DNA of 64,000 nucleotides from Mesotoga infera (lineage in GTDB: Bacteria; Thermotogota; Thermotogae; Petrotogales; Kosmotogaceae). Shown in pieces: positions 1 to 64,000 of this stretch. Under the pieces are notes generated by a model. That model saw nothing but the letters and a program-made list of their open reading frames with translations, was not told where the DNA came from and did no database searches. A program made the translations under genes and the position numbers. Location: assembly GCF_900157305.1 (NCBI RefSeq), contig NZ_LS974202.1:1612001-1676000 (forward strand), read 5' to 3'. How positions within the stretch are numbered: position 1 is the stretch's first letter; every line of letters starts with the position of its first letter.

Positions 1-1
1 T

Positions 2-253
2 GGTCAGGGAACGCCTACGGGAAATCCAATCGCTCCGGTGATAAAGATTACCGGTAATCGCGACACGGCAGTAAAAATGAGGGACAGCATCGACTTCGAT
101 TGCAGCGCTGTAATTTCCGGAGGAGAAACTCTTGAAAAGAGCGGTGAAAGGCTTTTCGATTTGTTAATCGACGTTTCCAACGGAGCGGAAACCAAGTCAG
201 AACTCCTCGGACAGGACGATTATTCTATATGGAACGTTGGTATAAAGCTATGA
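2..253 (+). CDS. UxaA-family hydrolyase, C-terminal fragment (cut by window edge)
   Basis: The frame is open from base 2 and ends in TGA at 251-253, giving about 83 residues of a C-terminus. It reads GNPIAPVIKITGNR, then an AVISGGETLEKSG segment and a DLLIDVSNGAETKSE segment. This matches the end of the UxaA large domain of altronate, galactarate and sulfolactate dehydratases, where PTGNPIxPVIKxxGN and a conserved ISGGETLEE stretch occur. Family members dehydrate sugar acids with an iron centre in the cytoplasm. Which substrate this one uses cannot be told from the tail. The following gene starts on the stop codon (ATGA), so the two are probably cotranscribed. Confidence 0.75.
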   Translation, partial: GQGTPTGNPIAPVIKITGNRDTAVKMRDSIDFDCSAVISGGETLEKSGERLFDLLIDVSNGAETKSELLGQDDYSIWNVGIKL

Positions 254-1353
254 TTCCGGGTAAAGACGAGTTGGAAAGAATCTTCCTTGAAATGTGCAAA
301 TACGATACGACCAACCCTCCAGGCAACGAAGAGTCTCTGGCTCTATATATAAAAGAAACGCTTGAGAGTTACGGTATAGGCTCCACGATTCAGAGAGTTG
401 ATGTCGGACGGGTAAATCTTCTCGCTAAAATCGACAGGAACGGTAGGCTGCCTTTCTTGCTTTTTACCGGACATATGGACGTGGTGCCGGCTGCCTCGGG
501 TTGGACGAGCGAGCCCTTCAAACCCGTTGTTGAAAACGGAAGGGTGTATGCCCGCGGATCGGCAGATATGAAGGCCGGGCTCGCCTCCATGTTGGCGGCT
601 TTCATCGATCTTTCCAGTGATGAACGATTCGGGGGAAATCTTGCCTTTCTGGCAACTTGTGACGAAGAGGTTGGTTGTAGCGGGGTGAAAAGATTCCTCG
701 AAGAAAATACGCTTGAAATAGCCGGTGCGTTGATCGGTGAGCCCACGTCGATGAGACTTGCGAGCGGAGAAAAAGGGGCCGTCTGGAGCGAACTGAGCTT
801 CAAGGGAAAATCGGCCCACGGCTCACAGCCTAAAGAGGGGATCAACGCGGTCCTCCTTCTTATAGATGCGTATCGAAAAATCGCCGATGAACTGGGGAGT
901 ATTGAGGGCCTGACAGTGAGTCTGAACAAGATATCGGGAGGTTCCAAAGAGAACACCGTTCCCGATTCCGCCAGTTGTGTTCTAGATATCCGTTTTATGA
1001 GCAACATCTCGCTTTCGGAAGTCACCGGAATCATAGACAAAATCCTCTCGCGATTCGAAGGCGCCGGTCAGAAGGTTCTACTCGCCCGCAACCCTTTCAG
1101 CTCTTCAGGAAGATTGGTCGATTATACCCGTTCCACTCTCGAAGAGATGGGAATAAAATCGGAACCGCTGACAATGACATACTTCACCGACGGAGCCTTT
1201 ATAGCCCCTGCTGGCATCGAGACCGTGATACTCGGACCGGGGGCGGCCATTATGGCCCACAAGGCCAACGAGTACGTCGAATTGGAAGAGATCCATACCG
1301 CCAGGGAACTCTATGGGAAGATCGCTAGAAATTTCTTTCAAGGATGTGTCTGA
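250..1353 (+). CDS. M20 family metallopeptidase/deacylase (ArgE/DapE type)
   Basis: A 367-residue cytoplasmic dinuclear-zinc amidohydrolase. Numbered from the ATG at 250, the M20 ligands are visible: GHMDVVP with H75 and D77, the bridging aspartate in GSADMKAG (D106), the catalytic pair in CDEEVGC (E139, E140), a GEPT glutamate (E164), and MAHKANEY with H337. The bimetal domain is split by a lid or dimerisation domain at about 170-285, which contains KSAHGSQP. Members cleave N-acyl amino acids (acetylornithine, succinyl-diaminopimelate) or dipeptides. Substrate is not determinable here. An upstream ATG at 229 would overlap the previous gene by 25 bases; ATG 250 gives the usual 4-base overlap. 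The Ldh2-type gene follows after 1 base. Confidence 0.85.
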   Translation: MIPGKDELERIFLEMCKYDTTNPPGNEESLALYIKETLESYGIGSTIQRVDVGRVNLLAKIDRNGRLPFLLFTGHMDVVPAASGWTSEPFKPVVENGRVYARGSADMKAGLASMLAAFIDLSSDERFGGNLAFLATCDEEVGCSGVKRFLEENTLEIAGALIGEPTSMRLASGEKGAVWSELSFKGKSAHGSQPKEGINAVLLLIDAYRKIADELGSIEGLTVSLNKISGGSKENTVPDSASCVLDIRFMSNISLSEVTGIIDKILSRFEGAGQKVLLARNPFSSSGRLVDYTRSTLEEMGIKSEPLTMTYFTDGAFIAPAGIETVILGPGAAIMAHKANEYVELEEIHTARELYGKIARNFFQGCV

Positions 1354-1354
1354 A

Positions 1355-2440
1355 ATGGATATGACAGTAATAGACAGTGGGTCGTTGAGAAATCTATGTG
1401 TGGATATTCTGATTGCTGAAGGGTTTGGACAGGATGTTTCGACCGATATCGTCGATGTATTGCTGGAAGCCGACCTAAGGGGAATACCCTCTCATGGAGT
1501 CGCGAGACTCAAGCGATACATAGACGAACGAAACGCCGGCCATATAAAACTGAATAAAACGCCTTCGATAGAGTACGAAACTCCCCTCTCGGCCGTTGTA
1601 GATGGCCGGGGAGGGCCCGGGCAGAGCGTTTCAAAATGGGCTATGAATCTAGCCATAGAGAAGGCTGGGAATAACCTTGTGGGGTTCGTTTCCGTACGAA
1701 ACTCGAACCATTACGGAATTACAGCCTACTATTCCGAGATGGCACTCGAAAAAGATATGATTGGAATTGCCATGACCAACAGCTACCCTCTGGTCGTGCC
1801 GACGTTTGGAAGAGAGGCCGTTCTAGGAACTAATCCCTTTTCCATTGCCATTCCCGGTTCTAGGCATCCCTTCATACTAGATATGGCAACGAGCGTAGTG
1901 ACCAGGGGAAAACTCGAAGTGTACGATAGACTGGCAAAAGTAATTCCCGAAGGATGGGCCGTCGATAGCCTTGGTGTTGATACAAATTCCCCCGGAGAGG
2001 TTCTTGCCAATTTCAACAACAGGAGACCAGGTGGAATTCTCCCACTGGGAGGTTCCGGTGAGGAGTTTGGCGGTCATAAGGGGTATGGACTCTCTCTGCT
2101 TGTTGATCTGGTATCGGCCGGTCTCTCTTTTGGTTCGTGGAGCGCCCTGACTTATAGGGAAGGAGTCGCCGGCGTCTGCCATTTCTTCGGTGCAATGGAT
2201 TTGAAGCTCTTTGGAGAACCGGAAAGTATGAAACAACAAATTCAATCGATAATTGACGGCGTCGTGTCAAGCGAGAAGGCTCGCGGAAGTGAGAAGATCT
2301 ACTACCACGGAGAGAAGGAAGAGCTTTCGAGGATGTATTCTCTTTCTAAGGGAGTTACTCTTGATCCGAAGACTGTCAGAAACCTGGTCGCACTGGCGGA
2401 AAGGAACAACCTCCAGATCCCTGGCCAATTACTGCAATAA
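1355..2440 (+). CDS. Ldh2/malate-lactate dehydrogenase family NAD(P)-dependent oxidoreductase
   Basis: A 361-residue member of the Ldh2 (YlbC/YbiC/DlgD) family of 2-hydroxy or 2-oxo acid dehydrogenases, which is unrelated to Rossmann-fold LDH. Visible family hallmarks are SHGVARL near the N-terminus, NSNHYG, LGTNPFSIAIP, DMATSVVTRGKL and GHKGYGLSLLVDL in order. Known activities include malate, sulfolactate, ureidoglycolate and 2,3-diketogulonate reduction. The start at 1355 has AAGGA about 10 bases upstream; an in-frame ATG at 1313 would overlap the M20 gene. Together with the UxaA fragment and M20 gene this looks like a small catabolic operon for an acylated or sugar-acid substrate, but that is inference. 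Confidence 0.85.
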   Translation: MDMTVIDSGSLRNLCVDILIAEGFGQDVSTDIVDVLLEADLRGIPSHGVARLKRYIDERNAGHIKLNKTPSIEYETPLSAVVDGRGGPGQSVSKWAMNLAIEKAGNNLVGFVSVRNSNHYGITAYYSEMALEKDMIGIAMTNSYPLVVPTFGREAVLGTNPFSIAIPGSRHPFILDMATSVVTRGKLEVYDRLAKVIPEGWAVDSLGVDTNSPGEVLANFNNRRPGGILPLGGSGEEFGGHKGYGLSLLVDLVSAGLSFGSWSALTYREGVAGVCHFFGAMDLKLFGEPESMKQQIQSIIDGVVSSEKARGSEKIYYHGEKEELSRMYSLSKGVTLDPKTVRNLVALAERNNLQIPGQLLQ

Positions 2441-2442
2441 GA

Positions 2443-2760
2443 CTAAAATACTACCTGAAATATAAAAAGCGGCCTGAAGTCTAGACTTCGGATGTGATGG
2501 TATGCCGCTATCATTCCAGCGAAGTCTGCGATCAGATCCTCGAACTCGGCTGTACCTCTACGTGAAGTGAAATCCCAGATCTCCTTGCCTATTCCAAGAG
2601 CCGATGTAAAAAGAAAACCGCCCACGTTACCGAGCAGAAAGCTCGAAAAACCGTAGGCGGTATAACTTACAGAATAATGAAGAAATTTGTCGTAACCCGT
2701 AACCGCTAAACTCACACATAGAAAAGAAAGGAACAGAAAAAAACAAAACCTCTTAATCAA
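2443..2760 (-). CDS. YfiM/DUF2279-like small membrane protein
   Basis: A 105-residue protein with a hydrophobic N-terminus (about 4-20) and the spaced motifs DKFLHYSVSY, GIGKEIWD and DLIADFAGM. DKxxH, then GxxKExxD, then DLxADxxG is the pattern of YfiM-like putative lipoproteins and VanZ-neighbouring small membrane proteins of unknown function. No lipobox cysteine is obvious. The start appears to be TTG at 2760. It ends 3 bases from the convergent dehydrogenase gene and lies 19 bases downstream of the exported protein gene at 2780-3343. Function unknown. Confidence 0.6.
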   Translation of the reverse strand: MIKRFCFFLFLSFLCVSLAVTGYDKFLHYSVSYTAYGFSSFLLGNVGGFLFTSALGIGKEIWDFTSRRGTAEFEDLIADFAGMIAAYHHIRSLDFRPLFIFQVVF

Positions 2761-2779
2761 AAAGCTCTTTAGCTCCTGA

Positions 2780-3343
2780 CTAGAATGAATAAAGAACGCC
2801 GAGACCTACAGAGAAGAACTCCGGGAGAGGCCAGTAGTCTCCACCGGGGAAGTTTCCTTCCTGGCGGGTTGCGTATTTGTAAACCCTGTAGCCCCTTGCG
2901 TAACCGTTGAGCGTTACCTTTTCAGTAATTGGTGCCATGACCTGGAAACCGCCCCCTATGGCCAGATGCGGAGCACCTAGATCAAATCCACAGAGAACCC
3001 ATGATTGCTGACCAACAATTGTATCCTGCACAGTACCAATGCTAACAAGAAGCCTTACCTGTAAATTTAAAACCTCGAAAATCTGGAAGTAGATGTCTGC
3101 ATTCAAGAGACCTATCTTGTTAGTTGGATACCTTATAGCAGCCTGAGCACTCAGCGTTGTACCTATCTTTTCAGTGAAAGGAAGCTGAAGAGACAGATCC
3201 AGCGCACCGGCACCCCATCTTTCAGGTTGATAAATTGGATTGGTGGCGTTGATACCGAAGGCTCCACCGATAAGCGCTTTAGGTGCAGAGAAACCCATAA
3301 TAACCGCAGAAAGGAGCAGAGCTACCAAAGCGACTTTCTTCAT
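2780..3343 (-). CDS. Exported beta-barrel-like outer membrane protein
   Basis: A 187-residue protein with a clear signal peptide (MKK, hydrophobic core, GFSA cleavage region near 20). The mature part alternates polar and hydrophobic residues in repeated short strands and ends in a terminal aromatic (LGVLYSF), as outer-membrane beta-barrels do. ATG 3343 is preceded by GGGGAGGTG with good spacing. I do not recognise a named family. A small toga/outer-envelope barrel is the most natural reading in a Thermotogota-like cell. It may be cotranscribed with the small gene downstream. Confidence 0.6.
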   Translation of the reverse strand: MKKVALVALLLSAVIMGFSAPKALIGGAFGINATNPIYQPERWGAGALDLSLQLPFTEKIGTTLSAQAAIRYPTNKIGLLNADIYFQIFEVLNLQVRLLVSIGTVQDTIVGQQSWVLCGFDLGAPHLAIGGGFQVMAPITEKVTLNGYARGYRVYKYATRQEGNFPGGDYWPLPEFFSVGLGVLYSF

Positions 3344-3486
3344 AAATACACCTCCCCTAAATTATTGCAAAGCTCTTGGCATTATTGGCAGTATAAATCA
3401 GATTGATTATACCACAACAACATGGACGTTCAAAGCCGTTGATGCAGCCTGGTCGCGTATTGAAAAATCTTTCTCTCTCTTGATAT

Positions 3487-3930
3487 TCAAATATCGACAC
3501 GCTGTCTCAATTTCCTCTCGACATCTCTACGTGCTATATCTTCACGCTTATCGAAAAGCCTCTTTCCTTTGGCCAGAGATATTTCGATCTTAGCCCTACC
3601 TCTATCGTTGAAATAGATCTTTGTAGGAATTATCGTGAGCCCTTTTTCTTTAGTTTTCTGGTCCAGTCTCAGTATCTCCTTTCTGTGCATTAACAACCTT
3701 CTCTTCCTTCTGGGGTCGTGGTTCCAGAAATTTCCGTGAGAATACTGACTGATGTTACAGTCTATAAGAAACAACTCTCCGTTCTCTATTTTGCAGTAGG
3801 CGTCTACAAGCGAAGCCCCTCCAAGCCTTAGAGATTTCACCTCCGTTCCCATCAACTCCATCCCCGCTTCATAGCTGTCCAGTAGATGATACTGGAACCT
3901 CGCCTTTTTGTTGGTCACTACGATCTTCAC
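3487..3930 (-). CDS. smpB: SsrA-binding protein SmpB
   Basis: A 147-residue protein matching SmpB along its whole length. Landmarks are the N-terminal NKKARFQYHLLDSYEAG, GTEVKSLR, SLVDAYCKIENGE, then HDPRRKRRLLMHRKEI, and the basic C-terminal tail rich in K and R. SmpB binds the tRNA-like domain of tmRNA and carries it to stalled ribosomes for trans-translation. Start is GTG at 3930, preceded by GGAGG at 7-base spacing. No tmRNA gene was noticed within the window. Confidence 0.97.
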   Translation of the reverse strand: MKIVVTNKKARFQYHLLDSYEAGMELMGTEVKSLRLGGASLVDAYCKIENGELFLIDCNISQYSHGNFWNHDPRRKRRLLMHRKEILRLDQKTKEKGLTIIPTKIYFNDRGRAKIEISLAKGKRLFDKREDIARRDVERKLRQRVDI

Positions 3931-3990
3931 GCTAATACCTCCACTCGACTTTGCGAAATAGATTGTATCACATCTGCCCGCATCGGCGAA

Positions 3991-4013
3991 AAGGGATCTC
4001 TGAGTGATCCCTT
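3991..4013 (-). terminator. Hairpin, probable weak terminator of the M24 gene
   Basis: AAGGGATC and GATCCCTT form a perfect 8-bp stem with a 7-base loop. Read on the minus strand, downstream of the M24 gene stop at 4121, the stem is followed by only a short T stretch (TTTTC). It may terminate that gene imperfectly and lies just upstream of smpB. Confidence 0.4.
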
Positions 4014-4120
4014 CCTATATTCGTTCAAATTAGGAAACCATGCCAGCGCTATTGCGTAGTCGGCGTACTAATGGTATTCAATAAAATCGCGAGTAGTTTG
4101 TAAATGTTTATGAATCGGAG

Positions 4121-5230
4121 CTATTTCAAAAGCACTATATCCGGTCTCCTGACTGTATGGCCCTCGATTTCGAAAATTAAGGCCGGCCATCTGCTCGATT
4201 GAGGATATGAAACGATTCGATTTTGCCCGGTAAGCAACACGACTGTGTCTTCCGACTTGGTACCCCTGATCGTCGGGTTCCAGGCGAGGGAGTTTCCGCT
4301 TTTAAGCACTACGGAAGTGTACGGGTCGGCAACCACTTCTCTGGGAGAGTAACCGGCAAGACCTCCCTGGTGATGGAACCTCCACTCTCCTGGAGCTTTC
4401 TGCGAGGCGTAGGCATCCTTTATCTTTTCGAACACATCGGAAAGTTTTTTTCCGGGCCTTGAAGAGGCGATCGCCACCGAATCTACATAGCAGTTGCGCC
4501 TGTGTTGCTCTCTGATTCCTTTGACTTCTTCGAACATGAAAGAGCGAGAAGAGGAGACGATCAGGCCGCGTCTCCTGGCACAAATGCTTACGAAGCCTCT
4601 TCTTCCGAGCCTCGTGTTTCTCGATAAGTTGTGTCTGTAAGTTAGAGTACTCTCCTCGGAAAAGGCTAGTGTGAGCACCGGTTCTATATCCCTATTCGAC
4701 ATTTCCCGGTACATGATTCCCTGAACTTCGAGCTCGGTCATCTTCGGTGTGAACAAGGAAACCACATCCGAGAAGATTTCGTCGCATTCACTTCCAAGAT
4801 CCGAATAAGATTCCACTTCGTAATCGCTCAAGACGCTCCTGAGAGATACCAGATCTACGGTGCCGGTCTCGTATCTTCCGGTATCGGAGATGACTTTGCC
4901 TTTCACTATCGAGTCGATCGCTCTCTTTTCGGCGGAGATACGTTCGAACCAGTCGTATTCGACAATTTCAAGCTCCCCCTGTATTTCTCTAGGCAACTCC
5001 AGATCTATGAGTCTTTGAAGTTCAATGTTGTTTATGAGCAGATAGACTCCGTTACGTGTCACCAGAATGGAAGCCTCTCCTTCGGTCGCGTTGAGTGTTA
5101 TATGGCTGCGCGCGCCGAATGTGAACCAGGAGAAGTTGTTGCACTTGCTTATCAAAAGAGCATCTGCTCCATTCTCTTCAAATAAAGACCGTACGCTTTC
5201 TACCCTTTCTTTAAAAAGCTCTAAAAGCAT
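4121..5230 (-). CDS. M24 (creatinase/aminopeptidase P fold) protein, metal ligands largely lost
   Basis: A 369-residue protein with the two-domain layout of Xaa-Pro peptidases: creatinase N-domain at about 1-130 (ADALLISKCNNFSWFTFGARSHI) and pita-bread domain at about 140-369. In active enzymes the two aspartates, one histidine and two glutamates bind metal. Here the first aspartate region reads FVSICARRRGL, the second SSSRSF, and the first glutamate site reads LAWNPTI. Only HHQGGLAGY and SEDTV keep their expected residues. It is probably a non-hydrolytic or altered member of a known divergent M24 subgroup. ATG 5230 has GAGG 7 bases upstream. Transcribed toward smpB. Confidence 0.7.
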   Translation of the reverse strand: MLLELFKERVESVRSLFEENGADALLISKCNNFSWFTFGARSHITLNATEGEASILVTRNGVYLLINNIELQRLIDLELPREIQGELEIVEYDWFERISAEKRAIDSIVKGKVISDTGRYETGTVDLVSLRSVLSDYEVESYSDLGSECDEIFSDVVSLFTPKMTELEVQGIMYREMSNRDIEPVLTLAFSEESTLTYRHNLSRNTRLGRRGFVSICARRRGLIVSSSRSFMFEEVKGIREQHRRNCYVDSVAIASSRPGKKLSDVFEKIKDAYASQKAPGEWRFHHQGGLAGYSPREVVADPYTSVVLKSGNSLAWNPTIRGTKSEDTVVLLTGQNRIVSYPQSSRWPALIFEIEGHTVRRPDIVLLK

Positions 5231-5266
5231 TTCCACACCTCACCCGGTCTCTGTTCCGATATATTA

Positions 5267-5581
5267 TCATCTCTTCCACGAAGCGATATCTGACGGTTCT
5301 ATGACATTCGTCTGGGTTCCAATGCGCGGTCTCTCCATCCAGCTCTCTACGGTGCTCTTCCACTTCAAATAATGATCGGTCTTCTTGTGAGCCGCAGCCG
5401 CATCTTCCGATTCATAGGCTTCGTAAAGAAGAAAGTGATTCGGTTTTGATCTATCCTGCAGGAAGTCGAATCTGAGATTCCCTTCTTCCATAACGGAGCT
5501 TTTATGGTTGAGCGTAGTAGCTTCAATGAACTCATCTATCTTTTCGCTCTTGACATAAATATCCACTACTGTTACTATCAT
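5267..5581 (-). CDS. Antibiotic biosynthesis monooxygenase (ABM)-domain protein, LsrG/YgiN-like
   Basis: A 104-residue single ABM (dimeric alpha-beta barrel) protein. It begins MIVTVVDIYVKSEK and has the typical LRFDFLQD and FLLYEAYESEDAAAAH segments followed by HYLKWK. Relatives act as quinol monooxygenases or process phospho-AI-2 (LsrG), in the cytoplasm and usually without cofactor. The reading frame is open further upstream, but GGGGGTG just before ATG 5581 fixes the start. Sits 36 bases upstream of the M24 gene on the same strand. Confidence 0.75.
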   Translation of the reverse strand: MIVTVVDIYVKSEKIDEFIEATTLNHKSSVMEEGNLRFDFLQDRSKPNHFLLYEAYESEDAAAAHKKTDHYLKWKSTVESWMERPRIGTQTNVIEPSDIASWKR

Positions 5582-5706
5582 CGTCAACACCCCCGAAGAT
5601 TGTGAGATTCCAGTGAAACAACAGATCTGTCCGCTACGGAAAAGAGCTCTAATAAAGTCCGGCGTCCTTCGAAAGAACATTACGTGTCGTTTGCCATTTA
5701 AAACGT

Positions 5707-6876
5707 CTAAAATTCAAAGCCTTCTTCGAAGCACTTTAAACAGGCTCCTACCACATCGCTGTCGTAAAAGCGATCGGCTTCTTTTTCAATTTCATTCAAA
5801 GCTACTTCTACTCCATAATCGTCCCTGTAGATTCTGTAGAAACTCATGGCCGATACGACCTCGGCCACGGCCAAAATTTTACCTCCAATGCTGATTTCAT
5901 CGCCCTTTAATCCCAACGGATATCCCGAACCGTCCAGCCTTTCATGGTGCTCCAGTATGGCTTTTGCAATAGGGCGAGGGAAGGGTACTTTCTTCACGAG
6001 TTCGTATCCCACGAGAGGATGTTCATGTAAAAGCTGTGATTCAAACCAGGCGAGCTTTCCTGGTTTACCGATCATTTCTGAAAATATAGTCATCATACCG
6101 ATATCGTGTATCATTCCAGCAGTTTCCAGTTCTCCGGCCAGTCTAATTTCGTTCATCTTTCTGGCTATTGCACAGGCAAGTCTAGATACGTTTTTGCAAT
6201 GATCTTCGGTATAGAAACCCCTGATTCTAAACATCTCCGAAGCCATGGTCGCCGTTCCCATGTATAATTGCCTACATTCGTCACTCTCACAAACATGTCC
6301 GTAAGTGTCTTTGAAATAATCGTAGTTTGGTGTAAAACTATCAGTATCGAAAATGAACGGGTGAAGACCGGAAATTTGTAGAAGCATCCTTTTGTTTATG
6401 ACTGATGTATCGTATATGCAGCAGGCGTCGAGAGGATTTTCGCCGATAAACTCGTCCATCTTCGATTCGTACTCAAGCATCTTGGCCGCATTAAAGCTCT
6501 CATCGAATATCCATGAGCCTTCTCCGACCACGCATAGTCCGTCGAATCCGCTATCAAGCGCCTCTCACGTTTTTTCTTCGAGCTTTTTCGCCATCCTTTC
6601 CAAATCTAGAACGCCATCTCTCAAGTAGGTATCTCTCGCGCTGGCAACTTCAATCCTGCCGGAATCACGTAACTCCTCGAGATCCATTCCATAGGGTTCT
6701 ATGGCTCTCAGAAGGTCAGCCAGAGTGAGCCTGTCATAGATGAAAAGTAGTTTCTTCTCCCGTCTGTATCCGCTGAAAAAAAAACTGCCAAGAGCCCTTT
6801 CAATCTCAGATAGATCGTTGTACAAAATAACGCTGTGTGAGCCCACCTCGGTTGAATTAGATTGTCCTTGTTTCAT
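5707..6876 (-). pseudogene. MEDS-HD-GYP sensor/phosphodiesterase gene interrupted by in-frame TGA
   Basis: One reading frame runs from ATG 6876 to 5707 but carries a TGA at 6567-6565. Codons 1-103 form the start of a MEDS (DcmR sensory) domain: SHSVILYND, FIYDRLTLADLL, DTYLRDGVLDLERM. After the stop the same frame continues with EALDSGFDGLCVVGEGSW and CCIYDTSVIN, the expected rest of MEDS. An HD-GYP domain follows, with HD at about 257-258 (MIHDIGM) and HHERLDGSGYP at about 310-320. HD-GYP proteins hydrolyse cyclic di-GMP. The domain crosses the stop without loss of frame, so this is a nonsense mutation, a sequence error or readthrough. A GTG at 6531 could restart a protein with truncated MEDS and full HD-GYP. 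Confidence 0.8.
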
Positions 6877-7204
6877 ATTAGAAAATCAACCCCTTGAAAG
6901 AATGAGAATACTTTTAAGTGAATTCTATCATGGCGATTGTTGAATAATGCAATATTGCGTTTTAGATGACATAATTACCAAATAATAATTATAGTTGACA
7001 TACAATTCATCAATATGCTCACAATAACTCAACTTATCATTTTTTATAGGTTAGGGAAGGATTCAAACTCTGTATCCGGAGCAGTTATGGGTGGTACGTA
7101 ATTATTGATGAGTTATAAGTTGAGCGTTGAACGAAATTTCAGTTTTTCTGTCTTTCAAACGTGCTATCATTCTGAAAAAGGGTGTGCAGAAAGGGGTGTT
7201 TCAA
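6877..7204. other. 328-base intergenic region between divergent genes
   Basis: An AT-rich spacer separating the minus-strand MEDS-HD-GYP gene and the plus-strand nucleotidyltransferase. It holds a TTGACA at 6994-6999 without a convincing -10 at normal spacing, and the MITE-like repeat at 7028-7124. A reading frame in line with the nucleotidyltransferase is open from 7127 but looks non-coding before the TTG at 7205. Confidence 0.6.
7028..7124. repeat. MITE-like element with ends matching the window's IS4-type element
   Basis: Bounded by CTCAACTTAT (7028-7037) and ATAAGTTGAG (7115-7124), a perfect 10-bp terminal inverted repeat. The same ten bases are the outer tips of both ends of the insertion sequence at 17336-18544. 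The left side continues CATTTT, matching the IS right end after one deleted base. Internal sequence is unrelated to the transposase. The flanks (AATAA left, CGTTG right) are not a target duplication, so it is either old or coincidental. Confidence 0.4.
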
Positions 7205-7921
7205 TTGATAACGGTCATTCTTGCCGCCGGGCAGGGAAAACGTCTGAGATCATCAGTGCCAAAACCACTAGTGAAGATCAAGGGTAAGACTATGATCGAA
7301 CACGTAATTGAAAAGGCCTTCTATGCTACAGCAAGCCGCAAAGCCATATTAGTAATTAATCCCGATTTCGAGGGAGATTTCCTTTCCCAACTGAAAGTTC
7401 CCGTTACTTTCGCTTATCAGAGTGTTCCGAAGGGAACGGCCGATGCGCTTGCCCAGGCTTTGAATTTGATTGAAAACGGTGAGGATATACTGGTTATGTA
7501 TGCCGATTTGGTACTTATCTCGAGAGATTCTTTGAAATCTCTGGTCTCGCTGCACATAGAGAGAAACTGCGATATCACTTTCCTTTCGGGAACTACGGAA
7601 AGGAGATACCCCTACGCCCTGGTCGAAAGGGATGAGAGAGGAAGAGTTATAGCTTTCCAGGAGAAGAAAGTTCCCGATTTCGACCCTCCGTGGGAGTTCT
7701 ACATTGGTCCGATAATTCTGAAGAAATCCGTGGTAGAGGCGTATATAGAAAAGTTATCTCCTAACGAAAGTACAGGAGAAATTTACATAGCCGACATAGT
7801 GTCCATGGCAATCGCTGACAACAAGAATATATGCGGCTTTGTGACAAACAACGAGAGAGAATTTCTCGGAGTGAACACCCCCGAAGACTTAAAAGCAGCC
7901 GAAGAAATCATTGAACAGTGA
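7205..7921 (+). CDS. Sugar nucleotidyltransferase, GlmU N-domain-like
   Basis: A 238-residue nucleotidyltransferase starting at TTG 7205, where AAAGGGGTG sits 6 bases upstream. The signature LAAGQGKRLRSSVPKPL is at the very N-terminus. QSVPKGTADAL binds the uridine moiety in GlmU, and VMYADLVLIS stands where GlmU has its GDxPL metal-binding segment. LVERDERGRVIAFQEKK follows. The left-handed beta-helix acetyltransferase half of GlmU is absent, so this is a stand-alone pyrophosphorylase making a UDP- or dTDP-sugar; the sugar is not evident. It stands alone and is followed by a strong terminator about 110 bases downstream. Confidence 0.8.
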   Translation: MITVILAAGQGKRLRSSVPKPLVKIKGKTMIEHVIEKAFYATASRKAILVINPDFEGDFLSQLKVPVTFAYQSVPKGTADALAQALNLIENGEDILVMYADLVLISRDSLKSLVSLHIERNCDITFLSGTTERRYPYALVERDERGRVIAFQEKKVPDFDPPWEFYIGPIILKKSVVEAYIEKLSPNESTGEIYIADIVSMAIADNKNICGFVTNNEREFLGVNTPEDLKAAEEIIEQ

Positions 7922-8030
7922 ACCTTTTTTTGAAGGGGCGAGTCTCAACATCAGAGACCAGAGAAACCACAGGCACAACCCCTTTGAAATGCAAAGCGAT
8001 TGTCAGCAGCACGATTACCCCTGAGTTACG

Positions 8031-8063
8031 AAGACCGGGAGAAGCTCCCGGTCTTATCTTTTT
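8031..8063 (+). terminator. Rho-independent terminator
   Basis: AAGACCGGGAG and CTCCCGGTCTT form an 11-bp perfect stem with a 3-base loop, followed on the plus strand by ATCTTTTTATT. It ends the nucleotidyltransferase transcript; the minus-strand side, facing potD, lacks a T run. Confidence 0.8.
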
Positions 8064-8089
8064 ATTCGATTTTGTCAGACTGTCCGAGA

Positions 8090-9103
8090 TCAAAGACCGA
8101 ACCTTATCTCGTTCCAGAGATCATTGTACAGTCTCAAATCTCTTCCGAGATCCTTGATCAACTCGGTGTTTTCCATTTCCTGGGCCGTGTAAACCGGTTC
8201 CTCTTCCATCAGTTCTCTTGCCGGTACGTTTGGAGAGGGAAGAAGCAAGTAATCTGAGATCTTAGCCGACACTTCCGGCCTGAGTATGTAGTTTATGAAG
8301 AGATGAGCGTTATCTATATTCCTTGCCCCTTTGAGGATTACAAAGCTGTCTATCCACATGGTGCTACCCTCTCGAGGGATAAAAAAATCGATATTTTCGA
8401 GTTCTTCTTCGGTAGCCTCGTAGAATATGTTTTCGCCGTATCCGTGAACCACCCAGAATTCTCCGGAAATCACACCTTTAGCGAAGAGTTCGTTGTCGAA
8501 CTTGGCTATATTCTTCTTCCATTCCAAAATGAGATTCTTCGCTTCTTTTAACTGGGCCTCGTCGGTCGTGTTAACGGAATACCCAAGGTATTTCAAAGCG
8601 GCTCCGAAGACCTCTCTCATATCGTCCAGAAGAGTCATCTTGCCTCTCAATTCAGGCATCTGGAAGATCTCCCAGGATTTCGGGTAGTCCTGAAGATAGA
8701 GGGTGTTCACTGCTATTCCGGTCGTGCCGACCATGTAAGGTATGCTGTATTCGTTGTTCGGATCGTAGTACATCTGTTCGATTATGTCGGGATCGATGTT
8801 GATCAGGTTGTCGATTTTCGATCTATCGATCTTCAACAGCATATTCTCTTTGATCATGATACTTGTATAGTCGGCAGAAGGCATGGCCAGGTCGTAACCC
8901 CTCGCCCCGGCTTTGAGTTTGGCGAACATTGTTTCGTTGGAATCGTAAGTGTCGTATGTCACTTTTACATCGTATTCCTTGGAGAAATTCTCTATTACCT
9001 CTTCAGGAATGTAATCAGACCAGCCGTAAAGGATAAGATTCCCCTTACCTAGAGAAAGTACGGCCAATAAAACCAGAAAAAGAAAGATCGTAGCTCTTTT
9101 CAT
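8090..9103 (-). CDS. potD: Spermidine/putrescine ABC transporter, substrate-binding protein
   Basis: A 337-residue periplasmic binding protein with signal peptide (MKRATIFLFLVLLAVLSLG). The mature start LILYGWSDYIPEEVIENF, followed by YDTYDSNETMFAKL, is the PotD/PotF hallmark. GYDLAMPSADY, PYMVGTTGIAVN and the late STMWIDSFVI and AHLFINYILRPE segments also match. It binds polyamines outside the membrane and delivers them to PotBC. The start at 9103 follows AGGAGGTGGTACGTAG. It is the last gene of the potABCD operon, 14 bases after potC. Confidence 0.9.
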   Translation of the reverse strand: MKRATIFLFLVLLAVLSLGKGNLILYGWSDYIPEEVIENFSKEYDVKVTYDTYDSNETMFAKLKAGARGYDLAMPSADYTSIMIKENMLLKIDRSKIDNLINIDPDIIEQMYYDPNNEYSIPYMVGTTGIAVNTLYLQDYPKSWEIFQMPELRGKMTLLDDMREVFGAALKYLGYSVNTTDEAQLKEAKNLILEWKKNIAKFDNELFAKGVISGEFWVVHGYGENIFYEATEEELENIDFFIPREGSTMWIDSFVILKGARNIDNAHLFINYILRPEVSAKISDYLLLPSPNVPARELMEEEPVYTAQEMENTELIKDLGRDLRLYNDLWNEIRFGL

Positions 9104-9117
9104 CTACGTACCACCTC

Positions 9118-9906
9118 CTAAAAGATTAATTTTCTGAACTTGCTCCCGAAAAAGGAGACGAAAAGTGTTCCTATAAGGAGCAGTGTTGAAAGAGCGTTTA
9201 TCACAGGAGAGACTCCGAACTTTATCATCGAGAATATCTTCAACGGCAGTGTGGTCGAACCGGGGCCAGCCACGAAAAAGGTTATGACGAAATCGTCTAT
9301 GGAGAGCGTCAGCGATAGAAGGAAACCTGCCATGATTCCAGGCATAATTATCGGCGCAACCACCTTTGTAAATACCTGGCGGTTGCGAGCTCCCAGATCC
9401 CTCGCAACCTCGACCACCGAGTAGTCGAAGTCTTCGAGCCTCGTCATGACTGTCACGGTGACATAGGATACACAGAATGTTACGTGGGCTAGAAATATTG
9501 TGAATAGACCTAAAGGTAACCCTACGGCCACAAAGAACACCAGCATCGATACACCCATCAGGATATCGGGAATTATTAGGGGTGTATATACGAGAATTCC
9601 GAGATAGCTCTTGAGACGCGACTGATACCAGTACAGGGCCAGAGCGGCGAAGGTACCGATCGCCGTAGCTGCGACCGAGGAAGTGACGGCAATTATAATC
9701 GTGTTTAAGAAGGCCGCCCAAATATCCGATTGCCTGAAGAGTTCCGCATACCATTTCAAGGTGAAGCCCGTCCAGGCAACACCCTGTCTCGCACTGTTGA
9801 AAGAAAGAACGACCAGGGCGAAAATCGGAAGATAGAGGAAAACGAAAACTATCGTTGTAATCGTCATAGAAAATCTTCGCTTGCCTATGACTTTTTTGGT
9901 TTCCAT
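9118..9906 (-). CDS. potC: Spermidine/putrescine ABC transporter permease PotC
   Basis: A 262-residue inner-membrane permease with about six hydrophobic segments. The cytoplasmic EAA loop reads EVARDLGARNRQVFTKVVAP, which contacts the ATPase. The N-terminal SFNSARQGVAWTGFTLKWY stretch is typical of PotC/PotI. Its ATG shares a base with the potB stop (TGATG), so translational coupling is likely. ORFs in other frames across this gene are shadows. Confidence 0.92.
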   Translation of the reverse strand: METKKVIGKRRFSMTITTIVFVFLYLPIFALVVLSFNSARQGVAWTGFTLKWYAELFRQSDIWAAFLNTIIIAVTSSVAATAIGTFAALALYWYQSRLKSYLGILVYTPLIIPDILMGVSMLVFFVAVGLPLGLFTIFLAHVTFCVSYVTVTVMTRLEDFDYSVVEVARDLGARNRQVFTKVVAPIIMPGIMAGFLLSLTLSIDDFVITFFVAGPGSTTLPLKIFSMIKFGVSPVINALSTLLLIGTLFVSFFGSKFRKLIF

Positions 9907-10790
9907 CAGCCTTCCTCCTCTTTCATATAGATTTCGCTCACCTGTACCCTTCTCTTGTTCTGCACTTTGTTGATCCTTAGGTACACCAGAAGTCCGAGTG
10001 TCGAGATAAGAAGAAAGATCATCGATATCGCCGATGACGACGGCCAGTTACGCGCGACCGTCAACTGTCTGGCGATGAGGTTTCCAAGCATCGCCCCATC
10101 GGCGCCTCCAACCAGGTCGGGGATGGCGTACGAACCGAGAGCCGGTATGAAGACCAGTATGACTCCTGCGCCAATTCCGCCCCTTATCGAAGGTATGAGC
10201 ACTTTCCAAATTGCCTGGGTTCTTTTGGCTCCAAGATCCATAGCCGCTTCTATGAGTCTAAAATCAAATTTCTCTATCGCGCTGTAAAGCGGGAGTATCA
10301 TGTACGGAAGGTACATGTACACGATCACCAGTATCACAGCCCCGGGTGTATACATAAAGCTCAAGGGCTCTTTCAAACCCAGTAGTTGCAGGAAGGAGTT
10401 GATCAAGCCGTTTCGCCCCAGTATGACCATCCAACCAAAGATTCTGACCAGAAAATTTGTCCAGAAGGGTATGATGACCAGAGTGAGAAAAATGTTCCTG
10501 TGTTTTGACGTGGCGATGAAGTAAGCTGCCGGAAGTCCAAGCCCAACGCAGATCGACGTAGCAATAATGGATATCCAGACAGTTCTCCAGAGTATCTGCC
10601 AGTAACCAGCGTTGACCAGCATCTTCGAGTAAGCCTCGAGAGTGAACGGCAGCTCCACGCCACCGTAAATTCCCGATGTCAGAAAACTGTAGATGATGAT
10701 TATAATGTACGGGATCAGAAAAAAGACTGTCAGCCAGAGTACACCGGGCATAGAGACCATAAAACCCGTGAAATCTCTCTTACTCTTCAA
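9906..10790 (-). CDS. potB: Spermidine/putrescine ABC transporter permease PotB
   Basis: A permease with about six membrane segments. Visible features are the PGVLWLTVFFLIPYIIIIIY first helix, the PotB-like FWTNFLVRIFGW and the EAA loop EAAMDLGAKRTQAIWKVLIP. The best start is TTG at 10790, with GGTGGTG 6 bases upstream, overlapping the end of potA by 11 bases. GTG 10799 is an alternative, and the frame is open to 10853. About 294 residues from TTG. The C-terminal tail is charged and cytoplasmic. Confidence 0.9.
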   Translation of the reverse strand: MKSKRDFTGFMVSMPGVLWLTVFFLIPYIIIIIYSFLTSGIYGGVELPFTLEAYSKMLVNAGYWQILWRTVWISIIATSICVGLGLPAAYFIATSKHRNIFLTLVIIPFWTNFLVRIFGWMVILGRNGLINSFLQLLGLKEPLSFMYTPGAVILVIVYMYLPYMILPLYSAIEKFDFRLIEAAMDLGAKRTQAIWKVLIPSIRGGIGAGVILVFIPALGSYAIPDLVGGADGAMLGNLIARQLTVARNWPSSSAISMIFLLISTLGLLVYLRINKVQNKRRVQVSEIYMKEEEG

Positions 10791-11907
10791 TTGAGACACC
10801 ACCAGGTTCGCGCAGGACGTAACTATCGTCAGCGAACCACCAGACGTACACACGGTCCTTCCAGGTAATTATCACCTCGTCCAACAGGTATCTCACGTGT
10901 TGTTTAAAGGCCTGGAGATAATGATTGCCAACCGCTATGGTGTACTTGGTCTGACTTCCGAGATATATAGTCTCGTCCACCGTTCCTTCGAGTATATTTA
11001 TCTTGATCCCTTGCGGGGTGATTGGCTTTTCTTTAGTCACTTTTACTTTTTCCGGTCGGAGCGAAACCTGGATAACCTGACCGATCTTGACTTCCATATC
11101 TTTATAGAACCAGATCTTGCCGAACCTGCCGGTGTCGAGCATAAAGTATTCCTCTTCAACCTTTTCTACGGTTCCGGTGAAGAAATTGGTTTCTCCGATA
11201 AAATTGGCAACGAAAGCATTGACAGGACTTTCATAGACTTCGAAAGGCGTTCCATACTGAATAATTTCGCCTTCGTTCATCACCGCCACATGGTCGGATA
11301 TCGACATGGCCTCGCTTTGATCGTGAGTTACATAGATGAAGGTTATTCCCACTTCGTCGTGGATCGTATCTAGCTCGACAAGCATATGTTGTCTCAGCTT
11401 GGCATCCAACGCCGCCAATGGTTCATCGAGAAGAAGCACGGTGGGTTTCCCCACAAGGGCTCTGGCGATAGCCACCCTCTGCTTCTGACCTCCAGAAAGC
11501 TGTGAGGGCATCTTCTCGACGTGACCGTTCAGCCTCGTCAAGTCGATCATGTTCATGACTTTCTGCCTGATCTCTTCCTCTTTCTCCTTTCTCAATCTGA
11601 GGCTGAAAGCTATATTTTCGAAGACATTCAGGTGTGGAAAGAGAGCGTAGTTTTGAAAAACCGTGTTCACTTCCCTTTCGTTTGGAGGTGTACCGATGAT
11701 ATTTTTACCGTTCAGCATTATGCTACCGGAAGTTGGATCTTCGAAGCCTGCTATCATCCTTAGAATAGTAGTCTTGCCACAACCAGAGGGTCCCAGAAGA
11801 GAAAAAAACTCGCCCTGTTCTATTTTCAAAGAAACGTTGTCCACAGCGGTGAATTCGTTGTCGAATATCTTTGTGACATTGGTAAGGACAACGGAGTAAT
11901 CTTTCAA
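10780..11907 (-). CDS. potA: Spermidine/putrescine ABC transporter ATPase PotA
   Basis: A 375-residue ABC ATPase: Walker A GPSGCGKTT, signature LSGGQKQR, Walker B VLLLDEPLAALDAKLR and switch THDQSEAMS. A C-terminal TOBE-type regulatory domain lies at about 270-375 (VKVTKEKP, LGSQTKYTIAV). PVNAFVANFIGETNFF is the usual linker of PotA-type ATPases. Start is TTG 11907 with GGAGGTGAGAAGG upstream. It is the first gene of potABCD and energises polyamine import. Confidence 0.92.
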   Translation of the reverse strand: MKDYSVVLTNVTKIFDNEFTAVDNVSLKIEQGEFFSLLGPSGCGKTTILRMIAGFEDPTSGSIMLNGKNIIGTPPNEREVNTVFQNYALFPHLNVFENIAFSLRLRKEKEEEIRQKVMNMIDLTRLNGHVEKMPSQLSGGQKQRVAIARALVGKPTVLLLDEPLAALDAKLRQHMLVELDTIHDEVGITFIYVTHDQSEAMSISDHVAVMNEGEIIQYGTPFEVYESPVNAFVANFIGETNFFTGTVEKVEEEYFMLDTGRFGKIWFYKDMEVKIGQVIQVSLRPEKVKVTKEKPITPQGIKINILEGTVDETIYLGSQTKYTIAVGNHYLQAFKQHVRYLLDEVIITWKDRVYVWWFADDSYVLREPGGVSIEE

Positions 11908-11977
11908 TTCCTTCTCACCTCCAATCGAAATCAGTAAGTAGAAGTATACCCCTTGTAGATCTTCTCCTGTGTTAATA

Positions 11978-13159
11978 TCAAGTTGACTTGGACAGCAGGA
12001 AAACCACCACGCTTGCCGCGATTGAGAGAAGTGTGACCGCGGATATCCTCTTCATGACTCTAGTATATTCGGTTTTGAAATACTCCACAGTGAGCACTGT
12101 GCAAAGATGTATGGGGGAGACCAAAACACCCACGACAGCGAATGTATAGGCCAGCATGACAGTAGAGAGTGTACCATAACCGCTGCCCATACTGAGTATG
12201 AGAGGGAGACTCAGACCGACGCCGGCCTGGGTGACACCGGTCATGAAGCCCATGAGAAAAGGCAACAGAATCACCAGAGTGATGGGGGGTATCGACCAAG
12301 CTATCAGTTCACTGCCCATCGCCTGTGGTATCCCGGCGATATCGACCAGGTTCTTGTAAAAAAAGACCGTTAAAAGAAGTATGAAGGTCTTGTATTTGAG
12401 TGCGGCGACTATAACCTTTTTCTTGTTCCTGTTCAGCAACAGATATATCAAGGCCGTTCCCATAACCGCCAGCCAGCCAGGCTGATTAAGTATTACCAGA
12501 ACGATGACCGCGATGATAGGCCAGGCACTTATAAGGAGCTCTTTGATAGCGTAGTTACTGTACCTGATTCTTATGGGTCTTCTTATCATCAAAAGATAAC
12601 CGCTCACGAGTGCGACGAGTCCTATCGGAAAAAGCCAGAGAACCAGTTTGTTTATACTGATTGCCGATATGCCAGCCGCTATTACCAGAGCAGGATAGAG
12701 CGGCCAGAAAAATTCCATGGCATGCCTGAACCAGTAATTGAAAACCATCGCATCTTCGTCGGTGATAGATGGATCGCTTCTAGCGAGATCCCTTACCATG
12801 GGTGCCGAAAACATCGCGCCTCCGGGCATGGGCAGTAAACCGATGATTGCGGGCATCAACGATATCGAAACTCTGGGTTCGGGGAAGAGTTTTTCTACAG
12901 CTCTCACGAACCTGGTTGAATTTCCGCTCTTGTCCATGGTCTCACCCAACAGGTAAATAGAAAATACGGTTATTATTACCTTCCAGAAGTTCCAGTCCAT
13001 TATCTCTGTGGTGAAAGCTTTGAGATAATCTCCCGGGTGGATTAGAAGTATTAACCCTATGGTAAGAACCGAAAAGAGCAGCGACAAAGAAATGTCTTTG
13101 AAAAGCCTAAGCGATACAATAAGAACGACGATGGCGATTACAACCGCGAGAGTGTTCAT
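11978..13159 (-). CDS. DUF401 family integral membrane protein (putative transporter)
   Basis: A 393-residue protein with about ten hydrophobic segments. Motifs LLPMPGGAMFSAPMVRDLA, NYWFRHAMEFFWPLYP and GFMTGVTQAGVGLSLP, plus VSPIHLC near the end, are characteristic of DUF401 proteins. These resemble the GntP/ArsB-like ion transporter superfamily. Substrate unknown. ATG 13159 has AGGAGG upstream. It ends 70 bases before potA on the same strand, so a link to the polyamine operon is possible but not shown. Confidence 0.8.
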   Translation of the reverse strand: MNTLAVVIAIVVLIVSLRLFKDISLSLLFSVLTIGLILLIHPGDYLKAFTTEIMDWNFWKVIITVFSIYLLGETMDKSGNSTRFVRAVEKLFPEPRVSISLMPAIIGLLPMPGGAMFSAPMVRDLARSDPSITDEDAMVFNYWFRHAMEFFWPLYPALVIAAGISAISINKLVLWLFPIGLVALVSGYLLMIRRPIRIRYSNYAIKELLISAWPIIAVIVLVILNQPGWLAVMGTALIYLLLNRNKKKVIVAALKYKTFILLLTVFFYKNLVDIAGIPQAMGSELIAWSIPPITLVILLPFLMGFMTGVTQAGVGLSLPLILSMGSGYGTLSTVMLAYTFAVVGVLVSPIHLCTVLTVEYFKTEYTRVMKRISAVTLLSIAASVVVFLLSKST

Positions 13160-13237
13160 ATCAGCCTCCTAATAAAGCACGGTTAGCTTATCGCACTATT
13201 ATATAATTAATTGGGGTGATATAGAATCAAAAAGGAG

Positions 13238-14149
13238 ATTTTCGCCAAACGTTATTCCAGAGAGACTTCGGTTATCGAGAAAGAGCGTTCGGGAAGGAAT
13301 GAACGTGTCGTTCTTAGGTCGAACTTCCCATGCAGCTTTCTCGAGAACGATCAAATCCCCCTTTATATATACAGGGAAGGCGAGAAAGGAACTGTCCTTT
13401 TCCTTCACGGCAGAGGAGAGCGTAACCTTGAGTACCTGCGCTGGTTTCCCGAGAATTTCGGCAGATACGGCCTTTCGGGCGCGATGATGATCTTGCCTTA
13501 CCATTTCGAGAGAACACCGGACGGATACAGGTCGGGCCAATTGTTTCTCGATCCCCGCACCGACGTACTGCGTGATAGATTCGAGAACGCCGTGGTGGAT
13601 GCCATGACCAGTCTGGAGTATCTAAGAGCGACCTGTTCTCCCCCCTATTACCTTATGGGTTACAGCTTCGGAGGTTTCATCGCAGTTATTACGGCCGCCA
13701 TCGACGGAGGCATCTCCGGGCTTTCACTGACGGTTACCGGAGGAAATTTCTATCACATAACATGGAAGAGCTTCGTTACGGGGGTTATGAGAGTTAAATA
13801 CGAAGAGGACGGTTCCTGCAACAGAGATAAGTGCCATGAGATGCACGGGAAAATCTTTCACGACTACACCGCTTCTCTCGAAGGTCCCGAAGTGGAACTG
13901 GGGAGCGCCCCTATATCCTGCCTTGAATACGATCCTCTTACTTATGCCAGGTTCGTGAGATGCCCCACGTTGCTCACAGGTGCACTTTTCGACATCTTCA
14001 TTCCCAAGAAATCGACCCTTGAACTATCGCAGGCGATACCGGATTGTAAAGTGAAGTGGCTGCCCACCGGACACCTGTCTTCAATACTTTTCAAAAGATG
14101 GGTACTGCGGGAGGCAGCCACTTTTTTCGTTAATTTCGGCCGATCATAA
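13238..14149 (+). CDS. Alpha/beta hydrolase (ABHD18-like), start codon missing or non-standard
   Basis: The only ATG that gives a long protein is at 13484, but the same frame upstream clearly encodes the hydrolase N-terminus: ENDQIPLYIYREGEKG, then the first core strand and oxyanion loop GTVLFLHGRGER, then YGLSGAMMILPYH. The nucleophile elbow is YLMGYSFGGF and a late TGHLSS supplies the histidine region. The frame is open back to a TAA at 13208, yet has no ATG, GTG or TTG between there and 13484. AAAGGAG sits at 13231-13237 and TATAAT at 13202-13207. I place the left end at ATT 13238 only as a marker. Either initiation is unusual or the start was lost. Converges on the dehydrogenase remnant with a 20-base overlap. 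Confidence 0.6.
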   Translation: MFAKRYSRETSVIEKERSGRNERVVLRSNFPCSFLENDQIPLYIYREGEKGTVLFLHGRGERNLEYLRWFPENFGRYGLSGAMMILPYHFERTPDGYRSGQLFLDPRTDVLRDRFENAVVDAMTSLEYLRATCSPPYYLMGYSFGGFIAVITAAIDGGISGLSLTVTGGNFYHITWKSFVTGVMRVKYEEDGSCNRDKCHEMHGKIFHDYTASLEGPEVELGSAPISCLEYDPLTYARFVRCPTLLTGALFDIFIPKKSTLELSQAIPDCKVKWLPTGHLSSILFKRWVLREAATFFVNFGRS

Positions 14150-14930
14150 CTGCTTTAATTACCCTGTCCTTTTCCTTTTCGGCCCTCTTCATCATTATCT
14201 CTATATCTTCGAGTGTGAAAGTGTCGGTTATCAGGGGCTTCACGTTCACCGCACCGCTCTTGATCATATCGATACAGATGGGGAAGTAAAGGGCAGGCAC
14301 GGCATGCGAGGCTCTGAGCTGGAGTTTGTTGAAATGGAAGGTATTGGCGTCGAAAGTTATGAATCGGCCTTCGCCATAATCAATACCGATGAACCCTACG
14401 ACACCTCCATAGTTCATGACTCTCAGCACCTCGGGTATGACATAAGGAGGAGCTGTCACAAGTGCTTTGTCCACTCCGCCACGGGGGAATCGGTATGAAC
14501 TTATGGGCGTCTTATCCACCTCTATCACTTCGTCCACACCCAGTTGTTTGGCCACGTCGATCCTGATTTTGGAACGGGAGTGGTTGGCTGCGAAGACGCG
14601 TCTGGCACCCATGACCTTCGCGATCTGAATAGCCATAAGTCCGATCGGTCCCAGACCGACGACCAGCACATCGTCGTTCAATTCAGGCTTAACCGTATAG
14701 CTCAAATCCAGAGCGACTCCCATAGGTTCTACGAGAGAGGCCTCCAGGAAGGAGACTCCCTCGAAAGGGACAGCGTTCTGACTGTCAACGATTATCTTCT
14801 CGGCGAAACCCATGGCGAAACCGTCACTCTCGACCCGACTGAAAACGTTCGGTGTTCTGTCATGGCATAGATCAACGCGACCATTTCTGCAATTGGCGCA
14901 TTTACCGCAAAAAGAACCGCTCTCAACCAC
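14130..14930 (-). pseudogene. Zinc-type alcohol/polyol dehydrogenase, N-terminal part deleted
   Basis: 266 codons of a medium-chain dehydrogenase/reductase. It starts abruptly at the structural-zinc loop, CGKCANCRNGRVDLC, and continues through VEPMGVALD, the Rossmann motif VVGLGPIGLMAIQIAK, AANHSRSKI and GGVVGFIGIDYGEG to the C-terminus. The first 75-85 residues of the family, which hold the catalytic-zinc cysteine and the GHE motif, are absent. The frame runs without start into antisense kinase sequence at about 14940. A GTG at 14930 could initiate, but the product would lack the active site. Intact relatives oxidise polyols such as sorbitol, xylitol or threonine-like substrates. Confidence 0.85.
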
Positions 14931-14942
14931 TAATTTTGATTT

Positions 14943-15323
14943 TGTGTTGAGGGCGTCTCGATGAATCTCAAATGGATCTTGGATACCATCGAAGAGTCGA
15001 TACCGATAGGCAAGATTCGTGTCATAGGCGGTGGTGCCAGAAGCGAGAGCTGGAAAAGGATACTCTCTAACATTCTTGGGAAAGTCCTGGTAGTTCCACG
15101 AAACGTTGAAGAAGCGACATCGATGGGTGCCGCGATAATTGCCGGAGTAGGTTCCGGCCTTTTCGATTTCTCAGCCGCTAGAGATTTCGTAGTAGATGTC
15201 GAACAAATCGAGCCGTTGGGAAACGAGCACAAGCAATATCTGAGACTTTATGATCTCTTCAAAGAAACCTATTTTTCGCTCAGGGAGACCTTTGAGAAGC
15301 TTGCAGGAATCAAAAGGGGCTAG
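14943..15323 (+). pseudogene. FGGY-family carbohydrate kinase (xylulokinase-like), C-terminal remnant
   Basis: About 126 codons remain of a protein normally near 490. The reading frame, open from TGA 14937, reads VEGVSMNLKWILDTIEES, then the adenosine-binding IRVIGGGARSESWKRIL, LGKVLVVPRNVEEATSMGAA and AGVGSGLF. This is the C-terminal domain of xylulose and related pentulose kinases. All of the N-terminal domain and the catalytic aspartate are gone. ATG 14961 is inside the conserved helix and not a natural start. Divergent to the dehydrogenase remnant and joined to it at the same breakpoint. Confidence 0.85.
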
Positions 15324-15412
15324 CGCTCACTTAACCGGAGTTGTACCACACCAGAGGCCTGCCCTATGGATCGTCGAGGTGATCCATCGATCCGTAGCCG
15401 CCGGATCATTCT

Positions 15413-17248
15413 TCATTTCATGGTTTTACCGGATTTTTTTGATAATCCCTTCTGGTTGTACATTTCGAATTCGGCTTCTTCGATTAAATTGGCGATATTC
15501 TGATCTTTGGAGGTCTTCGTGGAAACACCGAAAGAAACGCTCACGGCTACAGGAAAGTCTCTTATGGCGACCAGGTTGCTCTCGATGCGGAAGATGATTT
15601 CCCTGGCCTGTTGCTCCGAAGTTCTGAAAAGTAAAACTACGAACTCGTCGCCACCCCAGCGAACAACGAGATCTTCCTGTCTGCATGAGCTTTTTATAGT
15701 TCCAGCAACAGTTTTAAGATATTCGTCTCCGTAGAAGTGGCCGTAACTGTCGTTTATGATCTTCAGACCATTCACATCGCCGAATATCAGAGATATTGGC
15801 AGGTTTCTGGAAGTGTCCATCCGCAATATCTCTTCATCGAAAAAGGTGCGGTTGTAAAGTCCCGTCAGCGAATCGTGGAAGGCCAGGAAACTTATCTCTT
15901 TCGTTTTGCGTATGATGTCGATCGCACCGACCGCGTGATAGATGAGTAGCTCGGCCAGTTCCACATCTTCCCTGCTGAAGGCAGCCAGCTTTAAAGAAAC
16001 CGTCTGAAAGACACCGAAAGAACCCATGGGGATGCTTATCAGCGACCTGATCTTATTGCTTGATGGGAGCGCGTAATCGACCGAGGTGATATCGTCGACT
16101 ACTATCGTCTCTCCCGTTTTCAATGTTCTACCGGCGATTCCCTCGTATTTTGGCACATTCGAGTTGATCTCTATGGTGTCGGAGTACCTTTTGGCCACTA
16201 GAAAATCACCTTCTACGATGTCGAGACTGTAATAATCGTATTTGAGAATCTCTCTTGCGGCCTTCACAACCAGATCGTAAACTTCTTCTTCATCGCTGCA
16301 TTTTTTCATCTGAAGTGTAACTTCATGCAAGGCGCGAATTTTATTCTGGAGGCTGTCGTACTCGGAGATTCTACTGGTCAGTTCCTCGGTTCTCTTTTCA
16401 ACAAGCTTTTTTAGAGTCGAATTCCATATAGAAAGCACGAAAACCACTATCAGGAACAGCAATATAACGATCGTACCCCAGAACACGATATTCTGAACGT
16501 TGCCTTCAAACCAATCGAGCGTGCCGAACCATTTTTTATAGATTTCTCTGTATTCGCCACTGTCCCTTATAAAGAGAAGGCCTTTGTTGAGTAGGCCGAG
16601 AAGATCCTGGTTTTCTTTTGAAACGGCGAAACAGTAATCTCTCTCGAAGACGGCGTTTTCAAAAACAGCCAGATTTTTCAGGTTGTTCTGTTTGGCCAGG
16701 TACAGCCCCTGATACTTGCCGAAAAGACCAAAATCGCCCTTGCCCGATGAAAGCATTTTCAATCCGTCGAGTGGCATCTCGACTGTGATTATTTTGTCGG
16801 TGATTGAGTTTTCCAGAAGATAGTCGTGCATAACACCGTTCTTTTGAACGATTATCTCTTTGTCGCGCAGCTCTTCGACCGAGCTTATCGAGGTGTTTTT
16901 CCTGTGAAAGATACTCATGTAAAGATAATTGTGTGGGATCGAAAAGGAGTACAATTTTTCGCGTTCGGCCGTTACCGCCATGCCCAGCAGACCGTCGAGT
17001 TGACCGGATTTCATCTTCTCGACTATGTAGTTCCATTCACCGAGCTCTATTTCTAAGTCCATTCCCAGAACTCTGGCTACCGCTCTCATAATGTCAACGT
17101 TGAAACCCGTATAGTCGCCGTTTTCATCTATATACTCGTAGGGAGGGTAATCTCTGTCACCTCCGAAGACGAGTACGTTGGCTTTTAATGAGATACAGGC
17201 AAAGATAAATACTATCATTATAATGATTGAAAGATTTGATTTCATCAT
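15413..17248 (-). CDS. Periplasmic-binding sensor, GAF and GGDEF diguanylate cyclase
   Basis: A 611-residue signalling protein. Signal/anchor is at 1-23. A PBPb (amino-acid binding-type) domain spans about 25-245, starting FGGDRDYPPYEYIDENG and including GQLDGLLGMAVTAERE. A membrane helix lies at about 255-275, a coiled coil at about 280-310, a GAF domain at about 310-445 (YEGIAGRTLKTGE) and GGDEF at 450-605. The catalytic WGGDEF is at 532-536 and an RxxD inhibitory site (RQED) lies five residues before it, so it should be an active, product-inhibited cyclase making c-di-GMP in response to an external ligand. Transcribed from a good promoter at 17266-17294. Confidence 0.9.
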   Translation of the reverse strand: MMKSNLSIIIMIVFIFACISLKANVLVFGGDRDYPPYEYIDENGDYTGFNVDIMRAVARVLGMDLEIELGEWNYIVEKMKSGQLDGLLGMAVTAEREKLYSFSIPHNYLYMSIFHRKNTSISSVEELRDKEIIVQKNGVMHDYLLENSITDKIITVEMPLDGLKMLSSGKGDFGLFGKYQGLYLAKQNNLKNLAVFENAVFERDYCFAVSKENQDLLGLLNKGLLFIRDSGEYREIYKKWFGTLDWFEGNVQNIVFWGTIVILLFLIVVFVLSIWNSTLKKLVEKRTEELTSRISEYDSLQNKIRALHEVTLQMKKCSDEEEVYDLVVKAAREILKYDYYSLDIVEGDFLVAKRYSDTIEINSNVPKYEGIAGRTLKTGETIVVDDITSVDYALPSSNKIRSLISIPMGSFGVFQTVSLKLAAFSREDVELAELLIYHAVGAIDIIRKTKEISFLAFHDSLTGLYNRTFFDEEILRMDTSRNLPISLIFGDVNGLKIINDSYGHFYGDEYLKTVAGTIKSSCRQEDLVVRWGGDEFVVLLFRTSEQQAREIIFRIESNLVAIRDFPVAVSVSFGVSTKTSKDQNIANLIEEAEFEMYNQKGLSKKSGKTMK

Positions 17249-17265
17249 TTACCCCCGGTAGAATT

Positions 17266-17294
17266 ATCTTAGCATATCCTGTGTACCTTGACAA
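17266..17294 (-). promoter_or_regulatory. Sigma-70-type promoter of the PBPb-GAF-GGDEF gene
   Basis: On the minus strand TTGTCA (17294-17289), a 17-base spacer and TAAGAT (17271-17266) precede the start at 17248 by about 20 bases. The insertion sequence ends 41 bases further upstream and leaves this promoter intact. Confidence 0.6.
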
Positions 17295-17330
17295 AAAACT
17301 GGCTTCAGTATGACAAAGAAAGACCAAATC

Positions 17331-17335
17331 ACCGA
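17331..17335. repeat. Target-site duplication, left copy (ACCGA)
   Basis: ACCGA directly abuts the left IS tip and is repeated at 18545-18549 directly after the right tip. A 5-bp direct repeat marks the insertion event. Confidence 0.85.
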
Positions 17336-17360
17336 CTCAACTTATGCACTTCGAGTTAAC
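17336..17360. repeat. IS left terminal inverted repeat
   Basis: CTCAACTTATGCACTTCGAG followed by TTAAC. It matches the complement of 18520-18544 at 22 of 25 positions. The transposase TGA (17339-17337) is within it. Confidence 0.9.
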
Positions 17361-18431
17361 AAAGCGAGGAAGAAGGAAGTGGATAGAAGAGTCGCTAGCG
17401 GAAGAGCTTCGAGCTAATTGGAAGAAGTAATCGAATTTGATCAGTTCAAGGAAATCCCTGAGAGAGACCTGGTCTTTGACAGAGCGATAGAAGTTGGCGA
17501 TCATCCATGTAGTGAAGGCAAGCTGGACAAGCTCTACATGCTTCTGAAAACTGGTAGAGGAGAAGACCTGAGCCTTGAGACCGAAGTTCTGCTTGACTGC
17601 TTTGAAGTAGGTCTCGATGTAGTTTCTCTTCCTATAATGCTCAAGGATCTCCCAATCGGTCAGAGAAGTATCGCTTGAGAGGATGATTCTGTTCTCTTGG
17701 TCTGTGTTATGAAAGACAAGCTTGACAGTGGCATTGTTGTATTTGGGTATCTTCACAATGATAGAAGAGAGACCGCGAGTTTTGTCTCTCAATTTGGACA
17801 GATGGAGCTTGCGCCCCTGAAAGATAACATTCAGTACAGGATTGAGTCTTCCGATTACTGTGAAACCCATTTCCATAGCCTTCAGAAATATCTCCGAGCA
17901 GAGTATTCCTCCATCCATCATGAGGATAGTATCTTTGAAGGGGATTCTCTCGAGCATTCGAATGAACTGGTCTGTGAGATTCTCTTCGTCTCTCAAAGAG
18001 GAGAAGAGAGGGAAGTAGAGTTTATCTTTCACCCAGCCTATAGCGCTCAAGAGAGAGACTCCACTCACGATTCTATTCTCTATGGTTGAGTAGAAGCTCC
18101 CGAGATTCTCGATTCTCTTTCCTCTCCTCTTCATGACAGTCTCGTCCAGAATGATGTACTTGAACTCGAGAAAATTCTCCTGGAGGAATCTAGAGATGTA
18201 ATCTACTCTCGCGTATGAAAGGTCTCTTGTGGAGAGTGACTGAGAGCTCAACATTCTCGAGATGGATGACTGAGAAGAAGAACAGAAGGGGGCCAGTCTG
18301 CTGGTGTTCTTATGAGCGGACAGGAAGAGGGCACAGGAATACCCTTCAACAAACCTTCTCTGCTCTATACGTAGGAAGCGAACTGAACCGATGACATCCG
18401 AGATAATCTGTGATATATTCGTTGTGGGCAT
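17337..18431 (-). CDS. IS4-family DDE transposase
   Basis: A 364-residue transposase when started at ATG 18431, which has AAAGGATG upstream; an in-frame ATG at 18482 lies outside the native transcript. The exact IS4 signature Y-2-R-3-E-6-K occurs as YRKRNYIETYFKAVK near residue 290. The first two acidic residues are likely those in IILDETVMKRRGK and ILMMDGG, completing a DDE triad. No frameshift or stop is present. It catalyses cut-and-paste transposition of the element. A 14-bp inverted repeat overlaps its start codon. Confidence 0.92.
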   Translation of the reverse strand: MPTTNISQIISDVIGSVRFLRIEQRRFVEGYSCALFLSAHKNTSRLAPFCSSSQSSISRMLSSQSLSTRDLSYARVDYISRFLQENFLEFKYIILDETVMKRRGKRIENLGSFYSTIENRIVSGVSLLSAIGWVKDKLYFPLFSSLRDEENLTDQFIRMLERIPFKDTILMMDGGILCSEIFLKAMEMGFTVIGRLNPVLNVIFQGRKLHLSKLRDKTRGLSSIIVKIPKYNNATVKLVFHNTDQENRIILSSDTSLTDWEILEHYRKRNYIETYFKAVKQNFGLKAQVFSSTSFQKHVELVQLAFTTWMIANFYRSVKDQVSLRDFLELIKFDYFFQLARSSSASDSSIHFLLPRFVNSKCIS

Positions 18432-18485
18432 GAAATCATCCTTTCGTAAGGTTTCGTCACCACGAATATACGATGATTTCATGCC
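18427..18485 (-). promoter_or_regulatory. Inverted repeats able to mask the transposase start
   Basis: GATGATTTCATGCC at 18440-18427 (minus strand) contains the transposase ATG and is perfectly complementary to GGCATGAAATCATC at 18485-18472. A second 8-bp pair, ATATTCGT (18469-18462) with ACGAATAT (18422-18415), interleaves with it, pseudoknot-fashion. The upstream arm of the 14-bp pair lies between the -35 and -10 of the internal promoter, so only transcripts entering from outside would contain both arms. Confidence 0.65.
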
Positions 18486-18493
18486 TTTTTCAA
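18465..18493 (-). promoter_or_regulatory. Internal promoter of the transposase
   Basis: Minus strand TTGAAA (18493-18488), a 17-base spacer and TATATT (18470-18465). Predicted transcription start near 18458, giving a leader of about 27 bases before ATG 18431. Confidence 0.65.
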
Positions 18494-18519
18494 TGACCCT
18501 GTCCTATTTCCTTCTTTTG

Positions 18520-18544
18520 GTTAAGTCAAAATGCATAAGTTGAG
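18520..18544. repeat. IS right terminal inverted repeat
   Basis: Ends TGCATAAGTTGAG at 18544 and is followed directly by the second ACCGA target copy. Complement matches the left end at 22 of 25 positions. Confidence 0.9.
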
Positions 18545-18549
18545 ACCGA
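18545..18549. repeat. Target-site duplication, right copy (ACCGA)
   Basis: Same five bases as 17331-17335, immediately outside the right terminal repeat. Confidence 0.85.
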
Positions 18550-18595
18550 CAGCCAGTTCAAGCTATCTTCATATGAAGATTTTGTGTGGAGCGAT

Positions 18596-18620
18596 AAAAA
18601 AGAGTCCCCGTAGGGACTCT
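18596..18620 (-). terminator. Rho-independent terminator
   Basis: AGAGTCCC and GGGACTCT form an 8-bp stem with loop CGTA. Read on the minus strand it is followed by TTTTTT, 20 bases after the stop of the exported DxNxDG protein gene. Confidence 0.8.
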
Positions 18621-18640
18621 CCGTCTATTCAGTGGCGGGA

Positions 18641-19012
18641 TTACTTTCTACCGAACGCTTTGCCTCTACCCATACCATTTCTGGTACCAAGAAGATCGCA
18701 TATCCCGTCGCCGTTCTCATCAACGAAATTCTCTTGGCCAGCCAATCCGGTTCCTCTGTTTGCAGCTCTGTTACCTTTGAAACCTCCACTAATTCTTCCG
18801 GCAGCCCATCTCTTACCTGTTCCATCCTGCGGTTGGGGTCTCAGTGCGTATGAGTCGCAAATTCCGTCGCCGTTTTCGTCAACGAATGCTTCGCATCGAC
18901 CTGAGCCGACCTGAGCCTGCTTGATGCCCTGAGCTCTAAATCCCAGTCCTGCTGCCGTTGCGATCGCTCCCACCATAAGTATGGCTATAGTGATAATCAG
19001 TATCTTTTTCAT
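18641..19012 (-). CDS. Small exported protein with two DENGDGICD repeats
   Basis: A 123-residue protein with signal peptide (MKKILIITIAILMVGAIATA). Two copies of FVDENGDGICD occur, one at about residues 43-53 and one at 96-106. They are separated by a glycine-, arginine- and asparagine-rich linker. D-x-N-x-D-G-x-x-D loops of this kind bind calcium in EF-hand, dockerin and thrombospondin type 3 proteins; each copy also has a cysteine before the last aspartate. I know of no assigned function. The gene is monocistronic, with a terminator directly after it and the IS element beyond. Confidence 0.65.
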   Translation of the reverse strand: MKKILIITIAILMVGAIATAAGLGFRAQGIKQAQVGSGRCEAFVDENGDGICDSYALRPQPQDGTGKRWAAGRISGGFKGNRAANRGTGLAGQENFVDENGDGICDLLGTRNGMGRGKAFGRK

Positions 19013-19223
19013 CTTTCACACCTCCACGTGAATTTTTCTCACATCCCAAGTCTATGACCATATCCTTAGAGTTTTCTTAGAGTTAGAGGTAAATAATCGC
19101 GTTTTTTCGAAATCTCCCACCCAAGACTGCCCGTTCCGGCTGTATTGTACGTTAACGGTTATTTGGATTTTTCGAGTTGAGTCTATAATATATTAAGTAT
19201 AGGAATGAAAGGGGGTAACGGCC

Positions 19224-19850
19224 TTGAAGATAATAGTGTTTGGTGGAACTGGCAGAGTTGGGAGAGTGGTCCTGGATAGGGCTCTCAGCGATAATCACAT
19301 TGTGACGATATTTGTTGGAAATATCTCCAAGCTCACCGTGAGGAGAGAAAATCTGAAAATACATGCGGGAGACGTTTTTAACAGCCAGGCCGTGAGGGAT
19401 GCAATAAGGGGTCAGGATGCCATAATAAGCGCACTCGGTCCCGATAACTCCGGAAGCGTGAACGATACGCTGGCGGTGGCGATGAAGAACATAATCAACG
19501 GCGCCAGAGAATCGGGAGTTACCAAGTTAGTCGCTATAGCCAACGCTGGCATTCTTCAACTATCACCGCGAGAACTCAGACTTGACTCGCCTAACTATCC
19601 TCAGTATCTGAAAAAGACATCGCGGGAGTACTTAGATGCTTTCGAAATACTAAAGACTTCCGAACTGGAGTGGACGGTTGTGTGTCCTCCCTTTATGTCA
19701 TTTGCCGAGGGTAACCAGAGTTACCGGGTCGCGGCTGACTTTCTTCCGGAAAACGGTGAACGTATCTCGGTTCAAGACGTGGCCGAATTTGCCTATAATC
19801 TGTTGTTCACTTCGGAGTACTCACAGAAGAGAGTTGGCATAGCTTATTAG
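19224..19850 (+). CDS. NAD(P)-binding SDR-like protein (YwnB/NmrA type)
   Basis: A 208-residue atypical short-chain dehydrogenase. The dinucleotide motif is IIVFGGTGRVGR at the N-terminus, followed by a GDVFNSQAVRDAI segment and IISALGPDNSG, and near the C-terminus ISVQDVAEFAYNLL. This pattern fits the NmrA/YwnB/BLVRB-like NAD(P)-binding group, whose members are reductases or redox sensors; substrate unknown. TTG 19224 is used with GGGGGT upstream, and TATAAT lies at 19184-19189. Nine bases separate it from the TMEM175-like gene. Confidence 0.8.
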   Translation: MKIIVFGGTGRVGRVVLDRALSDNHIVTIFVGNISKLTVRRENLKIHAGDVFNSQAVRDAIRGQDAIISALGPDNSGSVNDTLAVAMKNIINGARESGVTKLVAIANAGILQLSPRELRLDSPNYPQYLKKTSREYLDAFEILKTSELEWTVVCPPFMSFAEGNQSYRVAADFLPENGERISVQDVAEFAYNLLFTSEYSQKRVGIAY

Positions 19851-19859
19851 GAGAGGGAT

Positions 19860-20471
19860 TTGAGATTTTCCTCTTCAGACCGGCAGATCAATGTCAACAG
19901 GCTGGAGGCGTTGACAGATGGAGTCTTTTCGATAGCCATAACTCTTCTTGTGCTCACAATAAGGATTCCAGAACCGGGAGAGATAATTTCTCAAAGTGAA
20001 CTAATCAAATATATCCTCAGCCTCGACTATGAGCTGTTCAGTTATTGTATCTCCTTTTTCGTGGTTGGATCGCTCTGGATTTCGGGAAACAAACGAATGA
20101 AGTTTTTGAGGAAGACAGATGATCTTCACCTGTGGCTGAGCCTTTTGAATCTTCTTTTTATTACTCTCATTCCGTTGACCACGTCTCTGTTGAGTGATTA
20201 CGGAGATTTCGAATTTGTAGAGCTTCTCTTCCACGGGAATATTTTGATGCTGGAAATAATAGCTTTAATTGAGTGGGAGTACCTGATAAGAAATACCGAT
20301 CTCGTTCAAGAGGAGGTTCTAAGCAAGTTGGACATCAGAAACATTAGAAAGAAGAACTTCTTCTCCGTCTTCGTTCCTATACTTGGAATGGTGATAAGTA
20401 TCTTTACTTCCGCATGGAGCAATCTTGTTTATCTGCTGCTTTTTTTCAGATCTCTTATAATCCGCTATTGA
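19860..20471 (+). CDS. TMEM175-like (DUF1211) membrane protein, putative potassium channel
   Basis: A 203-residue protein with about six membrane segments. The N-terminal NRLEALTDGVFSIAITLLVL is the conserved first-helix motif of bacterial TMEM175/DUF1211 proteins, which form tetrameric potassium-selective leak channels. Start is TTG 19860 with AGGAGAGGG upstream. Same strand as, and close to, the SDR gene; the shared context does not suggest a specific physiological role. Confidence 0.8.
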   Translation: MRFSSSDRQINVNRLEALTDGVFSIAITLLVLTIRIPEPGEIISQSELIKYILSLDYELFSYCISFFVVGSLWISGNKRMKFLRKTDDLHLWLSLLNLLFITLIPLTTSLLSDYGDFEFVELLFHGNILMLEIIALIEWEYLIRNTDLVQEEVLSKLDIRNIRKKNFFSVFVPILGMVISIFTSAWSNLVYLLLFFRSLIIRY

Positions 20472-20531
20472 TTTGCTATCGAAACATTGTGCTGCTAGAA
20501 TAATATAGAATTCTTGGGAGGCGTAAATATA

Positions 20532-20879
20532 GTGCTCACTATCGTCAAGTTTATTATCTCTACTCTCACTGCAATAACGGGTCTGTACATTATTATAAGG
20601 CCCCAATCTTACGCCAGGTTGGCCGGGTTTTCTGCCGCCGGAGAGAGAGGAAGGGTTGAGATCAGAGCCATCATGGGTGGAGTTTTCCTGGGTCTAGGTC
20701 TGGCTCCTGTTATTCTTTTTAATCACCCGATAGCCTTAACGTTCGTTGGAGTGGTCTATATTTTCGTTGCCCTGACACGTCTGATATCGCTTTTTCTGGA
20801 TAGATCCTTTGAATCTTTCGGCATCGTGTTTCTACTGGTGGAAGCAGGCTTTGGATTGATAATGGTGATTCCATCCTAG
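20532..20879 (+). CDS. DUF4345-like small membrane protein
   Basis: About 115 residues with four hydrophobic segments (ITGLYIIIRPQSY, GVFLGLGLAPVILF, VGVVYIFVALTRLISLF, FGIVFLLVEAGFGL). The arrangement and the FEIRAxxGG-like VEIRAIMGGVFLG resemble DUF4345 proteins. GTG 20532 has GGGAGG 10 bases upstream; a TTG at 20514 is also in frame. Function unknown. Confidence 0.65.
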   Translation: MLTIVKFIISTLTAITGLYIIIRPQSYARLAGFSAAGERGRVEIRAIMGGVFLGLGLAPVILFNHPIALTFVGVVYIFVALTRLISLFLDRSFESFGIVFLLVEAGFGLIMVIPS

Positions 20880-20946
20880 AAACATCTCGGTCGTGATAAA
20901 AACATTACATGTTTTTTTCCACCCAGTAAGAATGGAGGTACCAAGC

Positions 20947-21660
20947 TTGAAAGAGGAAGAAATGAAACTCAGAATACTCGAAGAATGGACCGGGTACATG
21001 GGTATCGATTCGACTGCCCTGGAAAGAGAATCGGTTTTGTTAATTCCAGGAAAGAAGAGTGAGAGCGGTCGGGTTAGTGTTTTCTCTTTTGAAAACAAAA
21101 TAGTCCTGATTTTCGATCCCGCACTCGAAAGTATCGTGAGAAACTTCGAAAAGCTATCCGAATTCAGTGTTGAAAAGATCCCCGCTCTATCCGGAGGATC
21201 GCTGAGGAGGGGGCGGAAAACTTCGATAAAATATTTAAATCCCTCCAACTTTGTACCTTACGACCCGCCCGATGAATTCATTGTTCGCAGGTTAAATCTG
21301 GGCGACAGGACGGCGTTTTATAATTTCAGAAGTCATTGCACGCGCGAGGATCTGGCGGAAGGATATGTAGAGCTCAATCATGTCGCGGTTTTCGGAGCGT
21401 TTTACGAAAGAGAAATAGTCGCCGTTTCCAGCATCATCAAATGGGGGAAGATCGCCGATATTGGTATTATAACCATTCCAGACTTTAGGGAACTCGGACT
21501 TGGCAAGGCTCTGGGTTCTAAATCTAGCGAATGGGGAATTTTAAGCAAAAACCTGGTTCAATACAGACACGACGTACTGAATTACGGCTCACTTAAGGTT
21601 TCTCGTGCCCTCGGATTCAAGGAGTATATGGTTCAACAGGATTTTTATCTGGTGCGTTGA
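20947..21660 (+). CDS. GNAT-family N-acetyltransferase
   Basis: About 237 residues. The C-terminal half is a GNAT domain: IITIPDFRELGLGKALGSK is the acetyl-CoA binding motif A, followed by QYRHDVLNYGSLKVSRALGFKEY. The N-terminal 110 residues are an extra domain I do not recognise. TTG 20947 is favoured by GGAGG 8 bases upstream; GTG 20893, ATG 20932 and ATG 20962 are in-frame alternatives. Substrate unknown. Convergent with the methyltransferase-like gene, 15 bases apart. Confidence 0.75.
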   Translation: MKEEEMKLRILEEWTGYMGIDSTALERESVLLIPGKKSESGRVSVFSFENKIVLIFDPALESIVRNFEKLSEFSVEKIPALSGGSLRRGRKTSIKYLNPSNFVPYDPPDEFIVRRLNLGDRTAFYNFRSHCTREDLAEGYVELNHVAVFGAFYEREIVAVSSIIKWGKIADIGIITIPDFRELGLGKALGSKSSEWGILSKNLVQYRHDVLNYGSLKVSRALGFKEYMVQQDFYLVR

Positions 21661-21675
21661 ACCCGAGGGAATGTA

Positions 21676-22290
21676 TCACTTTCTCACGATTGAATAGACT
21701 ACCGAATCGATAACTTCCTCTCTGAAAACGGACAATCCGGCATTTTTGAGCCACTGATCGTACCAGCTTTTTAGCGGTCTGAAAATGTACTCACCATCTT
21801 CCAGGTTTTCTCCAATCACCACGGGAAAACCGTCGCCTTTGAGGTCCGAGAAAACCGAACGGGCCGATTCCTCTTCGCTCAACTCGGTAATTATTAGGCC
21901 CATGCCATCGGTTTTAATGGAACGCGAGATCTTCAACAGAATTTTCGACCAGAGCTCGGGCGGAATACGTTGCAGAAGGTCTACCGCCACAAAACCTTCA
22001 AATATGCCAAGAAAGTTGAAATCGGCCATCTCTATGTTCATTATCCGGATTCCCTTCTGTTGCTGCTCCTTTCTGTTGCAGGAGACTCCCACTATTCGCA
22101 TGCCCATGTCCCGCAAAAGTGGCCAAAGACTGCAGACACCACACCCAAAATCCGCAACGATTGAGGATTCCTCAATAAATCCCACCATTCGAAGCAGATA
22201 GTCCTTGAGTTTCTCGGAACTTGCCGCACTTCGTGTGGGTCGACCTAATATATCTTTTTTATATTTTTCGAGCCATTCCCGTCTCTTCAA
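21676..22290 (-). CDS. SAM-dependent methyltransferase-like protein
   Basis: 204 residues from TTG 22290, which has GGAAGGTGAG 4 bases upstream. Motif I is VADFGCGVCSLWPLL, motif II-like NIEMADF, and AVDLLQRIPPELWSKIL matches the post-motif helix of class I methyltransferases. The open frame extends to 22380, but that part overlaps the terminator of the preceding gene and is probably untranslated. Target not predictable. Confidence 0.7.
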   Translation of the reverse strand: MKRREWLEKYKKDILGRPTRSAASSEKLKDYLLRMVGFIEESSIVADFGCGVCSLWPLLRDMGMRIVGVSCNRKEQQQKGIRIMNIEMADFNFLGIFEGFVAVDLLQRIPPELWSKILLKISRSIKTDGMGLIITELSEEESARSVFSDLKGDGFPVVIGENLEDGEYIFRPLKSWYDQWLKNAGLSVFREEVIDSVVYSIVRK

Positions 22291-22342
22291 TTGTCTCACC
22301 TTCCATGGAAATTTTATCGGAGACGCACCTATAAACAAACAA

Positions 22343-22393
22343 AAAGAACGACTCTGGTTTTTGTAATCGAAAGTGATCAAAAGAGTCGTTCTT
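22343..22393 (-). terminator. Large-loop rho-independent terminator
   Basis: AAGAACGACTCT and AGAGTCGTTCTT form a 12-bp perfect stem around a 26-base loop; on the minus strand TTTTTGTTTGTTT follows. It lies directly after the stop of the gene at 22407-23210. Confidence 0.7.
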
Positions 22394-22406
22394 ACATAAA
22401 ACCGGT

Positions 22407-23210
22407 TTACAAATTGTATTTAACTTCTACTTTCCTGCTGACTGAGCCTCCGAAACCATAAGTAACGTCTACGAAAAATTCGAAATTGCTGTCTTTGCCG
22501 GTCGTGTAATTTGTAGTTGCGAGTCCTGTTTGCCCATCCTGAAAGGGCATATCGAGGACATCCACCACTTCGCCTTGATTCATAACCCGGACCGAGGCTT
22601 TAACGATTTTCAACTGACTGTTTTGAATGAAAGAGGTTGGTATTAGATGAAAAGAGTAGAACAAATCGCTATGGTCTTGCTGCCAAGCTCTGCCTGAGAC
22701 TTCGAAGTTCTGTATACGGTAATTCTCGGGAGGTATTTGGAAACGCTCGCTCATTATTTCGTGAGATCCTTCCCTTACCAAGACCTGACCGCTGTAAATT
22801 CCAAACGGAGAAATGGATAGTTCGACAAAAGAAACTCCATCTCCCCTCTCGAGTTTCAAGGTTCTTGTAGAACCGGTTTCGTCGTTCAAAATGAGAAATA
22901 CATCGCTTCCTTCTTTATACTCGGAAAGTGTGAAAAGGGACTTCACGATCACTTCGTCGAACCCAACACTGACAGTAAAGAACTCTTTCGATTTCAATAA
23001 TCTGTACGGCTCTTCTACAAGATTGCGGAGATTGTCAACTGTGTTCTGGACACTTCCTACACGCGAATGTAGAGTGGCAAGACTTTCTTCCATCTTGCTG
23101 GACGATAAAAGAAGTTCTTTCAATGTAAGTCTGTCTTGAATGAATGAAAACACCGAAAATATTAGTATGGCGATCAAGAGGGCAAAAATGAAAATGACGC
23201 TCGATTTCAC
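22407..23210 (-). CDS. Membrane-anchored hypothetical protein with coiled-coil stalk
   Basis: A 267-residue protein. It has an N-terminal membrane anchor (about 4-25), a short heptad region (about 30-70: KMEESLATLHSRVGSVQNTV) and a C-terminal beta-rich extracytoplasmic part (about 75-267). I see no family motif. GTG 23210 has GGAGG 9 bases upstream. Terminated by the hairpin at 22343-22393. Could be a secretion or envelope assembly factor, but nothing in the sequence establishes that. Confidence 0.5.
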   Translation of the reverse strand: MKSSVIFIFALLIAILIFSVFSFIQDRLTLKELLLSSSKMEESLATLHSRVGSVQNTVDNLRNLVEEPYRLLKSKEFFTVSVGFDEVIVKSLFTLSEYKEGSDVFLILNDETGSTRTLKLERGDGVSFVELSISPFGIYSGQVLVREGSHEIMSERFQIPPENYRIQNFEVSGRAWQQDHSDLFYSFHLIPTSFIQNSQLKIVKASVRVMNQGEVVDVLDMPFQDGQTGLATTNYTTGKDSNFEFFVDVTYGFGGSVSRKVEVKYNL

Positions 23211-23327
23211 GGAATAAAACCTCCTTTTGTTTGTATGGATCTCCGCAACGGAATAATAACATGAAAATATTTATGCAACCACGATAGATGTCGCCGGAAC
23301 AAATATATAATTGATCGGGAGGTTGTG

Positions 23328-23987
23328 ATGATGATCGTAGATAACGTAAAAAGATTGAAGGCGGAAATACCCGATTATGTTACACTTGTCGCCGCAACCA
23401 AGACCAGGAGTGTTCAAGAGATTCTGGAACTAATCGATAGCGGTGTCATAGACCTTGGAGAGAACTACGTACAGGAGGCCCAGGAAAAATTCGGTTCGAT
23501 AGGCATGAAAGCCCGCTGGCACTGTATAGGTCATCTGCAGACCAATAAAGTTAAAAAGGCTGTCGAAATATTCGATATGATTCAGACCGTCGATTCCGTG
23601 AAACTGGCCACCGAGATCGATAAGAGAGCGGGAACGATCGGAAAGAAGATGCCCCTGTTGATAGAAATAAACAGTGCCAGAGAGGAGAACAAGAGTGGCG
23701 TGTATCCCGAAAAAGCCATGGAACTGATAGAGGGGATCTCTCATTTCGAAAACATCATCGTTGTCGGTCTTATGACAATGGGACCGGTAACGGATGATGT
23801 CGAAGAAATCAGACCGTATCTGAGACTCACCAGAAGGTTGTTCGAGGAGATAGGTGCCTTGGAAATTAAAAATGTGGAGATGAAATATCTTTCGATGGGA
23901 ATGTCCGATTCGTACAGGGTTGCGATAGAGGAAGGCTCGAACATGGTTAGGCTGGGAACGATCATATTCGGAGAGCGAAAACAATGA
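23328..23987 (+). CDS. PLP homeostasis protein, YggS/PLPBP family
   Basis: 219 residues. The PLP lysine is in LVAATKTRS (K25 from ATG 23328). DLGENYVQEAQEK, WHCIGHLQTNK, INSAREENKSG, GLMTMGP and LSMGMSDSYRVAIEEGSNMVRLGTIIFG (quoted in parts of the alanine-racemase-like barrel) cover the whole family. YggS proteins bind pyridoxal phosphate without known catalysis and keep PLP and amino-acid pools balanced. GGGAGG lies 5 bases before ATG 23328. It stands 58 bases upstream of the polysaccharide cassette. Confidence 0.93.
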   Translation: MMIVDNVKRLKAEIPDYVTLVAATKTRSVQEILELIDSGVIDLGENYVQEAQEKFGSIGMKARWHCIGHLQTNKVKKAVEIFDMIQTVDSVKLATEIDKRAGTIGKKMPLLIEINSAREENKSGVYPEKAMELIEGISHFENIIVVGLMTMGPVTDDVEEIRPYLRLTRRLFEEIGALEIKNVEMKYLSMGMSDSYRVAIEEGSNMVRLGTIIFGERKQ

Positions 23988-24045
23988 ACTTTGTCCCAAT
24001 TCTCCGCTCTGTATCTGTTGTGCTAGAATCTCTTCCGAGGTGAAT

Positions 24046-25920
24046 ATGTTGTTCAAGTTGAAAGCTCTAACCGGGATGAGGAGAAATGTAGCGCTTCTCT
24101 TTCTCGATTTTCTTCTCATATACCTCGCATATGTTATGGGAATGTACTTCAGGTACGGTATATTCAACCTGTACGAGCCGGAATTCTTCGTGAACGGCAT
24201 TTTTTTCAGTCTTTTCATAGTCATATCACTGGCCCTGAACGGTACCTACAAAATAGCCTGGAGTTACAGCTATTTCAGGGATTACTGGATCGTCATACGG
24301 GGAATCGCGATTGGTTTCGTAGCTGGATTTGGGATCGGAAGGTTGCTTATACTCTTCAACATAAAGCTTTTGACGGTCCCTTTCACTGTTTCAAGCATGG
24401 CCGCTATCGGTTCGGCCTTTCTTATAATCTGGTCGAGAATAATGTGGTTGAGCTTTATCAACAGGAGGCATCACGTGCTTGCAGCATCGGAAAGAGTGCT
24501 GATAGTGGGTGCCGGAGACGCCGGAACATCTCTCGCCGAAGAACTGGCCCACCATCCCGAAAACGGTGTAGTAGTAGGTTTTGTTGACGACTCCCCCAGA
24601 AAGCTCCATCGCAGAATTAGGGGAATTCAAGTTCTCGGAGATTCGACGCAGATAATGGAACTGGTCGAAGGATTCAAGATCGATAAGGTGATAGTTGCAA
24701 TACCCTCGGCCGACTCGCAGACTTTGAGGAAGATCTTCTCACACATCGATACCAAGAAAATAAAAGTACAGACTCTTCCCAGCATGACCGAAATAATAGA
24801 CGGTAAGGCCAAACTGGGCTATCTTCGGGAGATAGATATAGAAGACCTGCTCGGTAGGGAGTCCGTAAAGGTCGATCTGGCTTCACTAAAAAACTACATA
24901 GTCGGAAGAGTTGTTCTTGTGACCGGTGCTGGAGGCAGCATAGGCAGCGAGCTTTGCAAGCAGATAGCTCCATTAGGTCCAGGCAAACTGCTTCTTCTGG
25001 GCAAAGGTGAGAACAGTATATATGAAATAAAGCAGGAGATTTCAAAACAATATCCGGATATCCCTCTGAAACAGCTAATAGGAGATGTCCAGGACAAAGA
25101 CCGGATGGAGTATATCTTTAAAACCCATAGACCGTCGTTGATATTCCACGCGGCCGCTCACAAACACGTCCCGCTGATGGAAGAAAACCCCACTGAGGCC
25201 TTCCGGGTGAATTCTCTTGGCTCATTAAATATTGCCTTGATGGCTCACAGATACTCGGCCGAGGCCATGGTTATGATTTCGACTGACAAAGCGATCAACC
25301 CTTCCTCTATCATGGGCGTTTCGAAAAGGCTGGCCGAGGAGTTCGTCAGGTCGATCGCCGAAAACAGCGCTACACGCTTTGGGATAGTGAGGTTCGGTAA
25401 CGTACTCGGTAGCCGCGGCAGTGTCATACCCCTCTTCAAAAAGCAGATACAATCTGGTGGTCCGGTAACAGTTACCGATCCGAGAATGACCAGATACTTC
25501 ATGACCATACCCGAGGCCGTTTCTCTAGTTCTTCAGGCCGGTGCATACGCCACAGGAGGCGATATTTTCGTTCTGGATATGGGCGAGCCGGTCAAGATAT
25601 CGACTCTGGCGAGAGAGATGATCACACTCGCCGGTTATGTGCCAGAACAGGAGATAATGATAGAGTACACCGGAGCCAGGCCGGGGGAGAAGCTTTTCGA
25701 GGAGCTCGTCATGACCGACGAGACTTTATCGAAAACGAAACATCCTAAGATCTTCAAATTGAACGGGCATAGCGTTCTCGGTGAAAAAGAGATGGAAGAG
25801 TTGGTTTCGAAACTCGAGCTGGCAATACGTAACAGCGACTATGCAGTTCTGAACGGGATAATAGAACAATTTTTGCCCGATGCGACGGCCAGGATCAAAA
25901 CAGGGAGAGATTTTTCATGA
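24046..25920 (+). CDS. UDP-sugar 4,6-dehydratase, membrane-anchored (CapD/WbpM/PglF type)
   Basis: 624 residues. Four membrane helices at about 10-125 are followed by a first Rossmann-like domain (RVLIVGAGDAGTSLAEEL) and a catalytic extended-SDR domain from about 285 (VLVTGAGGSIGSELCKQ). The SMK-type triad of inverting and retaining 4,6-dehydratases is in MISTDKAINPSSIMGVSKR. GARPGEKLFEEL and TRYFMTIPEA are further hallmarks. It converts UDP-GlcNAc to a 4-keto-6-deoxy sugar at the inner membrane face. First gene of a cassette with a membrane protein, aminotransferase and WecA-like transferase, all overlapping or adjacent. Confidence 0.92.
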   Translation: MLFKLKALTGMRRNVALLFLDFLLIYLAYVMGMYFRYGIFNLYEPEFFVNGIFFSLFIVISLALNGTYKIAWSYSYFRDYWIVIRGIAIGFVAGFGIGRLLILFNIKLLTVPFTVSSMAAIGSAFLIIWSRIMWLSFINRRHHVLAASERVLIVGAGDAGTSLAEELAHHPENGVVVGFVDDSPRKLHRRIRGIQVLGDSTQIMELVEGFKIDKVIVAIPSADSQTLRKIFSHIDTKKIKVQTLPSMTEIIDGKAKLGYLREIDIEDLLGRESVKVDLASLKNYIVGRVVLVTGAGGSIGSELCKQIAPLGPGKLLLLGKGENSIYEIKQEISKQYPDIPLKQLIGDVQDKDRMEYIFKTHRPSLIFHAAAHKHVPLMEENPTEAFRVNSLGSLNIALMAHRYSAEAMVMISTDKAINPSSIMGVSKRLAEEFVRSIAENSATRFGIVRFGNVLGSRGSVIPLFKKQIQSGGPVTVTDPRMTRYFMTIPEAVSLVLQAGAYATGGDIFVLDMGEPVKISTLAREMITLAGYVPEQEIMIEYTGARPGEKLFEELVMTDETLSKTKHPKIFKLNGHSVLGEKEMEELVSKLELAIRNSDYAVLNGIIEQFLPDATARIKTGRDFS

Positions 25921-26456
25921 ACTGGTATTTGAACTTCGTGAGAGGTTATCCCTTCGTATCGGCCATGATTCAATTCGCCGTTCTCGGTACCCTGGGCGAT
26001 CTTGTCAGTAGGAGACTTTCGGGATCAAAGGAAAGCGCTTCTGTATCGCTCATTCTGACGAAGATGCTGGTATGGGCCGTTCTCTCGATCTTCATAAAGG
26101 TGGCTTTCATAGGTTTCGAAGGGTTCGTAAACACTCTCGGTCTCTACAGGGTTTTGCCGGTAGTCTTCTTCGAAAACGGTTTTCTCAACGCTCTGGCGCG
26201 ATCGTTGGCCATGAACCTTCAATTCGGGGTCTTCCTCGTTCTCTTGCATAGACTACTAGACAACGTGGTTGAACGAAAGAGAAACTGGAAGAAGCTCGAT
26301 TCTGCCTTTCTTTCTCTTCTATGGTTCTGGATACCGGCCCACACGGTCACTTTCATGCTTCCAAAAGATTATCAGATAGGGCTAGCAGCCCTATGGTCAT
26401 TCATGTTAGGTCTTCTTCTATCAACTTTTACGCATTCCAACAGGGAGGTGGAGTAG
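25917..26456 (+). CDS. Small membrane protein in amino-sugar cassette, weakly Mpv17-like
   Basis: 179 residues with about four hydrophobic segments. The C-terminal part has LLWFWIPAHTVTFMLP, then a W and an LLLSTF helix. This is reminiscent of the Mpv17/PMP22 pattern W-x-x-W-P-x(3)-NF-x(3)-P followed by W-x(2)-YLS, but several positions differ. Its ATG overlaps the dehydratase stop (ATGA), so it is translationally coupled to sugar-nucleotide synthesis. It has no glycosyltransferase motif. It could be a flippase accessory or scaffold; this is inference only. Confidence 0.55.
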   Translation: MNWYLNFVRGYPFVSAMIQFAVLGTLGDLVSRRLSGSKESASVSLILTKMLVWAVLSIFIKVAFIGFEGFVNTLGLYRVLPVVFFENGFLNALARSLAMNLQFGVFLVLLHRLLDNVVERKRNWKKLDSAFLSLLWFWIPAHTVTFMLPKDYQIGLAALWSFMLGLLLSTFTHSNREVE

Positions 26457-27620
26457 TTGTTAGTTCCCCTTGCAAGGCCCGATATTACGAAGCGCGAAGT
26501 CGAGGCCATCATCGGTCTTATGGATTCGGGAATCCTGTCTATTGGTCCGAAGGTCGTGGAGTTTGAGAGGATCATCGCTGATTATGTTGGATTGAAATAT
26601 GCGATCGCTGTGAACAGTGGTACGAGCGCTCTACATCTTATAGTAAGATCCGTTGGCCTAGGTAGAGGGAAAGTGATGTTGACCAGCCCCTTCACGTTCG
26701 TCTCTTCTGCGAATGTCGCGATATATGAAGGAGCCATACCGGTCTTCGCCGACATAGACGAAAAAACCTACAATATCTCTCCCGAAACTCTGGATGAAGC
26801 ACTCGAGGAATATTCCAGAAAGGGGCTCGAAACTGAAAAATTGTCTCTAAAAAACTTCTTGCCCGATCTTTTCATGGGCGTTGATATCTTCGGCCATCCG
26901 ATGGATTGGGAAGGGATCGAAGCAGTCTGTCAAAAGTACGCGATCCCGATAGTCGAAGATTCCTGCGAGGCTCTGGGCAGCAGCTATCTCGGTAAGAAAG
27001 CCGGATCCTTCGGCCTAGCCGGTGCCTTCGCTTTCTATCCCAACAAACAGATAACGACCGGCGAGGGCGGCATAATTGTGACGAACGATCCATCAATAAA
27101 CGAACTTTCCAGGAGCATGAGAAACCAGGGGCGCGGTGTTGCCGAGAATTGGCTGGAGCACGTTAGGCTTGGCTACAACTACCGTATGGATGAACTTTCT
27201 GCAGCCCTGGGCATCGAGCAGATGAAAAGGATCGACGAGATACTCAGAAAGCGCAAAGTCGTGGCCGATCGTTACTCCGCTTTACTCTCGAAGATCGGAG
27301 GGATTACCGTCCCCTACCTCGAAGATTACGTGACTTCCATGGGATGGTTCGTGTACGTGATAAGGCTCGATGAAAGGATCGATAGAGATCGATTTATGGA
27401 TCGGCTGAAAGAAAACGGTGTGCAATGTCGCGAGTATTTCAGACCGGTTCATCTTCAGCCCTTTTATGTAGAGGAGTTCGGTTATCGCGAGGGGAGCTTT
27501 CCGGTGACGGAGAGGATTTCAGCGCAAACTGTAGCCATTCCCTTTTTCAGTAACCTCTCTCCCGATGAACAAGAGTACGTCGCACAGGTTGTAGCTAAGG
27601 CCGTCGAAAGGTGTGGATGA
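26457..27620 (+). CDS. DegT/DnrJ/EryC1/StrS sugar aminotransferase
   Basis: 387 residues, fold type I PLP enzyme. The catalytic lysine is K197 in YPNKQITTGEGG. VEDSCEALGSSYLGKKAG, VNSGTSALHL and LGYNYRMDELSAALG are family motifs. It aminates the 4-keto (or 3-keto) sugar nucleotide made by the upstream dehydratase, as PglE, WbpE or ArnB do. Start is TTG 26457 with GGGAGGTGG upstream, immediately after the previous stop. Confidence 0.93.
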   Translation: MLVPLARPDITKREVEAIIGLMDSGILSIGPKVVEFERIIADYVGLKYAIAVNSGTSALHLIVRSVGLGRGKVMLTSPFTFVSSANVAIYEGAIPVFADIDEKTYNISPETLDEALEEYSRKGLETEKLSLKNFLPDLFMGVDIFGHPMDWEGIEAVCQKYAIPIVEDSCEALGSSYLGKKAGSFGLAGAFAFYPNKQITTGEGGIIVTNDPSINELSRSMRNQGRGVAENWLEHVRLGYNYRMDELSAALGIEQMKRIDEILRKRKVVADRYSALLSKIGGITVPYLEDYVTSMGWFVYVIRLDERIDRDRFMDRLKENGVQCREYFRPVHLQPFYVEEFGYREGSFPVTERISAQTVAIPFFSNLSPDEQEYVAQVVAKAVERCG

Positions 27621-28513
27621 TGGAAATACTCATGGCCTTCGGTCTGTCTCTGGTTTTCAACTATGTACTCAAAGTTCTCGGAATGAAACTCGGTTTCGTC
27701 GATAAGCCCGCCGGAACGCTAAAACCTCACGAAAAGCCGATACCTTATCTCGGCGGCACGGCGATACTTCTGTCGATCTCACCATGGTTCCTTAACTATC
27801 CAGAGTACTTCTTTCCTTTTATCGTTATGTGGATTGTAGGTTTTATAGATGACAAAAGGGGACTCTCGCCTAAAGTAAGGCTTTTCATAGAGCTGGCCGG
27901 CGGTTTTTCGATATCCTACATAATCTTCGGCTATTCCTTCTTCGATTCGGCAATACTCGCCTTCGTTTTTACCATGGCGGTAAACGCTTACAACATGGTT
28001 GACGGTCTGGACGGTATATGTGCGGGAAATACAATAATTTTTTCAGTTTTCGCCTTCATGGCCGGTTTTTCCCCCGACATATCGCTGGCCGTAGCCGGCG
28101 CCTTTGCCGGTTATCTATTGTATAACTTCCCTCCCGCGAAGGTTTTCATGGGAGATCAAGGGTCGTATCTGGCCGGAACTTTTGTGGGATTGCTTCTGCT
28201 AGAGAGCTGGGAAAGCCAGAATTTCGTCAGAATCGCCGCCTTCTGCTGGCCGGTCTTACTGGATCTCTTCGTAGGTTTCGTTAGACGTTCCCTGGCAGGG
28301 AAATCACCCCTGAAAGGAGACAGAGACCATTATTACGACAAGATCTTCGCGATCACCGGTAAAAAAAAGAGAGCTACGTTTTTTATAACCTCTTCGATAG
28401 CCCTCTTTTATGCTTTGGTAGGCCTTCTGCTACCGGTTACCGCGATTCCCTTCGTTCTCATTATTTCATCGGTAGTGCAGGTCTTTCTTCTCAAATCGCT
28501 ACGCCTTACTTGA
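27617..28513 (+). CDS. WecA/MraY/TagO-like polyprenyl-phosphate sugar-1-P transferase
   Basis: About 298 residues with some ten membrane segments. Catalytic landmarks: GFIDDKRGLSPK (aspartate pair), AYNMVDGLDGICAG, VFMGDQGSYLAG and a cytoplasmic GDRDHYYDK histidine loop. It moves a sugar-1-phosphate from a UDP-sugar to undecaprenyl phosphate, starting a surface polysaccharide repeat. ATG 27617 overlaps the aminotransferase stop (ATGA); ATG 27620 is equally possible. Its stop overlaps the convergent corA stop by 8 bases. Confidence 0.9.
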   Translation: MMEILMAFGLSLVFNYVLKVLGMKLGFVDKPAGTLKPHEKPIPYLGGTAILLSISPWFLNYPEYFFPFIVMWIVGFIDDKRGLSPKVRLFIELAGGFSISYIIFGYSFFDSAILAFVFTMAVNAYNMVDGLDGICAGNTIIFSVFAFMAGFSPDISLAVAGAFAGYLLYNFPPAKVFMGDQGSYLAGTFVGLLLLESWESQNFVRIAAFCWPVLLDLFVGFVRRSLAGKSPLKGDRDHYYDKIFAITGKKKRATFFITSSIALFYALVGLLLPVTAIPFVLIISSVVQVFLLKSLRLT

Positions 28514-29438
28514 ACCACCTTATCTTGAAAAGGATGAATCCGACGATAACGGCTGCCAGACCGGAAAGTCCCATCGACCAGTAGAAGATACTCGGACTGT
28601 CCATGAAGGGGAGAGCTACGTTCATTCCATAGATCGAAGCGACAAGTGTAGGAATCTGCAGCGCGAGAGTCACAATGGTGAGTATCTTCATAACGACGTT
28701 CAGGTTGTTCGATATTACCGAAGCGAAAGCGTCCATCATGCCGGTCAGTATATCGCTGTAGATGTTAGCCATTTCTATGGCCTGTCTGTTCTCGATAGAT
28801 ATGTCCTCGAAGAGTTCCTCGTCTTCTTCGTATAGAGTCAATATGTGGGCTCTTTTCAGCTTCTCGTACATCAGTTCGTTCGATCTCAGAGATGTTGTGA
28901 AGAAGACCAGAGATTTTTCGAGGTTCAGCATGGCCACCAGCTCCTTGTTTCTTGTAGAGCGGTGTAGCTCCGACTCTATCTCGTTTGAAAGCCGTCGGAT
29001 CTCTTTGAGATACCTCAGGTAATAAACCGTTCCCCTGTCGAAGATTCTCAGCAGGAGTCTGTTGCGTTTTTTTGTGGAAACGTCCCTGACACGCCCTTCG
29101 ATGAGATCTTCGAGGATAGCGCTTTTAAAACCGCTGATGGTGACGAAATAACCCGACTTCATGGCTATGCCAAGAGTCATGGTCTTATATGGAACGGCCT
29201 TGTCTTCACCGTCGAAATAAGGGAGTTTGGTGATGATATATACGAGGTCCTCATCCTGCTCGAACCTGGCCCTCTCTTCCTGGTCGAGCGAGTCGTACAC
29301 AAAATCTTCTTCCACACCCATTTCCTTGAGAAAGGATATATCTTCACTGTCCGGAGAAGTGATGTTTATCCAGCAGCCCTCCACGGGTGTATCGATAGAC
29401 TTCAACTTACCGTATTCAGATAACAGCATCTCTCGCAC
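28506..29438 (-). CDS. CorA-family divalent cation transporter
   Basis: 310 residues: large cytoplasmic N-domain with a long helical region (about 120-240) and two C-terminal membrane helices. The selectivity motif is YGMNVALPF near residue 274, at the end of the first helix. It should form the pentameric Mg2+/Co2+ channel type. GTG 29438 has GGAGG 8 bases upstream. Monocistronic as far as visible. Confidence 0.88.
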   Translation of the reverse strand: MREMLLSEYGKLKSIDTPVEGCWINITSPDSEDISFLKEMGVEEDFVYDSLDQEERARFEQDEDLVYIITKLPYFDGEDKAVPYKTMTLGIAMKSGYFVTISGFKSAILEDLIEGRVRDVSTKKRNRLLLRIFDRGTVYYLRYLKEIRRLSNEIESELHRSTRNKELVAMLNLEKSLVFFTTSLRSNELMYEKLKRAHILTLYEEDEELFEDISIENRQAIEMANIYSDILTGMMDAFASVISNNLNVVMKILTIVTLALQIPTLVASIYGMNVALPFMDSPSIFYWSMGLSGLAAVIVGFILFKIRWFK

Positions 29439-29511
29439 ATCGATTACCTCCTTCTTGTTATTAAGTCATTAAGTCAAGGAATGGTTTTCCCGTCCCGAGA
29501 AGGAGGTCTCA

Positions 29512-29619
29512 ATGGACGAGAAAGATCAAGGTGGCGGTTCACTCTCACTACTGTATAATTCCATGTATTTCACCTCCAGCTTCAGAATTATAGCATGTAG
29601 AATAACAGGCAGACCTTGA
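29512..29619 (+). CDS. Possible 35-residue small protein with strong ribosome site
   Basis: ATG 29512 follows AGAAGGAGGT at 4-base spacing, as good a Shine-Dalgarno as any in the window. The frame runs to TGA at 29617-29619. The peptide begins MDEKDQGGGSLSLLY and ends ITGRP, with no recognisable domain. No clear plus-strand promoter or terminator flanks it, so it may be a real small gene, a leader, or chance. Confidence 0.3.
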   Translation: MDEKDQGGGSLSLLYNSMYFTSSFRIIACRITGRP

Positions 29620-29728
29620 GGGTTTGAAAAACACGTCTGAAGTGTTACGCGCTTAGAACTTTACTTCTACCGTCCAGATGTTTTGCTACTTCCGACCGGA
29701 CAGGTTACAATTGATTATGAAGGAGTTG

Positions 29729-30790
29729 ATGAAATTGATGAAAGCGAGGAGATTCCTGGTTACGTTGATTTCAATGATCGCCGGTCTTTCTTTTGGCGTT
29801 TATCTCAGCGATGCCACCGGCGAGCAGATCACCATTACATGGTTCACCGAAGAGCCTTCTGATTCCTATCTGATCGTCTATGACGGATCTAACGAGTGGA
29901 TACATTCCGAGACTGAAGTGACACTTCACAGGTTCCGAGTTTCCGGCCTGAGACCGGGCACGAGTTATGCCTACAGTGTGAAGAGTATGCGGGGAGACAA
30001 ACTCGTGTACAGAGGCGGTGGGGTGTTGACGACTTCGCCTCAGAGGAACTCTCCTTTTAGATTCGCAGCCTATGGCGATAGCAGAAGCGATCCCGAAGTT
30101 CATAAGGCTGTAACGGCAGCCATAGCCGCAGAGAACGCTTCACTGGTTATAAATACCGGGGATCTCGTTTCCAGCGATGATGATATGGAAGGCTGGAAGG
30201 ACTTCATGAAGGCTGTGGAAAGCCTCTCCAACAGTGTATATTACAGCACCATAGGAAATCACGAAAGCGATGCGGTCAATTACCTGAGGTTCTTCGCATA
30301 TCCTGGAAATGAGCGTTACTATAGCTTCTGGTACGGTGATATCTTCTTTGTCTGTTTGAACACGAATGAATCCTTCGACAAGTATTCACAGCAATACATC
30401 TGGTTTCTCACAGAGCTCGAAAAAGCAGCCGTTCTAAATCCTGCCTTCACAATCGTCTTTTTCCACCACCCTCCTTACAGCTTTGGGCCGCACGGCGATC
30501 ACTTTTATGTGAAAGAGTACCTGGTTCCCGTCTTCGAAAGCTACGGAGTCGATATAGTTCTAAACGGTCACGATCATGGCTATCAGAGAATGGAGAAAAA
30601 CGGAGTGAACTACATAATAACGGCCGGCGGTGGTGCACCTCTCTATGAGATCCTTCCCGGGCCGGGATTGAAGGCTTACGGCCAATCTCACCATTACGTT
30701 CTCTTCGAATACACCCTCGACGGTATCTCCATCCAGGCCAAATCACCTCAGGGAGAGATCATCGACAGCATCTTTATCAGGAAACATTAA
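29729..30790 (+). CDS. Secreted metallophosphoesterase with N-terminal fibronectin III-like domain
   Basis: About 353 residues. Signal peptide (MKARRFLVTLISMIAGLSFG) then an FN3-like purple-acid-phosphatase N-domain (about 25-110: QITITWFTEEPSDS, FRVSGLRPGTSYAYSV). The calcineurin-like catalytic domain follows: AAYGDSRSDPEVH, INTGDLVSSDDD, STIGNHES, VFFHHPPYS and LNGHDHGYQRM supply the metal ligands. It is a periplasmic or extracellular phosphatase/phosphodiesterase. AAGGAG lies upstream, with ATG 29729, TTG 29735 and ATG 29738 as candidate starts. It stands directly before the pst operon, which fits a phosphate-scavenging role. Confidence 0.85.
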   Translation: MKLMKARRFLVTLISMIAGLSFGVYLSDATGEQITITWFTEEPSDSYLIVYDGSNEWIHSETEVTLHRFRVSGLRPGTSYAYSVKSMRGDKLVYRGGGVLTTSPQRNSPFRFAAYGDSRSDPEVHKAVTAAIAAENASLVINTGDLVSSDDDMEGWKDFMKAVESLSNSVYYSTIGNHESDAVNYLRFFAYPGNERYYSFWYGDIFFVCLNTNESFDKYSQQYIWFLTELEKAAVLNPAFTIVFFHHPPYSFGPHGDHFYVKEYLVPVFESYGVDIVLNGHDHGYQRMEKNGVNYIITAGGGAPLYEILPGPGLKAYGQSHHYVLFEYTLDGISIQAKSPQGEIIDSIFIRKH

Positions 30791-30977
30791 CCGGGTGTTT
30801 TGACAGTTCAATTCGGTCAACATTTTTAACACCGGCATAATTCAGACCGTTTTGATCGACGAACCCTGCCATCGGTGTGGGCGACGCAGGTAATACTTAG
30901 ACAAACTTGGCGCGACAACATAGAGCGATTGGCGACATTTTTTTCTGATCGTTTCTGAAACTGGCTTTTCGAGTGAT

Positions 30978-31027
30978 CCGGTCGTTAATACTCGACTAAA
31001 ACTCAAATAATGCTCCCGGAGTATAAA
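30978..31027 (+). promoter_or_regulatory. Candidate Pho-box promoter of the pst operon
   Basis: Three tandem 11-base units end in TAA: CCGGTCGTTAA (30978-30988), TACTCGACTAA and AACTCAAATAA (to 31010). The last two match at 8 of 11 positions. TATAAA follows at 31022-31027 after 11 bases, and there is no good -35. Activator repeats replacing the -35 just upstream of -10 is the layout of PhoB-dependent promoters. pstS starts 34 bases further on. Confidence 0.4.
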
Positions 31028-31060
31028 CGTATTGTCGAAAAACTTCGGGAGGTGCAAGAG

Positions 31061-31888
31061 ATGAAAAAGACAATTGCAACGATTGTTCTGACGACTCTTT
31101 CGGTTGTGCTGGTATTGGGTTCAACACTAGTTATAAAAGGTTCCAACACAGTCTATCCAGTCGCCCAGCTCTGGGCAGAAGGTTTCAAGGCTCTCAACCC
31201 AGACGTTGAAATCTCTATCGAAGGAGCCGGTTCATCCACAGGAATTAAGGCTCTTTTCAACGGCCAGACAGATATCGCCAACTCCAGCAGGTGGATCAAA
31301 CCTTCGGAAATCGAACAGATGAACAGAGACGGGAAGTACTTCGTTCCCTATATCGTTGCCTACGACGGCATAGCCATAATCGTTAACAGATCCCTTGCAA
31401 TTGAAAACATAACGCTTCAGCAGCTCTACGATATCTACTCTGGTAAGGTGACTACCTGGAACCAGATAGATTCGTCACTTCCAAAGGCAAGAATCGTTCC
31501 GTTCTCAAGGGATAACGCTTCCGGAACTTTCGAATACTTCGTGGAGCATGTCATGAAAGGAGACAAACTTGCGCCGCAGGTTCAACAACTCGCTTCCACC
31601 AGCGCCGAGGTTGAACAAATAGTTCAGAACATATACGCGATCGGCTACATCGGCATGGGTTATATTACTGGAGAAGTCAAGGCGCTAACCGTCGAAGGAA
31701 TCGAACCGACTGTTGCAAATGTCAACGCCGGTATATACCCGATATCCAGACCCCTATTCATGTTCGTGGACGCCACTAACGGACTCCCCACGGGAACTGT
31801 GGCCGATTTTCTGAGATACGCTCTCTCGCCGGAGGGTCAGGCAGCCGTTCTCACGGTTGGTTACGTAAACGCATATGGCACGAAATAA
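31061..31888 (+). CDS. pstS: Phosphate ABC transporter substrate-binding protein
   Basis: 275 residues, signal peptide at 1-21. The mature protein begins LVIKGSNTVYPVAQLW; phosphate-binding loops are GAGSSTGIKALFNGQTDIANSSR and PFSRDNASGTFEYF (in parts), with YDGIAIIVN between. It captures orthophosphate outside the membrane for PstCA. ATG 31061 has GGGAGGTG upstream; the frame extends to 31010 but is leader there. First gene of pstSCAB-phoU-phoB-kinase. Confidence 0.95.
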   Translation: MKKTIATIVLTTLSVVLVLGSTLVIKGSNTVYPVAQLWAEGFKALNPDVEISIEGAGSSTGIKALFNGQTDIANSSRWIKPSEIEQMNRDGKYFVPYIVAYDGIAIIVNRSLAIENITLQQLYDIYSGKVTTWNQIDSSLPKARIVPFSRDNASGTFEYFVEHVMKGDKLAPQVQQLASTSAEVEQIVQNIYAIGYIGMGYITGEVKALTVEGIEPTVANVNAGIYPISRPLFMFVDATNGLPTGTVADFLRYALSPEGQAAVLTVGYVNAYGTK

Positions 31889-31904
31889 GATTGGATGAGA
31901 CCGG

Positions 31905-32780
31905 TTGAGAAGAAAGAAAGTTGAACTATCGGCGAAGGTTTTAGTGACCTTCGCCGCTTTGCTGACATCTATTATAGTCTTTGGGATCTTTTACTTCCTT
32001 GTATCCGATGGGGTGCGCGTATTTGGAAAAATATCGCTAAAAGACTTCTTTCTCAGCACCCGCTGGTACCCAACTTACGAAGATGCCGAGTTTGGAATTC
32101 TCGCCTTGCTCGCCGGTACTCTGAGCGTTACGGGATTAACCCTGGCTGTGGCGATTCCCATGGGTTTTATCTGTGCGATCTTTCTGGCCGAGTTCAGCGG
32201 CAAGAAAAGCCACGATGCTATCAAATATATCTTCGAACTCATGGCTGGTATCCCGTCGGTTGTACTGGGGAGTTTCGGTCTCAAGTACGTTTCCAGATGG
32301 TTGATGGAGCACTTCCCACTCCAAATATGGACCGGGCTGAACGTCATGAACGCCTCATTAATGCTTTCTGTCCTCGCGATGCCGTATTTTGTTACTCTCA
32401 TGGAAGATGCCCTGAGAGCCGTTCCGATTGATCAGAAAGAGGCTTCGCTCGCTCTGGGTGCGAACATGACTGGCACAATTTTCAGGATACTCTTGCCTCA
32501 GGCAAGGAGCGGCATACTGAATGCGATCATACTTGGAACCAACAGAGTGATCGGTGAGACCATGGTAGTTCTCATGATTGCAGGAGGAGCTACTATGATT
32601 CCCAGTTCGATCTTTGACCCGGTCAGGCCACTAACCTCGGCAATTGCCGGGGAAATGGGAGAAGTCGAGTTGGGAAGCACACATTATTTTGCCCTTTTCA
32701 TGATCGGCGTAGTACTTATGGTGATTTCGACTGTTTTCACTCTGATAGCCATGAAGTTAAAAAGGAGTAAAGAAAAATGA
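31905..32780 (+). CDS. pstC: Phosphate ABC transporter permease PstC
   Basis: 291 residues, six membrane segments. PstC features visible: FFLSTRWYPTYEDAEFGIL after helix 1, ELMAGIPSVVLGSFGLKY and the ATPase-contact loop [23 protein letters not shown] 31905 is the apparent start, 16 bases after pstS. Its end overlaps pstA by 4 bases (ATGA). Confidence 0.93.
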   Translation: MRRKKVELSAKVLVTFAALLTSIIVFGIFYFLVSDGVRVFGKISLKDFFLSTRWYPTYEDAEFGILALLAGTLSVTGLTLAVAIPMGFICAIFLAEFSGKKSHDAIKYIFELMAGIPSVVLGSFGLKYVSRWLMEHFPLQIWTGLNVMNASLMLSVLAMPYFVTLMEDALRAVPIDQKEASLALGANMTGTIFRILLPQARSGILNAIILGTNRVIGETMVVLMIAGGATMIPSSIFDPVRPLTSAIAGEMGEVELGSTHYFALFMIGVVLMVISTVFTLIAMKLKRSKEK

Positions 32781-33613
32781 ATGTAGACGCGATCGTGAAG
32801 ATAATCTTCGCCATCGTTTCATACGCTTTGATCGGCCTTATGCTTGCTTTGATAGGCTTTCTAATTATCAATGGTCTGGATGATATAAGCTGGGAGTTTT
32901 TAACGACATTTCCAAGCAACTCGATGACTGAAGGCGGAGTATGGCCTGCAATAGTTGGAACGGTTTACTTCGTGACGGTGGCTTTGTTGTTCTCGATACC
33001 CGTTGGAATACTGGCAGCCATTTATCTGAGCGAATACAGCAAAGACACAGCCTTCAGAAGACTTATTCTCGCCGCTAACAACATTCTTTCCGGGATCCCC
33101 TCAGTTGTCTTCGGCCTGTTTGGCCTATCACTCTTCTCGATCACTTTCGGGTTCGGAACGTCTGTTCTAGCCGGAGGATTGACACTGGGTATAATGTCTC
33201 TTCCATACATAATATCCAACACGCACGAGAGCCTTATTGCCATTCCAGAGTCATATAGAGAAGCGTCTCTCGCGTTGGGCGCCAACAAGGCCGAGACGAC
33301 TTTCAGAATAGTTTTGCCGGCTTCTTTCTCTCGAATTTTGACAGGGGTTATCATAGCGACTGGAAGAATAATAGGAGAGACGGCACCTATACTTTTCACC
33401 GGTGCGGCCTTCTATATAACCAGGAATCCCACTGGTCCCTTCGAACCGGCGATGGCCTTACCGACGCATATATTCGTTCTTTCGGCCGTGTATCCCGATA
33501 ATGTTACTCCCAAACTCGAAGGCAGCATATCTCTCCTCTTGATCATAGTGGTGGTTCTCTTCTTACTCGTCGCCATCAGACGGAAAAAAGAAATGAAGAA
33601 ACTGGAGGTGTGA
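32777..33613 (+). CDS. pstA: Phosphate ABC transporter permease PstA
   Basis: 278 residues, six membrane segments. [30 protein letters not shown], the EAA loop [20 protein letters not shown] and [16 protein letters not shown] are typical of PstA. Coupled to pstC by a 4-base overlap. Together they form the phosphate channel in the inner membrane. Confidence 0.93.
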
Positions 33614-33615
33614 GT

Positions 33616-34368
33616 GTGGAAGATACGATCTTCGCAATAGATAAATTGAACGTCTTTTACGGTGAAAAGCATGCGTTGAAAGACGTGACATGTAAAATAT
33701 CCCGAAGGAAGGTGACGGCTGTCGTTGGTCCTTCCGGTTGCGGTAAATCGACCTTTCTCAGAACATTGAACAGGATGAATGATTTGATCGCTTCTTATAG
33801 GCATACCGGCTCCATAAAACTTCTGGGCAAAGAAACGCTAACAATGGACCCGGTCACTTTGAGAAAACAGGTGGGCATGGTCTTTCAAAAGCCCAATCCC
33901 TTTCCCAAAAGCATACAGGATAATGTAACGTATGGGCCAAGAGTACACGGCGTGAAGAACCGTCAGAGATTGAAAGAGATAACCGAGCGTTCCCTCAAAC
34001 AGGCGGCGCTCTGGGATGAAGTGAAGGACGAGTTGAAAAAGAACGCGCTGAACCTCTCCGGTGGACAGCAACAGAGACTCTGCATTGCAAGGGCGCTATC
34101 GGTAGAACCGGAAGTCCTGCTGCTTGACGAGCCTACCAGCGCTCTGGATCCCATCGCAACGCAGAAGATAGAAAAACTTATCGAAGAACTCTCTGAAAGG
34201 TATACTATAATAATAGTTACCCACAATTTGCAGCAGGCTCTGAGGATTTCTGATTACTTGATGTTCTTCTATGTTGGTGAACTGGTCGAGTTCGATGCGA
34301 CCGAGAAGATAACTACTAACCCGTCAGATCCGAGAACCAGCGACTATTTGAGGGGTATTTTCAGCTAA
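33616..34368 (+). CDS. pstB: Phosphate ABC transporter ATPase PstB
   Basis: 250 residues. [15 protein letters not shown], Walker [31 protein letters not shown] (a PstB hallmark), signature LSGGQQQR, Walker [14 protein letters not shown] and switch THNLQQALR are all present. GTG 33616 lies 7 bases after GGAGG; an in-frame GTG at 33610 overlaps the pstA stop. Confidence 0.95.
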
Positions 34369-34383
34369 CGGGGAGTGGTAAGC

Positions 34384-35061
34384 ATGACTCAAGAAAGGCA
34401 GCATCACCTTGAAGCGGGTTTCAACAGGTTGAAATCGATGCTCTCTGATATGATAGAGAACGTCAGATCCAGCCTTGTAAAGGCGATAGACGCTTTAGAC
34501 AGACTCGACGGAGACTCTGCCAAGGCGGTTATAGATGGTGATCAGATCATAGATGATCTGCAACGCAAAATGGACCTGGAGATATGTAACTATATAGGAA
34601 GATTCCAGCCTCTGGCCGAAGATCTGAGGTATGTCCTAACTATGATGAAGCTCGCTACCGATCTAGAGAGAATAGGAGATCTGGCCGTAAATATCGCCGA
34701 AGTTGCCGTGAGGTACGAAAACCAGACGCTGGTGAAGCCTTTGATCCATATCAAGAAGATGACCGCCGTAGTAGAGAATATGCTCGATGAGATTATCAGG
34801 GCTTATTACAACAGAGATATCGAAGTTACCAGAAAAGTCTGGAGCGATGACGCCAAGGTCGATGAATACTATGTTTACATAAAACGCGAAGTTCGCGATA
34901 AACTGGTAAATATGACCGATCCAAAAGCCATAGCCCAATTGCTGGATCTTTTGCTCGTTGCCAGGTTTCTCGAAAGGGCTGGCGATCATGCTACCAATAT
35001 CGCCGAGGAGATCTACTATATCGCGAAAGGCGCCAATCTCAAGGAGGAAATGCGACGTTGA
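34384..35061 (+). CDS. phoU: Phosphate signalling protein PhoU
   Basis: 225 residues forming two repeated three-helix bundles. Each repeat carries an acidic E/DxxxD metal-cluster motif: KLATDLERIGDLAVNIAE in the first and ARFLERAGDHATNIAEEI in the second. PhoU dampens Pst transport and represses the kinase when phosphate is plentiful. ATG 34384 follows GGGGAGTGG; stop overlaps the response regulator start. Confidence 0.94.
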   Translation: MTQERQHHLEAGFNRLKSMLSDMIENVRSSLVKAIDALDRLDGDSAKAVIDGDQIIDDLQRKMDLEICNYIGRFQPLAEDLRYVLTMMKLATDLERIGDLAVNIAEVAVRYENQTLVKPLIHIKKMTAVVENMLDEIIRAYYNRDIEVTRKVWSDDAKVDEYYVYIKREVRDKLVNMTDPKAIAQLLDLLLVARFLERAGDHATNIAEEIYYIAKGANLKEEMRR

Positions 35062-35732
35062 GAGTCTTAATAGTAGATGACGATCCCGATATTTTGAACA
35101 TTGTCAGGACAGCCTGCGAAAGTGAGACTATGGAAGTTGATACCGCGACCAGCGCCGAAGATCTCTGGCGTGTTCTACAGTCAGGCAGACCGGACGTGAT
35201 CCTTTTGGATATCATGCTCCCAGATGCAAGCGGACTGGATTTGGTCAAGAAAATACGCTTGACAAACCCGAATATCCCCATAATCTTCCTGACGGCCCGC
35301 AAATCCGATCTGGACATGATACTGGGACTGGAGCTCGGAGCCGACGATTATGTTACCAAACCCTTCAACCCTCGAGCACTCGTAGCCAGGATCAAGGCTG
35401 TCCTCAGGAGGTCCGAAGTATCCGGAAAACTAGAAGAGCAACTTTTAATCGGTGAGGTTCTGGTGAATTTGAAATCTTACACGGTCACACGGAATGGAGT
35501 CTCGGAAGAATTAACCAGAAGAGAATTTGAATTGTTGAAAATACTGGCCGAGAACCCCGGAAGGGTCTTCACCCGCGAAGAACTGCTCGATAAAGTCTGG
35601 GGGATCGATTTCTATGGCGATTTCAGAACCGTCGATGTTCATATAAGCAAGCTAAGAGAGAAGATCGGCGAGAAGTTCATCAGGACAGTCAGAGGCGTGG
35701 GATACAAATTCGTTCTTGGTGATACGAAATGA
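35058..35732 (+). CDS. phoB: PhoB/PhoP-type response regulator
   Basis: 224 residues. Receiver domain 1-120: acidic pocket VDDDPD, phosphoacceptor D51 in LLDIMLPD, and VTKPFNP lysine. OmpR winged helix 125-224: LTRREFELLKILAENPGRVFTREELLDKVWG (in parts) and RTVDVHISKLREKIG. It should bind direct repeats like those at 30978-31010. TTG 35058 overlaps phoU by 4 bases. The symbol is assigned by context as well as fold. Confidence 0.88.
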   Translation: MRVLIVDDDPDILNIVRTACESETMEVDTATSAEDLWRVLQSGRPDVILLDIMLPDASGLDLVKKIRLTNPNIPIIFLTARKSDLDMILGLELGADDYVTKPFNPRALVARIKAVLRRSEVSGKLEEQLLIGEVLVNLKSYTVTRNGVSEELTRREFELLKILAENPGRVFTREELLDKVWGIDFYGDFRTVDVHISKLREKIGEKFIRTVRGVGYKFVLGDTK

Positions 35733-36706
35733 ACGAGTCGCTCCTGAATGAATTCAGCGAAGGTGTCCTCAAGATAGACGAGGGACTGGATATTGTCGAG
35801 GCCAACTCTTCGGCCAGAAAACTGCTCGGAGAGGTCGAAGGCAGAGCCCTTCCAGATGGTTTACATGTTCAGGGAATATCGAAGATCGTGGATAGTTTTA
35901 TATCGGATTTGAAATTCGAAACCGACACGATCTACGTCAAGGACGATATGACCCTTTACCTGCATGTGAAGGTGGTTCCACCATACATATTATTGAAAAA
36001 CATAACTAACGAAAAACTATTCGAAAACGCCAAGATGGATTTCGTGAACTCCATAGTCCATGAATTTTCTACTCCCTTGGCGGTAATCAATGGCTACGTT
36101 CAACTGCTCATTGAAAAACGTGAAAAGCTTCCGTCAGATGTGATCGAAACAATCGAAAGAATATCGAGATCGACCAACAGGCTTGCACGCCTAGTGGAAG
36201 AGCTGGGTTTACTCTCGAATCTCGAATTGCAAAACTACAGGGTAAAGGTAGAAACGGTAAATCTGAGAGAACTGGTCGACGAGGCCATTTGCGATCTCGA
36301 AAGCAAATGGAAGCGGAAGAGATTACAGATCGAGGTATCTGTCTCTTCCGATATCTATGCCGCGGCCGACTCGATGCTTCTCTTCAGAATAATTTCCAAC
36401 CTTCTTTCTAATGCCGTAAAATACTCGAGCATCGGGGAAAAGATCGAAATCACGTCTTACGAAACTGACCGAAAAATCTTCCTCTCCGTCAAAGACAACG
36501 GAATCGGAATTAAAAGCGATGAACTTCCCAGAATCTTCGAGAGGTTCTACCGTGCCAGCAACGCCAAAACTTCTGGCTCTTCGGGGCTGGGACTCGGATT
36601 GTCTCTCGTGAAGCACGCTTTGAACCTGATCGGCGGTACGATAGATATCAGGTCTCGCTATATGCTTGGAACCACGGTTACTATTAGCATTCCGAAGAAG
36701 ATTTGA
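35729..36706 (+). CDS. Sensor histidine kinase, PhoR-like but without membrane segments
   Basis: 325 residues. A PAS-like N-domain (about 1-95) is followed by a dimerisation/phosphoacceptor helix with H111 in SIVHEFSTPLAVINGYVQ. The ATPase domain has an N box near LLSNAVKYSS, G1 VKDNGIGIK and G2 GLGLGLSLVKHAL. No transmembrane helix is visible, unlike the usual PhoR, so it probably receives the phosphate signal from PstB-PhoU in the cytoplasm. ATG overlaps phoB by 4 bases; last gene of the operon. Confidence 0.88.
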   Translation: MNESLLNEFSEGVLKIDEGLDIVEANSSARKLLGEVEGRALPDGLHVQGISKIVDSFISDLKFETDTIYVKDDMTLYLHVKVVPPYILLKNITNEKLFENAKMDFVNSIVHEFSTPLAVINGYVQLLIEKREKLPSDVIETIERISRSTNRLARLVEELGLLSNLELQNYRVKVETVNLRELVDEAICDLESKWKRKRLQIEVSVSSDIYAAADSMLLFRIISNLLSNAVKYSSIGEKIEITSYETDRKIFLSVKDNGIGIKSDELPRIFERFYRASNAKTSGSSGLGLGLSLVKHALNLIGGTIDIRSRYMLGTTVTISIPKKI

Positions 36707-36733
36707 CGCCAGAACCCGTCCTTCAGAAGAGCG

Positions 36734-37765
36734 TTAAGAGCCGTTATCCATCATTTGTCCGCCGTTTGAGACAGCTGTTTTCTCCTGGATGATTATCTCA
36801 TAATTACCCGTGGAGATGATGGAGAAATAGAAGGTTCCACTCCTGTGAAGGTAAATCTCTCTCGCACCGGGCGATGTCGCCGTGAGCAACGTTTCTTCGA
36901 TGCTTCCATCGTAAGCGTTGTAAAGTGTAAGCGAGAAGAAACTTCCCTCGTGGATCAGCTTTGCTCTCCATTCACTTCCCGGTATAGTAAAAGGCTCGGT
37001 AAAATTGGTAGATGAACCCGAAAAGCTTACGATCGTCTCCCACTGTTCGTTTGTGCCAGTTGGTGACTCTTCTACGACTCGACCTTTCTCAGAGGTGATA
37101 ACTTCGTTTATGGCACAAGATTTCTCGCTTTGTGTTATACCATGATCATATTTGGGTCCCTTATCCGGTTCAAGATCGTAAATCCCGCTCTCCAGTTGCT
37201 TAGCCCTGCCCGCGTTATATATGGAGACTATAGTCGTGAACCTTCCTTCACGGGTTGTGCTTCTCTTCTTCACCGGCCAATTAAGAGTTGCTTCGTACTT
37301 ACCAAACATCTCCAGCCATTTCAACAGCGACGATTCCCTGCAACTTTCCAGAAGAGCTTTTCCGTTTTCGAGAAGCAGGAGATTCACGTTGACGTACCCA
37401 GTCTCGCATCGAAGCCATAGGTAGGCCGGTCTATGGTTTCCCAAAGCGTTTTGCGAGGTTTCAAAGGAGATCGAAAAATCCTGATCTCGAAGAAGCCTAT
37501 CAAGAAAAGAACTGTCAAATTGCTCAGCACTCAAACCAGCAAGACACAAATTTAAAGGTTGGCCTTTATCCAGAAACATCAGCGAATTTCCAGCACCAAC
37601 TAGAAGAAGTGGACAGTGAAACACTTCACTGTCTCCAGGATAGAGATCGAAGTATTCTTCGTAGTAAAAGAAAGTTTCATCATCTCCGAATGTTACCGTT
37701 AGCGGGGTTAGAGCTATCAATGAAACAGAGATCGTCACAAGCAAAAGAAAGACCGTTGCTTTCAT
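36734..37765 (-). CDS. Exported protein with degenerate thermonuclease-like region
   Basis: 343 residues with signal peptide (1-19). Residues about 85-155 (FLDRLLRDQDFS, AYLWLRCETGYVNVNLLLLENGKALLE in parts) recall the staphylococcal-nuclease fold, where an R-x-LAYxxL strand precedes a VNxxLLxxGxA helix, but the catalytic Arg-Glu-Arg set is not evident. The C-terminal third (about 235-330) is beta-rich (WETIVSFSGSSTNFTEP, SGTFYFSIISTGNYEI). Probably envelope-located, not a functional nuclease. No clear operon partner. Confidence 0.45.
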   Translation of the reverse strand: MKATVFLLLVTISVSLIALTPLTVTFGDDETFFYYEEYFDLYPGDSEVFHCPLLLVGAGNSLMFLDKGQPLNLCLAGLSAEQFDSSFLDRLLRDQDFSISFETSQNALGNHRPAYLWLRCETGYVNVNLLLLENGKALLESCRESSLLKWLEMFGKYEATLNWPVKKRSTTREGRFTTIVSIYNAGRAKQLESGIYDLEPDKGPKYDHGITQSEKSCAINEVITSEKGRVVEESPTGTNEQWETIVSFSGSSTNFTEPFTIPGSEWRAKLIHEGSFFSLTLYNAYDGSIEETLLTATSPGAREIYLHRSGTFYFSIISTGNYEIIIQEKTAVSNGGQMMDNGS

Positions 37766-38011
37766 CTATCCTCCTTTTTTTTGCTCGTTTCTCTTTCCCC
37801 TCTGGATAGCGAAATAAAGCATGACTCCTGACGAAAGAAATATAACGTTTATAGCTCAAGGTAATTTGCCGAAATCATTATATCATATCTAGTTAATGGA
37901 AAACACATCTTTCCAGACCTGGAAAGCCACGGAAAAGTAAGAGGCGGTAAGATCTATCGTTGTAATAGCAAGGTGATTTGACACCTTTGACACATTCATA
38001 CACCACTAAAA

Positions 38012-38998
38012 TCATTGGTACATGCTGTCCAGAATTGACGGGACCGTGCCACGGAATCCCTTCGTATAAGGCGATGAAAACATTGAATCGAGTATGGCCT
38101 CAACCGTGGCCCAAACTGACGCTTTAAAGATACGGCTCATAATTGAACCGTCCTCTCCGATCGTCAGTGCCTGAGGGTCTCTCCTGTCGGCTGTGGAAAA
38201 GGCCAGCGCGATGTCACCGCTGCCATGGTAACCGGGGGCTCCGAGTATTCCGATCGAAAGGCTCAAATGTCTGGCGATCCTTTTCAGATGGTGGGGTAGC
38301 AACGGAATATCTGTCGAGAGAACCATTATCAATGAACCGCCATCCCTTTGCGGTTCCTCGAAGTTTACGTCAACAAGCCCGGGTATCTTTAGATCGGTTG
38401 TCCTCCCGAAGTTGGCCAGTACGAGTGCTCCCAGGGTGTACTCCCTGCCATCTATCTCGATCATTCTGGAAGAGGAACCTATCCCTCCTTTAAAACCGAA
38501 ACAGACCATTCCCGTACCGGCCCCGACACTTCCCATTTTGAAATCTTTCACGGCACCATCGTAAGCCTCGATCGCCATTGAATCTGTGACTGAGAGAGAA
38601 GCGATGTCGCTGAGGTAACTGTCGTTACATTCCATTACGACGGCGTTGAAAGAAGTTATATCATGACACTCCCGGAGAGCGATTTTGACCGCACCCTGTT
38701 GAACTGCTCCTATGGACAGAGTATTGGTAAAAAAAACGTGGCTCTCCATCGTCCCGAGCTCATCAACCTGAACCAGACCTATCGACTTTCCATAGCCATT
38801 GAAAACGTTACTGGCAGCCCACACCGGTTTGGATATAACATCGTCGATCCTGAGAACAGTGACGCCGGTCCTCACAATAGTTAGCTGATCTCTGTCGATC
38901 GTACAATGGCCGACTCTTAAACGAGGCACATCGGTGATCCTGTTTAACTTTCCCGTTGAAAAGCCGTCCTTAAGAGGGGTGTATTCTCTGTACCTCAT
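38012..38998 (-). CDS. P1/S58 family N-terminal-nucleophile peptidase (DmpA/BapA-like)
   Basis: 328 residues. N-terminal GKLNRITDVPRLRVGHCTID, the RTGVTVLR strand, VGAGTGMVCFGFKGGIGSSSR and the self-cleavage/nucleophile region RDGGSLIMVLSTDIPLLPHH match DmpA-type aminopeptidases. In these, autoproteolysis before the serine frees the catalytic N-terminus. Substrates are small peptides with D- or beta-amino N-termini. Its start is 4 bases from the FtsX-type permease stop, so it belongs to that ABC exporter operon. Confidence 0.87.
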   Translation of the reverse strand: MRYREYTPLKDGFSTGKLNRITDVPRLRVGHCTIDRDQLTIVRTGVTVLRIDDVISKPVWAASNVFNGYGKSIGLVQVDELGTMESHVFFTNTLSIGAVQQGAVKIALRECHDITSFNAVVMECNDSYLSDIASLSVTDSMAIEAYDGAVKDFKMGSVGAGTGMVCFGFKGGIGSSSRMIEIDGREYTLGALVLANFGRTTDLKIPGLVDVNFEEPQRDGGSLIMVLSTDIPLLPHHLKRIARHLSLSIGILGAPGYHGSGDIALAFSTADRRDPQALTIGEDGSIMSRIFKASVWATVEAILDSMFSSPYTKGFRGTVPSILDSMYQ

Positions 38999-39002
38999 TT
39001 GG

Positions 39003-41165
39003 CTACCTCTCTATTATCGCTATCGGGTCTTCCCGGCTCGTAAAGAACCTGACGGTCAAGAAACCGGCCACGAGTATCGAGAAAACCATTAAGACGACTC
39101 TGAGCACGGTCGGCGTGCTTACAAGTGTGGAGGTATAGATACCCTGAAAGAATACCGATTTCAAGGTCCACCAGACTATCAGGCCGGCAAGACATCCCGC
39201 TGCCGCCGCTGACAGTGTCACCGCAGCGATCTCGATTGAAAACATCCGTCGAGTCTCTTTTTCTTTCAGTCCGATTATACTTCTGATAGATATTTCCGAT
39301 CGCCTGGCGCTTATTGTCCTTATCACAGTTACTACTCCGATTACCATTACAACGAAGAACTGCAAATAGATGATGATCTCCGTTATCAGTTTCATGAACT
39401 GCGTCTCCTGTTTATAGGATTTTTCGAACGTCAAATTGTCCAAGATCATCTCTGTCTGTGAAGAAAGAAGACTTCTTCGTATCTTTTCAGCCTCTCCTGT
39501 CGTACCATAGGTCAAAAGCATTCCGCCCGGAAGTGGCGAGGCAACCATCACACCGGAAAGTCCCTTCAATACCGTCGATACCTCAACCTTCGAATAATCG
39601 AGCGATTCCGCATCTTCAAGTCTTTCCGAAAGGCCTTTACTGACCAGCAACGTTCCCATTGTTGGTGTTTCGTTCAACAGCAGCAAAGCCTGGGCATCCT
39701 CTGGTGAGAGAACCGGTACATAGACGCTGCTTGTGCCAAAGAGAAGCTTTATTCTGAGCTTTTCGAGCCCAGCACTAAAGGTCTTCACTTCCGACAAGGA
39801 CGCAATATCGGTCGGAAATTCCGTGCCGGTACGCATTCTCACATATGTCCTATTTTCGTAAAATGCTCCACTATCCCTTATTCCATCGGAGAGACCGGAA
39901 AGAAGGGAGCCGAAGAAAAAAATCAAAGCCACGAAAACGATCACGTTCACAAAAAGGGGCGTGTAGGCGCCGGTTCTCAACGGATAACGCAACCAGCCGG
40001 TACGTATATCCCTGAAACGACTTCTGAAGATCCCCCTTTCCATGCTGGCGCTCCTCAGGAGATTTATGAGATCACGTTTAAGATGACCGGTTATGAGAAA
40101 CTGAGTCAGCAACACCACGGCCAGCGGGATTATTAGGGTGTATAGCGAGCCGATGGGATCATTTCTGAGGAAAAGCCCGGCAGGTTCGAAAAATCTTTTC
40201 TCGAGAACCTTGATGGCCCATAAACCAACTAAGAAACCTGCGATCCATCCCAAGGCGGCCTGAATCGAAGACTCTATAAAGAGTCGAGTCCTAAGGCTTC
40301 CACTTTTATAGCCGACTGCCGACATAACGCCGTATTCCTTTCTCCTTTCACGTAAGCTGACTGAGTTGAGCATAGCCAGCCCCACGGTAAAGACCAGCGC
40401 TATTACTAGATCCACGAAAAAGACTCCCGAGTAATAACCGGTGTACTGCTCTCTTATCCTGTCGATCGACGAGGCCGGTCCGTTAACCGTAATAGACGGC
40501 ATATACTCGGCCAGCGTGTTCTTCAACTCGTTTTCGACAGCCATGAGAAAACCTTCTCTGGCGAAGACCATGTAGCCATAAGTGCCACCACCCGAGGAGA
40601 TTCCCGCAGAGCCTAGGCCGAAGATCGATGGTCCTTTCAACGAAGCCACGATAGAATACTGGCCGGGTGTGGACACCTCAAGCGTCTCTTCGTAAATCTG
40701 GCCGACTTCCAGTCCATCGGCCTTTAAGAAGGAATCGGATACCATTATATCTCTCGAGCCCTTCTCAAAAACCGTCCCCTGAACTATCTGTGTATCAGAC
40801 TCTCGTAAAAGCCTGGGGATATCCGTCTGTTTTATCCCGTACACTGGGAAGTTAGCTCTGGCGCTGCCAAAAAGGTTGTAACTGAGATAGGCGATATCGA
40901 CTTTTATCGCATCGGAAAAGCCAAAGGTTTCCGAGAGCGTTTTCTCGATAACCTCGTCCAGCCTTGAATCTCTGCCGTTATTAGAGAGGTACTGAATGGT
41001 TATCCAGTTTTCATTGACTGCGGTTATCCTGTTTCTTGTCTCACCAAAAGAGAGGAAAATCGAACCGAGGATAATGCTGGCCGCGACACCCAGCGCGACG
41101 ACCAGAATATACACCAAAATTCTCAAGGGCCTCCTTTTGAAGTATAGCCAAATATACCTAAACAT
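39003..41165 (-). CDS. FtsX/MacB-type ABC permease
   Basis: 720 residues in two FtsX-like halves. The N-terminal helix is at about 12-32, followed by an extracytoplasmic domain at about 35-230. Helices near 245, 300 and 345 carry LRERRKEYGVMSAVGYKS. A second helix at about 405 is followed by another external domain, and three C-terminal helices near 585-715 carry ISARRSEISIRSIIGLK. The paired RR-x-E-x(3)-R-x-IG coupling segments are typical. Such permeases extract lipids, lipoproteins or peptides rather than import. Overlaps the ATPase gene by 8 bases. Confidence 0.85.
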   Translation of the reverse strand: MFRYIWLYFKRRPLRILVYILVVALGVAASIILGSIFLSFGETRNRITAVNENWITIQYLSNNGRDSRLDEVIEKTLSETFGFSDAIKVDIAYLSYNLFGSARANFPVYGIKQTDIPRLLRESDTQIVQGTVFEKGSRDIMVSDSFLKADGLEVGQIYEETLEVSTPGQYSIVASLKGPSIFGLGSAGISSGGGTYGYMVFAREGFLMAVENELKNTLAEYMPSITVNGPASSIDRIREQYTGYYSGVFFVDLVIALVFTVGLAMLNSVSLRERRKEYGVMSAVGYKSGSLRTRLFIESSIQAALGWIAGFLVGLWAIKVLEKRFFEPAGLFLRNDPIGSLYTLIIPLAVVLLTQFLITGHLKRDLINLLRSASMERGIFRSRFRDIRTGWLRYPLRTGAYTPLFVNVIVFVALIFFFGSLLSGLSDGIRDSGAFYENRTYVRMRTGTEFPTDIASLSEVKTFSAGLEKLRIKLLFGTSSVYVPVLSPEDAQALLLLNETPTMGTLLVSKGLSERLEDAESLDYSKVEVSTVLKGLSGVMVASPLPGGMLLTYGTTGEAEKIRRSLLSSQTEMILDNLTFEKSYKQETQFMKLITEIIIYLQFFVVMVIGVVTVIRTISARRSEISIRSIIGLKEKETRRMFSIEIAAVTLSAAAAGCLAGLIVWWTLKSVFFQGIYTSTLVSTPTVLRVVLMVFSILVAGFLTVRFFTSREDPIAIIER

Positions 41166-41826
41166 TGGCCGTTACCTCACTCACCTGACCGTTTTCTACT
41201 TTGAACCTCCTCCCGAATCCCTCTATAATTTCCGGCGAGTGAGAGACCATTATAAGGGTGGCGCTGTTTTTCTTGCAGTATGATCTAAGCAGCTTCACGA
41301 CTTTTTGGCCATTATCCCTATCAAGCGATGCGGTCGGCTCGTCTGCGAAAACTACTCGTGGATTGTTGATTAAAGCGCGTGCTATAGCCACTCTCTGACT
41401 CTGGCCAAGAGAAAGCTCGAAGGGAAATCTCTTCTGCAATTCACCAAGTCCGAGGAAACCTACTATCTCCTCGAGGCGCTTTCTGGCATTTTTCTTATCG
41501 CTTGCTGGAAGCAAAACATTTTCCCTCACCGTGAGATGGTTTATGAGGAAATGCTCCTGAAAAACGAACCCGAACTCTTTGCGTCTCAACTCAGCCTTTG
41601 CCGAAGGTGTGAGTGCTGTAATCTCCTTGCCGTCGTATTTCACCTCTCCGCGACTGGGTTCTTTGAGCGTACTCATTATGAAAAGAAGAGAGGATTTTCC
41701 CGATCCGGAAGGACCGTAGATTCCGATCTCTTCTCCCCAATCTATCTTCAATGTGGTCGATTTAAGTGCGGCGAGAGCCTGCTTCCTTGTTTCATAAAGC
41801 AATGCCACGTCCTTCAGTTCGAACAT
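41158..41826 (-). CDS. LolD/MacB-type ABC transporter ATPase
   Basis: 222 residues. Walker A GPSGSGKSSLLF, Q-loop FGFVFQEHFLINHLTVREN, signature LSLGQSQRVAIARAL (an L in place of the usual SGG serine position), Walker B VVFADEPTASLDRDNG and switch SHSPEI. It partners the FtsX-type permease downstream. Upstream AAAGGAGG supports ATG 41826. Confidence 0.88.
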   Translation of the reverse strand: MFELKDVALLYETRKQALAALKSTTLKIDWGEEIGIYGPSGSGKSSLLFIMSTLKEPSRGEVKYDGKEITALTPSAKAELRRKEFGFVFQEHFLINHLTVRENVLLPASDKKNARKRLEEIVGFLGLGELQKRFPFELSLGQSQRVAIARALINNPRVVFADEPTASLDRDNGQKVVKLLRSYCKKNSATLIMVSHSPEIIEGFGRRFKVENGQVSEVTANV

Positions 41827-41988
41827 ACTCTTTATTCCTCCTTTTAACCCGATGCCTTTTCCTTCAAATTATCCCACAAAATAAAGCCTTCTCAAACGGT
41901 CCTTCATAAAGAGTCTCTTCACCATTCAATCATACTGTCTGCTCGATAACGCATCCGGTTGCTATATACTTTATATGGAGGTGTTTTT

Positions 41989-42558
41989 GTGAAAGTGATG
42001 ATAGATATGGACGACGTATTGACCAACTTCAATCTGGCCTTTTTGCAGGTTGCCCACCGGATGTACGAAGAAGTTCCGGTGAATGTTGAGGTGAAGGTCT
42101 GGGATTTCTGGAAGAGTGTACCCAACCTCACACTGGAGATGGAAGAGAGTGTATGGGAAGTGATCCGTGGCACGCCGAACTTCTACGAGGGTCTTCCAGC
42201 CTATGCAGACCACGAAGACTTGTTCAGGCTAGCAGAGATTATGAGAGCGGGGAGACACGAGATATATTTCATAACCTCACGCTTCCCGACAAAGGGGCGG
42301 ACCGTCCAGGCACAGTCCCAGAGATGGATACTTGAACACGTGGGAGAGCCCGGCACGATAATCGTCAGCTCGCGCAAGGGCGAACTCTGCCAGGTCCTGG
42401 GAGTAGAACTGGCGGTGGATGACGCGCCTCACCATATCGAAAACCTTCTCGACCACGGAATAAACACCTATATAATGGACTGGGCCTACAACAGACATAT
42501 CGACCACAGACTACGGGTAAAGAACCTGGGAGAGTTTCTAGATTGTATAATGGATTGA
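41989..42558 (+). CDS. 5'(3')-deoxyribonucleotidase (NT5C-like HAD phosphatase)
   Basis: 189 residues from GTG 41989, which has GGAGGTG 5 bases upstream; the frame is open to 41959. HAD motif I MIDMDDVLTNFN, motif II IYFITSRFPTKGRT, and motif III AVDDAPHHIENL are clear. The NT5C-like cap contains VWDFWKSVPN and FYEGLPAYAD. Members dephosphorylate dNMPs or related nucleotides. The amylase gene starts 18 bases downstream, probably by cotranscription. Confidence 0.82.
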   Translation: MKVMIDMDDVLTNFNLAFLQVAHRMYEEVPVNVEVKVWDFWKSVPNLTLEMEESVWEVIRGTPNFYEGLPAYADHEDLFRLAEIMRAGRHEIYFITSRFPTKGRTVQAQSQRWILEHVGEPGTIIVSSRKGELCQVLGVELAVDDAPHHIENLLDHGINTYIMDWAYNRHIDHRLRVKNLGEFLDCIMD

Positions 42559-42576
42559 AAAATAAGGAGGTGTCCT

Positions 42577-45081
42577 ATGAAGAGGTTAGTTCTGTCAATG
42601 TTCATAGCCGCCATTTTCTTATCTCTGGCTTTAGCAGTGCCTGTATGGGAAGATCAGATCGTGTACTTCGTTATGATCGACAGGTTTGCCAATGGCGATA
42701 CTTCCAACGATGATATGGGCTTTGGCGAGGCCGGAAACGACAATTCTCGCTACAATGGCGGAGATATCCAGGGACTGATAGACAGGCTGGATTATATAAA
42801 AGAACTCGGTGCGACTGCCATATGGATCACCCCACCCATCGCGAACCAGTGGTGGAATCCCTGGGTGAGCTACGGGGGATATCATGGCTACTGGGCGAGG
42901 GATTTCAAGAAGATAGATGAACATTTCGGAGATCTGGAGCTTTACAGAGAATTTGTCGACAAAGCCCACGAGAAAGGCTTGCTGGTTATCCAAGATATAG
43001 TTCCAAATCATGTCGGCGATTACTTCAGATTCATAGACGGGCAGTTCGAACTCAACGTCGATAGCTCCCCCACAGCTGCCCCGGAGCAGTATCCTTTCTC
43101 GCTAAACAATTACGAGACCGACTCGGAGAAGAACATCTACCACTGGACTCCGGATATCTCTAACTTCAACGATCAGCTTCAAAAATTTACATACCAGATG
43201 TCGGGACTGGACGACCTCAACACGGAAAACCCCGAAGTGATAGAGGCTCTGAAAGATTCATACACCTTCTGGATAAAAGAAGCCGGTATCGACGGTTTCA
43301 GAATAGACACGGTTATCTACGTGCCCTACGAGTTCTGGAAGGAGTTTCTCGAGGGAGAAAACGGGATCTACCAGGTTGCTAAGGAGATAGGCAAAACGGG
43401 TTTCATAACTTTTGGAGAAGCCTGGGTCAGGAGCGATCCCTTCAGCGATTCCGGAGAGAAGGTTATACGCGAATTCTTCGAAAACGGTATGAACTCTATG
43501 CTGGACTTCCCGCTGAACATAGAGTTGAGGAGCATATTCAAAGAGGGCAAACCCACAGCCAACCTCACATACAGGCTGGAAAAGAGGAGCGAATACTTCG
43601 ATCCTTCCAGGATGCTCACCTTCGTGGATAACCACGACATGGAGAGATTCCTCAAGGGAGGCGGTCTGGCCAATCTGAAACAAGCGCTGGCATTCATATT
43701 CACCGTTCCGGGCATACCCGTGGTTTATTATGGCACTGAACAGGGCTTCAACGAAACACGAGCTGCGATGTTCGCCGGAGGGTTCCAGTCGGGCGATATG
43801 GACCATTACAACAGCAACTCGGAGCTTTTCAAATATATACAGGAGCTCATTATGCTCAGGAAGAACAACCCGGTCTTCCGCTACGGAACCCTGAAGGTCT
43901 TGAAAGACGATTCCAACGGTCCCGGAATCTTCGCCTACAGCCTCGAGTGGGAGGGTGAAAAGGTGTTCGTCATAATGAACACCTCCGGCGAGCGAAGGAT
44001 ACTGGCAAATATGGATACGGGAATGGAAATAGGCGAAGTGGTCAAACCACTGTACGCCTTCAACTCTTTGTTCAAAGACTATACAGTAGAGAGCGATGGC
44101 AATCTGGTGATCACGATGAATCCCCGCTCCGTCTATGTCGGTATCGCCACCGAGGAGAAAAAGAGCGTCACTGTACCGGATATAGAGTTCAATGTCGATC
44201 TCGAAGACAATCAGAAGATTGATTCGAACTACACTATTACCGGAAATGCAAAAGGAGCGACTTCGGCCAGAATAATATTCGACACAAGAATAGAAGACGG
44301 TAAGGACATAGAGATAATCGACGGAAAATGGTTCTATGAATGGGACATCTCCAAGTTCGATCCCGGTGTTCATTCCATTCTCTTCAAAGTTTACGGGCAG
44401 ACGAGACGCGATTCCATATACAGTAAGGATTACAAAGTGGTTCTTGACATCCCGGAGATCGTTCTCTTCAGTGGTGAAGATCCCGAAGGCGACGACACAG
44501 GACCGGAAGGTAGATACGTTTATCCGACGGATATAACTTTCAAGAGGCAGATGGACCTTCTCGGAGTGAATGTGAGACAGATTGGCGCATCTCTGGTGAT
44601 TGCTATGAAGATAAAGGATCTGACCGATTCTTGGGGACCCCAGAACGGCTTCGATCATGTAACGTTCCAGATCTATATCGACGACCCGTCAAAAAAGGGA
44701 GCTACGTTTCTGCCGTTCCAGAATGCCTCGATGCCGGAGGGACTCGACTGGGATTACTTTATTTTCGCCAACGGCTGGTCGATCATCGCCTACTCCTCTG
44801 AGGATAGCGGATCGAAGTCTTTCGGTACGGCAATCTCTCCGACACCAATGGTTCAAACGAATAAGCTCACCGGGGAGGTTATACTGAGAATACCCGGCGA
44901 GACGCTAGGAAGGCTGGAGAGTTTTGAAGGTTTGAACATCTATATAACGACCTGGGATTTCGACGGCATAGAGGCAGTTTACAGGGACATTTACCCGCAA
45001 CCAAAGGGATACCATTTCGGGGGAGGGACAAAAGAGGATCCTTATATAATGGATGAAATGCTCATCAGGCTCGGAAAATGA
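42577..45081 (+). CDS. Secreted GH13 alpha-amylase with C-terminal glucodextranase-type binding module
   Basis: 834 residues. Signal peptide 1-20, then the GH13 barrel beginning DQIVYFVMIDRFANGD. Catalytic residues: nucleophile D244 (GFRIDTV), acid/base E281 (FGEAW) and D354 (FVDNHD); QDIVPNHVGD is conserved region I. After the barrel, an all-beta C domain and an Ig-like segment (about 530-620) lead to a module at about 627-834. That module starts FSGEDPEGDDTGPEGRY and resembles the C-terminal binding module of glucodextranases and other secreted amylases. It degrades alpha-glucans outside the inner membrane. Confidence 0.93.
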   Translation: MKRLVLSMFIAAIFLSLALAVPVWEDQIVYFVMIDRFANGDTSNDDMGFGEAGNDNSRYNGGDIQGLIDRLDYIKELGATAIWITPPIANQWWNPWVSYGGYHGYWARDFKKIDEHFGDLELYREFVDKAHEKGLLVIQDIVPNHVGDYFRFIDGQFELNVDSSPTAAPEQYPFSLNNYETDSEKNIYHWTPDISNFNDQLQKFTYQMSGLDDLNTENPEVIEALKDSYTFWIKEAGIDGFRIDTVIYVPYEFWKEFLEGENGIYQVAKEIGKTGFITFGEAWVRSDPFSDSGEKVIREFFENGMNSMLDFPLNIELRSIFKEGKPTANLTYRLEKRSEYFDPSRMLTFVDNHDMERFLKGGGLANLKQALAFIFTVPGIPVVYYGTEQGFNETRAAMFAGGFQSGDMDHYNSNSELFKYIQELIMLRKNNPVFRYGTLKVLKDDSNGPGIFAYSLEWEGEKVFVIMNTSGERRILANMDTGMEIGEVVKPLYAFNSLFKDYTVESDGNLVITMNPRSVYVGIATEEKKSVTVPDIEFNVDLEDNQKIDSNYTITGNAKGATSARIIFDTRIEDGKDIEIIDGKWFYEWDISKFDPGVHSILFKVYGQTRRDSIYSKDYKVVLDIPEIVLFSGEDPEGDDTGPEGRYVYPTDITFKRQMDLLGVNVRQIGASLVIAMKIKDLTDSWGPQNGFDHVTFQIYIDDPSKKGATFLPFQNASMPEGLDWDYFIFANGWSIIAYSSEDSGSKSFGTAISPTPMVQTNKLTGEVILRIPGETLGRLESFEGLNIYITTWDFDGIEAVYRDIYPQPKGYHFGGGTKEDPYIMDEMLIRLGK

Positions 45082-45463
45082 TAAACGGAAAGGCCTTTTC
45101 TCCGTTCTGTTCATGGTGGTATATATGTTTTTCGTTCTTATAATCGCGGTAATTGCGGTCGTTGTAGCGTATATCGTAAAGTCTTTCAGTGGAGACATCG
45201 AGGAGACGGAAGAATCCGAAGATCTCGAAATATCTTTTCATCCTCATGCGGTGGCCAGAATGCAGGAGAGAGAGATCGACCCTGAAAGAGTGATGGAGCT
45301 TTTGAGGGGCGAAGGCCAACAGGTAAAACTGGCGCACTACAACAGGATAAAAGTGACGGACGGGGAAGTAACGGCCATAGTGGGCAAGGGATTGCGAAAG
45401 CTCGAAGTCGTAACAGTTTACTGGAACGACGGCGATTGGGAAGATATGGAAGAAGAGATGTAG
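45053..45463 (+). CDS. Membrane-anchored DUF4258 domain protein
   Basis: 136 residues. A single membrane helix (about 15-42: LFMVVYMFFVLIIAVIAVVV) is followed by a DUF4258 domain: FHPHAVARMQEREIDPERV, a central IKVTDGEVTAIVGK and VVTVYWND. DUF4258 has a RelE/BECR-like fold, but is mostly of unknown role. The start overlaps the amylase end by 29 bases; ATG 45113 would remove the overlap and most of the pre-helix tail. Soluble DUF4258 proteins are common; an attached membrane helix is less so. Confidence 0.6.
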   Translation: MKCSSGSENDKRKGLFSVLFMVVYMFFVLIIAVIAVVVAYIVKSFSGDIEETEESEDLEISFHPHAVARMQEREIDPERVMELLRGEGQQVKLAHYNRIKVTDGEVTAIVGKGLRKLEVVTVYWNDGDWEDMEEEM

Positions 45464-45559
45464 ATCGTCTTGCGAATCGAGAATGGTTCGTGAGAATTGA
45501 CTTATAAGATGACGCGGGCGGTGAGAGCGAAGTCTCGATTGTATGTGTGGGGGGCAATC

Positions 45560-47122
45560 TTGGAAAATTTGAAGCGGGACACTGAAGATCTTATGAAAGC
45601 TTACGTGGATCTTCCGCTTGATGACTACAGAAAAAAGCTCGACCTTCTCAATAAACTTACGAACCATATGTACAGAGAGGGCAAGTTTTTGCTCGCGGCC
45701 GAAATGGCACGTGCAGAACTTCCTAGATTTGAAGAATACAGGTGTCTTGAACTGGCCAACATCACTAACAACATGATCAAGTATTGCTGTCTCGCCGGTG
45801 ATTACGATAGCTCGATTGAGTACGGTCTGAAGGCTTTGGAGCTTTTCCACCAGTTCGGTACGGCAGACGATATCAACGATGTGATAGCCAACATAGGTGG
45901 AGTCTATATATACATGGTCCAGTACGAAAAGGGCCTGGAGTACACACTGAGAGCCCTCGAATATGCAAAGTCTAAAAACGACAGAGAAGCAGCTTCCTTC
46001 TTTCTTAACAACTGCGGAATCGCTCTAAACAAACTTGGACACCACGATGAAGCCATTGCAAATTATGAAGAAGCCATATCGATCAAGCTGGAACTCGGTA
46101 AAAAAGGAGAGCTTTGTAACAGTTACATGAATCTGGCGCAGGTCTTTCTGGACACGGGCAATTACAGTGAGGCATTCGAAGTTCTCGAAAAGGCGAGACC
46201 TATTGCAGAAGAGATTGGTAATTTACAGACCCTGAAAGAGCTGAGTTTCCACATGGCCGATTATTACAGGAGAAAAGGTCTTTTCGACGAAGCCCTGGAG
46301 CTCCTGTCGTCGTATGTTGAATTTCATACAGAGGCCGGGAGTCTCTCCAAGATACCTGACGCTCTGAAGGAAATGGCGGACATTCACGAGACTATCGGTG
46401 AACTAGAAAACGCGCTCAACGATTATAAGAGACTGGTTTCAATAAATGAAAGGCTTTACAGGGAGGCCAGCAGTGCGAGAATGGTCGAACTAGAATCGTC
46501 CTTCAGAGTACAGCAGAAAATGCAGGAGATCGAAATGCTGAACAGCCAGAATCATGAACTTGAAGAGGTGAAAATCCTTTTAGAGAGACGCAACAGGGAA
46601 TTGCTGGAAACTCAGGAGAAGCTCGAAATCGCCAACGAGATGCTGAAGATCCAGGCCGAAACCGATCCTCTCACCGGTCTTCTCAATCAAAAGAGAATGT
46701 ACCCTATCATAGAAACGGAAATTGATAGAGCGCTCAGGTATGGCGGTCTCCTTTCGATGGTTATGATAGATCTGGATGATTTTAAGAAAATAAACGATAT
46801 TTACGGTCACCTCATCGGAGACAACGTGCTGAAAGCCGCCGCTGCGATCGTAAAAAACTCGATCAGGCGCAGCGATTACGCTTTCAGGTACGGCGGTGAA
46901 GAGTTCCTGCTGCTACTACCTTCGACGGACATCGAAAACGCCTCCGCAATGGCCAACAGATTGAGGGAAGAGATATCTTCATCACTGAGGCCACGAGTTA
47001 CGCTGAGCGCCGGTGTAAGCACCTGGAAGGGTGAAGACGCTACTGACTTCATCAGAAAGACCGACGCGCTACTTTATCAGGCGAAAGAAAATGGCAAGGA
47101 CCGCATCGTAAAAGAAGTCTGA
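45560..47122 (+). CDS. TPR-repeat GGDEF diguanylate cyclase
   Basis: 520 residues. TPR repeats fill about 1-310, for example YEKGLEYTLRALEYAK and HDEAIANYEEAISIKLELG. A coiled coil lies at about 310-360 and GGDEF at 365-520, starting ETDPLTGLLNQKR. The active-site motif is GGEEF at 445-449, with RxxD (RRSD) five residues before it, so an active, feedback-inhibited cyclase is expected. It is cytoplasmic, with input through TPR protein contacts. TTG 45560 follows GGGGGG; the frame is open to 45497 but looks non-coding there. Confidence 0.88.
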   Translation: MENLKRDTEDLMKAYVDLPLDDYRKKLDLLNKLTNHMYREGKFLLAAEMARAELPRFEEYRCLELANITNNMIKYCCLAGDYDSSIEYGLKALELFHQFGTADDINDVIANIGGVYIYMVQYEKGLEYTLRALEYAKSKNDREAASFFLNNCGIALNKLGHHDEAIANYEEAISIKLELGKKGELCNSYMNLAQVFLDTGNYSEAFEVLEKARPIAEEIGNLQTLKELSFHMADYYRRKGLFDEALELLSSYVEFHTEAGSLSKIPDALKEMADIHETIGELENALNDYKRLVSINERLYREASSARMVELESSFRVQQKMQEIEMLNSQNHELEEVKILLERRNRELLETQEKLEIANEMLKIQAETDPLTGLLNQKRMYPIIETEIDRALRYGGLLSMVMIDLDDFKKINDIYGHLIGDNVLKAAAAIVKNSIRRSDYAFRYGGEEFLLLLPSTDIENASAMANRLREEISSSLRPRVTLSAGVSTWKGEDATDFIRKTDALLYQAKENGKDRIVKEV

Positions 47123-47148
47123 CTTACTACAGCATTGGAGGCGATGAA

Positions 47149-48408
47149 GTGGTCAAATTCTTTGCCGACTGGCTTTTTTCACTGGGAATGGAGAATTTGA
47201 ATATCGTGTTTGCCAACATAATCACCGGAGTTATTATCGTGGCTCTGGCCTTTCTTTCGAAATTCCTTTTCGAAAAAGTCGTGATAAAGCCTATAGAGCA
47301 TTTCATAAAGAAGTCGCCTAACAAATGGGATGACATACTCGTCAAGCATCACGTTCTGGGAAGGATCTCCCTGATGATTCCGGCGATAGTGATAGTCTCT
47401 TTCGCGCCCGTTTTCCCCGTGGTGGAGGAGCTTATAAAAAGGCTATCGACGGCCTACCTTATATTCATAGCCGCGGTTGTCATAGATGCGATACTCGAAG
47501 CTATAACGGACGCTTACCAGTTTCTGGAAATCTCCAGAGACAAGCCTATCAAGAGTTACATAACGGTAGTCAAGATAATGATGTACATAGTAATAAGCGT
47601 CATTGTCATATCCATACTCACAAACACTTCTCCCTGGGGTATTCTCAGCGGTATCGGCGCATTGACGGCGATACTTCTGGTAATTTTCAGAGACTCGCTT
47701 CTGGGACTTGTTGCAAGCGTACAGATATCCAAGAACAACCTGGTGAGCATAGGTGACTGGATCGAAGTTCCCAAGTACCAGGCCGACGGCGACGTAATAG
47801 ATATAACGCTGACGACTATCAGAATTCAAAACTGGGACAAGACTATCACGACGATTCCCTCTTATGCGTTGATTTCCGAGTCTTTCAAAAACTGGAAGGG
47901 AATGTTTCAGGCCGGTGGAAGGAGGATAAAACGGTCGGTTTTCATAGATACCTCGAGCATACGCTTTCTAGACGACGAGCTTTTTGAAAGACTCCACAGA
48001 ATTCAGATTCTGCAACCTTATCTCGACAGCAAGAAGAAAGAAATAGAGGAGTTCAACAGGAAAAACAACATCGACATGACCGAGCCAGTCAACGGCAGAA
48101 GAATGACCAACATAGGGACTTTCAGAGCCTACCTGAATGCATATTTGAGAAGCCATCCGGGAACAAACAAAGATTTAATTATCATGGTCAGACAGCTTCA
48201 ACCTACCGATGCCGGACTTCCACTGGAGGTTTATGTCTTCAGCAAAGATACATCCTGGGTTAACTACGAGTCGTTGCAGTCGGATATCTTCGATCACATA
48301 TTCGCCGCCATTCCGCACTTTGGCTTAAGGGTTTTCCAGAACCCCACCGGCAACGATATGCGTTCTCTTGGCAATATCTTTGCCGCAAAGAGTATCGATC
48401 GCGAGTAA
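47149..48408 (+). CDS. MscS-family mechanosensitive channel (YbdG/YnaI-like)
   Basis: 419 residues. Four to five N-terminal membrane segments lead to the pore helix and beta domain: GILSGIGALTAILLVIFRDSLLGL, then VASVQIS and GDWIEVPKYQADGDVIDI (in parts). The long C-terminal cytoplasmic part with KNWKGMFQAGGRRIKRSVFID is typical of the YbdG group. Releases solutes on hypo-osmotic shock. GTG 47149 follows GGAGGCGATGAA. Lies 26 bases after the TPR-GGDEF gene. Confidence 0.9.
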   Translation: MVKFFADWLFSLGMENLNIVFANIITGVIIVALAFLSKFLFEKVVIKPIEHFIKKSPNKWDDILVKHHVLGRISLMIPAIVIVSFAPVFPVVEELIKRLSTAYLIFIAAVVIDAILEAITDAYQFLEISRDKPIKSYITVVKIMMYIVISVIVISILTNTSPWGILSGIGALTAILLVIFRDSLLGLVASVQISKNNLVSIGDWIEVPKYQADGDVIDITLTTIRIQNWDKTITTIPSYALISESFKNWKGMFQAGGRRIKRSVFIDTSSIRFLDDELFERLHRIQILQPYLDSKKKEIEEFNRKNNIDMTEPVNGRRMTNIGTFRAYLNAYLRSHPGTNKDLIIMVRQLQPTDAGLPLEVYVFSKDTSWVNYESLQSDIFDHIFAAIPHFGLRVFQNPTGNDMRSLGNIFAAKSIDRE

Positions 48409-48425
48409 TAGGACAGGGAACTTTC

Positions 48426-49853
48426 CTAGGTTGAAGATCTGTCCTTAGCGCCTTTGTTTACATACAATTCCTTATCGATCAGCGAAAGTATCTCCAGTAA
48501 ACCAAAATTGTCGTTTTTCGGATCCACGGTTTGAATGCCTGTAGAGAAGACAATCCCCTTTATCGATGAGAGTTTCCTTATTCTTTCGATAACCTCATTA
48601 ACATCTTCTCTGCTGCAATCGGGAAGACAGACGAGGAACTCGTCACCGCCGTATCTGAAGGCCGAATCGAACTGCTTGCGAATACTTATCTGAAGAATGC
48701 CACCGAACTCCCTTAGCACTCTGTCACCTTCGATATGACCGCGAAGGTCATTTATCTTCTTGAATCCGTCGATATCTATCATCACGAAAGTTATGGGATA
48801 CAGAAGCCTCTTTCCATGTGACAGCTCGATTGGAAGGATTTCCATGAGCGCGCGCCTGTTGTATATACCCGTTAAGGCATCGGTCATGGCGATTGTGCTC
48901 AGCCTCTTTTGGTTGGCTGAAATAACCTTCAGGGCTATTATCGTGAAGAGGGCTAGAACTACGGTAATTATCATGATATCGTACAACAATTGCTTACGAA
49001 ATGAATTGTTCAAAGTGGTAGTATCTTTGGTCACGATAAGATACCAGCCGGCTTCGGCAATGTATCTGGACACAAGATAGTTTTCGAAGGGCGTATTTTT
49101 ATATTCGATCACATCGAAATCTTCGAGATTTTCAAGGATTCTGGCTTTGTAACGTACCAGCTCGGGATCGTCGAAGATGCTACCCTTCAGTATCATATCT
49201 TCGTCTTCGTGAAGTCTCACGATACCGTGTGAATCGATAAGATAAGCATCTATATCCAGCAATCTGTTGTAATAGGAAAAGATCTCCCGTATCCCTGAAA
49301 TCTCCAGGCCTACGCCGGTTACTCCGAGGAGGTTACCTTCTGAGTCATCGATCCTGCAATTGACGAAAGGAGAAAGCAGATTTTTATTGGCTTGATCGGT
49401 ATCGATGTCCAGCCGAAATTCGGAATTTTCATCCACAAAAGAATAATACCAGACATCGTGTGGATCTTCCTTGCTAACTGTCTTGAATAGCCCTTCAACG
49501 TTGTAGTAATTCAAAGTATTGGCTGAGATCAGAAAAGCCGAACTGTATGAGTACTTATCTTTTATACCGGAAAGATAGTTGCTGATACTGGTACTGTCTC
49601 CTTCATATTCTTTTTCAAGCCACTTCTTAACAAAGGAATCGTTGGCCATCGTGAGAGAAACGTAAACGGGTTTTACCAGCAAATTCTGGATCTCGGAGAA
49701 GACGTTCGTCGATACGAGTCAGGTGATGTTGTAAATATCCTGCTTGATGGTAGCACGATACGAATTGAAGTTGATGATAAAGGCTGCTACGAACCCCCCT
49801 ATGATTATTAAAGCGACAATCAGGATAACTCCGAAACCTCGAAATCTGTTCAA
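48426..49853 (-). pseudogene. Cache-like sensor GGDEF gene interrupted by in-frame TGA
   Basis: One frame runs from TTG 49853 (GGAG 7 bases upstream) to 48426, broken by TGA at 49721-49719, codon 45. Before it: a membrane anchor (GVILIVALIIIGGFVAAFI) and the first helix, NSYRATIKQDIYNIT. After it: LVSTNVFSEIQNLLVKPV, VSLTMANDSFVK and the rest of a Cache-like external sensor to about 290. A second membrane helix and a GGDEF domain follow (GGDEF at 402-406, YRYGGDEF-type with FRY before it). The inhibitory RxxD is degenerate (KQFD). Without readthrough, the signal anchor is separated from the sensor. Restart inside would give a protein with one membrane helix. Confidence 0.8.
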
Positions 49854-50279
49854 TCTAATACTCCAACTTCCAACCACCCGGTTTGGATAAGTATCGGATC
49901 TACAATAAGGAATAAAAGTATTATATACATTATGAAGGCGAAGTGCTATAACTGAAATCGCGTTTTGAGTCCCTGTTCTCATTTTCATCTTTCTCGTATT
50001 ACCGGTAAGGTTCCCGGTCTTTGAAGCAGACCTGTGCAAGCTAACTGGCCAGCATATTCAATTGACAAATGCGAGGCGATACTGATTTAATATCGAAATA
50101 CTTAACTTCGCACAAAAGCGACATAAAAAGCATAGGCGTATGAAAGAGCTATAATTGCTTCAGTTAGTTTTAGCCGGCGATATAAGAGATTCGAAAGCAA
50201 CCCCATATATAGGTTATACTCTCTGCAAGGCCACATAGGTACTTATCGATACGCGCCGTTAACGAGAGGAGGATACAGT
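49854..50279. other. 426-base intergenic region between divergent genes
   Basis: Holds a TATAAT-like sequence for the minus-strand sensor at about 49922-49927 without a good -35, the plus-strand promoter at 50062-50091, and a leader of about 185 bases ahead of the CoA-transferase genes. I see no open frame of note and no recognisable riboswitch in the leader. Confidence 0.5.
50062..50091 (+). promoter_or_regulatory. Promoter of the CoA-transferase operon
   Basis: TTGACA (50062-50067), 18-base spacer, TTTAAT (50086-50091). A second -10-like TATACT lies at 50214-50219 with no matching -35. Confidence 0.5.
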
Positions 50280-50933
50280 TTGAAGACAATTACCAGAAAG
50301 GAACTCCCGGAAATAGTTAGACCAGGTTCGTCAACAATGATTGGCGGCTTCCTCGGCTGCGGCACGCCAGATGAGATAATCGATGAGCTGATTGTCTCGA
50401 GAATCGGTGGGCTGACGGTTATAGCCAACGATACGGCTTTCCCCGACAGGGGAATAGGCAGGCTAGTTGTGAACAGGCTTGTGAGTAGGGCGATAGTCTC
50501 TCACATAGGGACCAACCCCGAAACCCAACGCCAGATGATAGAAGGAGAGATCGAAGTTGAACTCGTTCCCCAGGGGACACTCGCCGAAAGGGTGCGCGCC
50601 AGGGGAGTAGGACTCGGTGGCATACTTACCCCGACCGGTGTCGGAACGGTTGTGGAAGAAGGGAAAGAGACCATAGTGGTGGGAGAACAGAAATACCTGC
50701 TGGAACTTCCGATAGGTGCTGAGTTTGCGCTTATCAAGGCAAAGAGAGCCGATTACTGTGGAAATCTCTCATACTCCCTTACGGCCAGAAATTTCAATCC
50801 CCTCATGGCGATGGCCGCAGAATGTGTCATAGCCGAGGTGGAGGAGATCGTACCCGTTGGTTCGATAAGTCCTGAGGAGATAAACACTCCTGGCGTAATC
50901 GTGGATTACATACTTGTAAGGGGGTGTCGATGA
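50280..50933 (+). CDS. 3-oxoacid/acetate CoA-transferase, subunit A
   Basis: 217 residues. The CoA-binding glycine loop MIGGFLGCGTPDEIIDEL is at the N-terminus, followed by TVIANDTAF, VSHIGTNPETQ, LVPQGTLAERVRA and FALIKAKRADYCGN. Matches AtoD/ScoA/ButA alpha subunits. With subunit B it exchanges CoA between a short-chain acyl-CoA and acetoacetate, acetate or butyrate. TTG 50280 has GAGGAGG upstream. Coupled by overlap to the next gene. Confidence 0.93.
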   Translation: MKTITRKELPEIVRPGSSTMIGGFLGCGTPDEIIDELIVSRIGGLTVIANDTAFPDRGIGRLVVNRLVSRAIVSHIGTNPETQRQMIEGEIEVELVPQGTLAERVRARGVGLGGILTPTGVGTVVEEGKETIVVGEQKYLLELPIGAEFALIKAKRADYCGNLSYSLTARNFNPLMAMAAECVIAEVEEIVPVGSISPEEINTPGVIVDYILVRGCR

Positions 50934-51583
50934 TGGATCCCAGAGAGGTTATAGCCAGACGAGTTGCTAAAGAACTTAAAGACGGAGACCTGGTGAATCT
51001 GGGAATAGGAATCCCAACTTTAGTGGCCAATTATATTCCATCGGGCGTGAATGTTTTTTTTCAGTCGGAAAACGGAATAATCGGAATGGGACCGGAACCG
51101 CGTAAAGGTATGGAGAATCCCGATATGACCAATGCGGGTGGAATGTTCGTGACGGCTCTTCCCGGTGCTATGGCCTTCGATAGTGCGATGTCCTTCGGCT
51201 TCATAAGGGGAGGTCATCTCGATATTACGGTGCTCGGTGCCTTACAGGTGGATGAAAAAGGTATGCTGGCAAACTGGATGATTCCTGGAAAGATGGTTCC
51301 CGGCATGGGGGGCGCCATGGACCTTGTAACCGGTGCGAAGAAAGTGATAGTAGCGATGACCCATACGGGCAAAGGTACCCCTAAAATAGTTCGAAAATGC
51401 AATTTCCCTTTGACTTCAATCAGACCTGTAGATCTCATAGTGACGGAACTTGCCGTAATAGAGCCAGGTCCGAAGGGATTGGTTTTAAAGGAAGTTGCGC
51501 CAGATATATCCGTAGAGGAGATACTAAAAACGACAGATGCACGGCTTATAATATCCGACCGGTTGTGCGAAATGACACTGTAG
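50930..51583 (+). CDS. 3-oxoacid/acetate CoA-transferase, subunit B
   Basis: 217 residues. The catalytic glutamate is in FFQSENGIIGMGP near residue 49. NLGIGIPTLVANYIP, GAMAFDSAMSFGFIRGGHLD and MVPGMGGAMDLVTGAKKVIV are AtoA/ScoB motifs. ATG 50930 overlaps the subunit A stop (ATGA), with GGGGGTG upstream; ATG 50933 is also possible. Confidence 0.93.
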   Translation: MMDPREVIARRVAKELKDGDLVNLGIGIPTLVANYIPSGVNVFFQSENGIIGMGPEPRKGMENPDMTNAGGMFVTALPGAMAFDSAMSFGFIRGGHLDITVLGALQVDEKGMLANWMIPGKMVPGMGGAMDLVTGAKKVIVAMTHTGKGTPKIVRKCNFPLTSIRPVDLIVTELAVIEPGPKGLVLKEVAPDISVEEILKTTDARLIISDRLCEMTL

Positions 51584-51608
51584 TATTAAAATCATTAGGA
51601 GCCTGTAT

Positions 51609-52088
51609 ATGCAAAAAACTAACGCGACTAGAATTCTCGATAAAATGGGAATAGAGTACGAGGTTCTTGAATACGATGTGGATGAAGATCAACTGGGTGC
51701 CGAACACGTGGCTGAAGAATTGGGGATAAGCGCCGACATGACCATGAAGACGCTGGTTGTCAAAGGCGACAGAAGCGGTGTATTTGTATGTTGTCTTAGA
51801 GGCGACCACGAGATCGACATGAAATTGCTGGAATCGATAACGGGCGATAAAAATATAGAAACGGTTCCTACAAGCATGCTGCTTTCTCTGACCGGATACG
51901 TTCGTGGCGGAGTATCACCGCTGGGAATGAAGAAGAGTTACAGAATACTTATAGACTCCCACGCCATATCTAAAGAAAAAGTTTCGATGAGCGCCGGAAA
52001 GAGGGGAGTACAGATCTGGATCAAACCAACGGATGTCGTGAAGGCTACTAAGGGAGAAGTGAAGAACTTCTCGCGAGAAAAACATTGA
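51609..52088 (+). CDS. YbaK/EbsC family Cys-tRNA(Pro) deacylase
   Basis: 159 residues. N-terminal KTNATRILDKMGIEYEVLEYD, then GAEHVAEELGI, the catalytic-lysine strand MTMKTLVVKGDRSG, RGDHEIDMKLL, GYVRGGVSPLGMKK and a C-terminal MSAGKRGVQIWI. This is YbaK rather than ProX. It hydrolyses mischarged Cys-tRNA(Pro). 25 bases after the CoA-transferase gene and likely in its transcript. Confidence 0.92.
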   Translation: MQKTNATRILDKMGIEYEVLEYDVDEDQLGAEHVAEELGISADMTMKTLVVKGDRSGVFVCCLRGDHEIDMKLLESITGDKNIETVPTSMLLSLTGYVRGGVSPLGMKKSYRILIDSHAISKEKVSMSAGKRGVQIWIKPTDVVKATKGEVKNFSREKH

Positions 52089-52211
52089 TGGAGAGAGCAG
52101 ATGATTGTCAGGAGCTGTCCCTGGTTGTTCGTGCAGAAACGTGATCGGTCTGACGATAATAGTTTGTTGGAGAAAATGAACGGGCACTGATAAAAGTGAA
52201 GGAGAAAGATC

Positions 52212-52601
52212 TTGTCCAAATTGACCAGATTCGGTTATATACTTGCTCTGGTTGGCGTATTGGCGGCGATAGCGATGCTGATAGCCATGAGCGATTTCAC
52301 TCCCTACAACAGTGGAACGGTGTACCCCAAGGATTCAGGAAGAACGATCGCTACGCTAGATCTTTGGCCAACACAGGAACTATCGATAAGGTTCGACGTG
52401 AAAATCATGAAAAGAAACAGCGCTTATCTCGTTCTCGAAAAGGGCGGAGTAGAGGTTTTCAGATACTCCGACAACTGGAGAACCACCGGAAAAGAGGCGA
52501 GAGTCTCTTTGGACGGTGTACACGATATGAAGGTGTATTTCACCGATCCGACTGCCGACAGACGTACCGCGGAGATCGAGATCGACTGGATCGTGAGATG
52601 A
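52212..52601 (+). CDS. Hypothetical single-pass exported protein
   Basis: 129 residues. N-terminal membrane helix (about 7-27: GYILALVGVLAAIAMLIAM), then a compact beta-rich extracytoplasmic domain with LSIRFDVKIMKRNSAYLVLEK (in parts), FRYSDNWRTTGKEARVSL and EIEIDWIV. No family recognised. TTG 52212 has AAGGAG 7 bases upstream. A bidirectional terminator follows. Confidence 0.55.
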   Translation: MSKLTRFGYILALVGVLAAIAMLIAMSDFTPYNSGTVYPKDSGRTIATLDLWPTQELSIRFDVKIMKRNSAYLVLEKGGVEVFRYSDNWRTTGKEARVSLDGVHDMKVYFTDPTADRRTAEIEIDWIVR

Positions 52602-52670
52602 AGAGAGGTCGTCTCTCTCTATGACAGGACAAGTAGAACGGAGCTCAAGATGATCTGAATTCAAAAAGAC

Positions 52671-52725
52671 AGACACACCATTGACGAAATCAGAGTCTCA
52701 GGTGTGTCTTTGCTATTTTTGTATA
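52671..52725. terminator. Bidirectional terminator between convergent genes
   Basis: AGACACACC (52671-52679) and GGTGTGTCT (52701-52709) form a 9-bp stem with a 21-base loop. T-rich runs follow on both strands: TTGCTATTTTTG on plus, GTCTTTTTG on minus. It serves the small exported gene and the end of the opp operon. Confidence 0.65.
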
Positions 52726-52776
52726 TTTTATGAATTATTACCCATCAGATCTTCCGGGCTTGTTTGCTTTTCTTTC

Positions 52777-53793
52777 TCAAGTCCGCGCTTCCTGGACCTC
52801 CTTCCATCTTCTGCAAGCGTGGTAGTGTCCGTTCTCTATCTCTTGCAGTTTGGGCTCTTCCTTCTCCCTGCACTCGTCAACCGCGTAGGGACATCTCGGA
52901 TGGAACCTGCAGCCCTTGGGTATGTTCGCGGCAGAGGGGATCTCTCCCTTTATCGGCACTATCTTCGCCCTGTTAACCTTTCCGGCCACAGGCTCGCACA
53001 CAGCAGCTATCAGCGCTCTCGTGTATGGATGCACCGGCCTGTCTATCACGTCGTCGGGCTCTCCCATCTCTATTATCTTTCCAAGGTACATCACCGCTAT
53101 CCTGTCGGTGAAGTATCTCGCAGTCGACAGGTCGTGCGTTATGTACAGGTATGTCAGTCCCAGATCCCTCTGCACTTCCTTCATCATGTGCAGTATCTCC
53201 GCCCTCGTCGAGAGGTCTATCATCGAGACGGGCTCGTCGGCCACCAGCAACTGCGGGTTGAGCAGCAACGTCCTCGCCGTCGCAGCCCTCTGCCTCTGCC
53301 CTCCAGAGAGCATGTGAGGGTATCTCACCAGGAACTCTTCCGGCGGGTTCAGCTTCACTTCCTTCAAAGCCTTCTCTATCATCTTCAGCCTTTCGTCTCT
53401 GTCCTCTCCAAGTTTGTGTATTATGAGCGGCTCTTCCATCACGTCCCTTATCTTGAACCTCGGGTTCATCGATGCGTATGGGTCCTGAAAGATCATCTGC
53501 ACGTTTCTCCTGTACTTCTTCAGTTCTTCTTTCTCTATGTGCGTTACGTCTTTTCCATCCAGGAGCATCGTACCTCCTGTCGGTTCCAGCAGTTTCATTA
53601 TCAGCTTGCCAGTCGTTGTCTTTCCACACCCGGACTCACCTACAAGTCCGAATATCTCGCCCCTCTTTATCGAGAAGCTCACTCCGTCTACCGCCTTCAC
53701 ATACCTGTGCTCTCCACTGAAGAACTCTCTTATGTTTCTCCTGACCGGAAACCATTTCTGGAGGTCTTTCACTTCTATTATCTTCTCGCTCAT
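52777..53793 (-). CDS. oppF: Oligopeptide/dipeptide ABC transporter ATPase, OppF-like
   Basis: 338 residues. KWFPVRRNIREFFSGEHRYVKAVD, Walker A GLVGESGCGKTT, QDPYASMNPRFKI, signature MLSGGQRQRAATAR, an altered Walker B LLVADEPVSMID, and the oligopeptide-type C-terminal domain with GCRFHPRCPYAVDEC (four-cysteine cluster in the OppD/F family). ATG 53793 overlaps the oppD stop (ATGA). Last gene of the operon. Confidence 0.9.
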   Translation of the reverse strand: MSEKIIEVKDLQKWFPVRRNIREFFSGEHRYVKAVDGVSFSIKRGEIFGLVGESGCGKTTTGKLIMKLLEPTGGTMLLDGKDVTHIEKEELKKYRRNVQMIFQDPYASMNPRFKIRDVMEEPLIIHKLGEDRDERLKMIEKALKEVKLNPPEEFLVRYPHMLSGGQRQRAATARTLLLNPQLLVADEPVSMIDLSTRAEILHMMKEVQRDLGLTYLYITHDLSTARYFTDRIAVMYLGKIIEMGEPDDVIDRPVHPYTRALIAAVCEPVAGKVNRAKIVPIKGEIPSAANIPKGCRFHPRCPYAVDECREKEEPKLQEIENGHYHACRRWKEVQEART

Positions 53794-54758
53794 CTCTTGC
53801 ACCTCCAGCAGGCAACCATGTGTTCCTCTTCTATCTCTATCAGCGGTGGTTCTTCCTTTGCGCACTTCTCCATCGCAACGGAACATCTCGGATGGAATCT
53901 GCAGCCCGACGGTGGCTCAAGCAGGTCTGGCGGTGCTCCGGGAATGAAGGAGAGCGTGCTCACCTTTTCGTGCAGTCTCGGTGTGGCCGCCAGAAGGTTC
54001 CTCGTGTAAGGGTGGCAGGGGCCCTCTTCTCCGTATATCTCTTCGTTCCTGCCTATCTCGACTATCTTTCCGGCGTACATCACCGCTATCCTGTCCGAGA
54101 CTTCGGCCTCCGTGGCCAGGTCGTGTGTTATGAAGATGAACGAGAGATCGAGCTTCTCCTTCAGGTCTTTCAGAAGGTTGATTATCTGAGCCTGCACTAT
54201 CACGTCCAGCGCCGTCGTTGGTTCGTCGCAGATGATAACCCTCGGCTCCAGGAAGAGCGCGGTCGCTATCGCTATCCTCTGTTTCATCCCCCCGGAAAGT
54301 TCGTGAGGGTATCTCTTCACCACTTCTCCGGATAGTCCCACCAGGTTGAGGTACTTCTCTATCCTCTTCCTGGCCTCCTCTCTCTCCATCTGCCTGTGCT
54401 CCTGGAGAGTCTCCATCATCTGTTTGCCTATGGTGTAAACGGGCGTGAGCGTGTTCATCGCTCCCTGGAAGACCATGGATATCTTCTCCCAGCGAACGTT
54501 CTTCCTCATCTCACCCTCGCTGAGCGGTGTTATGTCCAGCCCGTCAATCTCTATCCTTCCTCCCACTATCCTGCCCGGAGGCGTTGGCATCTTGAGAAGG
54601 GCGAAGCCCGTGGTGGTCTTTCCGCATCCCGACTCCCCCACCAGTCCCAGCGTCTCCCCCTTCTTCAGACTGAAGCTTATTTCGTCCACGGCCTTGACTA
54701 TCCCCTTGCTCGTGTAGTAGTAAAGCTTCAGGTTATCCACTCTAAGTATTTTCTCCAT
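53790..54758 (-). CDS. oppD: Oligopeptide/dipeptide ABC transporter ATPase, OppD-like
   Basis: 322 residues. Starts MEKILRVDNLKLYYYTSKG; Walker A GLVGESGCGKTT, QGAMNTLTPVYTIGKQM, signature LSGGMKQRIAIATAL, Walker B VIICDEPTTALDV and C-terminal GCRFHPRCSVAMEKC. Pairs with OppF. The upstream extension of the frame (to 54929) lies inside oppC and is not used. Confidence 0.9.
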   Translation of the reverse strand: MEKILRVDNLKLYYYTSKGIVKAVDEISFSLKKGETLGLVGESGCGKTTTGFALLKMPTPPGRIVGGRIEIDGLDITPLSEGEMRKNVRWEKISMVFQGAMNTLTPVYTIGKQMMETLQEHRQMEREEARKRIEKYLNLVGLSGEVVKRYPHELSGGMKQRIAIATALFLEPRVIICDEPTTALDVIVQAQIINLLKDLKEKLDLSFIFITHDLATEAEVSDRIAVMYAGKIVEIGRNEEIYGEEGPCHPYTRNLLAATPRLHEKVSTLSFIPGAPPDLLEPPSGCRFHPRCSVAMEKCAKEEPPLIEIEEEHMVACWRCKR

Positions 54759-54763
54759 CTTCT

Positions 54764-56158
54764 TTACCTCGTCTTCAGCTTCGGGTTCAGTATCTTGTCC
54801 ATCGCGAACCCTACAAACGCAAAGGTCATTCCCATAAGCGCTATCGCCAGCCCCGGCGGTACTACCCACCACCACATGCCGCTCAAAACTGCACCACCAC
54901 TTAGAGCGCTCTGTAAAATCTGACCCCAAGTGACTATCGTGGCGTCACCCAGGCCGAGCAGACTTATGGTCGCCTCTACGACGATGGCGCCGGGTACATA
55001 GAGGGCCATGGAGGCGAAGGCGTAAGGAATGAGGAGCGGAACCATGTGTTTGAAGATGATTCTGGCGTTCGAAGCGCCCAGTGCTCTGGATGCCTCTATG
55101 TACGTCTCTTCCTTTATCTGCAATCCCATGCTCCTGACGGTCTTGACCGGCCCTACCCAGTAGAAGATACTCATTATGAGTATGATCACCCATATGCTGG
55201 GCTTGAAGACCGCGCTCATGACTATTAGAACCGGCAGAAGTGGAACGCTTATGAATATCTCGAAGATCCTCTGCATTAAGGAGTCTTTCCAGCCTCCGAG
55301 GTACGCGCTCATGACCCCGTAGATCACGCCGATCGAGACCGATATGACTGCCGTGAGAAGCCCGATCAGCAGGGCCCATTTCACTCCGGCCAGCACCCCG
55401 CTCCAGATATCCCTCTTCGAGTTGTCTGTACCCAGTATGCCGAAGACCCTTCCGACAACGTTCAAATAAACCTTATCTACTCTTTCGTCGGCCTTCTGAA
55501 GCATCAGGGTGGCTTTCACTTTGTAAACACCGTTTAAAGCCGATGGAGCTCTAAACATCCCTATCTGAGCTTTGGAGAAGATAACGTCCGTCGTCTTGAC
55601 CGTTTGAAGAGGGATCCCCTCTACGGAATCGTACTTTCTCCCGAAGTTATAGGCGGCACTTTGACTGGATTTGTCTATCGCAACTCTTATCTCCTGAGAG
55701 CTGTTCATCTCCATTTGTTTTCTGAATAGATCCAGCGTCAAACCATCGGGCCTTTCTATCGTCAGAATGACGGTTGGTTTTCCGGTTCCCTCGGCGTGGA
55801 AAATGAGATCCGAAGGCGCAACTCCGGCCTTATAGTCGTACTCAAAAACATACTCGAGTATTTTCACAGTACCGGCAGCTTTTTCAGTTAGGGCGTATTC
55901 TCCTATAGATTCCGATACCGCACGTTTTTTTGAGGTGAATAAGTTCGTCCACTCGGGGGCGGCGCTGGAAGGCAGATCCTGCCAGAAGGTAATATCTCTC
56001 CACTTGTTGTTCACCTGCGGAAACGGCACTATGAAACGCTCGAAAAATAGAATGAATAGAAATATACCGAGAAAAATTATGCCGACTATTCCGGACTTCA
56101 CCTTTCTGAATTCATTCCAGAAGTCTTTTATAGAATCCTTTATATCGGTCCACCTCAT
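54764..56158 (-). CDS. oppC: ABC transporter permease OppC-like with large extracytoplasmic insert
   Basis: 464 residues, where OppC/DppC proteins are usually near 290-300. The N-terminal helix is at about 23-43 (GIVGIIFLGIFLFILFFER). It is followed by about 190 residues of soluble, beta-leaning sequence (45-240, including PTVILTIERPDGLTLDLF and NGVYKVKATLMLQ). The standard core follows from about 240 (GRVFGILGTDNSKRDIWSGVLAG) with the EAA loop EASRALGASNARIIFKHMVP. The insert lies between helix 1 and helix 2, so it should face outside. Overlaps oppB by 4 bases. Confidence 0.88.
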   Translation of the reverse strand: MRWTDIKDSIKDFWNEFRKVKSGIVGIIFLGIFLFILFFERFIVPFPQVNNKWRDITFWQDLPSSAAPEWTNLFTSKKRAVSESIGEYALTEKAAGTVKILEYVFEYDYKAGVAPSDLIFHAEGTGKPTVILTIERPDGLTLDLFRKQMEMNSSQEIRVAIDKSSQSAAYNFGRKYDSVEGIPLQTVKTTDVIFSKAQIGMFRAPSALNGVYKVKATLMLQKADERVDKVYLNVVGRVFGILGTDNSKRDIWSGVLAGVKWALLIGLLTAVISVSIGVIYGVMSAYLGGWKDSLMQRIFEIFISVPLLPVLIVMSAVFKPSIWVIILIMSIFYWVGPVKTVRSMGLQIKEETYIEASRALGASNARIIFKHMVPLLIPYAFASMALYVPGAIVVEATISLLGLGDATIVTWGQILQSALSGGAVLSGMWWWVVPPGLAIALMGMTFAFVGFAMDKILNPKLKTR

Positions 56159-57195
56159 GCCTTACCACCAACCTTGATCCTGGGATCGAGAAGCCCGTAT
56201 ATGAGATCCAGAATGACCAACCCGCCTATGTACAGCCCGGTAGTAACGGCGAGATTACCCATGAGTACCGGTACGTCGTTCTGCTGAAGGGCAACCCAGT
56301 ATAAGTTTCCCATCCCCGGCCATGAGAAGATTCCCTCGAAGACTATGTTTCCGGAAACCGATGCCAGAAGCGCCAGAAGCGACATCGTGACTATGGGAGG
56401 GGCGGCCGTTCTCATCGTGTGACCGTAGAGGATCTTGCGTTCAGGTATGCCTCTGGCTCTGGCTGCCATTATGTAGTCTTCCTGGAGGATTCCCAGGACT
56501 ATGTTTCTGGTGAGGAAGGCCCTTCCCCAGAAGCCTAGAACGACCAGCGTGAGGACGGGAAGCACAAGATGGTAAATGAGATCGAAGAAATATGCGATCC
56601 CTTCCGGTGGAGGTGTCGAGTGCAACCCTCCGGAAGGAAATATTCTTATCGTATATGCGAAGAACATTATCAGCAGCATTCCCAGCCACCACGAGGGCAT
56701 GCCGAAAACGACCATTGTACCGACCGATGTACTCTTGTCGAGGACGCCACCGGCCTTTTGTGCTTTTTTTAGACCCAACCAGACACCGATTATGATATCA
56801 ACGAATATTGACACCGTAAAGAGCAACAAAGTGTTGGGAATCGCTTCAGAAACTATTCTCCAGACACTTCTACTTCCGTCAGCAGATCTTATCAGGGTCG
56901 AGTTGCCGAAATTGAAAGTCAGAGTATCCCAGGTGCGCCACAAAACTCTTTCGCTCACCGGTCTATCGAGCCTGTAAAGCGAGTAAAGCTCGGCCTTTCT
57001 AACCACTACATAGTCTTGCATTTGCTGTGCGCTTCTGTTTGTCATACGCATTGTTTCGCTTCGTACCTGCTCCTCTATCTGGGCCCTAAGGGTTTGTTCC
57101 ATAACAGTGTTGAAGAGAGCAGAGAAGACAAATACCAGGATAGCATACATTAGCAGACCGTACAGAACTCTCTTCAAAGCATATTTCCAGTACAT
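56155..57195 (-). CDS. oppB: ABC transporter permease OppB-like
   Basis: 346 residues, six membrane helices. The first helix (VLYGLLMYAILVFVFSALF) is followed by an external loop of about 100 residues (LYRLDRPVSERVLWRTW). DppB/OppB motifs are FGMPSWWLGMLLI, ARARGIPERKILYGHTMRTA and FSWPGMGNLYW. Preceded on the transcript by the stem-loop at 57213-57240. Confidence 0.9.
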   Translation of the reverse strand: MYWKYALKRVLYGLLMYAILVFVFSALFNTVMEQTLRAQIEEQVRSETMRMTNRSAQQMQDYVVVRKAELYSLYRLDRPVSERVLWRTWDTLTFNFGNSTLIRSADGSRSVWRIVSEAIPNTLLLFTVSIFVDIIIGVWLGLKKAQKAGGVLDKSTSVGTMVVFGMPSWWLGMLLIMFFAYTIRIFPSGGLHSTPPPEGIAYFFDLIYHLVLPVLTLVVLGFWGRAFLTRNIVLGILQEDYIMAARARGIPERKILYGHTMRTAAPPIVTMSLLALLASVSGNIVFEGIFSWPGMGNLYWVALQQNDVPVLMGNLAVTTGLYIGGLVILDLIYGLLDPRIKVGGKA

Positions 57196-57212
57196 ATTGC
57201 ACCTCAGAAGAA

Positions 57213-57240
57213 TGATAGTACCCCTTTCGGGGTACTATCA
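57213..57240 (-). other. Intercistronic stem-loop between oppA and oppB
   Basis: TGATAGTACCCC and GGGGTACTATCA form a perfect 12-bp stem; on the transcript the loop is GAAA, a GNRA tetraloop. It lies 13 bases after the oppA stop and about 17 bases before the oppB start, with no T run, so it is more likely an mRNA-stabilising or processing element than a full terminator. Confidence 0.6.
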
Positions 57241-57253
57241 TGAATGGTATTTA

Positions 57254-59758
57254 TCAGTAAAGCACGACTTGTGCGGAAGCGGAGGCTGGTACGGCTCCTT
57301 CGAGAGAAGCTATGGCCATTACGTTATAGGAACCCGCCGCAAGACCCTCGAGTGCGCTTGCCGGGATTACCGCCTCAAAGAAACCGTCACCGACAAATGT
57401 CGCATCGAAACTGAACTCGCCTGTGTCGGTTATCAGCGTAACTACGACCGATCCCTTTGTGGCTGGAACAGCGGTGTCTTCCGGATATAAAACTTCGGAG
57501 ACATCTACGACCACATTGATATCCATTCCGAAAGTAGATATGGCTGGAACGTCGAGATGGTCGATTCTCAACCTAGTTGCCCTGAGGTATTCCTTCCAGT
57601 ACCCCTTCTCATACGGATAGGTTGGATCTCTGAAGGCTCTCAGTTCGGCGAAGTTAGAGGCTGTGTCGAACTTTGCCAGATAGTACTGGCCGTTGCTTAT
57701 ATAGGCGTGACCGTACTTGTCGATAAAGTTAAGCGCAGCGTTGTATCTGGCGAGCACTTCTTCCTCGGTCACGAAACCCTTGATGTAGTTAGGTATGTAC
57801 TTTCTATCGATCATTTCCTTCAACTTAGCCGCGATATCCTTAACACAGCTCGGAGAAAGGACATCGACTTCCGTGACCGCCGGATCCCTGGTGATGGCGT
57901 AGGTAGTTCCGGACTGGCTTCCCTCTGTTATCATAAGCGCGAGTGCCTCTATGATTTCCCAGGCGCAACCGACTGGCTGACCGGAGGCCGATACGCTGAT
58001 TCCAGGTGCACCCCAGCCTGCAACTCTCTCTTTACTGGCCGGGAAGTTGTAGTTGAAATACACGGTTATGGTATCGTCGGGATGGATTACCCAACCGATT
58101 AATGTATCCTGCTGTTCTTTGAGCTTCGATGAATAACCCTGTTCGTACAGAGGATCGTCATCGCCTTCCTTGTTTGCCCATTCGTTGAGGAAGCCCTGGG
58201 CATACAAGAAATCTGCTATTGTTGTTGGCTGTCCGTGATGGAAATTGCCGAACTTGAATTCATAGGTTGCCATTGACATTGATTTGTGGCCTTCACCGAC
58301 CTCGACCCATTTTTCACTAACAGGGTCGTAGTTGATCGCATTGGCTGGAACATCGAAGTCACCGACCACGTTACCCTCTTCGTCCCTTCTAACCTTAGTA
58401 TCGACCTCGATTGGAATAGCTCTAAGAGGAGTTTGTATGGCCGAAGCTGGGCTTTCGAACATCGCCGGATCGTATAGGTTCTCTGCGATCGCACTGGAAT
58501 AGGTACTGCTGAAACCGTCGGTCCCTATCGGATCCCAGGCATCCATGAACAGCGAACCCATAGCCGAGAAGAGCGTAACAAATAGAACTCCGTCTTGCGT
58601 TTTAGCCGTTTTTATCGACCAGCCGTTCAAACCGTCACCGAGACCGTAGGCAAATCTATCTACCAATCTGGCCGCATTTGCAGTAAAGAAGTCCTGCTGG
58701 TTGACAACGTATATCCTCACTGCCTCTTCAAGTCCCAGTTCGAGACCTCTGAGAGCCAGTTCCCAGTATTCGTCTTCGGTGAGGAAGTTTCCGGTGTAGG
58801 CCTTCATGGTAACCTCGTCTATCTCGTCCTGAACGTAGTTCCAGTAACCTTCGGTCTGGTTGCCAGGCATGTAGCCGTACCATGGAGCGTACATCTGGGC
58901 CACTATGTGTTCCCAGAATGCTCTCGTCGCGCCTGCACCCCAGCCTTCGGTGTACATCTGCCAGACTAGATCCTTGGGATCGCTTCCACCATAGACTGTT
59001 CTTCCAGCCTTGCTTCTGTCCCAGAGAAGTTTCTCGACCTTTAGACCGGCCTTTTCAAGCTGGTTGGAAACGTATTCTCCAAGTCTCAGACGACCGTTGG
59101 GATCATCTACTCTGATTATGAACTTTATGGTAACCGGCTCGTTGTTGAAGTACCAGAAACCATCGGCCTTCTTTACAAGTTTGCCCGCGTTTGCAGGAAG
59201 CTCTGCGGCAGCCTGCATAGCCTTAGTTATCTCTTCGATTGCCAGAGTCTCGTTTCCTTCGGCCGTGAATCCAAACTTGGTAGCCAACAAATTGTACTTG
59301 TAAGTTCCAGGTTGACCTTCAGTGGCCATGGTGAAGGCCGGGAAGCCTGCTCCGCCAAGGATTTCGTCGGTGACGAACTGCCTGTTGATCAGAAAGTTCA
59401 TGGCGAATCTTACTTCCTTGATAGCAAAGGCGTTGAAAACTTCCTTGCCGGCCACTTCGAGAGTGTATGGTGCTTGGTTGGGTACGGGGTTCATCAGAAG
59501 CGACCATGAACCGGACGGTACAGTGTATAGATCTAGTTTGTCTCTAGTCGCCTGGTCGAGACCGAAAATCACCGGACCCGGGACCCCATACATGAAGATG
59601 TCTGTCATACCTTCTGCTGTGTCCTTCAGCGCGATCTCCTCTTTCATTCTCACGTTGAAATAGACAATGTCTGAAATCGGACCTTTCTCCACGGCAAAAG
59701 CAAAAGATGCCATAACCATGGAGACTAACAGTAAGACTAACGTTAACCTCTTACTCAA
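57254..59758 (-). CDS. oppA: ABC transporter substrate-binding protein, family 5 (OppA-like)
   Basis: 834 residues from TTG 59758, which has GGGGGCG 7 bases upstream. Signal peptide is at 1-21 (LVLLLVSMVMASFAFA). The family-5 solute-binding fold covers most of the protein, with an early AIKEVRFAMNFLINRQFV and a late KFGNFHHGQPTTIADFL as in peptide-binding proteins. The length is well above the usual 500-650. The last 85 residues (from about 750: VVDVSEVLYPEDTAV, YNVMAIASLEGAVP) form a separate beta-sandwich-like module. Ligand, peptide or oligosaccharide, is not evident. First gene of the operon. Confidence 0.88.
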   Translation of the reverse strand: MSKRLTLVLLLVSMVMASFAFAVEKGPISDIVYFNVRMKEEIALKDTAEGMTDIFMYGVPGPVIFGLDQATRDKLDLYTVPSGSWSLLMNPVPNQAPYTLEVAGKEVFNAFAIKEVRFAMNFLINRQFVTDEILGGAGFPAFTMATEGQPGTYKYNLLATKFGFTAEGNETLAIEEITKAMQAAAELPANAGKLVKKADGFWYFNNEPVTIKFIIRVDDPNGRLRLGEYVSNQLEKAGLKVEKLLWDRSKAGRTVYGGSDPKDLVWQMYTEGWGAGATRAFWEHIVAQMYAPWYGYMPGNQTEGYWNYVQDEIDEVTMKAYTGNFLTEDEYWELALRGLELGLEEAVRIYVVNQQDFFTANAARLVDRFAYGLGDGLNGWSIKTAKTQDGVLFVTLFSAMGSLFMDAWDPIGTDGFSSTYSSAIAENLYDPAMFESPASAIQTPLRAIPIEVDTKVRRDEEGNVVGDFDVPANAINYDPVSEKWVEVGEGHKSMSMATYEFKFGNFHHGQPTTIADFLYAQGFLNEWANKEGDDDPLYEQGYSSKLKEQQDTLIGWVIHPDDTITVYFNYNFPASKERVAGWGAPGISVSASGQPVGCAWEIIEALALMITEGSQSGTTYAITRDPAVTEVDVLSPSCVKDIAAKLKEMIDRKYIPNYIKGFVTEEEVLARYNAALNFIDKYGHAYISNGQYYLAKFDTASNFAELRAFRDPTYPYEKGYWKEYLRATRLRIDHLDVPAISTFGMDINVVVDVSEVLYPEDTAVPATKGSVVVTLITDTGEFSFDATFVGDGFFEAVIPASALEGLAAGSYNVMAIASLEGAVPASASAQVVLY

Positions 59759-60098
59759 GGTACTTCGCCCCCTTTTTTTAGAGATTTTTCTGGTAAATAT
59801 ACCAGAGTTTTCCTTCTTTATTGGTGTGGACAAAAAGATAAGAATGAAAAGAAATAATGGTTATTACTACAGAGCCGCTTACAGAGTAACCATTCCCTTT
59901 CAATTGTCAAACTAGCTGCTGCCTGTATATTATTATATACCATTAAAACCAAAAACCTAAATAGAGGTAGAATATGACTGTGTTTTTGCCGGCAACGAAC
60001 AATCATGACTCAAAGTCCCGAAACGATGAATGATATTGTTTTTCTAATGATATAATCGAATGAAACAATCATTAGTTATTTACTTGGGGGGTAAAATA
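59759..60098. other. 340-base intergenic region between divergent oppA and hydrolase genes
   Basis: AT-rich. On the minus strand a TTAGGT-17-TATAAT arrangement near 59935-59965 may drive oppA but is weak. On the plus strand TATAAT at 60051-60056 lies close to the hydrolase start with no clear -35. No gene is supported here. Confidence 0.45.
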
Positions 60099-61580
60099 AT
60101 GAGAAAAGCGCTGCTAGGATTGTTTGTATTGCTGGTCATTATTGCTTCTGGGATGACTTTTGAACAAAAGGGGATTACTGAGTTTTTTGACATCACGATG
60201 AACGATATCCTGGAGAAGTATGATATTCCCGGTGCCGTGCTTAGTTTCGTAAGCGATGGAGAGGTTTTATATGTTCAGGGTTACGGTTATTCCAATCTTG
60301 AAAGTAAGACACCGATGAAAGCCGATTCACTGGTACGAATCGGTTCTGTATCAAAGCTATTCACTTGGATCTCGCTGATGCAGTTATATGAACTCGGAGA
60401 AATAGATCTCGAGGCGAATGTCAATGATTACATTTCCGGGTTCAAAATTCCAGACACTTTCCCAAAACCGATCACAATTGAGAATCTATTGACGCATACA
60501 CCTGGATTTGAAGAAACGTCGTACAACCCGATTCAGTTCGAAGAATACACCGTGCAACCACTCGGGGAATCTCTAAAACAAATACCGGAGCGTGCATTTG
60601 AACCGGGAAAATTCGCGGCGTACTCGAATTATGGAACGGCTCTGGCGGGATATATCGTTCAAGAAGTCTCGGGTGTTGAATTCTCCGACTACGTGGATAT
60701 GAATATAATCGAGAAGCTCAGAATGAACAGCACAACCGTAAAGCAAGAACTCGAACCCGATCTCAGGGCGAGAATGAGCACGGGTTACTACTACGTGGAT
60801 GGAAGGAACGAGTCTCCGACTCCTTTCGAGAAAATCACCATCCCGCCCGCCGGATCAATCACATCGAGCGCCGGCGATATGGCGAAATTCATAATAGCCA
60901 ATATCCAGAAGGGGGAGTTCGAGGGAGAACGTATCCTGAACGAGGAGACCGCCGAATTAATGCAAAGTGTGCACTTTCGGCATGATCCAAGGCTCAACGG
61001 AATGTGTTATGGTTTCTACGAAATGAGTATGAACGGACTTCGATTGATCGGGCACGGCGGTGACACGGGTCTCTTTCACTCTCTCCTGGTGTTCTCTCCT
61101 GAAGACAACTGGGGATTATTCGTTTCCTTCAACTCAAATGGAAAAGGTTCTGCAAGAGATGCATTGCTCAATGCTTTCATAGACAGATTCTATCCCGCCG
61201 ATCGATCAATCGAAAGGAAGGAAGTCTCTTACTTCGATAAGATAAAGCTAACCGGTGATTACATATCTAACAGAAGAATCTTCTCTGATCCTTTTGAAAG
61301 ACTCAGGTCTTGGATGAATCCGGACATTACCGCTGAAATGTCGCCAAATGGAGATCTTATCATACAGGGCATAGAATACTGCTTCATCGACGATGACCTT
61401 GCGACAGCAAAGAATGAAAAAAGCCTCGTTGCTTTTAAAACCGAGGGCGCGAAGAGTTATTTGTTCCCCAATTCAGCACCGATGATCGCATTTGAAAAGA
61501 TACCCTGGTACATGAGCCAGGAACTGGTTGGAAGCATGATTTTTGTCCTGCTGGCAGGACTATTCATTTTGCTCCCTTAG
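60099..61580 (+). CDS. Serine beta-lactamase-like hydrolase (class C/AmpH fold), membrane tail
   Basis: 493 residues. Signal peptide 1-20, then a serine penicillin-binding fold: nucleophile S83 in GSVSK (K86), Y175 in YSNYGTAL, and GHGGDTG as third motif. PGAVLSFVSDGEVLYVQGYGY and ENLLTHTPGF are typical of the AmpC/EstB/DD-peptidase group. A linker of about 100 residues leads to one hydrophobic segment (VGSMIFVLLAGLFILLP) at which the protein stops. Some relatives carry several C-terminal helices, so the end may be truncated. ATG 60099 follows GGGGGGTAAAATA. Confidence 0.85.
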   Translation: MRKALLGLFVLLVIIASGMTFEQKGITEFFDITMNDILEKYDIPGAVLSFVSDGEVLYVQGYGYSNLESKTPMKADSLVRIGSVSKLFTWISLMQLYELGEIDLEANVNDYISGFKIPDTFPKPITIENLLTHTPGFEETSYNPIQFEEYTVQPLGESLKQIPERAFEPGKFAAYSNYGTALAGYIVQEVSGVEFSDYVDMNIIEKLRMNSTTVKQELEPDLRARMSTGYYYVDGRNESPTPFEKITIPPAGSITSSAGDMAKFIIANIQKGEFEGERILNEETAELMQSVHFRHDPRLNGMCYGFYEMSMNGLRLIGHGGDTGLFHSLLVFSPEDNWGLFVSFNSNGKGSARDALLNAFIDRFYPADRSIERKEVSYFDKIKLTGDYISNRRIFSDPFERLRSWMNPDITAEMSPNGDLIIQGIEYCFIDDDLATAKNEKSLVAFKTEGAKSYLFPNSAPMIAFEKIPWYMSQELVGSMIFVLLAGLFILLP

Positions 61581-61751
61581 AGGTTCTGAACTCAGTCCGA
61601 ACACATACGCAAAGCCTCATACCCGTCCTCGGAAAAACGGATGAGCCGTCCGCTCTTTTGAAGGGCGAATCCTGTCTGCGGATATTTTCCTCACCCTGAA
61701 ATTTCGTAATTGATTCTTTACATTTAATCCCGATAAAACTACTCACGTATA

Positions 61752-61780
61752 TTGACAAAGCCGAGTTAATTGGGTAGAAT
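61752..61780 (+). promoter_or_regulatory. Strong sigma-70-type promoter
   Basis: TTGACA (61752-61757), 17-base spacer, TAGAAT (61775-61780): a perfect -35 and a one-mismatch -10 at optimal spacing. Expected start near 61787. Confidence 0.75.
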
Positions 61781-61786
61781 TATATC

Positions 61787-61978
61787 AAGAAGAACAGGAA
61801 GACAAGAAGAACCTTTGCAACCCCCAAAGCTCAACCGGTCATTAACAACCAGACAAAGCACCTGAGCACCGCAATATGCACAGTCCAACATTAACCACAG
61901 ATTCTGGAACAGACGGACAGGCATGTTGAAACCCCCTGGAATATCCCGATTGATAGCCGCCGAAAGGCGGCTTTTTTT
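61787..61978 (+). ncRNA. Candidate small RNA of about 190 nt, family unknown
   Basis: The stretch lies between a near-consensus promoter and a classic terminator and contains no frame with a ribosome site. The longest, ATG 61875 by my count, gives about 17 codons. The sequence is rich in A and C in its first half. Possible stems are GCTCA with TGAGC (positions 43-47 and 77-81 of the transcript) continued by GGT with ACC, and CCAGA with TCTGG. The length would suit 6S RNA, but I cannot recognise its central bubble. It ends 17 bases from the convergent tex stop. Confidence 0.5.
61955..61978 (+). terminator. Rho-independent terminator of the candidate small RNA
   Basis: AGCCGCC, loop GAAA, GGCGGCT, then seven T. 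The T run is only on the plus strand, so it does not serve tex. Confidence 0.88.
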
Positions 61979-61994
61979 GTATCTGCAGTATTTT

Positions 61995-64000
61995 CTACGC
62001 CAGCAGTTCGAGCCCAATCCTCATTCGCTGCAGGTCAACCTCGATAATCTTCACTTTCACTATCTGGCCGACACTGAGTACCTCGAGAGGATCTCTGACC
62101 CTGTTACCCATCCTGCTTTTGTGGATGAGACCGTCCTGCTTCACGCCTATATCGACGAAGGCTCCAAAATCGACCACGTTTCTCACCGTTCCCTCTAGCT
62201 CCATTCCAGAGGCGAGGTCTTCCATGGTCAGTACGTCGGTTCTCAGCAGAGGTTGAGGAAGCTCTTCCCTGGGGTCAAGCCCGGGCTTTTTGAGCATGCC
62301 GATGACCTCTCTGACCGTTATCGGATTGAAGTTCTTTTCTTTTGAAAACTCTTCGACATCTATCCTCGCTAGTCTTTCCGGCAATTCGAGGCGCTTCTCG
62401 AAAAGCTTTTCTGAAGAGACACCTATCTTGTCCAGTAGTTCTCTGGCGATCGCGTAACTTTCGGGGTGGACGGCTGTTCCGTCTAGAGGCTCATCACCGT
62501 TTATGATCCGGCAAAAACCGGCCGCCTGTTCGAAGGCTTTAGGACCGAGACCGGTAACTTTCATTAGATCCTTCCTGTTTCTGAAGGGGCCGTTTTCGGA
62601 TCTGTATTTAACTATACTCGCAGCGATCTTCGGGCCAAGACCGGAGATGTATTTCAGAAGATGCTCCGAGGCCGTGTTGAGATTGACACCTACCATATTC
62701 ACAATCGACTCCACTTCTCTATCCAGGGCTTTCTTTAGTTCCGACTGGTTCACATCGTGCTGGTACATACCGACCCCTATCGCCTCTGGTGGTATCTTCA
62801 CATATTCGGCAAGCGGGTCCTGCACTCGCCTGGCGATGGATATCGCACCGCGGGTGGTTACGTCCTGATCGGGGAATTCTTCGATGGCTACTTTCGAGGC
62901 CGAATAAACGGAGGCACCCGATTCTGTGGTAATCATATATTTTATGGCCAGTCGATGTTCTTTTATGAGTCTGCTCACAAATTGTTCCGTCTCTCTTGAA
63001 CCCGTCCCGTTTCCGATTGATATGAGCTCCACCCCGAGAAGATTGGTCGCCTGGACGACCTTCATCGCCGAGCCAGCGTAATCGTTCTGTGGCGGAGTCG
63101 GGAAGATCACATCGTGGTAGAGCAGTGCCCCATCCCTTCCTATAACTGCCAGCTTACAACCTGTGCGGTAACCGGGGTCAATTCCCATAACGACTTTTTC
63201 TCCCAGAGGAGGTTGAAGAAAGAGGTCTCTGAGGTTTCTGGCGAAGACGTGTATGGCCCTGGTTTCGGCTTCTTCGCGTATTTGTGTTCTTACTTCTCTC
63301 TCTATCGAAGGAAAGAGGAGCCGTGAGAAGGAATCGATGGCCGCCTCTTCCAGCTCGCTATAATAAGTCAAAGAGTCGGTCCATCCCGCCAATCTTTTCA
63401 GAGAAGGCAGTATATCGAAAGGAAGCTCGAGGTGCACTTTGAGAATCTCTTCACGCTCGCCTCTGAATAGTGCCAGAACCCTGTGCGCTGCCAGGCGATT
63501 TATCGGCTGAGAGAAGTCATAGTAATCCCTGTACACGGCTCGTTCGTCTTCTGAATCGGTCTTCTCGCTCTTAATAATACCTTTGGTTTTCAGCTCGTTC
63601 CTGACTCGCTCCCTTATCATGATATCCTGTGCGAACTCTTCGGCCAGGATATCGCGAGCACCTTCCAGAGCCCCTTCGACCGTTGACACTTCTAGTTCGG
63701 CGTTTACGAAACCGATTATGAAGTCGTCATCTCTCTTCCTGGCAGTTTTAAGGAAGTCGGCCAGTGGCTGGAGTTGCTTTTCTCTGGCCTTGTCGGCCCT
63801 GGTTTTCTTCCTGGACTTGTAAGGCAGATAGAGATCTTCGACAACCTGGAGAGTGCCGGCCTCAACTATTCTGGTTTTGAGTTCGTCTGTGAGCTTTCCC
63901 TTCTCCTCTATCAGACGAAGAACCTCTTCCTTTCTGGCCTGAAGCTTTTTCATATACTCCAGTGTGTCAGCTATGTCTCTTAACTGTATCTCGTTGAGTT
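61995..64000 (-). CDS. tex: Tex-family S1 RNA-binding transcription accessory protein (N-terminus beyond window)
   Basis: About 668 codons of an expected 720-780; the frame is open to the right edge, where it reads LNEIQLRDIADTLEYMKKL, a conserved part of the Tex N-domain. In order: helical N-domain (EDLYLPYKSRKKTRADKA), YqgF/RNase H-like domain (VVMGIDPGYRTGCKLAVIG), helix-hairpin-helix (LNTASEHLLKYISGLGPKIA) and a C-terminal S1 domain (MELEGTVRNVVDFGAFVDIG, GLIHKSRM). Tex binds RNA and affects transcription and stress tolerance. ATG 63953 is internal, not the start. Confidence 0.93.
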   Translation of the reverse strand, partial: LNEIQLRDIADTLEYMKKLQARKEEVLRLIEEKGKLTDELKTRIVEAGTLQVVEDLYLPYKSRKKTRADKAREKQLQPLADFLKTARKRDDDFIIGFVNAELEVSTVEGALEGARDILAEEFAQDIMIRERVRNELKTKGIIKSEKTDSEDERAVYRDYYDFSQPINRLAAHRVLALFRGEREEILKVHLELPFDILPSLKRLAGWTDSLTYYSELEEAAIDSFSRLLFPSIEREVRTQIREEAETRAIHVFARNLRDLFLQPPLGEKVVMGIDPGYRTGCKLAVIGRDGALLYHDVIFPTPPQNDYAGSAMKVVQATNLLGVELISIGNGTGSRETEQFVSRLIKEHRLAIKYMITTESGASVYSASKVAIEEFPDQDVTTRGAISIARRVQDPLAEYVKIPPEAIGVGMYQHDVNQSELKKALDREVESIVNMVGVNLNTASEHLLKYISGLGPKIAASIVKYRSENGPFRNRKDLMKVTGLGPKAFEQAAGFCRIINGDEPLDGTAVHPESYAIARELLDKIGVSSEKLFEKRLELPERLARIDVEEFSKEKNFNPITVREVIGMLKKPGLDPREELPQPLLRTDVLTMEDLASGMELEGTVRNVVDFGAFVDIGVKQDGLIHKSRMGNRVRDPLEVLSVGQIVKVKIIEVDLQRMRIGLELLA

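Follow-up and report, generated by a model that had tools for sequence, protein, structure and literature searches.

Between a gene for a beta-lactamase-family serine hydrolase and tex in Mesotoga infera lies a span of about 190 nt, bounded by a promoter and an intrinsic terminator, and the question it raises is whether a small RNA gene is present there and, if so, what kind of RNA it would encode. We addressed this question within the window, that is, the whole 64-kb stretch of DNA analysed, and in the genomes of related bacteria. Both the promoter and the terminator were found exactly where the original prediction had described them (Table 1). The promoter scores 11/12 and is the top of five promoter sites within positions 60000-64000. 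Chance alone yields roughly one promoter of this score in every 64 kb. When a promoter scoring 11/12 or better had to be joined, no more than 300 nt downstream, by a stem with 6 or more bp (5 GC) and T5, the window contained one such combination and 30 random 64-kb sequences of equal dinucleotide content contained none. The original prediction ranked it among the best-formed transcription units in the window; it is the sole unit of this kind there. A genome-wide search for the promoter block, allowing up to 3 mismatches, recovered the two copies of the sRNA gene only, and promoter and intrinsic terminator are kept together as a conserved unit. It is very probable that the small RNA gene is real and previously uncatalogued.

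Table 1. Positions of the features discussed, in window coordinates.
Feature	Position	Strand	Remarks
Conserved upstream block	61717-61751	+	TTTACA...CCGATAA...TATAT; 12-locus alignment; possible regulator site
Sigma-70 type promoter	61752-61780	+	TTGACA-17-TAGAAT; conserved spacer (CCGAnTTnnTTnGGT)
-35 box	61752-61757	+	TTGACA
-10 box	61775-61780	+	TAGAAT
Predicted sRNA transcript	61787-61978	+	about 192 nt; putative start placed 7 nt past the -10 box
A/G-rich 5' tract	61787-61811	+	AAGAAGAACAGGAAGACAAGAAGAA, with ARN repeats; possible Hfq distal-face site
C-rich box 1	61811-61830	+	ACCTTTGCAACCCCCAAAGC; conserved in alignment; predicted mostly unpaired (0.72-0.94)
Conserved segment	61837-61845	+	GGTCATTAA; alignment
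C-rich box 2 position	61891-61900	+	TTACCCCCCA in most homologues; degenerate in window copy (TTAACCACAG)
Most conserved element (C-rich box 3 and TCCC box)	61920-61950	+	GGCATGTTGAAACCCCCTGGAATATCCCGAT; near-invariant in 11 copies; proposed main seed
Intrinsic terminator	61955-61978	+	7-bp GC stem, GAAA loop, T run
Terminator hairpin	61955-61972	+	AGCCGCC-GAAA-GGCGGCT
Terminal T run	61972-61978	+
tex	61995-63953	-	Pfam Tex domains found

A 246-nt stretch at this locus matches all 10 of the 10 Mesotoga genomes examined. The gene is present twice in two of these genomes, namely, that of the window (G000) and G003; in a further genome, G007, only the promoter and the first bases are visible, the contig ending there. 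A covariance model of the RNA, built from these same copies, confirmed 9 of the 10 genomes with best E values of 1e-38 to 1e-44. The same model found nothing convincing outside Mesotoga among 103 Thermotogota genomes; a search of 39 relatives with laxer filters yielded strong matches in Mesotoga only. The weak matches seen in other genera had E values between 0.004 and 0.5 and were taken as chance or terminator-only, and a match in G060 (E 3e-5) was dismissed, the seed being absent. In about 85,000 prokaryote species, the seed pattern matched five times outside Kosmotogaceae. All five matches fell within open reading frames, several of them encoding NPLENPD, and were considered chance; searches of viral contigs and of plasmid records returned none. 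Conservation in related Thermotogota had been proposed as a check, and it holds throughout the genus but not across the phylum. Judged by these sequence comparisons, the RNA is a genus-restricted sRNA family.

Conservation within the genus is stronger than that of the nearby comparison sites. In the seven orthologues on the degV side, the promoter has a mean pairwise identity of 89%, and the two halves of the RNA have 82% (5') and 87% (3'). At the same seven loci, the third codon positions of degV reach 61%, and upstream DNA lying 60-180 bp from the -35 box reaches 56%. Because promoter and RNA exceed both of these rates, we conclude that the unit is kept by purifying selection. The copies in G000 and G003 represent two paralogous lines, of which line a is 96% identical between the genomes and line b 72%; line b, therefore, evolves faster.

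What is conserved in the RNA is mostly linear sequence, namely, ACCCC(C)AAAG, GGUCAUUAA, UUACCCCCCA and, above all, GGCAUGUUGAAACCCCCUGGAAUAUCCCGAU. The consensus fold consists of the terminator helix and one weak helix without covariation, and no covarying helices or compensatory changes were detected in the fold of the homologues; the fold of the RNA is somewhat more stable than those of shuffled sequences (z -2.3, terminator included). In the most conserved element, the CCCCC box has a predicted mean unpaired probability of 0.69-0.94, and the conserved seed is accordingly predicted to be accessible and linear. Other parts are less constant: C-rich box 2 is deleted in the second copy of the window's genome (G000b), and an 11-nt part of the A/G-rich 5' tract is missing from the orthologues at the degV locus in the alignment.

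On this basis, we favour, with moderate confidence, the interpretation of the Mesotoga sRNA as a trans-acting base-pairing RNA, with C-rich seeds directed against G-rich mRNA sites and ribosome-binding sites as its presumed targets. The main seed, UUGAAACCCCCUGGAAUAUCCCGAU, would pair in trans with G-rich mRNA stretches, for example, Shine-Dalgarno regions of the AGGGGGU type; pairing through UUGAAACCCCCU would fall at G-rich ribosome-binding sites and would block translation of the mRNA, probably together with Hfq. The reverse complement of the main seed, AGGGGGUUUCAACAUG, reads as a Shine-Dalgarno-spacer-start arrangement. The hfq gene is present in 21 of the 21 genomes searched and the sRNA terminator carries a U run, so that Hfq plausibly assists this RNA; against the Hfq-linked reading, most orthologues have a shorter version of the A-rich, Hfq-like 5' tract. 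Translational repression is our best guess because of the C-rich seed layout, the presence of Hfq and the spacing in the complement of the seed. FsrA, RsaE, LhrC and IsrR all reach Shine-Dalgarno regions by C-rich seeds (PMC9410917; PMC4132741).

The search for targets is where an alternative gains some ground, namely, that the RNA does base-pair but is aimed at coding sequences or other RNAs rather than at Shine-Dalgarno regions. GGGGG occurs upstream of about 11% of 443 sampled genes. Across the 443 corresponding ribosome-binding regions (about 16% of one genome), the seed paired no better than dinucleotide-shuffled seeds, and no conserved mRNA target was found among these regions and the candidate genes. 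The absence of enrichment at the sampled sites counts in favour of this alternative; nevertheless, the studied sRNAs with C-rich seeds of this type mostly use Shine-Dalgarno sites (PMC4132741), and we regard the alternative as unlikely. The strongest individual target candidate encodes a substrate-binding lipoprotein of the BMP type and has AAGGGGGTATCAAC ahead of a TTG start; it was rejected, as this site is not kept in relatives. Separately, a rubrerythrin-like gene in two genomes carries AGGAGGTTTCAAATG at its ribosome-binding site, matching the seed complement at 11/12 positions (L130:402-413, L152:401-412), and is a possible target; a gene of this type with such a site was not found in the window's genome.

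The second alternative is a protein-binding RNA, either a diverged 6S RNA or an RNA that acts as a sponge for CsrA or another RNA-binding protein, with the conserved boxes serving as protein sites. The original prediction could not assign a family, and none emerged: at the gathering threshold, 0 Rfam matches were obtained in the window, the matches obtained at E<=10 were at chance level only, and a tRNA/tmRNA search gave none. It had further offered 6S RNA or a regulatory RNA as identities suited to the length. The regulatory half of that suggestion is strengthened by the conserved promoter, terminator and seeds, but the 6S half is not, there being neither a match to the 6S model (RF00013) at E<=10, the check originally proposed, nor the long closing helix with a central bubble, the 6S hallmark, in the consensus fold. 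Applied to the window's genome and 20 relatives, the same model finds 6S RNA in 0 of 21, that is, the 6S RNA of these genomes is either missing or too divergent for it. Because of this, the Rfam test alone is weak, and a 6S RNA of the group that is unaccounted for, together with the length of about 190 nt and the stability of the fold relative to shuffled sequences, speaks for a protein-binding RNA. However, apart from the similar length, the Mesotoga sRNA differs from 6S RNA in giving no covariance match and showing no rod-like structure, and the homologues display no conserved long-range helix; a CsrA sponge is further at odds with the loss of GGA sites from the second copies, where TGGAA has become TAGAA in both and GGAC has become GGTC in G000b. 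A 6S identity is disfavoured, and a protein-binding role in general appears improbable.

The position of the gene bears on a third possibility, a cis-acting antisense or 3'-end overlap RNA for tex. That tex is convergent with the sRNA, as predicted, is confirmed by the Pfam identification of the gene, and 17 nt separate the end of the sRNA terminator from the tex stop codon. Yet the predicted RNA stops short of the tex reading frame, and the neighbourhood is not constant. Copy a in G000 and G003 adjoins tex, whereas copy b is flanked by genes for a NUDIX protein and a carbon-nitrogen hydrolase (L013:1501-1707 in the window's genome). The remaining seven complete copies each have a convergent degV on one side and a divergent MFS transporter gene on the other. 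The sRNA is absent from the degV locus of G000 and G003 and from the tex loci of the other genomes. Given these different neighbours at different loci, the sRNA therefore acts independently of its neighbours, and a cis role at tex is very unlikely. The DegV name is a Pfam result; the TrmB, NUDIX, MFS and hydrolase names are our reading of the sequences. A fourth neighbourhood is seen in G007, where the promoter (L010:1501-1539) adjoins a gene for a TrmB-like regulator. In the window's genome, repeated GTCATCCCG / CCGGGCTCCGACCCGGGAT elements that resemble dispersed extragenic repeats lie downstream of degV (L194:2450-2900).

A small-protein gene, for example one starting ATGTTGAAACCCCCTGG... 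at 61923, has a conserved ATG in the best-conserved segment and a 91-aa open frame in the window copy to recommend it, but can be set aside almost entirely, because the frame that starts in the conserved segment is broken between copies: it ends after five residues in G000b (MLKPP*), lacks its ATG in G003b, is shifted in G001 and reads through the terminator. Neither of the ORFs that cross the sRNA, 91 aa on the plus strand and 83 aa on the minus strand, has a Pfam match, and the plus-strand frame is interrupted by a stop or shift in homologues, in agreement with the earlier statement that no credible ORF is present.

Returning to the base-pairing RNA, the DNA preceding its promoter points to regulated expression. 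Conservation continues beyond the -35 box for about 35 bp in the upstream direction, and this upstream block has 75% mean identity as opposed to 56% farther upstream. The sequence CCGA occurs at 61730 and 61761, the second copy inside the promoter spacer, such that the two lie 31 bp apart and flank the -35 box; the spacing, equal to about three helical turns, is present in nearly all copies. A core, ATCCCGAT, related to the CCGA motif, recurs within the RNA at 61943-61950. The CCGA repeat (61717-61780) is possibly a regulator site and possibly a coincidence. From the conservation of the upstream block, a transcription regulator acting there appears likely, and transcription of the sRNA is probably controlled through the conserved CCGA copies that flank its -35 box. 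In a more ambitious scheme, the RNA would be a genus-wide, Hfq-assisted master riboregulator in a deep-branching phylum from which few sRNAs have been characterised: by mimicking the anti-Shine-Dalgarno sequence, its C-rich boxes would compete for the ribosome-binding sites of the GGGGG type in a regulon, and a dedicated transcription factor would read the CCGA repeats. This scheme is speculative, and we consider it doubtful.

Among known systems, the iron-regulated FsrA of Bacillus subtilis and IsrR of Staphylococcus resemble the Mesotoga sRNA in being stand-alone RNAs with conserved, single-stranded C-rich regions (predicted) and an intrinsic terminator; IsrR has three C-rich regions. However, the Mesotoga sRNA shows no sequence relationship to either (no Rfam match), no known regulator site was recognised, and, unlike IsrR with its conserved stem-loops, it has none beyond the terminator. 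With the UCCC-motif sRNAs RsaE/RoxS and LhrC, it shares redundant C-rich seeds, and LhrC is multicopy (PMC4132741) as the Mesotoga sRNA is duplicated in two genomes. Again there is no sequence match, and the Mesotoga seeds, ACCCCC(C)U/A and AUCCCGAU, are mostly linear, in contrast to the loop contexts of RsaE/RoxS and LhrC.

Very little work has been done on regulatory RNA in Thermotogota: one sRNA is counted for the phylum in a 2022 review (PMC9029176), and only about a dozen unassigned ncRNAs were seen in T. maritima (PMC3636130). The RNA family described here is new, and its kind, as best read, is ordinary, a base-pairing sRNA. A strongly conserved stand-alone sRNA that is confined to the mesophilic genus of this phylum, in a host that carries Hfq, represents a clean system in which to test Hfq-sRNA regulation there.
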